Positions 1 through 34,034 of a stretch of 34,034 nucleotides of DNA are shown piece by piece. This stretch comes from Rhodoferax sp. Lineage in GTDB: Bacteria; Pseudomonadota; Gammaproteobacteria; Burkholderiales; Burkholderiaceae_C. The first letter of the stretch is position 1, and each line of letters begins with the position of its first letter. Both the position numbers and the translations under genes were made by a program. The DNA lies in NCBI RefSeq assembly GCF_018063565.1, contig NZ_JAGPBB010000044.1:1-34034 (forward strand). Direction: 5' to 3'. The notes under the pieces were generated by a model. The model saw nothing but the letters and a program-made list of their open reading frames with translations. It did no database searches and was not told where the DNA came from.

Positions 1-883
<883 letters not shown>

Positions 884-1054
884 TTAAACAAAAACACACT
901 CGTTGAGTCCGCCGGGCTGCAGTTAGCGTGCGGCAGGTTGGCTGACCCATCAGGGGGGACTAGCGTTCAATGCTGACATTTTACTTGCAGGTCTGACGAG
1001 CACCCTTGCGGCGGATCAAAAAACCGTGACCACTTCCATAGGCCAAGAAGCTAC

Positions 1055-1082
1055 TTAATATATAGCTTAGATCACTAGTCAA
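1055..1082 (-). promoter_or_regulatory. Candidate sigma-70 promoter for gap
   Basis: On the minus strand, TTGACT (1082-1077) is followed by a 16-bp spacer and TATTAA (1060-1055). The stretch is strikingly AT-rich for this genome. It would give a leader of about 180 nt before the gap ATG at 868. The boxes are seen directly; their use as a promoter is inferred. The rest of 869-1104 shows no convincing terminator for the upstream gene. Confidence 0.4.
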
Positions 1083-1104
1083 ACATGCGCCAGGAACACA
1101 TTTG

Positions 1105-3615
1105 TTATGGAATCCGGGTCCAAGACGGGTCAGGCTTCCAGCGGGCGGCCCAGGCTGGCAGGTCTTGTGCCGGCATCGGCCGGGCAATGCCATAACCCTG
1201 CGCCAGATAGCAGCCGAGCTTGAGCAGTTGCACTCCGTGCTCCACGGTTTCCACACCCTCGGCAATCACCGTTCGCTGGAATGCCTTGGCCAGCCCGATG
1301 ACCCCTTCGAGAATCGCCAGATCGTCGGCATTGATCAGCATGTCGCGTACAAAGCTCTGATCCATCTTGAGCGTGCTGACCGGCAGACGCTTCAGGTAGG
1401 TGAGCGACGAGTACCCGGTACCAAAATCATCCAGGGCAAACTCCACACCCATGTCGGAGCATTGCTTGATCACCTGCGACACACCGGCAATGTCTTCGAG
1501 CGCACTGGTCTCCAGCACTTCGAGCTCCAGGTTGGACGGATTCACCTCGGGGTGGCGCGCCAGGATCTGGCCCAAGCGAGCGGCAAAGTCCATTTGTTGC
1601 AACTGGCGCGCGCCCACATTCACGCTGACACTCACATCAAACCCCTGTGCCCGCCAGTTTTCGATCTGCTGCAGTGCGGTCTCAATGACCCATTCACCCA
1701 CTTCAACTGCCAACGGGTGGTCCTCCACCGTGGGCAGGAAGGAGCCGGGCATTTGCATACCCAGCTCTGGGTGCTGCCAGCGCAGCAGTGCTTCGACACC
1801 CATCACCTTGCCGGTTTGCATATTGACTTTGGGCTGGTAGTGCAACAACAGTTCATTGCCCAGCAGCGCCTGGCGAATGCGCTTCAGGCTCTCATGGTGG
1901 CTGCGCAGACCACTGTCTTGCGCGGTATCGAACAGGTGAAAGCGGTTTTTGCCGGCCAGTTTGGCCTGGTACATGGCCTGGTCAGCCTGGCGCAGCAACT
2001 GCTCGGCATCAATGTCGAGGCTTTGCGGGTAAAAGGTCACACCCAGGCTGGCCGACACCTTGAGTGACACGTTCAGCAATTGCACCGGTTGTGCGGCCGC
2101 TTCGAGCAGTCGATTGAGCAGTGGCAGACTCGCTGCGGTGTTCTCCATGTCCAGCAGCACCGCGACAAACTCGTCTCCGCCAATACGCGCCAAGGTGTCG
2201 CCTTCGCGCAGCGTCTGCTTCATGCGCCGCGCCACCGTCATCAGCAGCAGATCACCTGCTTCATGCCCATGACTGTCGTTGATCACCTTGAAACCATCCA
2301 GATCCAGAAAGATCACCGCCAGTTGCTGGCCACGCCGTTGCGCCTGATTCATGCCCTGGCGCAGCCGGTCCGCCAGCAAGACGCGGTTCGGTAAACCTGT
2401 CAGCACATCGTAATGGGCAATGTGGTCCAGCTCCCGCTGGTGCTCTTTCATCGCGGTGATATCAGAGAACAGCGCCACGTAATTTTGCGGTTCACCCTGC
2501 GCGTTCAACACGGTGGAAATGGCGAGCATCTCCGCATAGACCTCGCCGCTCTTGCGCCGGTTCCAGATCTCACCGTACCAGTGTCCCTTGCTGACCAGCT
2601 GCTCCCACATCAGCTGATAGAACTCCTTGTTCTGATGGCCGGAACTCAAGAGGCGCGTGTGCTGACCGATCACCTCATCGCGGCTGTAGCCCGTGATGCG
2701 GGTGAAGGCATCGTTGACGTCGACAATGGTGCCGTCCAGTTCGGTGATCGAGATGCCCTCGCGGGCACTGGCAAACACACCGGCAGCAAGCTGCAGCTTG
2801 GCTTCGGCCTGTTTGCGCGCACTGATATCGGTCTTCACCGCGACGTAATGGGTCACCGTCCCGGTGCTGTCCTTGACCGGCGCAATTTGACAATCTTCCC
2901 AATAGACCTCGCCCGATTTGCGCCTGTTGACCAGCTCACCTTTCCAGGCCCTGCCAGCAGTCACCTGCGCCCACATCTGTACATATACACTGCCCGGCGT
3001 CAGGCCGGACTGCAACAGGCGCGGGTTCTGCCCGATCACTTCAGCCGCACGGTACCCAGTGACGGTGGTGAAATGTGGGTTGACGTATTCAATGCGGGCG
3101 TCCAGATCGGTGATCACCACAGAAGCGGCACTTTGCTCGATCGCCACGGTCAGCCGTTTCAGGCTGGCCTGGGTCCGCATGTGGTTGGCAACTTCGGTGA
3201 TCAGCTGGTCGCGCTGGGCCATCACCTCGCGGCGCAACTGCTCACGCTCCACCAGATTGCGGATGCGCTGGCGTGCGGTTTCGACCTGGATCGGCTTGGT
3301 AATGTAGTCGGCGGCACCGAGTTCAAGGCCTTTCACCTCGGCGTCCAGTTCGTGCAGCGCGGTGACAAAAACAACCGGTATCTCGCTCAGCGTGGGTTCT
3401 GCCTTGAGGCGTCGGCAGGTTTCAAAGCCGTCCATGCCGGGCATCATGATGTCAAGCAGGATCAGGTCAGGTGGGTCCTGCAAGGCAAGCTGGATGCCCA
3501 TCGGTCCGGAAGTTGCCAGCTGCAGGTCAAACTCGGACTTCAACGCCGCCCCCAGGGTCAGCAGATTGACCGGGGTGTCGTCAATGGCCAGTACTTTGGG
3601 CTTGGGGGCATCCAT
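1105..3615 (-). CDS. Response regulator with PAS-PAS-GGDEF-EAL (dual c-di-GMP enzyme)
   Basis: An 836-residue cytosolic protein with no membrane segment. Domains in order: receiver (about 5-120; acidic pair D12/D13, phospho-acceptor D55 in LILLDIMMPGMDG, K107); PAS (about 155-265); PAS (about 278-388); GGDEF (about 395-560) with intact GGDEF at 479-483 and an RxxD inhibitory site (470-473); EAL (about 575-825) with EALLR at 608-612, DDFGTGYSS at 729-737 and AEGVET at 785-790. Both catalytic motif sets look intact, so it could both make and degrade c-di-GMP, with phosphorylation of the receiver setting the balance. It starts 15 bp after the hybrid kinase gene stops, which makes that kinase its likely phosphodonor by context. 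The ribosome site is weak, suggesting translational coupling. The family call is firm; the net activity is unknown. Confidence 0.93.
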   Translation of the reverse strand: MDAPKPKVLAIDDTPVNLLTLGAALKSEFDLQLATSGPMGIQLALQDPPDLILLDIMMPGMDGFETCRRLKAEPTLSEIPVVFVTALHELDAEVKGLELGAADYITKPIQVETARQRIRNLVEREQLRREVMAQRDQLITEVANHMRTQASLKRLTVAIEQSAASVVITDLDARIEYVNPHFTTVTGYRAAEVIGQNPRLLQSGLTPGSVYVQMWAQVTAGRAWKGELVNRRKSGEVYWEDCQIAPVKDSTGTVTHYVAVKTDISARKQAEAKLQLAAGVFASAREGISITELDGTIVDVNDAFTRITGYSRDEVIGQHTRLLSSGHQNKEFYQLMWEQLVSKGHWYGEIWNRRKSGEVYAEMLAISTVLNAQGEPQNYVALFSDITAMKEHQRELDHIAHYDVLTGLPNRVLLADRLRQGMNQAQRRGQQLAVIFLDLDGFKVINDSHGHEAGDLLLMTVARRMKQTLREGDTLARIGGDEFVAVLLDMENTAASLPLLNRLLEAAAQPVQLLNVSLKVSASLGVTFYPQSLDIDAEQLLRQADQAMYQAKLAGKNRFHLFDTAQDSGLRSHHESLKRIRQALLGNELLLHYQPKVNMQTGKVMGVEALLRWQHPELGMQMPGSFLPTVEDHPLAVEVGEWVIETALQQIENWRAQGFDVSVSVNVGARQLQQMDFAARLGQILARHPEVNPSNLELEVLETSALEDIAGVSQVIKQCSDMGVEFALDDFGTGYSSLTYLKRLPVSTLKMDQSFVRDMLINADDLAILEGVIGLAKAFQRTVIAEGVETVEHGVQLLKLGCYLAQGYGIARPMPAQDLPAWAARWKPDPSWTRIP

Positions 3616-3630
3616 GATGCGTTCAGCTTA

Positions 3631-6600
3631 TCAGACTTCGGGCCAGATCGACACCGACTGCAGCAAAGTCAGTGCATCTTCAAAACGCAAGGCCTTCACC
3701 AATGGTGCCGCTTCACCCAGGACCGCCGCCAGCGTCGACCGCGCCGCCGCTTGCTGCAGTGCCTCAAACTGCTCGATGGCATCGTATTTGTGCAACGCCA
3801 ACAGGGCCCGGGTATGGTCGAGCATGCCTTGGAGGTGCGGCGAGTCCTGCAGTTCGGCCCCACGCGGCGGGACCTCCGACCGATGACCGGCTTCGACGCT
3901 GACCACCAGCCATTTGGCCAGGGCTTGCCGCAGTGCCTCCAGTCCGATCGGTTTGGTCAAAAAATCATCCATGCCAACCGACAGGCAATGCAGGCGGTCG
4001 TCTTCAAAGGCGTCGGCTGTCAGCGCAATCACGGGAACCCGCTTGCGCCCGGTGCTCTGCTCGTGCTGCCGAATGCTCAGCGTCGCGGTATAGCCGTCCA
4101 TCACCGGCATGTGCAGGTCCATCAGCACCAGATCCGGCAAATCACCCTGCGCCAGCGCCGCGACCGCCTGCGCGCCGTCACCCACCACAACCACACTCAG
4201 CCCCAGGGTGCCCAGCAAGCCCTCGATCACCATGCAATTCACCGGATTGTCCTCAGCCACCAGAATGGTTCCGGCAAACTGCTGGCTCGAGGCGCTCGCG
4301 CTGGCCGCCGGGTTGAGCGCCGGGACCAACTCGCCCACCGGCAGTGGCTGCGACGGCGCCACTTCGGCACCAACCCGAAACCAAAATCTGGCACCCTGGC
4401 CCGGCTCACTTTCGACACCCACAGTGCCGCCAAACAGGCTGGCCAGACGGCTGACGATCGACAAGCCCAGGCCGGAGCCACCATATTCGCGGGTGGTGGA
4501 ACTGTCAGCCTGGGAAAACGCCTCAAACAATTGCAACTGTTTGTCGTGGGCAATGCCGATACCGGTGTCGGTGACCGCGAACTCAAGCTCCGCCTTGCTG
4601 TCCACACGGTCGAGTTCAGTGGCTTCGATCCGGACCTGCCCTTGGCTGGTGAACTTGATGGCATTGCCAATCAGATTGGACAGCATCTGCCGCAGTCGGT
4701 AAGCATCGGTCAGATAACGTGCGCCCGACTGCCCCAGCCACTGCTGCTCCAGCAGCAAACCCTTGTTTTTTGCAGCGCCGGAAAACAGGGCCACGGTTTC
4801 CTGCAACAACTCGGCGGGTGACACCGCTGCACAGTCCAGTTCCATGCGCCCGGCCTCGATTTTGGACAAATCGAGAATATCGTTGAGCAAAGCCAGCAGC
4901 GACTGTCCGGAACTGAGCACAGTCCGCGCGTACTCCTGTCGGTCACGCTCGCTCAGGCCGATCTGGTTCAGCAACTGCGCCATTCCCAAAATGCCGTTCA
5001 TCGGTGTGCGTATTTCATGCGACATGGTGGCCAGAAAGCGGCTTTTGGCAATGTTGGCCGCTTGCGCCTCCTCGGTGGCACGAACCAGGTCAGTGATGTC
5101 AATGCGGTAGCCCACTGAGCAGCCGTCGGGCAACCGTCGCTCAATGACGCGCAGAATCCGGCCATCCGACAGGCGTTGCAACATGGAGCGGTCAGCGCCC
5201 TGATGCAAGGCCACACGTTGCGCTACCCAGGTGTCCACCTGGCCCGCTGCATCGGGGTACTGTCCGCGCTGGGCACCGATGCGCACAATGTCCTCAAAAC
5301 GTGCGCCAGGCGAAATCACATCCGAGGCCAGCGCGTAAAGTCGACGGTACTTCTCATTGCAGTACAACAAGCGGTCGTCTGCATCGAAGATCACAAAGGC
5401 CTCGTCAATGGAGTCGATGGCACCACGCAACAGTTGCATGTTCTGCATCGCCTGACCCTGTGCACGCTGGCGCTCGGTGATATCGCTGAAGGTGGTGACA
5501 AAGCCACCGCCAGGCATCGGGGCAGAACGGATATCGAGCACAGTTCCGTTGGGACGCGTGCGCTCGTACTGAAGTGCCAGCCCCTGGCGGATCTGTGACA
5601 GGCGCTCCGCCATAATTTCACGCTGATCGCCCGAACCAAACTCACCCAGTGCGATCTGGAACTGCAAAATGCGCTCAAAACTGACGGGTGTTGGCTGAAA
5701 CAAGTGGTCTGGCAAATCCAGTCCACTTTGGTAGAGCCCATTCTTGGCGATCAGGTTCAGATCCTGGTCAAAAGCGCACAAGGCGACCGGAATGCTGTCC
5801 AGAATGCCCTGCAACAAGGTGTTGTTGCGTTGCAGCGCCTCCTGGGCGGCACGACGTTCGGTGATGTCGCTGACCACAGCAATGAACTGCTGTATACGTC
5901 CGGCCCCATTGCGGCACAAGGTAATGGACTCGTCGACGTAATACAGATGACCGGCCTTGTGGCGATTCACCAACTCACCTTGCCAGGCCCCCTTGTCAAG
6001 CACATCGCGCCACAAGCTGGCAAAGAAGCGCTGATCGTGCCGTCCTGATGACAACATCCTGGGGTTATGCCCGAGCAGCTCCGCCGCGCTATAGCCGGTG
6101 ATACGGCACAGCGCCGGGTTGACCTCGACCATGACACCCGCTGCATTGGTGATCATGATGCCGTCGTAGGACTGAGTGAGCACCGCCGTGGCACGCCGCA
6201 TATCGGTATCACGTTGATAGCGCAACATGGCGTAGCGCAAGGCCTTGTGCAGATACTTGGCCTCACCACCCTTGCTCAGATAGTCTTCAGCACCGGACTG
6301 GATGGCCGCCTGGTTGGCGGCCAGATCATCGAGCCCGGTGAGCACGATGACAGGGGCGTCAATCAGCGCGCGGCACATCTGCACCGTCTCAACCCCCCGC
6401 GAATCCGGCAAATTCAGGTCCAGTAACACCACGTCGGGCTGGAATCGCCCCGCCTGGACCAGTTGGCGCGCCTGTGCCATGGACTGCGCCACATGCACTT
6501 CATAACGCTCAGCAGTGTCTTGCGACAACTGCAGGCGAATCAGGCCAATGTCGCCGGGTTCGTCTTCGATCAGCAGTACCACCTTGGCCATGGCCTGGTG

Positions 6601-6642
6601 TTGCCCGTGACCGCTCAACTCTGAAAATTTGCCTGCGCTCAT
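3631..6642 (-). CDS. Hybrid sensor histidine kinase (REC-PAS-PAS-PAS-HisKA-HATPase-REC)
   Basis: A 1003-residue soluble hybrid kinase. Receiver 1 is at about 19-140 (D75 in VVLLDLNLPD). Three PAS-type segments follow (about 150-265, 272-392, 402-520). The HisKA domain has phospho-acceptor H542 in FLATMSHEIRTPMNG. The HATPase has N-box N660, DTGIGI and GGSGLGLSIV. Receiver 2 is at about 792-910 (D842 in LVLMDLHMP). The last roughly 90 residues are helical and Hpt-like in position but lack an obvious HxxKG phosphotransfer His. The start at 6642 overlaps the upstream stop as ATGA (6639-6642). An internal ATG at 6591 (MAKVVLLIEDEP) sits right at the receiver and is an alternative start. It lies between the HDOD kinase and the GGDEF-EAL gene in a likely operon. 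The signal sensed is unknown. Confidence 0.92.
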   Translation of the reverse strand: MSAGKFSELSGHGQHQAMAKVVLLIEDEPGDIGLIRLQLSQDTAERYEVHVAQSMAQARQLVQAGRFQPDVVLLDLNLPDSRGVETVQMCRALIDAPVIVLTGLDDLAANQAAIQSGAEDYLSKGGEAKYLHKALRYAMLRYQRDTDMRRATAVLTQSYDGIMITNAAGVMVEVNPALCRITGYSAAELLGHNPRMLSSGRHDQRFFASLWRDVLDKGAWQGELVNRHKAGHLYYVDESITLCRNGAGRIQQFIAVVSDITERRAAQEALQRNNTLLQGILDSIPVALCAFDQDLNLIAKNGLYQSGLDLPDHLFQPTPVSFERILQFQIALGEFGSGDQREIMAERLSQIRQGLALQYERTRPNGTVLDIRSAPMPGGGFVTTFSDITERQRAQGQAMQNMQLLRGAIDSIDEAFVIFDADDRLLYCNEKYRRLYALASDVISPGARFEDIVRIGAQRGQYPDAAGQVDTWVAQRVALHQGADRSMLQRLSDGRILRVIERRLPDGCSVGYRIDITDLVRATEEAQAANIAKSRFLATMSHEIRTPMNGILGMAQLLNQIGLSERDRQEYARTVLSSGQSLLALLNDILDLSKIEAGRMELDCAAVSPAELLQETVALFSGAAKNKGLLLEQQWLGQSGARYLTDAYRLRQMLSNLIGNAIKFTSQGQVRIEATELDRVDSKAELEFAVTDTGIGIAHDKQLQLFEAFSQADSSTTREYGGSGLGLSIVSRLASLFGGTVGVESEPGQGARFWFRVGAEVAPSQPLPVGELVPALNPAASASASSQQFAGTILVAEDNPVNCMVIEGLLGTLGLSVVVVGDGAQAVAALAQGDLPDLVLMDLHMPVMDGYTATLSIRQHEQSTGRKRVPVIALTADAFEDDRLHCLSVGMDDFLTKPIGLEALRQALAKWLVVSVEAGHRSEVPPRGAELQDSPHLQGMLDHTRALLALHKYDAIEQFEALQQAAARSTLAAVLGEAAPLVKALRFEDALTLLQSVSIWPEV

Positions 6643-8801
6643 GATCTTGTCGCGTCGACCTCGGCGCCTGGCAGACGCTGTGGCAGTTCAAAGCCAAAAA
6701 GGCTTCCCTTGCCCTCCCCGGCGGATTCGGCCCAGATGCGTCCGCCCTGATGCTCAGCGATCTTGCGGCACAGGGCCAGGCCAATACCGGTACCCTCAAA
6801 CGCCGTGCGTGGCTGCAGGCGTGAAAAGACCTGAAACAAACGACCCGATTGCGACGGTGCAAACCCAATGCCGTTGTCTGCCACACAGAAACGCCAGACA
6901 CCAGGCTCTGCGTGACTGGTGAGGCGGATGTCGGGTGTACGTTGCGCATCGCGAAACTTCAAGGCATTGGACAGCAGGTTTTGCACCAACCGCAGTGTCT
7001 GCAGCGGGCTGACCAGCACCATGGGCCAGTCTCCCAGGCATTGCACTTGTGCTCCGGTTTCACGAATGCCGGGTTGCAGGAATTGCAGCGCCTGCTCAAC
7101 CATGCCCCGGCTCTCGACCCAGCGGGTCGGTTCGCCCTGGCGTCCGATCCGTGAATAGTCGAGCAGACCCAACATCATGGCGTCCATGTGACGCGCACCA
7201 TCCAACGCAAAATCGAAGTAGGCACGTTGTTGCACGCCAAGATGTGGTGCCAGGTCTTTTTCCAGCAGTTGCAGATAGCTGCTGATCATGCGCAGGGGCT
7301 GACGCAGGTCATGTGAGATGGTGTAGCTGAACTGCTCCAGTTCAGCATTGGAACGCAACAGTTCGGTCTCGATGTGTTTGCGCTGGGTGATGTCCATGTG
7401 GGTGCCCACCACCCGCAGCGGTGCCCCATCGGGGGCGCGTTCCACCACTTTGGCACGATCCATCACCCAGATCCAGCTGCCATTTTTATGGCGCAAGCGA
7501 TGCTCGTTCTCGTAGCCCGGCGTCTGCCCCTTGAAATGCTGCTGCATGTCGTGGATCACCCGATCACGGTCGTCCGGGTGTACCAGTTGCCGCCAGCTGT
7601 CCATATGGGGCACGATTTCCCTGGACCGATAACCCAGGATGTTGCACCAGCGCTCATTGAGCACCACGGCACCGCTGGGTACATGCCAGTCCCAAGAGCC
7701 CAACTCAGCACCCTGAAGCGCCAACTCCATGCGTTGTTCGTTGGCAAGGTCGCGCTGGCGTGCCTCTTCGATGCGTTGATTCAGCCGGGCAAACTCTGCC
7801 GCAAAAGCCGCATGAGCCGATGGCTCCCCAGAGCCGGGAGCTGCGGCTGAATCCATTGTGGGTGTCTGAATTGACGCCACGGGTGCCAACTTGGCCAGCT
7901 CGGCAAAGGGAGGGAGTGTCGTCGCGTCAACCTGCAGCAGCCGGCTCCAGTCAGCCCAGTCCGCCACGGAGGCATCACACAGGGTCAACAATTCGGCAGG
8001 CTCAATGCCCTGCTCTGCACCCAATGTCAGCAAATCCTGAACCCAGGTCTGGCGGCTGTCGGCTGGGGTCAAACAAATGGTCGCCACCAGGCTACCCAGA
8101 CGCAATAACCACACCAGCAAACTGAGGCGTGAATGCGTGCCAGAAGCGGGGGCATCATCCGACTCAAACAACATCGCCGGTTCAACCAAAGCTTCAGGAA
8201 ACCCCCAGTCGAGCAGCATCTCCGCGGTCAACTCAGCGTGGTCAAAGTCATACCTTTCACGCTCCAGGGCCAACTGACGCGCCATGTGCCCCCCCCCAGA
8301 CAAACGCACCGCGCCATAGGTCTTCGGAAACAGGCCCGCCAGCCCGAGTTCGCCCACATGGGACAGCAGGCCCAGCGTGAACGCCTCATCGGCCTGGACC
8401 ACCCGCACCCGACCCGAAACATGGCGCATGGCCACGGCACAGGCCAGAGCGCGCGACCAGAAAGCGTCGTAATCAAAACCGGGGCAACTGTGCACCTGGC
8501 GCTGCCCCATCAGCGAGACCGCCAGCGTCAGCCCACGGACGGCGTTTTGCCCAAGAATGCTGATGGCATCACGGATCGCCAAAATCGGGCGCGTGCCTGC
8601 AAACTGGCAGCTGTTGGCCAGCTTGATCAGGCGGGCCACCAAGGCTGGATCGGCTTCGACGGCATGGGCAAGTTCTGCGGCCGTGGAATTGTCCTTCTGT
8701 GTCAGGCGCAGCACAGCCAGCGCCGCGCCTTTGGGCGATGGCAACAAGCCCGAAGTTTTGAGGGAGGCAAAGCGTGACTTCAGGACCGGATTGGATCGCA
8801 T
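6639..8801 (-). CDS. HDOD-PAS-histidine kinase fusion
   Basis: A 720-residue soluble protein. An N-terminal HDOD domain (about 10-210) has the typical helical pattern and AIRDAISILGQNAVRGL. A linker of lower complexity follows (about 290-350). Next comes a PAS fold with PAC (about 355-478; GYRSREIVPH, LVHPDDRDRV), then a phytochrome-like HisKA with H497 in FSYTISHDLRQPLRM. The HATPase has NLLSNALKF (N612), DNGIGF and GTGIGLALC. HDOD domains are usually protein-interaction modules in signalling and chemotaxis-linked proteins. Joined to a kinase here, it may gate kinase activity; that is inference. There is no receiver of its own, so its phosphate probably goes to one of the receivers encoded just downstream, which are translationally coupled by the ATGA overlap. 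Confidence 0.9.
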   Translation of the reverse strand: MRSNPVLKSRFASLKTSGLLPSPKGAALAVLRLTQKDNSTAAELAHAVEADPALVARLIKLANSCQFAGTRPILAIRDAISILGQNAVRGLTLAVSLMGQRQVHSCPGFDYDAFWSRALACAVAMRHVSGRVRVVQADEAFTLGLLSHVGELGLAGLFPKTYGAVRLSGGGHMARQLALERERYDFDHAELTAEMLLDWGFPEALVEPAMLFESDDAPASGTHSRLSLLVWLLRLGSLVATICLTPADSRQTWVQDLLTLGAEQGIEPAELLTLCDASVADWADWSRLLQVDATTLPPFAELAKLAPVASIQTPTMDSAAAPGSGEPSAHAAFAAEFARLNQRIEEARQRDLANEQRMELALQGAELGSWDWHVPSGAVVLNERWCNILGYRSREIVPHMDSWRQLVHPDDRDRVIHDMQQHFKGQTPGYENEHRLRHKNGSWIWVMDRAKVVERAPDGAPLRVVGTHMDITQRKHIETELLRSNAELEQFSYTISHDLRQPLRMISSYLQLLEKDLAPHLGVQQRAYFDFALDGARHMDAMMLGLLDYSRIGRQGEPTRWVESRGMVEQALQFLQPGIRETGAQVQCLGDWPMVLVSPLQTLRLVQNLLSNALKFRDAQRTPDIRLTSHAEPGVWRFCVADNGIGFAPSQSGRLFQVFSRLQPRTAFEGTGIGLALCRKIAEHQGGRIWAESAGEGKGSLFGFELPQRLPGAEVDATRS

Positions 8802-8844
8802 ATCAAACTCAATCGCTGGGTGTTAAGGGCCACAAACGCTGCGC

Positions 8845-10182
8845 TCACTGCGGATGACGCCGCTCGGACTGGGTTGGGCTCGGCTGCTCGGGTGCCGCCG
8901 CAAGGACTTCGGCGGTGCCAAGCTCAACACAATTGCGACCGGCGGCCTTGGCGCGGTAGAGGGCAGCGTCGGCTGCGATGAACAAGGTTTCAATGTTCTG
9001 CCCATGTTCGGGAAAACAGGCAACACCAAAACTGCAGGTCATGCGTGACAGGGGAGCCACGTCGGACCACTCGATTTGTTCAAACTTGCATCGCAACTTT
9101 TCTGCCAGTTTGGCCAGATCAGCAAGGGGGGTGTCGGCACAGACCAGCAAAAACTCCTCGCCACCCCAACGAAACAGGTAGTCGGTAGCGCGTATTTCTG
9201 ACTCAATGACCTTGGCCAGATGCCTGAGAACGCGGTCACCTACGGCATGCCCAAACTCGTCGTTGACACGTTTGAAATGGTCCAGATCGAAAAAACACAG
9301 ACCCAATGGAATCTGCAAACGGCGGCAAAGCTCGATTTGCCGCGCCAGCACCTTGTCGCACTCACGGCGATTGAGCAGACCCGTCAGCGGGTCGTGCGAG
9401 GCCATGTTCTGCAGTTGCAACTCGGTGTTCTTGCGATTGGTGATGTTCTGCACCATCCCCACCATACGGGTCGGGACCCCCTGAGCGCTGCGTTCACAGA
9501 CCCGGCCACGGTCACACACCCAAAGGTAATGACCGTTGCGATTGCGCAGGCGGTACTCGGCCACGTAGCGCTCGCGCTTGTCGCCAATATGCTCTTGCAG
9601 GATGTTTTGCACCCAATGAGCATCGTCGGGATGGATGTTGGCGCTCCAGGTGTCAAGCGTCGGCCGCATTTCGCTCGGGCCGTAACCGAGCATCCGTTCG
9701 AGCTGCGGGCTGAAAAACACCTCGTTGGTCTTCAGGTTCCAGTCCCATAGGCCGTCTGAGGCTTCGGTGAGGGCATAGCGCAGCTGCGTGTCCCGATTGT
9801 GCAGATCACGCTCAATGGCCAGACGCTGGCTGATGTCGCGGGCAATCGACAAAAAATACTCACAGCCCTGATGAAAAAAGGCCCTGGTGTTGACTTCAAC
9901 TGGCACCTCGGCACCGGTTTTGTGGCGGTGTTGCCCAATGAAGACAAAACTGTCTGTGGCACGGATGGCCTGCGCAATGCTGACCCACTGGTCCATGCCG
10001 ATCACGTCCTTTTGCAAACTCAATACCGAATGGTTGAGTACCTCGTCACGCATCATACCCAGCTGGGTCAGGGCGGCGGCGTTGCAATCCAGGATATTGG
10101 AACTCTCCGGATCGATCAGAAATACGCCGTCCGGCAGGTGTTGAAATAAAGCCGCACAAAGCGGTCCGGGCAACGATGTCAT
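8845..10182 (-). CDS. PAS-PAS-GGDEF diguanylate cyclase
   Basis: A 445-residue soluble protein. PAS 1 covers about 8-120 and PAS 2 with PAC about 130-255 (NIHPDDAHWVQ). The GGDEF domain covers about 262-420 with GGEEF at 340-344. An RxxD inhibitory site (R331 to D334) precedes it by five residues, the usual spacing for product inhibition. It should condense two GTP to c-di-GMP. I chose the ATG at 10182 because AAGGAG lies 4-5 nt upstream; the frame stays open farther upstream but that extension has no domain content. It is the first gene of the four-gene signalling cluster, 43 bp ahead of the HDOD kinase. No clear promoter was recognised in 10183-10288. Confidence 0.92.
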   Translation of the reverse strand: MTSLPGPLCAALFQHLPDGVFLIDPESSNILDCNAAALTQLGMMRDEVLNHSVLSLQKDVIGMDQWVSIAQAIRATDSFVFIGQHRHKTGAEVPVEVNTRAFFHQGCEYFLSIARDISQRLAIERDLHNRDTQLRYALTEASDGLWDWNLKTNEVFFSPQLERMLGYGPSEMRPTLDTWSANIHPDDAHWVQNILQEHIGDKRERYVAEYRLRNRNGHYLWVCDRGRVCERSAQGVPTRMVGMVQNITNRKNTELQLQNMASHDPLTGLLNRRECDKVLARQIELCRRLQIPLGLCFFDLDHFKRVNDEFGHAVGDRVLRHLAKVIESEIRATDYLFRWGGEEFLLVCADTPLADLAKLAEKLRCKFEQIEWSDVAPLSRMTCSFGVACFPEHGQNIETLFIAADAALYRAKAAGRNCVELGTAEVLAAAPEQPSPTQSERRHPQ

Positions 10183-10288
10183 GCTACTCCTTGCATTTTG
10201 CCTGTGCCAGACAAACGGCACGCCGACGATCCCCGAGATTACAACCGATCTTGCTGCAAGGCACCGCACGCACCGTGCGACTGCTGGC

Positions 10289-11212
10289 CTAACGCTCGCC
10301 CTTGCGATACGGCTTCATCAGCGCCTGCGGGTAACTCGCCTTGCGCGCCACCAGGATCAGTGCCGCAATCGACAGCACATACGGCAGCATCAGGTACAAC
10401 TGGTACGGCAGCGCAGCATCACCGGCTTGCTGCAATCGCAGTTGCAAGGCGTCAAAAAAAGCAAACAGCAGCGCGCCCAGCAACGCCTTGCCGGGTCGCC
10501 ACGAGGCAAACACCACCAGCGCCACGCAAATCCAGCCACGACCGTTGACCATATTGAAAAAGAAGGCGTTAAAGGCCGACAGCGTCAAAAACGAGCCCGC
10601 CACCGCCATCAGCGCAGAGCCCGCCACAATCGCTCCGGTCCGCACCCGCACCACCGACACGCCCTGCCCTTCCGCCGCCTGCGGGTTTTCACCCACCATG
10701 CGCAGCGCCAGACCCACCGGTGTTTTGAATAGAACATAGGTCATCAGCGGCACCGCCAGCAAGGCCAGCAGAGTCATGGCGGTTTGTTGCGCCAGAATTG
10801 GCACCGGCAACCACCCCATCTCGGCAAACGGGGTGATGGTGGGTGGTGTCGACACCTTGGGGAAACTCACCCGGTAGCCGTAATAGCTCAGCGCGGTAGC
10901 TAACAAGGTGATACCAAGCCCCGACACATGCTGGGACAAGGCCAGCGAAACCGTCAGGAAAGCATGCAACACACCCAACACGGCACCGGTCAGCGCCGCC
11001 ACCCCCACCCCCAGCCACAACGAGCCGCCGCTGTACACCGCCAGCCAGCCGGTAAAGGCACCGGCCACCATGATGCCCTCAATACCCAAGTTAAGCACTC
11101 CGGCGCGCTCACACAACAGTACACCCAGTGTGCCGAGAATCAGCGGTGTGGCAATGCGTAGCACCGCCACCCAGAACGCCGGGTTGGAGAGGATGTCCAA
11201 AAATTCGCTCAT
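10289..11212 (-). CDS. ABC transporter permease, BMP/nucleoside class (second permease)
   Basis: A 307-residue inner-membrane permease of the BPD_transp_2 (RbsC/LivH-like) family, with about 8-9 hydrophobic helices. The sequence ERAGVLNLGIEGIMVAGAF is the hallmark of the NupQ/YufQ-type subunit that works with a BmpA-type binding protein. I start at the ATG at 11212 (MSEFLDILSNP), where homology begins. The frame stays open back to a GTG at 11278, but that part only translates an intergenic repeat. The nearest GGAGG is about 25 nt upstream, so the ribosome site is not ideal. It is last in the operon, 82 bp after the first permease. The substrate is likely a nucleoside or nucleobase by family, not proven. 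Confidence 0.9.
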   Translation of the reverse strand: MSEFLDILSNPAFWVAVLRIATPLILGTLGVLLCERAGVLNLGIEGIMVAGAFTGWLAVYSGGSLWLGVGVAALTGAVLGVLHAFLTVSLALSQHVSGLGITLLATALSYYGYRVSFPKVSTPPTITPFAEMGWLPVPILAQQTAMTLLALLAVPLMTYVLFKTPVGLALRMVGENPQAAEGQGVSVVRVRTGAIVAGSALMAVAGSFLTLSAFNAFFFNMVNGRGWICVALVVFASWRPGKALLGALLFAFFDALQLRLQQAGDAALPYQLYLMLPYVLSIAALILVARKASYPQALMKPYRKGER

Positions 11213-11294
11213 TGCTGCCGCTGCGCCGGTGCGCCTCCTGCAAGGCGCAGCCCCTCGGGGGGCAGCGCAGTACACCATGTGACGGGTGTGGGGG
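11213..11294. repeat. GC-rich hairpin-bearing intercistronic sequence, probable dispersed repeat
   Basis: The gap between the two permease genes holds TGCGCCT (11230-11236) and AGGCGCA (11243-11249), a 7-bp stem with a 6-nt loop. Directly after it comes CCCCTCGGGG (11251-11260). The block resembles short GC-rich palindromic intergenic repeats that I recall from Comamonadaceae genomes. The hairpins are seen directly; membership of a repeat family is recalled and untested. No run of T follows on either strand, so it is not a simple terminator. Confidence 0.4.
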
Positions 11295-12356
11295 TCATTT
11301 CGCCCTCACCCGGTATTGCGCCAACAAACTGGCCACCAGCACCGCGATCAGCGAGGTGGCCACGATCACATCGGCTATGTAGGTTGGCACGCCGATAACG
11401 CGGCTCATGCTGTCGGCACCGACCAGCACCCCGGCAACAAACACACTGCCCAGCACCACCCCCAGCGGGTGCAGGCCGGCCAGCATGGCAATCACAATGC
11501 CGCTGTAACCATAACCCGGTGACATGTCCAGCGTCAGGTAACTGGTGCGCCCGGCCACCTCGATGGCACCCGCCAGCCCGGCCAAGCCACCCGAGAGCAA
11601 GGCCACCAGCACCACGGTGCGGGTCACCGACACCCCGGCAAACGCCGCCGCCCGCGCATTGGCACCGACCGCCCGGATGTCAAAGCCCAGCACGCTGTAC
11701 TTTAACAACGCCCACAGTCCCAGCGCCAGCGCCAGCCCCCACAGCAAGCCACTGTGCACGCGGGTTTGCGCAATCAGCTTACCCAACTCCAGCTCTGGCA
11801 ACAACGCCACACTTTGTGGCCAGCCCATGGCGGTGGGATCCTTCATCGGACCGTCGAGCATCAGTGACACCGCCAGCAGCACAATGAAGTTCAGCAACAA
11901 GGTGGTGACCACCTCGTCCACGCCGAGCCGCGCTTTCAACAAGGCTGGCCCGAGCAGCAAGCCAGCCCCGGCCAGTGCAGCAGCCAGCATCATCAGCACA
12001 AACAGCAGGGCCGGGGGCAGATCAAATCCGCTGCCGCCGTGCAGCCCACCCACCGCCACCGCGGCCATTGCACCGGCGTACAACTGACCCTCTGCGCCAA
12101 TATTGAACAGCCTGGCCTTGAACGCCACCGCAGCGGCCAGTCCGGTCAGCAGCAAGGGGATGGCCCGGGTCAGGGTCTCGCTCCAGGCAAAGACCGAACC
12201 AAAGCCACCTTTGAGCAGCAAAACATAGGTCTGTCCCACCGGCGCGCCGGCCCACATGACCAGCAGCGCGCTGATCAACAACGTGAACAGCACCGCCCCC
12301 AGTGGCGCCAGCGCCAGGGCGAGTGACGAGGTTTGGCTGCGTCTTTCGAGTCTCAT
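11295..12356 (-). CDS. ABC transporter permease, BMP/nucleoside class (first permease)
   Basis: A 353-residue multi-helix inner-membrane protein of the BPD_transp_2 family. The sequence GLAAAVAFKARLFNIGAEGQLYAGA is typical of the NupP/YufP-type partner permease (quoted here as the key segment near residues 75-100). The ATG at 12356 overlaps the stop of the ATPase gene as ATGA (12353-12356), indicating coupled translation and near-equal subunit production. With the downstream permease it forms the membrane heterodimer of the importer. Substrate inferred as nucleosides or bases. Confidence 0.9.
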   Translation of the reverse strand: MRLERRSQTSSLALALAPLGAVLFTLLISALLVMWAGAPVGQTYVLLLKGGFGSVFAWSETLTRAIPLLLTGLAAAVAFKARLFNIGAEGQLYAGAMAAVAVGGLHGGSGFDLPPALLFVLMMLAAALAGAGLLLGPALLKARLGVDEVVTTLLLNFIVLLAVSLMLDGPMKDPTAMGWPQSVALLPELELGKLIAQTRVHSGLLWGLALALGLWALLKYSVLGFDIRAVGANARAAAFAGVSVTRTVVLVALLSGGLAGLAGAIEVAGRTSYLTLDMSPGYGYSGIVIAMLAGLHPLGVVLGSVFVAGVLVGADSMSRVIGVPTYIADVIVATSLIAVLVASLLAQYRVRAK

Positions 12357-13906
12357 GGGTGAACTCCCACGCCCGCCATGGCCAGACCGATGGCTTCGCG
12401 GCTCCATTCCAACGCAGGTCGGGCAGCCGTCAACTGGCCGGCGTGCATCACCGCCACGCGGTCACCCAGCGTCAACACCTCGTCCAGATCGTCCGATATC
12501 AGCAGCACGGCCGCGCCGGCGTCGCGCGCGGCGATCAACTGCGCCTGCACGTAGGCCACGGCACCGATGTCCAGACCCCAGGTGGGCTGGTGCGCAATGA
12601 TCAGTCTTGGCACATTGGAATGATGATGCGCCATATTATTTGTAGCTACCAACTCAGGCTGCATAAGCGCTCGGCCTAAAATAAGCTTCTGCATGTTGCC
12701 ACCTGACAAGGACCGGGCCGCTACCAGCGGGCCACCGCCGCGCACGTCAAAGGCGTCCAGCACACGCTTGGCGTAGGCACGCGCGTGCGCGCGTCGAACC
12801 CAGCCCCAGCGTGAAAAAACCGGGCTGCGCAAGCGCTCGGACACCGCGTTCTCCCACACCGGCAAATCACCTACCACCCCGACGGCGTGCCGGTCTTCGG
12901 GGATCCGTGCCACACCCAGCGCCACCAGCTCAGCCGGATGCTGCGGCATCGGCTGGTCCAGAAACATGACGCTGCCAGCGCTGGCCTGACGTGTGCCACA
13001 CAGCAGTTCGGCCAGCGCCACCTGACCGTTGCCCGACACCCCGGCGATGGCCACAATCTCACCCGCGTGGAGTGCCAGGCTGAGCTGTTCCAACCGCTCC
13101 CGCCCGGTCCCAGTGCTGACTCGATCAAGCACACACACCGCATCACCCACCGCTGAAGCGGGCCGGCGCTCAGGCGGAGCCACGGCGTGCCCGACCATCC
13201 ACTGCGCCAGCTGGGCTTGTGTCGTGCCTTGGGCGGGTGCCTCGGCGACCAGGCGGCCTGCGCGCAGGACCGCTACCCGGTTCGAGACACGCAGCACCTC
13301 GCCCAATTTATGGCTGATGAAAATAATAGCTAAACCCTGTGTCACCATCTGGGCTAGAACCTCAAAAAGGCTCTCAGACTCTTGCGGCGTCAACACGGCG
13401 GTAGGCTCATCCAGAATCAAAATGCGCGCGCCCCGATACAGGGCCTTGAGAATCTCGACCCGCTGGCGCTCACCCACCGACAGGTTGCCCACCTTGGCCT
13501 TGGGGTCCACACTCAAGCCAAATTCAAGCGCCACCGCCTTGAGCTTGTCCAGTGCATCGCGCTGGCGGGTGAAGGGCTGCCACAGCGACTCGCTGCCCAT
13601 CATCACGTTGTCTTGCACACTCAGGTTGTCAGCCAGCGTGAAATGCTGGTGCACCATGCCAATGCCTGCGGCCAGAGCGGCTTTGGGGTCGCCCGGGGGC
13701 AAGGGGCGGCCATTGACGTGGATCTCACCAGCATCGGCGGTGTAGTGGCCAAAGAGGATCGACACCAGCGTGGACTTGCCCGCACCGTTCTCGCCCAGCA
13801 GCGCCAAAATCTCGCCAGACCCGAGTTCCAGCGAGATATTGTCATTGGCCACCAGGGCGCCAAAGCGCTTGGTGATGCCGGTGAGGGAGAGAACCGGTTG
13901 GGACAA
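12353..13906 (-). CDS. ABC transporter ATPase with two nucleotide-binding domains, BMP class
   Basis: A 517-residue peripheral membrane ATPase. Domain 1 has Walker A GENGAGKST (38-46), signature LSVGERQR and Walker B LILDEPT. Domain 2 (about 255-510) has the naturally degenerate P-loop AGVSGNGQ, signature LSGGNMQK and a degenerate Walker B (AHQPTWGLD), as is usual in this family. Odd feature: about 15-18 extra residues (about 415-432, DNA 12611-12664) lie between the domain 2 signature and Walker B, in markedly AT-rich DNA, with a HHH run. The start is TTG at 13906. The frame is closed by the in-frame TAA of the binding-protein gene three codons upstream, and no ATG or GTG precedes the P-loop. 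It begins 9 bp after the binding-protein gene ends. Confidence 0.92.
   Translation of the reverse strand: MSQPVLSLTGITKRFGALVANDNISLELGSGEILALLGENGAGKSTLVSILFGHYTADAGEIHVNGRPLPPGDPKAALAAGIGMVHQHFTLADNLSVQDNVMMGSESLWQPFTRQRDALDKLKAVALEFGLSVDPKAKVGNLSVGERQRVEILKALYRGARILILDEPTAVLTPQESESLFEVLAQMVTQGLAIIFISHKLGEVLRVSNRVAVLRAGRLVAEAPAQGTTQAQLAQWMVGHAVAPPERRPASAVGDAVCVLDRVSTGTGRERLEQLSLALHAGEIVAIAGVSGNGQVALAELLCGTRQASAGSVMFLDQPMPQHPAELVALGVARIPEDRHAVGVVGDLPVWENAVSERLRSPVFSRWGWVRRAHARAYAKRVLDAFDVRGGGPLVAARSLSGGNMQKLILGRALMQPELVATNNMAHHHSNVPRLIIAHQPTWGLDIGAVAYVQAQLIAARDAGAAVLLISDDLDEVLTLGDRVAVMHAGQLTAARPALEWSREAIGLAMAGVGVHP
12611..12664 (-). repeat. AT-rich in-frame insertion inside the ATPase gene
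   Basis: This segment encodes about 18 residues not expected between the ABC signature and the Walker B of domain 2. It contains TTGTAGCTACC and ATAAGCGCT-like pieces (12637-12672) and is much richer in A+T than the surrounding gene. It keeps the reading frame. It resembles a degenerate copy of a short TAGCTAC/AGCGCTTAT repeat that I associate with Comamonadaceae genomes; that link is from memory. Confidence 0.45.
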
Positions 13907-13915
13907 ACGGGCTGC

Positions 13916-14917
13916 TTACTTGGCCGTGGACTTGGGCTGCCCGTCGTCGACCTTGACCACAAACTTGCCGGCCACGATGTCGGCCTCTTTGGCCTTGACC
14001 TTGGCAACGATGTCGGTGGGCACCTTTTTCTCGAACGTGCCCAAAGGTGCCAGCGACGAGCCTTTGTGCTTCATCATCGAATATTGACCGTAGTCTTCAG
14101 CGGTGAACTTGCCTTCTTTGGCGAGTTTGATGGCACGGTCGGCAGAGGGCTCAAAATGCCACAGGGCCGATGCCACCACGGTATCGGGGTACTGCGCCTG
14201 GGTGTTGATCACATTGCCGATGGCCAGCGTGCCTTTTTCCTTGGCCGCATCCGACACGCCAAAACGCTCGGCGTACATCACATCGGCACCCTTGTCGATC
14301 ATGGCAAAAGCGGCCTCCTTGGCCTTGGGCGGATCAAACCAGCTGTTGATAAAGCTCACGCTGAACTCCACCTTGGGGTTGGTTTCCCTGGCACCCGCCA
14401 TGAAAGCGTTCATCAGCCGGTTGACCTCAGGAATGGGAAAGCCACCCACCATGCCGATCTTGTTGCTCTTGGTCATGCTGCCCGCCACCATGCCCGAAAG
14501 ATAAGCCGGTTCCTGAATGTAATTGTCAAATACGCTGAAGTTGGGCGCGGCAGGTTTGCCGCTGGAGCCCATCAGGAACGACACCTTGGGAAAGTCTTTG
14601 GCCACCTTGCGCGCAGCCGCTTCCACCGCAAAGGCTTCACCGACGATCAACTGGCTGCCGCCGGTGGCATATTCCCGCATGACGCGCTCGTAGTCGGCGT
14701 TGCTGACATTTTCTGACGCCTTGTATTCGATCTCGCCACGCGCCTCGGCCGCTTTTAGCGCCTGGTGCAAGCGGCCCGCCCACTGTTGCTCAAAGGGCAC
14801 GGTGTAAATACCGGCCACTTTGAGTTTGGCCTGGGCCATTGTGAGGCCAGGGGTCAGGGCGACCAGCGAAGCGGCCAAAAGAATGGCCTGGCGACGGTTA
14901 TACGGATTGAAAGTCAT
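13916..14917 (-). CDS. BMP-family ABC transporter substrate-binding protein
   Basis: A 333-residue periplasmic protein. The N-terminus MTFNPYNRRQAILLAAS continues into a hydrophobic stretch and a cleavage site at TMAQA (about residue 29-30). It has an Arg pair but no lipobox Cys, so it is a soluble periplasmic protein rather than the lipoprotein form. The mature part matches the Bmp/Med fold (VAGIYTVPFEQQWAGRLHQ, GKIGMVGGFPIPEVNR-like segment, INSWFDPPKAKEAA). These proteins bind nucleosides, purines or related ligands. The ATG at 14917 has CTGGAG 6-7 nt upstream; the frame extends to 14992 without support. It is the first gene of a four-gene operon whose promoter should lie in 14918-15176, where I see no clean -35/-10 pair. 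Confidence 0.92.
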   Translation of the reverse strand: MTFNPYNRRQAILLAASLVALTPGLTMAQAKLKVAGIYTVPFEQQWAGRLHQALKAAEARGEIEYKASENVSNADYERVMREYATGGSQLIVGEAFAVEAAARKVAKDFPKVSFLMGSSGKPAAPNFSVFDNYIQEPAYLSGMVAGSMTKSNKIGMVGGFPIPEVNRLMNAFMAGARETNPKVEFSVSFINSWFDPPKAKEAAFAMIDKGADVMYAERFGVSDAAKEKGTLAIGNVINTQAQYPDTVVASALWHFEPSADRAIKLAKEGKFTAEDYGQYSMMKHKGSSLAPLGTFEKKVPTDIVAKVKAKEADIVAGKFVVKVDDGQPKSTAK

Positions 14918-15176
14918 AGGTTCTCCAGTTGAATAAAAACACACAATAGATTGCTGCCTGCGGCCATTGACCGTTGCATGACGGCTGCTCATTCATGCCA
15001 ACTTGAAGCATGTTACATGCCAGTCATACGCAAGCATCGCCGTCCACAAGGCTGAATGTTAAGCCTGACACCGTCGCACGCTTTCGCTTTAACCCGTTTT
15101 CGCGACACCCCAACTCAGCCTGGCGTGAGTTTGAACCGTTGCTTCAATGGCTCGCAAACGCTTCAAATCTGTCGCC

Positions 15177-15830
15177 TCAGACCGGATGCACAACACGCCA
15201 CGCGGCGACAAACAGACGCGCTGTGGCTGAGGTTTGCTGTGCCGTCATCCCCGGCTTGTAAAGCGCCGAACCGAGACCAAAACCAGTGGCGCCGGCATCC
15301 ACATAAGGTTTAATGGACTCGGGCTGGATGCCACCGACCGGCAGCAAGCCAGTACCTTTGGGCAACACAGCGCGCATGGCCTTCAGCACGGCAGGCGTCA
15401 CCAGCTCCGCCGGAAATATCTTGAGTGCGTCGGCACCCGCTGCCAGTGCCGCAAAAGCCTCGGTCGGTGTGGCGATGCCAGGCACACAGAGAAGCCCGGC
15501 GGACTTGGCGGCCCGAATCAGATTGACGTCTGCATGTGGCATGACCGCCAATTCAGCGCCACAGTCGCACAGCAGGCTGATCTGACCGAACGCAAGCACC
15601 GTACCGGCACCCACCAACACCTCAGCAGGAAGTGCCTGGCGCAGTGCGGCAATGCTCGCGAACGGGTCAGGCGAATTGAGCGGCACTTCAATCAGACGAA
15701 AGCCCGCATTCGCCAGGCTGACTCCGATCTCAACCACCTCCTGCGGCCTGACACCGCGCAGGATTGCCACCAAGGGCATCGCCGCGAGCGCTGCGGCAAA
15801 GCGATCTGTCATCGTGGCGTGGTGAGGCAT
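15177..15830 (-). CDS. dgoA: 2-dehydro-3-deoxy-6-phosphogalactonate aldolase
   Basis: A 217-residue class I aldolase of the KDPG/KDPGal family that cleaves 2-keto-3-deoxy-6-phosphogalactonate to pyruvate and D-glyceraldehyde-3-phosphate in the cytosol. Visible motifs: VAILRGV, catalytic Glu48 in LIEVPLNSP, GAGTVL, Schiff-base Lys137 in ALKIFPAE, and the phosphate-binding GLLPVGGIQPE. The length fits the family (about 205). The ATG at 15830 has TGGAG 6 nt upstream; ATG 15812 is a less likely start. The frame extends upstream into dgoK without domain support. It is the last gene of dgoRDKA, 19 bp after dgoK. It is assigned to the galactonate branch, not KDPG, from its neighbours. Confidence 0.93.
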   Translation of the reverse strand: MPHHATMTDRFAAALAAMPLVAILRGVRPQEVVEIGVSLANAGFRLIEVPLNSPDPFASIAALRQALPAEVLVGAGTVLAFGQISLLCDCGAELAVMPHADVNLIRAAKSAGLLCVPGIATPTEAFAALAAGADALKIFPAELVTPAVLKAMRAVLPKGTGLLPVGGIQPESIKPYVDAGATGFGLGSALYKPGMTAQQTSATARLFVAAWRVVHPV

Positions 15831-15849
15831 GTGTTCTCCAGAAAATAGG

Positions 15850-16821
15850 TCACGTGTGTGGCGGCAGCACACCCGTAGCCAACGCAAAATTCCACAAGCC
15901 AGAGCTTGCGGTGTTTCCCAGCACCGCCGCCACCGGCTGGCCGAGGTAGCAAAGTGCATCGGCATAGCGTTGGCAGAGCGCCGGCTCACCAATCAGGATC
16001 AGCGGCATTGGCTCTTGCTCGTGGGCACCGGCCAGTCCCGACACCAGCTCACTGCCGATCAACAGGCCCGACAGATAGTCGGCCAGCCCAGCCGGCGGCA
16101 AACGTCCGGTCAGGCCCAGGGTTCGGGTGGCAAACATCTGATGGGTCAGATCGCCAGCGCAGCTGCGCCGCGCCTCGGTCAGGCCAAGTTCAAAGGCCGC
16201 GCGGTCGAGCGCGCGTCTGGTGCCCCGGTCCTCGGGCAACAGGCGCCCCAGGATCGAATGCTGGCACAACACGGCGAACAATTCGCCGGTCATGTAGGTC
16301 GAAAACCGCACCAGTTGGCCCTCTTTCACAAGCACCCATTTCGAATGCGTGCCCGGCAACACCATGCAGCAGCGGGCAGCCCATGACGGGTTCTCAGACA
16401 ATGCACCCGCGATCTGGATCTCTTCGCCCCGCATCACATCGGGCATCTGCCCGTGGTCATCCAGCAGCAGGCCGGGGGCAATGGCCAGGTCAGGGCCGAG
16501 TCCACTGGGTACCCGAACCGGGTGCTGCGCCAGCAGCCCTATGTTGGCTGGGCAGCGCACATAAGGGGCCTCACGCCAGCCTTGCGCGCTGCCAACCATG
16601 CCACTGGCCACCATGGCAAGCGTCGGCCACCGCTGTACCCAGTCGCCGGCGATCGCTTTAAGTGCCTGTTCAAAGCCGGGCACACCGGCCTCGGGCAGGT
16701 GCTGAATGCCGTGGTCTGATTGGCGCGAGTCGACGATCCGGCCGTGCTGCATCAGAAACGCCCGCAAGCTTGAAGTCCCCCAGTCGAGGGCCAGCAGGTG
16801 GGTCGAGTTGTCGCTCACCAT
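15850..16821 (-). CDS. dgoK: 2-dehydro-3-deoxygalactonokinase
   Basis: A 323-residue sugar-acid kinase that phosphorylates 2-keto-3-deoxy-D-galactonate at C6 using ATP. The start [15 protein letters not shown] is the ASKHA phosphate-1 loop. Later segments [18 protein letters not shown] and [11 protein letters not shown] are characteristic of DgoK, and [17 protein letters not shown] marks the C-terminal lobe. The ATG at 16821 lies inside the 3' end of dgoD (7-bp overlap), so the two are translationally coupled. Confidence 0.94.
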
Positions 16822-17963
16822 TCGGCCACCGCACCATCGGCATGGCGCCAGACCGGGTTGCGCCAGTCGGGTGCGGTTTTGCTACGTTCCTCGACCAGCG
16901 CCTCGTTGATCTCCACCCCCAACCCGGGTTTGGTCGGGGGCAGCATGTATCCGTCGTGAAACTGGAAGTCCCCCCTGTTGAGCACGTAGTCCAGCAACTC
17001 GGCACCCTGGTTGTAGTGGATGCCCATGCTTTGCTCCTGGAAAACGGCATTGCGCGCCACAAAGTCCACATGCAGACAGGACGCCAGCGCCAGCGGCCCC
17101 AGCGGGCAATGCGGCGCAAAACCGACATCAAAGGCTTCGGCCATGGCGGCAATCTTGTGGCATTCGGTGATGCCACCGGCGTGCGACAGATCGGGCTGCA
17201 CGATCGAGATACCGCCGTTGACCAGCACCCGCTTGAAATCGAAGCGCGAAAACATGCGTTCACCAGCAGCAATCGGAATGTGCGTCATCTCGGCCAGGCG
17301 TGGATAGTATTCAGCCTGCTCGGCCAGCACCGGCTCTTCGATGAAAAGCGGCCGGTAAGGCTCAAGCTCCTTGATGAGCACGCGCGCCATCGGTGCGGCC
17401 ACGCGGCCATGGAAATCGAGCCCGAATTCGATGGTGTTGCCGAACTCGGCGCGAATTTCAGACACCACCGCCACGGCCGCATCGACGGTGCGGCTGTTGT
17501 CGATCAACCCCATTTCCTCACATCCGTTTAGCTTGAAGGTGTCGAAACCGATGGCTTGCAGTTTCCGGATGTTGCTGATGACATCGGCCGGCCGGTCGCC
17601 CCCGACCCAGCTGTACATCTTCATGCGGTCGCGCACCAGGCCGCCAAGCAGCGCATAGACCGGCGCACCGAGCACTTTACCCTTGATGTCCCATAAGGCC
17701 TGGTCGATTCCGGCAATGGCGCTCATCAGAATCGGGCCACCGCGATAGAAGCCGCCGCGGTACAGCGTCTGCCAGATGTCGTTGATACGTGAAGGGTCCT
17801 GGCCGACCACGTACTCCGAGAGTTCATCGACAGCCGCTTGTACCGTTCGTGCCCGGCCCTCGATAACCGGCTCGCCCCAACCGCTCACGCCCTCGTCGGT
17901 TTCGATCTTCAGGAACATCCAGCGCGGTGCCAGGCGGTAAGTGCTCAGCTTCGTAATTTTCAT
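16815..17963 (-). CDS. dgoD: D-galactonate dehydratase
   Basis: A 382-residue enolase-superfamily (mandelate racemase subgroup) enzyme that dehydrates D-galactonate to 2-keto-3-deoxy-D-galactonate. It aligns by eye without gaps to E. coli DgoD over its whole length. It retains the metal ligands D183 (LDFHGR, with acid/base H185), E209 (FIEEPV) and E235 (AAGERM), and the catalytic His285 in APHCPLGP. The C-terminus APDWRNP..WRH..VAEW is also conserved. ATG 17963 has GGAGAAGG upstream and overlaps the dgoR stop as ATGA. This strong match fixes the pathway for the whole operon. Confidence 0.97.
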
Positions 17964-18697
17964 GAATCCTTCTCCGTTTCAGGTGCATGCGCTTCGATCC
18001 TGCCATCGCTCCTGTTCATGTCTGAATAGGCGCGCTGCGCGGTCCGTTCGATCATGCAGCGCGAGGCCGCCTCGGCCGTGTCAGGAAGCTTACGACGGAT
18101 CGCCTCAAATAAATCGCGGTGCTCCTGAATGGTCAGGGCCATGTGCTCAGCTTCACGCACGAAAGTCACATCAAAAATGGCACGCTGCAGTGCGCTGACG
18201 GCGTCGCTGAGTTGCTGCATGACCACATTGTGCGACGCAATAAGAACCGCCCGGTGGAATCGGATGTCGGCTTCATGAAAGAGATCGAGGCGCCTTGGGT
18301 TGGCGGTCATCTCGTTGAAACTGGCTTCAATATCGACCAGGTCCAGAGCCGTTGCCCGCTCCGCTGCCCAACGCGAGATGGTCGGCTCGATCAGACCCCG
18401 CACCTCAATCAACGAACAGATCAAGGTGGGGTGACTGCCGTTTTCCAGCGTCCATTCCAGCACGTCGGCATCCAGGTAATTCCAGCGTTCTGCGGGCATC
18501 ACAAACAGGCCCCGATTGCGTTGCGCATCGATCAGTCGCTTGGTCGCCAGCACCTTGACGACTTCGCGAATCACATTTCTGGAGGCGCCGAATTGCTGGC
18601 ACAGCTCCGCTTCTGACGGCAACGCCACGCCCGGTGCGAAATGGCCCTGCGTGATGCGCTTGCCAAACAACTGTGTCAATCGCTCCGTCTTGTTCAT
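17960..18697 (-). CDS. dgoR: GntR/FadR-family regulator of galactonate catabolism
   Basis: A 245-residue repressor-type protein. The winged helix is at about 5-75 ([25 protein letters not shown], spanning about residues 25-50). The FCD ligand domain is at about 95-225, with the metal-binding pattern carried by [14 protein letters not shown] and the later [11 protein letters not shown]. In E. coli, DgoR represses the dgo operon and is released by D-galactonate. I chose ATG 18697 (AGAGG 9 nt upstream) over a TTG at 18772 in the same frame. It is first in dgoRDKA and divergent from the dehydratase/ABC unit, with a matching operator at 18783-18793. It is therefore probably autoregulated and controls both units. 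Confidence 0.92.
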
Positions 18698-18782
18698 CGC
18701 AATGCCTCTGAATTGATTCTTGAGGGGACTCGACCGAGACTGAAAGTTCTGGGTGTTCAGTTTGTCAGACAATCAAAAATAA

Positions 18783-18793
18783 TTGTAGTACAA
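18783..18793. promoter_or_regulatory. DgoR operator (TTGTAGTACAA palindrome)
   Basis: TTGTAGTACAA is an inverted repeat with a single central base. It fits the published E. coli DgoR half-site pattern TTGTA(G/C)TACA(A/T), as I recall it, exactly. It is the only copy in the 141-bp gap between dgoR and the dehydratase gene. It overlaps the -35 box of the rightward promoter and the expected start point of the leftward promoter, so one bound dimer could silence both directions. The palindrome is seen; binding is inferred. Confidence 0.75.
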
Positions 18794-18812
18794 CGATAAA
18801 TAGACGTATAGA
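18783..18812 (+). promoter_or_regulatory. Candidate promoter for the dehydratase/ABC unit
   Basis: TTGTAG (18783-18788) and TATAGA (18807-18812) are separated by 18 bp. Transcription would start near 18819, about 20 nt before the ATG at 18839. The -35 box lies inside the DgoR palindrome. Confidence 0.5.
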
Positions 18813-18823
18813 ATTTATTGCAA
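18795..18823 (-). promoter_or_regulatory. Candidate promoter for dgoRDKA
   Basis: On the minus strand, TTGCAA (18823-18818) and TTTATC (18800-18795) are 17 bp apart. The start point would fall near 18788, inside the DgoR palindrome, with a leader of about 90 nt to the dgoR ATG. It overlaps the oppositely directed promoter almost completely. Confidence 0.5.
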
Positions 18824-18838
18824 TTCAAAGCAACGGTC

Positions 18839-21028
18839 ATGAACTTACCTGCCAAAGTCGTCTGCAATCCGGAGTTCGCCGATCTGGTCGTCATCGAGCC
18901 TGCGAACCCCTACCGGACCTGCATCCAGGGTCTGGCCAATGAGCCGATCACGGTACAGGCGTTGCTGAGGCGCGCCCAGGAACTGCTGGGCGAGGAGGCA
19001 GACTTTCAGGGACTCGGCGACTGCTCACAAGCAGCCATCGTCGAACGCTTGGCGACCAACCGGCTGCGCGTGTGCATCATTCAGGGCTCGGCTGACCATC
19101 CGGCGCATCTGTTTGACCATGAACACGCCCTGCGCGCGGCAGCGCGCATCTGGCAAAACGGCGGCGTGCCTTTTACCTTCGGCGTGCCGGTGATCTGTGA
19201 CGGCACAGCGCAAAGCAATATCGGACAAAGTTATTCGCTGGCCTCGCGCAACCAGACAGCAATGGCTGTGAACATCAATTTCGAAGGCCACAGCTACCAC
19301 GCGGCCTATGTGATTGCCGGCTGTGACAAGTCGCCAGCCGGCATCCTGTCGGGGCTGGCGGCGGCTGACCGGGCCCGGCGCGAACCCGAGCGTGGCACGG
19401 CACCAGTTTGGGCCGTGTTTGTACCAGCACATGTCTTGAAGGGTGGCAGCATTCCCAAGAGCACGCGCAAGAAACTGCGTGACATCCAGGACGCTGCGCA
19501 TGCCGCGGGTGATGCGCAACTGGCCAACGACATCGAAGAAAACTGCCACTACATCCTGCAATGCTCATCCGACGAGGCTTTCTTGGCGCTGCTCAATCGC
19601 GCCGTTGAGCGCGGGCTGATCGATCGGCCAGCGGCCAACGTCATCCTCAATGAACTGGCTGCTGCCACCTGCGACGACAAGGGTGGCATCTGTGCGTTCA
19701 ACGGAACCGGCAACTCCTCGCGCACGTTGATGTCGGCACTGGGTCTGGTTCCTGATCAATCCGAATTACTGGTCGATGAAGCACCGACGGCGCTGGTGAG
19801 TCGCAACGTTGATCAACTGTTTCGCCTGATCAACAAGCCCGAGTTCTCGGTGTGTGAGTTGCTGGCGCAAAACTACGTCAACGCCATCCGCATCCACAAT
19901 GCCACCGGCAGTTCCAGCAATCTGATGCTGCACATGCCGTGCATCATGCGTCACGCCGGTTTTGACGTCTCGCTATTTGACTACGAGCGTGTGCGTGATG
20001 CCTTTGGTGTCCCCGACATCTTTGCCCACAGCCTGACCGAAGGCCGCGACACCTTTGTTCTGGCGCAGCAGGCCCACGCTGGCCTGCACCATGGGATGAC
20101 CAGCCTGTACAAGGTGCTGCAAAACCTGAACGTCCCGATGAATTGGGATGCACTCACCGTCACCGGAAAAACCTGGCTCCAGCGGGTTGCTGAGATTTCC
20201 GAAGCGGTATCGCCCGCGCTGCCCCAAGAGCGCTCGATCATCCGCATCCGGCCGGTGCGTGATCTGTCGGGCACCGACATCATGCGCGGCAATTTTTTCT
20301 CGTCCTGCACACTGAAGGTTGCGGGCATGTCGACCGAGTCTTACCAGCGTTTCAATGGTCGCGTTTTCTTGGTACGCTACTACGATAACGAGATGCCGTG
20401 CAACCGCGAGCTGAGTTCCGGCAATCTGGTTGACAACCTGTGCCAGATGCCGGAGCTGACACCGGAACTGTTGGCCGCTTTGCGGCGCAACCACGAGGCG
20501 CCGCCCGACGAAGACGTTTTGACCATGGTCAAGAATGGCAACCTGGCTTTCGCCTTCGTGATTGCTGGCCAGGGCCCGAAGGCCTTTGGCATGCCCGAAC
20601 TGTTTGCACCGAGCCAATACCTGCGCCACCATGGCGTGGTGGAACGCACCTCGATGATGATCACCGACGGTCGCTACTCGGGTGTCACCAAGGGGGCCTG
20701 CGTCGGCCACATGGTGCCCGAGGCCTACGAAGGTGGCGGCATCGGCGCCTTGGCCAATGGCGACCTGCTCTGGGTCCGCCTGTCCGACAAGCGCATCGAT
20801 TTGCTGGATCGCGCCGCCTTTCTGCGCGGTGAACTCACCCCAATGGCTGGTGCGCCAATGGACGAACGCTCCGCACTGGTCGCGCAACGACGTGCCGCCA
20901 TCGAACATCGCCAACGTCAAATTGCCGCTTGCAGCCTCTTGGACAATGTGACAGATGCCGAGTATGGCGTGGTGCCTTTGGCAGTGCACCGGCGAGCAAC
21001 CACCCCGTGGACACCGAACAGCCATTAA
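18839..21028 (+). CDS. IlvD/Edd-family sugar-acid dehydratase, YjhG/YagF-like
   Basis: A 729-residue predicted Fe-S dehydratase, longer than usual for the family (about 570-660). By-eye matches: CDGTAQSNIGQSYSLASRN (C120), AGCDKSPAG (C162), GGICAFNGTGNSS (C285) and the C-terminal MITDGRYSGVTKGACVGH. The early CNPCxMHL-type Cys of dihydroxyacid dehydratase is absent (GSADHPAHL at 83-91). Instead a Cys precedes DG, as in E. coli YjhG/YagF (xylonate dehydratases). The fold therefore fits a sugar-acid dehydratase making a 2-keto-3-deoxy acid. The ATG at 18839 was chosen because the in-frame TTG at 18818 would precede the expected transcript start. It opens the plus-strand operon, 33 bp before the ATPase gene. 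The substrate is not determinable; an aldonate other than, or in addition to, galactonate is likely. Confidence 0.85.
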   Translation: MNLPAKVVCNPEFADLVVIEPANPYRTCIQGLANEPITVQALLRRAQELLGEEADFQGLGDCSQAAIVERLATNRLRVCIIQGSADHPAHLFDHEHALRAAARIWQNGGVPFTFGVPVICDGTAQSNIGQSYSLASRNQTAMAVNINFEGHSYHAAYVIAGCDKSPAGILSGLAAADRARREPERGTAPVWAVFVPAHVLKGGSIPKSTRKKLRDIQDAAHAAGDAQLANDIEENCHYILQCSSDEAFLALLNRAVERGLIDRPAANVILNELAAATCDDKGGICAFNGTGNSSRTLMSALGLVPDQSELLVDEAPTALVSRNVDQLFRLINKPEFSVCELLAQNYVNAIRIHNATGSSSNLMLHMPCIMRHAGFDVSLFDYERVRDAFGVPDIFAHSLTEGRDTFVLAQQAHAGLHHGMTSLYKVLQNLNVPMNWDALTVTGKTWLQRVAEISEAVSPALPQERSIIRIRPVRDLSGTDIMRGNFFSSCTLKVAGMSTESYQRFNGRVFLVRYYDNEMPCNRELSSGNLVDNLCQMPELTPELLAALRRNHEAPPDEDVLTMVKNGNLAFAFVIAGQGPKAFGMPELFAPSQYLRHHGVVERTSMMITDGRYSGVTKGACVGHMVPEAYEGGGIGALANGDLLWVRLSDKRIDLLDRAAFLRGELTPMAGAPMDERSALVAQRRAAIEHRQRQIAACSLLDNVTDAEYGVVPLAVHRRATTPWTPNSH

Positions 21029-21061
21029 ACCTGGGGCGACTTGAAGAAGGAGTTATCGCAT

Positions 21062-22159
21062 ATGGCCAAAGTCACTTTGAAAAACGTCGTCAAACGCTAC
21101 GGATCGGTGCCCGTCGTCAACGATCTTTCGATCGAGATCCAGGACAAGGAGTTCGCCGTGTTGGTGGGCTCTTCGGGCTGTGGCAAGTCGACCGCCTTGC
21201 GCATGATCGCTGGACTGGAAACCATCACATCCGGTGAAATTTGCATTGGTGACACGCTGGTCAACGATCTGGCACCCAAGGATCGCGACATCGCCATGGT
21301 GTTCCAGAATTACGCCCTGTACCCGCACATGAATGTGCGCGAAAACATGGGATTTGGTCTGAAGATTCGCCAGTTCTCTGACGCCGAGATCGACGCCCGG
21401 GTGCAGGAGGCCGCCGACATTCTTGGACTGGGCGAACTGCTGGATCGCAAGCCCAAAGAACTCTCCGGTGGCCAGCGCCAGCGCGTGGCAGTAGGCCGCG
21501 CTATCGTGCGCAAGCCCAAGGTGTTCCTGTTTGACGAGCCCCTTTCCAATCTGGACGCCAAGCTGCGTGTTGCAATGCGTGCTGAAATCAGCAAACTGCA
21601 TCGCCGCCTGGGTGCCACCATGATTTATGTCACTCATGATCAGGTTGAGGCCATGACCATGGCTGACCGCATCTTCATCATGAACCAGGGGGTTGTGCAG
21701 CAAAGCGGCGCGCCAATGGAAGTCTATGCCCAGCCGGTCAACCGTTTCGTTGCCGGCTTCATCGGCTCGCCCGCAATGAACTTTTTCGACGTCCGTCTGG
21801 TCAATGAGGCCGGTCAATTGTTCATCGATGGCGGCAGCTTCCGTGTTGCCGTGCCTGAAGCTTTCCGTGCCGTTCTGGTTGCGCATGCGGGCAAAGAGCT
21901 GGTCTTCGGTGTTCGCCCGGAGGACATTGCGCTGCATCAACCAGGTGACGATGCCAGCAGCACCGTCAGCGCCAGAGCCGAGGTGGTCGAGTTGCTCGGC
22001 TCCGAGATCTTTGCGCACCTGAGTTGCGGCGCACATGCGCTGGTGGCTCGTATGCCTGTGCCGAAACAGCCGATCGGTGTCGGCGACGCGATTCAGATCG
22101 ATTTCAAGATGGCCAATACGCACGTGTTTGACAAGAGCACGTCAGACGCCATCGTTTAG
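21062..22159 (+). CDS. CUT1 sugar ABC transporter ATPase (UgpC/MalK/MsmX type)
   Basis: A 365-residue ATPase with Walker A GSSGCGKST (36-44), Q-loop QNYALYPHM, signature LSGGQRQRVAVGRAI, Walker B VFLFDEPLSNLDAK and the switch His in YVTHDQVEAM. The C-terminal part (about 240-365) carries the TOBE/OB-fold regulatory region typical of CUT1 ATPases (FGVRPEDI). ATG 21062 has GAAGGAG about 9 nt upstream; the frame stays open a little farther but without support. It would energise the two permeases encoded downstream. It is placed before, not after, the binding-protein gene. Confidence 0.93.
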   Translation: MAKVTLKNVVKRYGSVPVVNDLSIEIQDKEFAVLVGSSGCGKSTALRMIAGLETITSGEICIGDTLVNDLAPKDRDIAMVFQNYALYPHMNVRENMGFGLKIRQFSDAEIDARVQEAADILGLGELLDRKPKELSGGQRQRVAVGRAIVRKPKVFLFDEPLSNLDAKLRVAMRAEISKLHRRLGATMIYVTHDQVEAMTMADRIFIMNQGVVQQSGAPMEVYAQPVNRFVAGFIGSPAMNFFDVRLVNEAGQLFIDGGSFRVAVPEAFRAVLVAHAGKELVFGVRPEDIALHQPGDDASSTVSARAEVVELLGSEIFAHLSCGAHALVARMPVPKQPIGVGDAIQIDFKMANTHVFDKSTSDAIV

Positions 22160-22197
22160 GGTGGGTGGTTTTTTATTCTTTTAACCTGGAGATTCTC

Positions 22198-23454
22198 ATG
22201 AAATACAAACTGTCAAAAATCGGGTTCGCACTGTCTTCATTGTGCCTCTGTGCAGGTGCCATGGCGCAATCAGGTGAGATCCGCGTGCTGGTGGCCAACC
22301 ACCCTTATGGTGAATTGCTCAAGCAGTCAATTCCACAGTTCGAGAAAAGCACCGGCATCAAGGTCAACGTCGAAAGCCTGCAGGAAGGCCAGCTGACGCA
22401 AAAGCTCACCACCGAATTCGCCACCAAGTCTTCTACCGTCGACGTCTTCATGACACGCCCGCTGCAAGAAGGCAAGATGTTCTCGAAAAACGGCTGGTAC
22501 GAGCCGCTGAGCAGCTACGACTTCGGTGACTATCCGAAAAACATCATGGACGCCGCCTCGTTTGGCGGCAAGCCCTACATCGTTCCGCTGGTCACCGAAT
22601 GGCAGGTGCTCTACTACCGTAAGGACCTGCTGCAACAGGCAGGGCTGAAAGTGCCGACCACCTTCGATGAACTCGAGGCGGCCGCCCAGAAGCTCAATTC
22701 CGAGAGTGTTGCCGGCTTTGCCTCGCGCGGCAAGGGTGCCGCCGCAGTTACCCAACTTTCGAGCTACGTATTCAACTATGGTGGGCAGTACCTCGACAAA
22801 GGCACAGCGGTCTTTAACTCCAAGCCGGCCATCGACGCAACGCGTTTTTACGGCAAACTGCTTGGCAACTACGGCCCCAAAGGCGTGACGTCGATGTCCT
22901 GGGAAAACATCATGCCCTTGTTCCAGGCCGGCAAGGTCGCGATGTGGACCGACGCCTCGGTGTTCTATGGCCAGATCGTTGATCAGTCCAAGACCCAAAT
23001 CCCGGTGGCCAATTTCGATATTGCCAACTTCCCGGCCGGACCCAAGACCAATGCGCCTTTCATCGTCTCGTCCTGGGGCATCTCGGTGGCCAATCAGTCG
23101 AAGAAAAAAGACATGGCCATGAAGTTCCTGAACTGGGCGTCGAGCAAGGAAATGGCCATCAAAGGCATGATGGACAACATCACCATGGCACGATCGTCGG
23201 TGTGGGATGACCAGGTTGTGCGCAGCAAGATGAATCCGGGTCTGATCCAGACGCGCGTCTTTGCTGCCAAGAACGGCACACCGGTGGACCGCCCCTACAT
23301 GAGCGCGGTGGGTGAAGCGCGTGACCTGATCGGCGAAGTGATCATTGAGTCGATCAATACCAAGGGAACCTCTGCCAAGCTTGAGCAGCTCGCCGCAGAA
23401 AAAGTCAAGCGGGTCAATGAGCTGTTGCAGGACAGCGGCGAATACGGCAAATAA
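22198..23454 (+). CDS. CUT1 ABC transporter extracellular solute-binding protein (family 1)
   Basis: A 418-residue periplasmic protein with a clear Sec signal (MKYKLSK, then a hydrophobic core, cleavage at AMA-Q near residue 23-24). Family 1 features include FEKSTGIKVNVES, EWQVLYYRKDLLQQAGLKVPTTFDE (near residues 135-160), LFQAGKVAMWTDAS and FIVSSWGISVA. ATG 22198 follows CCTGGAG. The substrate is not readable from sequence; context says a sugar acid or a saccharide carrying one. A strong imperfect hairpin follows the stop, as is common after highly expressed binding-protein genes. Confidence 0.92.
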   Translation: MKYKLSKIGFALSSLCLCAGAMAQSGEIRVLVANHPYGELLKQSIPQFEKSTGIKVNVESLQEGQLTQKLTTEFATKSSTVDVFMTRPLQEGKMFSKNGWYEPLSSYDFGDYPKNIMDAASFGGKPYIVPLVTEWQVLYYRKDLLQQAGLKVPTTFDELEAAAQKLNSESVAGFASRGKGAAAVTQLSSYVFNYGGQYLDKGTAVFNSKPAIDATRFYGKLLGNYGPKGVTSMSWENIMPLFQAGKVAMWTDASVFYGQIVDQSKTQIPVANFDIANFPAGPKTNAPFIVSSWGISVANQSKKKDMAMKFLNWASSKEMAIKGMMDNITMARSSVWDDQVVRSKMNPGLIQTRVFAAKNGTPVDRPYMSAVGEARDLIGEVIIESINTKGTSAKLEQLAAEKVKRVNELLQDSGEYGK

Positions 23455-23466
23455 GCCCCCTTGCCG

Positions 23467-23518
23467 CTTGACTGGTACGCGCGTCGCTCTGGGTAGACGG
23501 CACGCGTGCCAGGTCAAG
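23467..23518 (+). other. Intercistronic imperfect hairpin after the binding-protein gene
   Basis: A left arm at about 23467-23485 pairs with a right arm at about 23496-23518 (about 16-18 pairs; CTTGAC...TGG.ACGCG on the left against its complement on the right). The right arm also holds the perfect palindrome GGCACGCGTGCC (23499-23510). No T-run follows. Such structures between malE-type and malF-type genes commonly protect the upstream message and lower downstream expression; that role is inferred. Confidence 0.5.
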
Positions 23519-23553
23519 ATCGCTCAACAGAAATTTCGCGTAGAGGGTCAGCC

Positions 23554-24432
23554 ATGATTCAGTCAAGCTTTACCGAACGGAACCTGCGGATCTTGTTTCC
23601 GCTTCCGGCCATCGTTTTCATCGCGTTGCTGATGGTGTTTCCGATTCTCTACACCCTGTACCTGAGCTTTACCAACTGGAATCTCACCTCCGGAATGGAG
23701 CCGTCTTTTGTTGGTCTCAACAGCTATCTGCGCGTTTTTTCCGAGCCACGTTTCCTGCAAGCCCTGGGTCGAACCTTCACGTTCACGCTGTTTGCCGTGG
23801 CGATCGAGGTCGTGCTGGGCGTTGCCATCGCGCTGATTCTCAACCGGGCTTTTGTCGGCAAGGGCATCGCCAAGCTGTTGCTGTTGCTGCCGCTGGTGGC
23901 CACACCGGTCGCGGTGGGCATCGTCTTCAATCTTTTTTACGATCCAACCATCGGCCTGCTCAATTTCGCCCTCAATTCGCTTGGTCTACCGCAGGGTCGC
24001 TGGGTGTCGAGCGAAAACTCCGTCATTGCGTCGCTCGTGTTGGTCGATGTCTGGCAGTGGACACCCATGATCACCCTGATTGTGCTGGCAGGCCTGGCCG
24101 GTCTGTCGGAAGAGCCGGTCGAAGCCGCGCGCGTGGACGGCGCCAGCGAATGGCAGATTCTGCGCTATGTCACCATCCCGATGGTCATGCCGGTCATTCT
24201 GACAGCGATGATTCTGCGTCTGATCGATGCACTGAAGACTTTTGACATCATCTTCGCGATGACCGGTGGTGGCCCTGGTTATGCGTCCGAGACGCTCAAC
24301 ATCATGGGCTTCAAGTACAGTTTCGAGTACTTCCGCATGGGCCAGTCGTCGGTCATTCTGGTGGCGCTTTTCCTGGTGGTGCTGCTGTGTAGCCTGGGCA
24401 TCATGAAGCTGCGCGCATCGAGCGAAAACTGA
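23554..24432 (+). CDS. CUT1 ABC transporter permease (MalF/UgpA type)
   Basis: A 292-residue inner-membrane protein with six predicted helices. The EAA loop that docks on the ATPase is EEPVEAARVDGASEWQIL, followed by RYVTIPMVMPVI. The N-terminal helix FPLPAIVFIALLMVFPILYT and FTNWNL are typical of the family. ATG 23554 has AGAGGG upstream; the frame runs back to 23506 without support. It is followed after 10 bp by the partner permease. Confidence 0.93.
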   Translation: MIQSSFTERNLRILFPLPAIVFIALLMVFPILYTLYLSFTNWNLTSGMEPSFVGLNSYLRVFSEPRFLQALGRTFTFTLFAVAIEVVLGVAIALILNRAFVGKGIAKLLLLLPLVATPVAVGIVFNLFYDPTIGLLNFALNSLGLPQGRWVSSENSVIASLVLVDVWQWTPMITLIVLAGLAGLSEEPVEAARVDGASEWQILRYVTIPMVMPVILTAMILRLIDALKTFDIIFAMTGGGPGYASETLNIMGFKYSFEYFRMGQSSVILVALFLVVLLCSLGIMKLRASSEN

Positions 24433-24442
24433 AGGAGAGGCC

Positions 24443-25258
24443 ATGAAAAAAAAGCTTCTGAACACCGTTTTGTTCTACCTGCTGGTCCTGACCATTGCGC
24501 TGATTGTGTTGTTTCCGTTCCTGTGGATGCTGACTTCATCGTTCAAAACACAGGTGGACATCATTTCCTGGCCCCCCAAACTGTTTTTCGAGCCGACGCT
24601 GCAAAATTACCGAAAGGTCTTTGAGGAACAGGACTTCCTGAAGTATTTCCTGAACTCGACCATCGTCGGCGTGATGGCGGTTGGCTTGTCCCTGTTGCTG
24701 GGACTTCCGGCGGCCTACTCGATTTCGCGCTTCACGCAGAAGAGGCTGGCCCTTTTTATTCTGCTGGCGCGCCTGATGCCCGGTATCTCGTTCCTGATGC
24801 CCTGGTACATCATTTTCTCGCGCCTAGACTTGATGGACAGCTATGTCGCACTGGTACTCTCGCACATGCTGATTGCACTGCCGATCGTGGTCTGGATCAT
24901 GACCACCTATTTCGGCAACATTCCGCGTGAGCTTGAAGAATCTGCCATGGTCGACGGTGCCACCCGACAGATGGCGTTTCTGAAGATCATCCTGCCTCTT
25001 TCCGGCCCCGGCATCATCACAGCCACCACGCTGTCGTTCATCTTTTCGTGGAACAACTTCATGTTCTCGCAAGTGCTCAGCATGGAGCGGACCAAAACCT
25101 TACCGATTGCCGTTTACAACTTCCTGTCCTATGCCGAGGTCGACTGGGGTGGTGTGATGGCGGCGGCCGTAGCCATCATGGCCCCGGCGATCGTTCTGAC
25201 GATGATTTTCCAGAAATACGTGGTCAAGGGTCTGACGATGGGTGCTGTCAAAGGTTAG
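24443..25258 (+). CDS. CUT1 ABC transporter permease (MalG/UgpE type)
   Basis: A 271-residue inner-membrane protein with six helices. FPFLWMLTSSFKT near residues 25-37 and the EAA loop PRELEESAMVDGATRQMAF followed by KIILPLSGPGI identify the second permease of a CUT1 system. ATG 24443 has GAAGGAG 6-7 nt upstream. It is the last gene of the plus-strand unit, ending 39 bp from the convergent end of the ureidopropionase gene. No hairpin with a T-run lies in that gap. Confidence 0.93.
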   Translation: MKKKLLNTVLFYLLVLTIALIVLFPFLWMLTSSFKTQVDIISWPPKLFFEPTLQNYRKVFEEQDFLKYFLNSTIVGVMAVGLSLLLGLPAAYSISRFTQKRLALFILLARLMPGISFLMPWYIIFSRLDLMDSYVALVLSHMLIALPIVVWIMTTYFGNIPRELEESAMVDGATRQMAFLKIILPLSGPGIITATTLSFIFSWNNFMFSQVLSMERTKTLPIAVYNFLSYAEVDWGGVMAAAVAIMAPAIVLTMIFQKYVVKGLTMGAVKG

Positions 25259-25297
25259 TTCGCGTGACAAACTCTGGCACCAACGTGAAGCCCACCC

Positions 25298-26557
25298 TTA
25301 CACGACCCCGGCGCGCTCCAGCATCGCGTGCAGCAGCACGTTGCAGCCGGCTGTGATGTGCTCGGGGGTGGCGGATTCGATCTCGTTGTGGCTGATGCCG
25401 TTGAGGCAGGGGATAAAGATCATGCCAGTGGGGGCGAGTTTGGCCATGTACACCGCGTCGTGCCCGGCGCCGCTGACCACCGGCATGTTCGAGTAACCCA
25501 ACTTTTGCGCTGCCCTTGCCACCGCACCCTTGCAATCGTCGTGAAAAGCCTGCGCCGGGTAGCTGGAGACCAGGTCAATCTGGATGCCCAGACCCGTTTT
25601 GGTGCTCAGGCTGGCCGCAAATGCCTTGACCTCGTCGGCCATCTGGTCCACCAACGCGTCGGTGGCGTTGCGCAGGTCGATGCTGAACTTGACGCGCCCG
25701 GGGATCACGTTGCGGCTGTTCGGAAACACCTGCACCATGCCGACCGTGCCGCGCCCATGCGGCGCGTGACGCAGCGCGGTGGTCACCACCTCTTGCATGA
25801 TGTGGGTGGCGACTTGCATCGCATCCTTGCGCAGCGCCATGGGCGTGGGGCCGGCGTGGGCTTCCATGCCGGTGACGGTGCAGTCAAACCAGCGGATGCC
25901 CAGCACGCCCTGCACGACGCCGATGGTCACGTCGTTGTCTTCAAGCACCGGGCCTTGTTCGATGTGGGTTTCGAAAAACGCGCCAATCGGGTGGTCACCG
26001 GGTTCCTCCGAACCGACGTAGCCGATGCGTTTGAGTTCTTCACCCACCGATTTGCCGTCGATGTCTTTGGCCGCGTAGGCGTGCTCCAGGGTGAAGGCTT
26101 TCGCAAACACGCCCGAGCCCATCATCACCGGCACAAAGCGTGAGCCTTCTTCGTTGGTCCAGAAGCTGACCTCAACCGGGGCTTCGGTCTCAATGCCGTG
26201 GTCGTTGAGCGTGCGCATCACTTCCAGGCCAGCGAGCACGCCGTAGTTGCCGTCAAACTTGCCGCCGGTGGGTTGGGTGTCGACGTGGCTGCCGGTGACG
26301 ATGGGCGGTAACGCGTTGTTTCTGCCTGCGCGGCGCATGAAGCCGTTGCCGATTTTGTCAATGGTCACAGTCAGACCGGCTTCGCGGCCCCACTTTGTGA
26401 CCAGATCACGGCCCTGTTTGTCGAGGTCGGTCAGCGTCAGGCGGCAGACACCGCCTTTGGGGGTGGCACCGATTTTGGCGAGTTCCATAAGGCTGTCCCA
26501 CAGGCGCTGGCCGTTGATGCGCAGGGTGCTGAGGTCGGTGGTTGTTGTTGTCGTCAT
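25298..26557 (-). CDS. Beta-ureidopropionase / N-carbamoyl-amino-acid hydrolase (M20 family)
   Basis: A 419-residue cytosolic amidohydrolase of the HyuC/AmaB group. Di-metal ligands are visible: H91 in GSHVDTQPTGG, D102 in KFDGNYGVLAG, E136/E137 in WTNEEGSRF, H198 in ETHIEQGPVLE and the late His in GISHNEIES. The dimerisation lid carries GMEAHAGPTPM. In this operon it should hydrolyse N-carbamoyl-beta-alanine (or beta-aminoisobutyrate) to the beta-amino acid, CO2 and ammonia, the last step of reductive pyrimidine breakdown. ATG 26557 has AGGAG 8 nt upstream; the frame stays open to 26758 across hairpin DNA and that extension is spurious. It is separated from the dihydropyrimidinase gene by 350 bp of structured DNA. 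Confidence 0.9.
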   Translation of the reverse strand: MTTTTTTDLSTLRINGQRLWDSLMELAKIGATPKGGVCRLTLTDLDKQGRDLVTKWGREAGLTVTIDKIGNGFMRRAGRNNALPPIVTGSHVDTQPTGGKFDGNYGVLAGLEVMRTLNDHGIETEAPVEVSFWTNEEGSRFVPVMMGSGVFAKAFTLEHAYAAKDIDGKSVGEELKRIGYVGSEEPGDHPIGAFFETHIEQGPVLEDNDVTIGVVQGVLGIRWFDCTVTGMEAHAGPTPMALRKDAMQVATHIMQEVVTTALRHAPHGRGTVGMVQVFPNSRNVIPGRVKFSIDLRNATDALVDQMADEVKAFAASLSTKTGLGIQIDLVSSYPAQAFHDDCKGAVARAAQKLGYSNMPVVSGAGHDAVYMAKLAPTGMIFIPCLNGISHNEIESATPEHITAGCNVLLHAMLERAGVV

Positions 26558-26598
26558 GTTGGGCTCCTGGAAGTCATGTGTTTTTGGGCTGGCTACCA

Positions 26599-26672
26599 GC
26601 CGGGGTGGGGAATGCCGGGGGACCTCATACTGGGGTACCAGAAATCGGCCCCCCGGCATTCCCCACCCCGGC
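26599..26672. repeat. Long hairpin A of an inverted pair
   Basis: Perfect 23-bp stem: arm 26599-26621 pairs with 26650-26672. The loop is 28 nt and contains its own mini-palindrome CTGGGGTACCAG (26630-26641). The 28 nt at 26623-26650 recur, reverse-complemented and without a mismatch, at 26788-26815 in hairpin B. A 6-bp hairpin GGCTGG-cta-CCAGCC (26587-26601) overlaps its left foot. Confidence 0.9.
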
Positions 26673-26683
26673 AGAAGCGATAA

Positions 26684-26712
26684 CGGAGTTTTGCGAATGA
26701 ACGAAAACTCCG
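26684..26712. repeat. Middle hairpin between the long pair
   Basis: CGGAGTTTT (26684-26692) pairs with AAAACTCCG (26704-26712) as a perfect 9-bp stem with an 11-nt loop. It sits in the 93-bp spacer between hairpins A and B. The function is unknown. Confidence 0.7.
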
Positions 26713-26765
26713 ACGGATCTGTATGGGCAATTTGGCTGTTTTCTTGCGCACCAACCAAGGTTCAA

Positions 26766-26839
26766 GGCTGGGCGGGCAATGGCCGGGGGCCGATTTCTGG
26801 TACCCCAGTATGAGGCCCCCGGCCATTGCCTTCCCAGCC
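26766..26839. repeat. Long hairpin B of an inverted pair
   Basis: Arm 26766-26791 pairs with 26814-26839 over 26 positions, with one 2-nt mismatch. The loop is 22 nt, and loop plus flanks (26788-26815) are the exact reverse complement of 26623-26650 in hairpin A. Compared with A in the same orientation, the stem bases differ at several positions on both arms in a compensating way (GGGGAATGCC with GGCATTCCCC in A; GGCAATGGCC with GGCCATTGCC in B). Confidence 0.9.
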
Positions 26840-26907
26840 AAGTCACCACATGAGCGCAACGAAAACTGGCACCCGGAATTCATCGACACGACCAACAGCT
26901 ATCTGGC

Positions 26908-28353
<1,446 letters not shown>

Positions 28354-28360
28354 CTACTCC

Positions 28361-28400
28361 TATAGTAATAGCATTAAAATCAATAAGCAACAGTGCTATC
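28361..28400. repeat. AT-rich block with inverted repeat upstream of hydA
   Basis: ATAGCA (28368-28373) and TGCTAT (28394-28399) form an inverted repeat flanking a very AT-rich core. On the minus strand TTGCTT (28390-28385) and TACTAT (28367-28362) lie 17 bp apart and look like a promoter, but the start point would fall inside the hydA ribosome site, which argues against it. Alternatively it is a degenerate copy of the TAGC/GCTTAT repeat suspected elsewhere in the window. Confidence 0.3.
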
Positions 28401-28453
28401 GCCTGATTTTCGGTAATTTACATCACTGATGGAATGACCGCAGCAGGTAAAGT

Positions 28454-29761
28454 TTACGTCGCTCGACACGCCGGGTTATTGGGGTGCGTCGTCCAGTCCG
28501 CATGGGCACCGCTCACCAACTTGCCTGTGCGCGCATCAGCTTCGCCCGGTGCCACGCTGCGCAGTGTGATGCACTCGGGCACCGGGCACACCAGGGTGCA
28601 CAGGTTGCAGCCCACACATTCCGCCTCGTTCACTTCAAAATGCCGTTTGCCGTCTTTCTCAAAGCTGATGGCCTGGTGCGAGGTATCTTCACAGGCGATG
28701 TGGCAGCGCCCGCACTGGATGCAAGTACTCTGGTTGATCACTGCCTTGCTGATGTGGTTGAGGTTAAGGTTTTTCCAATCCGTGACGCTCGGCACAGCGC
28801 GACCCCTGAAATCGTCGATGCTGGCAAAGCCCATCTCGTCCATGTAGTTGGACAAGCCATCGCTCATCTCTTGGACGATCTTGAAACCGTACACCATGGC
28901 GGCGGTACACACCTGCACGTTGCCAGCGCCCAAGGCGATAAAGTCAAACGCATCACGCCAGTTGCCTACACCACCAATCCCGGAAATCGGCAAGCCTCTG
29001 GTCGCCGGGTCGCGGGCAATTTCAGCCACCATGTTCAGGGCAATGGGTTTGACAGCCGGACCGCAATAGCCACCGTGCGAGCCTTTGCCACCGGTGCTGG
29101 GCGTCATGGTCAGGCTGTACGGGTCTACACCCATGATGGAATTGATGGTGTTGATGAGTGACACCGCGTCTGCGCCGCCATGCTTGGCCGCGCGCGCGGG
29201 CAGGCGGATGTCGGTGATGTTGGGGGTGAGCTTGACGATGACGGGCAGACTGCTGTACTGCTTGCACCAGGCGGTCACCATCTGGATGTACTCGGGCACC
29301 TGACCCACGGCCGCGCCCATGCCGCGTTCACTCATGCCATGCGGGCAGCCAAAGTTGAGTTCAATACCGTCGCAGCCGGTGTCTTGCACGCGCGGCAGGA
29401 TGGACTTCCAGGCTTCTTCATTGCACGGCACCATCAGCGACACCACCACCGCGCGGTCGGGCCAGTGACGTTTGACCTCGGTGATCTCACGCAGGTTCAA
29501 GTCCAGATCACGGTCGGTGATGAGTTCGATGTTGTTAAAGCCGATCAACCGCCGGTCTGGGGTCAGGAGGCCGCCGTACCTGGGGCCGTTTACATTGACC
29601 ACCGGCGGGCCGGCCTCTCCCAGGGTCTTCCAGACCACACCACCCCAGCCGGCTTCAAACGCACGATAGACGTTGTAAGCCTTGTCGGTGGGCGGCGCTG
29701 AGGCCAGCCAGAACGGGTTGGGGCTGCAAATGCCGACAAAGTTGGTTTTCAGGTTCGCCAT
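28454..29761 (-). CDS. preA: NAD-dependent dihydropyrimidine dehydrogenase subunit PreA
   Basis: A 435-residue flavin- and Fe-S-containing catalytic subunit that reduces uracil and thymine. The N-terminal TIM barrel (about 5-320) binds FMN, with NPFWLASAPPTDK, LNFGCPHGMSERGMG and ISGIGGVGNW. Two 4Fe-4S motifs follow: C347, C350, C353, C357 and C382, C385, C388, C392. At the position of the catalytic Cys of mammalian enzyme (GLACGQ) this protein reads GAAVGQ. From memory E. coli PreA also lacks that Cys, so this looks like a bacterial-type trait rather than a defect. ATG 29761 follows preT by 15 bp; the ribosome site (GGAAAG) is modest. Confidence 0.95.
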   Translation of the reverse strand: MANLKTNFVGICSPNPFWLASAPPTDKAYNVYRAFEAGWGGVVWKTLGEAGPPVVNVNGPRYGGLLTPDRRLIGFNNIELITDRDLDLNLREITEVKRHWPDRAVVVSLMVPCNEEAWKSILPRVQDTGCDGIELNFGCPHGMSERGMGAAVGQVPEYIQMVTAWCKQYSSLPVIVKLTPNITDIRLPARAAKHGGADAVSLINTINSIMGVDPYSLTMTPSTGGKGSHGGYCGPAVKPIALNMVAEIARDPATRGLPISGIGGVGNWRDAFDFIALGAGNVQVCTAAMVYGFKIVQEMSDGLSNYMDEMGFASIDDFRGRAVPSVTDWKNLNLNHISKAVINQSTCIQCGRCHIACEDTSHQAISFEKDGKRHFEVNEAECVGCNLCTLVCPVPECITLRSVAPGEADARTGKLVSGAHADWTTHPNNPACRAT

Positions 29762-29776
29762 GGTGCGCTTTCCGAT

Positions 29777-31135
29777 TCAATGATTCATGAGCTGGGAATG
29801 AATGGCATGGGCCGCGAGCTTGCCGTGCTGCACCGCCTCCACCGTCAAGTCCAGCCCGCCAGCGCGGCAGTCACCACCAGCCCAGATGCCAGGTTTGCTG
29901 GTCTGGCCATTGGCGTCGGTGGCGATCCGTCCGCCTTGCAGTTCAAAATCAGCTTGCGCCAGCAGCGGGTTGCCCAGCGTCTGACCGATGGCCTTGAGCA
30001 CCATGTCCGCCTCGATCACCAGGGTTTCACCGGTGGCAACCAGCCTGTCACCCGCCATTTTCTGCCGAGCAAAACGCACACCACCAGCGTATCTGGGGTC
30101 GAAACTATTGGGCAACACTTCAACCGGCGCCAGCCAATGATGGATCGTGACCCCGTGGGTTTGAGCCCATTCCTGTTCCGCCTTGGAAGCGCCCATGGCC
30201 TGCGGCCCGCGCCGGTACACCATGTGTACGTCCTGCGCCCCCAGCAGCTTGGACTGCACCGCAGCATCCACGGCGGTCATGCCACCACCAATGACCACCA
30301 CCTGGCGGCCGATCGGCAAGGTGGCCAGATCTTCCGACTGACGCAGCGTGGCGATGAAGTCAACCGCGTCCTGCACGCCGTACAGCGCTTCGCCGAGCAC
30401 GCCAAGCTGGTGCGTATTGGGCAGGCCCATGCCCAGAAACAGGGCATCAAAGTCGTTTTGCAGTGCGTGCAACTGCGCGACCGACTCCAATCGCCAGCTA
30501 TGCCGCAGCTCGATACCGCCGATGCCCAACAACCACTGCACTTCAGCCTGTGCAAAATTATTGGGAGTTTTGTAGCTGGCCAGACCATATTCATTGAGTC
30601 CACCGGCCTTGGGCTTGGCATCGAAGATCACCACCTGATGCCCCAACCGTGCCAGACTGTGTGCGCACGACAACCCGGCCGGGCCAGCGCCCACCACCGC
30701 CACTCTTTTGCCCGAGACGGCAGCACGGGTAAAGATCTGCGGCTGAGCGCCCTCCATCAGCGCATCCACCGCATGGCGCTGCAGGCGACCGATCGCCACC
30801 GGCCTGCCCTCCTGGGTGTTGCGCACACACACCGCTTCACACAGGTTCTCTGTCGGGCAAACCCGGGCACACATGCCACCCAGGGGATTGGCCTCAAGAA
30901 TTACCTGGGCCGAACCGCGCAGGTTGCCATCCGCGATGCGGCGAATGAAAGACGGCACGTCGATGTGGGTCGGGCAGGCCGTCGCACATGGCGCGTCAAA
31001 ACAGTAGAGGCAGCGCTCGGCCTCCAAAACCGCCTGGGCCGCCGTCAGGCGCGGGCTGGCGTCGGCAAAGCGTTGGGCATAGTCACCGGCATCAAGCCGG
31101 CCAGGTCGAATATCGGGCGCAAGGGAAATGGACAC
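29777..31135 (-). CDS. preT: Dihydropyrimidine dehydrogenase subunit PreT (NAD/FAD oxidoreductase)
   Basis: A 452-residue electron-transfer subunit that passes NAD(P)H electrons to PreA. The GltD-like N-terminus has two Cys clusters (C42, C45, C50, C54 and C89, C93, C99, C103). The FAD-binding GAGPAG is at 149-154, with the following GGLNEYGLASYKTP, and the second dinucleotide fold has GGGMTAVDAA at 281-290. The C-terminal GIWAGGDCRAGG closes the FAD domain. The start is GTG at 31135 with AGGAG 8 nt upstream. It is the first gene of the pyrimidine operon, with a RutR-type operator 23 bp upstream. Confidence 0.94.
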   Translation of the reverse strand: MSISLAPDIRPGRLDAGDYAQRFADASPRLTAAQAVLEAERCLYCFDAPCATACPTHIDVPSFIRRIADGNLRGSAQVILEANPLGGMCARVCPTENLCEAVCVRNTQEGRPVAIGRLQRHAVDALMEGAQPQIFTRAAVSGKRVAVVGAGPAGLSCAHSLARLGHQVVIFDAKPKAGGLNEYGLASYKTPNNFAQAEVQWLLGIGGIELRHSWRLESVAQLHALQNDFDALFLGMGLPNTHQLGVLGEALYGVQDAVDFIATLRQSEDLATLPIGRQVVVIGGGMTAVDAAVQSKLLGAQDVHMVYRRGPQAMGASKAEQEWAQTHGVTIHHWLAPVEVLPNSFDPRYAGGVRFARQKMAGDRLVATGETLVIEADMVLKAIGQTLGNPLLAQADFELQGGRIATDANGQTSKPGIWAGGDCRAGGLDLTVEAVQHGKLAAHAIHSQLMNH

Positions 31136-31157
31136 GAGGACAACTCCTGTGAATTAA

Positions 31158-31173
31158 TTGACCATTTGGTCAG
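31158..31173. promoter_or_regulatory. RutR-type operator upstream of preT
   Basis: TTGACCATTTGGTCAG matches the E. coli RutR consensus TTGACCAnnTGGTCAA (from memory) at 13 of the 14 specified bases. It lies 22 bp before the preT GTG and just upstream of its ribosome site, a repressor-like location. A RutR-like regulator gene lies 1.5 kb away. Binding is inferred. Confidence 0.75.
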
Positions 31174-31444
31174 GATATTCCAGTCGATGCTAGCAAGCCA
31201 TATGCCAGGGCGTCACTAGGGGTGAACCCTGAGGTTGTGGCACGCCGGTAAATTGGGAGATCCAGCAGCATGGTAGGCCCGGCTGTGGGTCACACCGAGC
31301 AAGTTGACGATTCAATGAATGCGCGCCCCTACAGGTCCTGCCTATTGGCTGAAATACGAATCGCCGGAGAGTCGCGAGAAGGACTTTGGGGCCGGACAAT
31401 ATTGCGCTGGTCGCTACCAACTTTGACATGTCCACCAGATCAAG
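31174..31444. other. Intergenic region between preT operator and decayed sensor gene
   Basis: No gene, tRNA-like fold or strong terminator was recognised. Short protein-like stretches occur in more than one frame just before 31445 and may be worn remains of the missing 5' part of the sensor gene, but I could not match them. Confidence 0.4.
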
Positions 31445-32683
31445 ATGACCATGATCAATGTCAAAACCCACAGTTCAGTCTACCTGAACGTACTCAATGG
31501 TTTGACCGATGCGGCAGGCGGTGTGGAGAAGACCCGCGCCGAACAAGATGAAGCCATTCAACACGCTTTGAAGGTCGTTTACACCACGCGCGATATGCCC
31601 TCTCATCCCATTGCGGCACATCCCCGGGTCAAGAAAGAGGTTTACGAAAAATTCAGGCAAAGTTTTCTTGATCTGGCGGCCACGCCCATCGGCAAGAAAT
31701 GGCTGGAAGATGTGCCCATGACCGACACTGTCGCCACCTCCATCGACGATTATCTGGTCATGCGCAAATGGGGGCTGGAGTCCTATTGGGTGGGTGACAA
31801 GAAGTGGCTGCCCATGTCACTTCGGTTCAAGCTGCTGATCCCGCTGGTCTTGGCGAGCCTGATGGCTTTGGCCTATCTGCACCTGGATACGGTGGTCGAA
31901 GGCTTGGTGCGCTTGATGCTGACCCAGCAGCTCGACCTGGTCCATGAGAACCTGGACGCACTGCGCCAGAACAACCCGCAATGGCAGTTCATCCTGCTGA
32001 CCAACCGGGACGGCAAGCAGCTGTTTCCACGGCGCCTGGGCGTCGCGACACCTGAACCGTCCACAAAGCCTTCCGTGCAAGTGCTGGAGAAAGACATCGC
32101 GGCTTTTGGCAAGGTCATAGGCAAGCTGACGGTGCATGTGGCCTATGCGACGCGGCTGACAGAAATCAAGGTGCAACAGAGCCGACTCACGCTGTTACTG
32201 GAGGTGACCATTGTTTGGCTGGCCCTGACCTGGCTTGGCACACTGGAAATTGCCGTTGTGCAGCCTTTGAAGCGTTTGTCCGAAGCCGCTGCGTCACTGG
32301 CAATTCAGCGGTTTGATACCGTTCTGCCTCAACGCGGAAGCGATGAGGTGGGCCAGCTGGTGGGTAGTTTCTCAGCCATGCGCGAGGACATTCGGACCGC
32401 ATAGGACGCCCTTCGACGTTACAAAGCCATCCTAGACTCCAGTGCAGATGCCATTATTGGCAATGCGCTGGACGGCACGATTTCGAGCTGGAACCACGGT
32501 GCCGAGACACTTTTTGGTTACTCGGCCGCTCAGGCCATCGGCCAACCAATGTGGATGTTAGGCCCTGAATTCGCAGGGGAAGAGGTCGACATCCTTTCGC
32601 ACCTCACCAAAGGCGAAAAGTATGAAGCCAAAGCCGCAGGACGCAACACCGTGCGATTTCATTCTGAGGCCAAGGCGGCGTAG
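31445..32683 (+). pseudogene. Decayed membrane sensor: PhnD-like tail, HAMP, then PAS after an in-frame stop
   Basis: Frame 31445-32404 encodes 319 residues. It opens with the C-terminal part of a PhnD-like phosphate/phosphonate-binding domain (KTHSSVYLNVLNGL, HPIAAHPRVKKEVYEKFRQ). A membrane helix follows (LLIPLVLASLMALAYL), then a periplasmic segment, a second helix and a HAMP region ending SFSAMREDIRTA. A TAG at 32402-32404 interrupts it. The same frame then continues for 92 codons as a recognisable PAS domain (YKAILDSSADAIIGNALDG, WNHGAETLFGYSAAQAIGQ) and loses homology near its end before TAG 32681-32683. The binding domain is truncated at the 5' side and no kinase or GGDEF output follows. 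I judge it non-functional as a sensor; the 319-residue piece could still be made. Confidence 0.8.
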
Positions 32684-32707
32684 CCGGGCGAGACCTGTCG
32701 GGAGTTT

Positions 32708-33364
32708 TCAAGCCAGCCCACAACCGCGCAGAATCAGGCCGACCACATGCTCGGTCGCGCGCTGGTGGTCAGGTGGCGTCAAGACGGTCGCGCCCAACAC
32801 GGCACACACCTGAACCTCAAAATCGGCATAGGTCTGGGTGGCCGCCCAGATGGTGAAAAACAAGTGCACCGGATCGACCGGTGCCATGCGACCGTCGGCG
32901 ATCCATTGGGAAAAAACTGCCGCTTTGCACAACACCAGTTGGCGCAAGTCGGTCGCGAGCAGGGTTTTGACCACTGGCGCCCCGTGCAACAGCTCGTTGG
33001 CAAAGACGCGCGACGCGTGGGGGCGCTGAATCGACAAGGTCATCTTGGCGCGGATATAGGCCTCAATCGCCGCTTTGGGATCAGCCTGCGGCGTGATGAC
33101 TTCGGTTGGGGCCAGCCAGTCTTGCAGGGTCTGTGCCAACACAGCACGGTACAAGTCCTGTTTGGCACCAAAGTAATAGTGCAAATTGGCTTTCGGCAAT
33201 GCGGCTTCTTCGGCAATGGCAGCCATGGTGGCACCACCAAAACCGGCACCGGCAAATATGCGCTCGGCTGCCGCCAGGATGCGTGCCTCGTTGGCCTGAC
33301 GAATCTGACCCTTCAGTGTTGCAACTTCACCGTCCGCCGGTGTCGCGTTGTCGGGTGTTGACAT
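32708..33364 (-). CDS. RutR-like TetR-family regulator of pyrimidine catabolism
   Basis: A 218-residue regulator. The TetR helix-turn-helix is at about 25-72 (GGATMAAIAEEAALPKANLHYYFGAK). The C-terminal half follows E. coli RutR closely by eye: DWLAPTEVI, AAIEAYIRAKM, ASRVFANELLHGAP, APVDPVHLFFTIWAATQTYADFEVQV. E. coli RutR binds uracil or thymine and releases DNA. I chose ATG 33364; the frame runs back to a GTG at 33436 without ribosome site. It is co-directional with the upstream binding-protein gene (110 bp gap) and lies 1.5 kb from the operator at 31158-31173, its likely target. Confidence 0.88.
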   Translation of the reverse strand: MSTPDNATPADGEVATLKGQIRQANEARILAAAERIFAGAGFGGATMAAIAEEAALPKANLHYYFGAKQDLYRAVLAQTLQDWLAPTEVITPQADPKAAIEAYIRAKMTLSIQRPHASRVFANELLHGAPVVKTLLATDLRQLVLCKAAVFSQWIADGRMAPVDPVHLFFTIWAATQTYADFEVQVCAVLGATVLTPPDHQRATEHVVGLILRGCGLA

Positions 33365-33474
33365 GGATAAACGGCGAAGCAGTCCCAGCGGCGTCCCTGC
33401 GATGCTGGCCACAGTCCGGACGCTGATGACCGGCACTCCGGATCAAGTCAGAAGTGCCTGGCCAACGCACCGGT

Positions 33475-34034
33475 CTATTTGGCAGCCGCTTCCCAGACAG
33501 CGTGGGTATAGGCCGCTTTGCCCGGATCTTTTTTGATCACCGGTGAGCTGCCCGCCGCCAGCAGCACTTTCACAGTGCGCTCGTAGGCGCTAGGCTCTAG
33601 GTAGCCAATCTTGGCCGTGCCGGCGTTGGTGATGAGCTTGGCCACGTTTTCCATCTGGCGTTTTTGCACCGCTTCGGTGGCACTACCCGAGGCGTCGGCG
33701 GCCACCACAATCTTGGCCGCACCCGCGGGGTCTTTGACCGCGTCGTTCCAGCCCTTGAACGTGGCCTTGAGGAACTTGCCCATGCGCGCCACAAAGGCCG
33801 GGTCTTTGAGCTTGGCTTCCAGCACATACAGGCCGTCTTCGAGCGAGGCCACGCCTTCTTTTTCGTAGAAGAAGGTGACCAAGTCAGCCTCTTTCACGCC
33901 CGCATCGACCACCTGCCAGTACTCGTTGTAAATCATGGTCGAGATGCACGCGGCCTGGTTTTGCAACAGCGGGTCGACGTTAAAGCCTTGTTTCAGAATC
34001 TTGATGTCGGTGCCCGGCTTGTAGCCCAGTTTGG
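33475..34034 (-). CDS. ABC transporter substrate-binding protein, NMT1/SsuA-like (5' end outside window)
   Basis: The C-terminal 186 residues, open at the window edge (reading LGYKPGTDIKILKQGFNVDP onward). Segments such as QAACISTMIYNEYWQVVDAG, PAFVARMGKFLKATFKGWNDAV and the C-terminal YTHAVWEAAAK fit the NMT1/THI5-like periplasmic binding proteins that serve ABC importers of pyrimidine-like, sulfonate or nitrate ligands. Its neighbours (rutR-like gene, then the pyrimidine pathway) suggest a pyrimidine-type ligand, which is inference. The stop is TAG at 33475-33477. Signal peptide and partner genes lie outside. Confidence 0.8.
   Translation of the reverse strand, partial: KLGYKPGTDIKILKQGFNVDPLLQNQAACISTMIYNEYWQVVDAGVKEADLVTFFYEKEGVASLEDGLYVLEAKLKDPAFVARMGKFLKATFKGWNDAVKDPAGAAKIVVAADASGSATEAVQKRQMENVAKLITNAGTAKIGYLEPSAYERTVKVLLAAGSSPVIKKDPGKAAYTHAVWEAAAK

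What the first reader, a model, noticed from the sequence alone, without database searches (positions are those of the whole stretch)
26587..26839. Inverted pair of long hairpins with an identical 28-nt loop core and compensating stem changes
Two hairpins (26599-26672, perfect 23-bp stem; 26766-26839, 24 of 26 pairs) lie head-to-head between hydA and the ureidopropionase gene. Their loop cores (26623-26650 and 26788-26815) are exact reverse complements, 28 of 28, and each carries a GGTACC-centred mini-palindrome. The stems differ at several bases, yet both arms changed together, so pairing is kept. A constant loop on a co-varying stem points to selection on a folded DNA or RNA form: a REP/BIME-like element moved by a RAYT transposase, a MITE, or an RNA that a protein reads through its loop. 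On the hydA transcript both hairpins lie between the two cistrons, so they could also set their expression ratio.
Basis: partly seen in the sequence, partly recalled or inferred. Interest (0 to 1): 0.72.

Follow-up and report, generated by a model that had tools for sequence, protein, structure and literature searches.

The report
REP-like mobile hairpin repeats in Burkholderiaceae
The two hairpins are copies of a dispersed, apparently mobile DNA palindrome found in many Burkholderiaceae, in which nearly every stem base can change as long as pairing is kept while one small internal loop stays the same, so some cell factor probably reads that loop on one folded strand.

Summary
The hairpins (26599-26672, read on the minus strand; 26766-26839, plus strand) are two of eight strong copies in the host genome, a Rhodoferax relative. 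The family occurs in 41 of 200 genomes of the host's family; a less sensitive order-wide search found 6 of 399, all in that family. The constant part is not the loop but an internal loop, CGATTT/YATGAG; the apical hairpin and the 26-bp outer stem vary with compensating changes. G-T pairs far exceed A-C on one strand (168:18), in both members of pairs, so one folded strand is selected. Neighbouring copies are inverted in one sense (102 of 108), favour gene 3' ends, and lie in frame in uvrA-like, leuS, nuoG-like and hrpA-like genes. This is REP-like behaviour, but without a GTAG/CGTC tag or a copy near 30 Y1-transposase loci. Best reading: a REP-like non-autonomous element whose folded strand is read by an unknown enzyme. 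It may be the published "BRE" repeat, whose sequences I could not see.

The parts
26599..26672 (-). hairpin unit H1; functional strand is the minus strand; 26 outer pairs, internal loop, apical 4-bp stem-loop
   Evidence: model hit 88.6 bits, E 1.4e-16; alignment
26642..26646 (-). 5' half of the conserved internal loop of H1 (GATTT on the minus strand)
   Evidence: conserved across the family
26630..26641 (-). apical stem-loop of H1 (CTGG-TACC-CCAG); variable across the family with pairing usually kept
26625..26629 (-). 3' half of the conserved internal loop of H1 (TATGA on the minus strand)
26673..26765 (.). 93-nt spacer between the hairpins; holds a small 9-bp hairpin (26684-26692 with 26704-26712)
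   Evidence: spacer length varies within the family (32-227 nt between unit ends)
26766..26839 (+). hairpin unit H2; functional strand is the plus strand
   Evidence: model hit 83.5 bits, E 2.1e-15
26792..26796 (+). 5' half of the internal loop of H2 (GATTT)
26797..26808 (+). apical stem-loop of H2
26809..26813 (+). 3' half of the internal loop of H2 (TATGA)
26908..28353 (-). upstream gene: amidohydrolase (dihydropyrimidinase-like, hydA)
   Evidence: Pfam PF01979; the gene name is my reading
25298..26557 (-). downstream gene: M20 peptidase-like amidohydrolase (ureidopropionase-like)
   Evidence: Pfam PF01546; the gene name is my reading

Best explanation
Each hairpin is one unit of a REP-like, non-autonomous palindromic element that has spread through the Burkholderiaceae. 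Shown by computation: the unit is a 26-28 bp outer stem, a fixed internal loop (C-GATTT / YATGA-G) and a variable apical stem-loop. It is constrained as ONE folded strand, the one carrying GATTT..ATGAG. It occurs singly or as an inverted pair, nearly always in one arrangement (minus-strand unit left, plus-strand unit right). It accumulates at gene 3' ends and can sit in frame inside coding genes. Inferred: an enzyme not yet identified binds that folded strand, most likely single-stranded DNA exposed at replication, and reads the internal loop much as TnpA-REP needs the bulge of E. coli REPs, copying or moving units to new sites; stems are free to drift because only pairing matters. In the window the pair lies between two cistrons of a pyrimidine-degradation cluster. 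Any effect on that cluster would be secondary.
For: Copies and spread: 8 strong sites in the own genome; 41 of 200 family genomes, 35 of 141 genera; 28 aligned composite copies in one Polaromonas MAG. Presence/absence at the window's own site: 11 of 26 orthologous intergenic regions have a hairpin; of the 15 without, six are only 25-69 bp long. Insertion: a 28-residue stretch containing one hairpin in an otherwise alignable leucyl-tRNA synthetase; open-frame copies in uvrA-like genes of nine genomes. Folded single strand: 94.1% of cells paired against 57.3% shuffled, covariation score 0.904 against 0.181 shuffled and at most 0.184 when slid; G-T:A-C 168:18, 77 of 110 units with more G-T and 4 with more A-C, the same in left (129:4) and right (126:10) pair members and in sense (29:5) and antisense (55:3) singles. 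Arrangement: 102 of 108 neighbouring units are (-,+), none (+,-). 3'-end preference: convergent:divergent 37:16 against 10:64 in hairpin-free gaps. REP parallels from print: 3'-end location, dimers, insertions in uvrA, RNA helicase and tRNA synthetase genes (PMC3733652, section 15 read); strand-specific reading of folded single-stranded REP, with a required bulge in the E. coli case (PMC8266576, passages).
Against: No enzyme was found. No target duplication was defined, and no systematic search for one was run. Single-stranded DNA and RNA are not separated: G-T in DNA and G-U in RNA look the same. Replication-orientation bias is uneven: 11 of 12 singles in G482, 8 of 10 in G475, but 1 of 5 in G009. 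About seven of the Polaromonas composites share their left flanks and about five their right flanks, so some copies may have spread with a larger repeat. A hairpin pair also lies at the hydA-M20 site in another genus (L305), which could mean retention for a function rather than chance landing.
Confidence: 0.6

Rival explanations
1. It is a functional RNA element: a protein reads the internal loop GAUUU/YAUGA in a transcript (3' UTR, small RNA or antisense RNA), and the stems covary because the RNA must fold.
For: Covariation and G-U tolerance are classic RNA signs; 3'-end location; the same site occupied in another genus (L305); the authors of PMC3733652 draw the same inference from G-T pairs in REPs (passages).
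Against: Single copies between co-oriented genes are more often antisense (40 of 56, p = 0.0018; a cruder ORF list gave 21 to 13); in inverted pairs one unit is always in the non-functional sense; copies lie inside coding genes; no Rfam match reaches a gathering score.
Confidence: 0.2
2. It is the already published Beta-proteobacterial repeat element (BRE) of Bordetella, Polaromonas and Rhodoferax, described in 2011 as a ~90-bp repeat. This concerns its name and is compatible with the best explanation.
For: Similar size (75-91 bp in Bordetella), high G+C, host genera (Polaromonas, Rhodoferax, Acidovorax, Delftia), intergenic sites, several copies per site, some wholly inside coding sequence (PMC3110155, section 14 read).
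Against: BRE is described as tandem with few or no bases between copies, not as inverted; its orientations are said not to follow the replication fork; it was collected at over 70% identity across genera, whereas the arms here are almost free; one BRE is reported outside the family (Azoarcus). No BRE sequence was readable in the text held.
Confidence: 0.45
3. A REP/BIME moved by the resident RAYT (Y1 transposase).
For: 53 of 60 genus genomes have a Y1_Tnp match; overall REP-like behaviour.
Against: 0 of 30 Y1_Tnp loci hold the hairpin at E <= 1; in 7 of 14 loci inspected another palindrome of the type AATTGGGGTCAGATTCCAATT stands near the RAYT-like gene; no GTAG tag; genomes without a core match also carry a Y1_Tnp gene.
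Confidence: 0.07
4. A double-stranded cruciform or protein-binding site, or a bidirectional transcription terminator.
For: Palindromic; convergent sites enriched.
Against: A cruciform would show G-T and A-C equally, but the ratio is about 9 to 1; 0 of 313 units have TTTT after the stem on the functional strand and 8 of 313 on the other; copies inside open frames.
Confidence: 0.05
5. Covariation arises because one arm is copied from the other (template switching or hairpin-primed synthesis), not by selection.
For: Five of 20 closest unit pairs that differ at one stem position already differ on both sides.
Against: Close copies differ mostly on one side, most often by a Watson-Crick to G-T step (12 of 20 at one difference), and the two-sided share rises from 0.15-0.26 at one to four differences to 0.43-0.49 at five and six, as stepwise compensation predicts; arm copying would not make G-T exceed A-C.
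Confidence: 0.1

Closest known systems
REP / BIME elements (GTAG- and CGTC-tagged palindromes)
   Same: Small palindromes, folded single strand, inverted dimers, location at gene 3' ends and between convergent genes, insertions inside uvrA, RNA helicase and tRNA synthetase genes (PMC3733652, section 15 and passages)
   Different: Unit of about 70-82 nt with a 26-28 bp stem (REPs 20-50 nt, stems 5-13 bp); conserved internal loop instead of a tag; no associated RAYT found; arms almost without sequence constraint
Beta-proteobacterial repeat element, BRE (Hot et al. 2011, PMC3110155)
   Same: Size, G+C content, host genera, intergenic and intragenic sites (section 14)
   Different: Described as a tandem sequence repeat; the passages I read state no hairpin, strand or covariation for it; identity not tested because its sequences were not readable
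Rickettsia palindromic elements (RPE)
   Same: Palindromes inserted in frame into unrelated protein genes (as summarised in PMC10969869, passages)
   Different: RPEs are about 150 bp in Rickettsia; no shared motif was tested
attC sites of integrons
   Same: Strand-specific folded single strand, sequence-variable but structure-conserved (recalled, from no call)
   Different: attC conserves boxes at the foot (recalled); here the foot is free and a motif near the top is fixed; no integrase was sought

Membership tests
REP element (GTAG or CGTC super-family) | Unpaired GTAG or CGTC tag at the foot | tested here: not met
   GTAG in 18 of 138 and CGTC in 18 of 138 non-redundant units in a 29-nt window at the 5' foot (7 and 6 at the 3' foot); the commonest tetramers reach only 48 and 53 of 138
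REP element (GTAG or CGTC super-family) | Palindrome of 20-50 nt, stem 5-13 bp | tested here: not met
   Units of about 70-82 nt with 26-28 paired positions
REP element (GTAG or CGTC super-family) | Dispersed, at 3' ends, often as inverted dimers | tested here: met
RAYT-mobilised REPtron | Palindromes flank the RAYT gene | tested here: not met
   0 of 30 Y1_Tnp loci fetched, about 1.5 kb each side where the contig allows
BRE | Sequence match to the published BRE | not testable with these tools
   Sequences only in a figure and a supplement; text read
MITE (DDE type) | Terminal inverted repeats of an autonomous element and target duplication | tested here: inconclusive
   Flanks of 27 Polaromonas composites compared with each other and 8 proteins between or beside distant units scanned, no transposase; target duplications were not searched systematically
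Known Rfam RNA family | Match above the curated gathering score | tested here: not met
   801 bases of the window at E <= 5 (41 matches) and nine relative loci at E <= 0.05 (2 matches): none reached its gathering score
Intrinsic terminator | T-tract after the stem | tested here: not met
   0 of 313 units with TTTT on the functional strand, 8 of 313 on the other

The most novel reading that the evidence does not exclude
A third kind of REP-like element, recognised not by a tag or a fixed stem but by one internal loop in an otherwise sequence-free hairpin, spread by a dedicated single-strand DNA enzyme that is not RAYT, with a nearly forced inverted-pair arrangement and a replication-dependent orientation.
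Probability: 0.33. Interest if true: 0.7.

Novelty: new variant of a known kind. Interest (0 to 1): 0.55.

Why it matters
It gives a clean natural experiment on nucleic-acid recognition: about 300 distinct hairpins in which nearly everything but one internal loop varies and pairing is kept, with a strand signature that shows which strand folds. It also shows palindromes lying in frame in uvrA-like, leuS, nuoG-like and hrpA-like genes of freshwater and other Burkholderiaceae.

Tried and rejected
Considered and rejected, with the test: RAYT mobilisation; intrinsic terminator; cruciform; arm-copying as the main cause of covariation; strand-biased mutation as the cause of the G-T excess (it holds in sense and antisense units alike); known Rfam family (the microRNA-type matches are far below gathering scores and look like long-hairpin artefacts); plasmid or phage carriage of the window pair (no match; the Polaromonas composite was searched in plasmids only, no match); viral contigs (0 for the 21-mer; 2 for an 18-mer, neither with the stem).

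An 'autonomous copy' was sought where two units lie 1-2 kb apart. The 8 proteins scanned between or beside them were a BglII-type endonuclease and a DNA methylase (L121), metallo-beta-lactamase fold proteins, a photolyase-domain protein, a transporter, a TetR regulator and one without a family; no transposase. Most 'inside an ORF' calls from my first ORF list had no Pfam domain or lay before the domain start; only those with Pfam domains in the same frame are counted.

Dropped or capped: 27 of 220 units with fewer than 18 of 28 pairs were left out of the column statistics (193 kept, 133 non-redundant), partly because their apical loop has another length. A1 holds 36 of the 51 units listed; 14 with another apical length and one with an odd apical sequence were left out, and all had been taken with at least 15 of 20 outer pairs, so its paired percentage is somewhat favoured; most candidates pass such a cut (193 of 220). 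L194 matches the 21-mer with 1 mismatch but does not form the stem. In one search, 11 sites over 400 nt from a gene were set aside, and sites at contig ends without a gene on both sides were skipped uncounted; identical flanks were merged but orthologous sites of related genomes were not, so its p-values are optimistic. The units were found with the core as bait, so core conservation there is partly by construction; units found by orthologous site and by the model are freer of that, though the model also carries the core. One search gave 30 loci of 48 matching genomes (89 searched); 26 had both anchors. One search scored 24 and only 12 candidates per genome with strict filters, so both are lower bounds. 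Gene contexts rest on my own codon-usage gene caller, not on annotation. A notebook line says the other palindrome stands at most RAYT loci; the count is 7 of 14.

Full report
OBSERVATION. The hairpins stand at 26599-26672 and 26766-26839 as described, on either side of a 93-nt spacer, between an amidohydrolase gene (26908-28353, minus) and an M20 amidohydrolase gene (25298-26557, minus) of what looks like a reductive pyrimidine-degradation cluster (Pfam; gene names are my reading of the domains). They fold far better than shuffles (z -8.2 to -9.0).

FAMILY. The 21-nt core at up to 3 mismatches occurs 8 times in the own genome and never as the reversed control. It was found in 15 of 40 genomes, all 15 among the 24 of the same genus, and at up to 1 mismatch in 4 of 300 genomes of the order, one of which does not form the stem. 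A capped scan of named genomes returned 118 stretches, mostly titled Rhodoferax, Limnohabitans, Polaromonas or unnamed Comamonadaceae and Burkholderiales. A covariance model (R1) found 8 strong and 1 weak site in the own genome, 41 of 200 genomes and 35 of 141 genera of the family at E <= 0.01, and 6 of 399 genomes of the order at E <= 1e-4 with fewer candidates scored, all six in the same family. So presence is patchy and, as far as these searches reach, confined to one family of bacteria.

ANATOMY. In 133 non-redundant units about 25 central columns are nearly invariant, two of them with an alternative base, while most stem columns carry little sequence information; yet stem pairs 4-27 stay paired in 84 to 98% of units. 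On the 36-row alignment A1, 94.1% of cells pair against 57.3% in shuffles, with 373 two-sided changes against 99.1 (sd 8.6); sliding the partner by one column drops pairing to 41-48%. Pairs 2 and 3 outside the internal loop are the exception, often an A-G / G-A step. Orthologous intergenic sites and model hits, which were not picked with the exact core, show that the apical stem-loop also changes: CTGGTACCCCAG, GTGGTACTCCAC, CTGTGTACCCACAG, CTGCTCGCAG, CTGTTTCAGCAGAAACAG and others; 62 apical sequences among 289 units, though four close variants make up 208 of the 289. What remains is C-GATTT on the 5' side and YATGA-G on the 3' side: an internal loop. On paper it can form tandem G-A mismatches; that is inference.

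WHICH STRAND. On the strand that carries GATTT..ATGAG, G-T pairs number 168 against 18 A-C (110 non-redundant units; 77 units with more G-T, 4 with more A-C, p = 1.4e-18; a unit was admitted on Watson-Crick pairs only, so admission was blind to strand). The same holds for left (129:4) and right (126:10) members of pairs and for sense (29:5) and antisense (55:3) singles. So strand-biased mutation by transcription or replication does not explain it, and a cruciform does not either: one folded strand is selected, and in a pair the two functional strands are opposite. Close copies differ mostly on one side, often by a step to G-T, with two-sided changes rising with distance, as stepwise selection predicts.

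ARRANGEMENT AND PLACE. Of 108 neighbouring unit pairs within 300 nt, 102 are (-,+), 3 (+,+), 3 (-,-), none (+,-). Around units, convergent, co-directional and divergent gene neighbours number 37, 111 and 16 (singles and pairs together), against 10, 93 and 64 in hairpin-free gaps of 120 bp or more (Fisher p = 7e-11 for convergent against divergent). Single units between co-oriented genes have the functional strand antisense 40 times and sense 16 times (p = 0.0018); a cruder ORF list had given 21 and 13. In closed genomes with dnaA near base 1, and taking the terminus at half the length, singles have the functional strand on the leading-strand template in 11 of 12 (G482), 8 of 10 (G475) and 1 of 5 (G009): 20 of 27 in all, p = 0.019. 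In G482 singles between convergent genes follow this too, 5 of 6, and one single between head-on genes follows replication rather than the genes. Some G475 hits lie close together in similar gene clusters, so they are not all independent.

MOBILITY. In one Polaromonas MAG 28 composites (unit, spacer, unit; about 155 nt core to core) were aligned; by eye the middle of the spacer lies in one direction in about 9 and the other in about 11. Many flanks are unrelated, but about seven copies share left flanks and about five right flanks. At the window's own site 11 of 26 orthologous intergenic regions with both anchors (own genome included) have a hairpin, one or two, with several apical types; of the 15 without, six are only 25-69 bp long and the rest hold other sequence. 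In another genus a pair lies between an amidohydrolase and an M20 gene as well (L305). Units sit in open frames of uvrA-like genes in nine genomes (L187, L297, L301, L306, L307, L308, L311, L317, L329), in leuS (L292, where 28 residues with the hairpin have no counterpart in a solved homologue), in a nuoG-like gene (L322) and in an hrpA-like gene (L325).

COMPARISON WITH PRINT. I read section 15, the abstract and passages of PMC3733652: REPs favour unidirectional and convergent gaps, form dimers, and are reported inside uvrA, RNA helicase and tRNA synthetase genes, which is the same habit. From passages of PMC8266576: TnpA-REP acts on the folded single strand in a strand-specific way and, in E. 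coli, needs the REP bulge. Membership fails on the tag, on size, and on RAYT linkage. I read section 14 and passages of PMC3110155: BRE matches in size, hosts and habit, but its sequences were not readable, so identity is open. Searches for prior description: (20 of 743 listed); beyond BRE no listed title or abstract start that I saw names this structure. Only openly licensed papers were searched.

VERDICT. A REP-like element, probably mobile, read through one internal loop on one folded strand. Shown: family, structure, strand, arrangement, placement, in-frame copies. Inferred: mobility as the cause of spread, single-stranded DNA as the substrate, and an unknown enzyme. Not shown: any effect on the operon in the window.

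Noticed in passing
L062, L063, L066, L072 (upstream) and L061, L063, L065, L071 (downstream) of Y1_Tnp genes: Palindromes of the type AATTGGGGTCAGATTCCAATT or its complement stand near the genus' RAYT-like gene in 7 of 14 loci inspected; they look like that RAYT's own REP.
   Followed up: partly
L306 1842-8831 (also L307, L308, L311): A double-length UvrA-like protein (open frames of 1826-2329 aa, two of them cut by the fetched stretch or contig) holds up to three hairpin pairs in frame, translated as ..SSYCEQKSS.. and ..DDFCSQHEE..
   Followed up: partly
L121 5494-7430: A BglII-type restriction endonuclease and a DNA methylase lie between two oppositely oriented hairpins about 1.8 kb apart.
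   Followed up: partly
L201-L228 (Polaromonas MAG, G366): The spacer between the hairpins is itself palindromic (GGTAGCGC..GCGCTACC) and its middle occurs in both directions relative to the hairpins.
   Followed up: partly
flanks of L206, L208, L218, L222, L223: A second dispersed repeat (TAGCTGCTCCCGCGGGTTTTTATTGG-like) lies near several copies in the same genome.
   Followed up: no
L198 7092-8900: Truncated half-hairpins follow two intact pairs in a Limnohabitans genome, suggesting local duplication or deletion.
   Followed up: no
L151 49-126: A contig labelled Singulisphaera carries a Limnohabitans-type hairpin; probably a mis-binned contig.
   Followed up: no
L305 1363-1578: In another genus a hairpin pair also lies between an amidohydrolase and an M20 gene, with different stems and apical loops.
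   Followed up: partly
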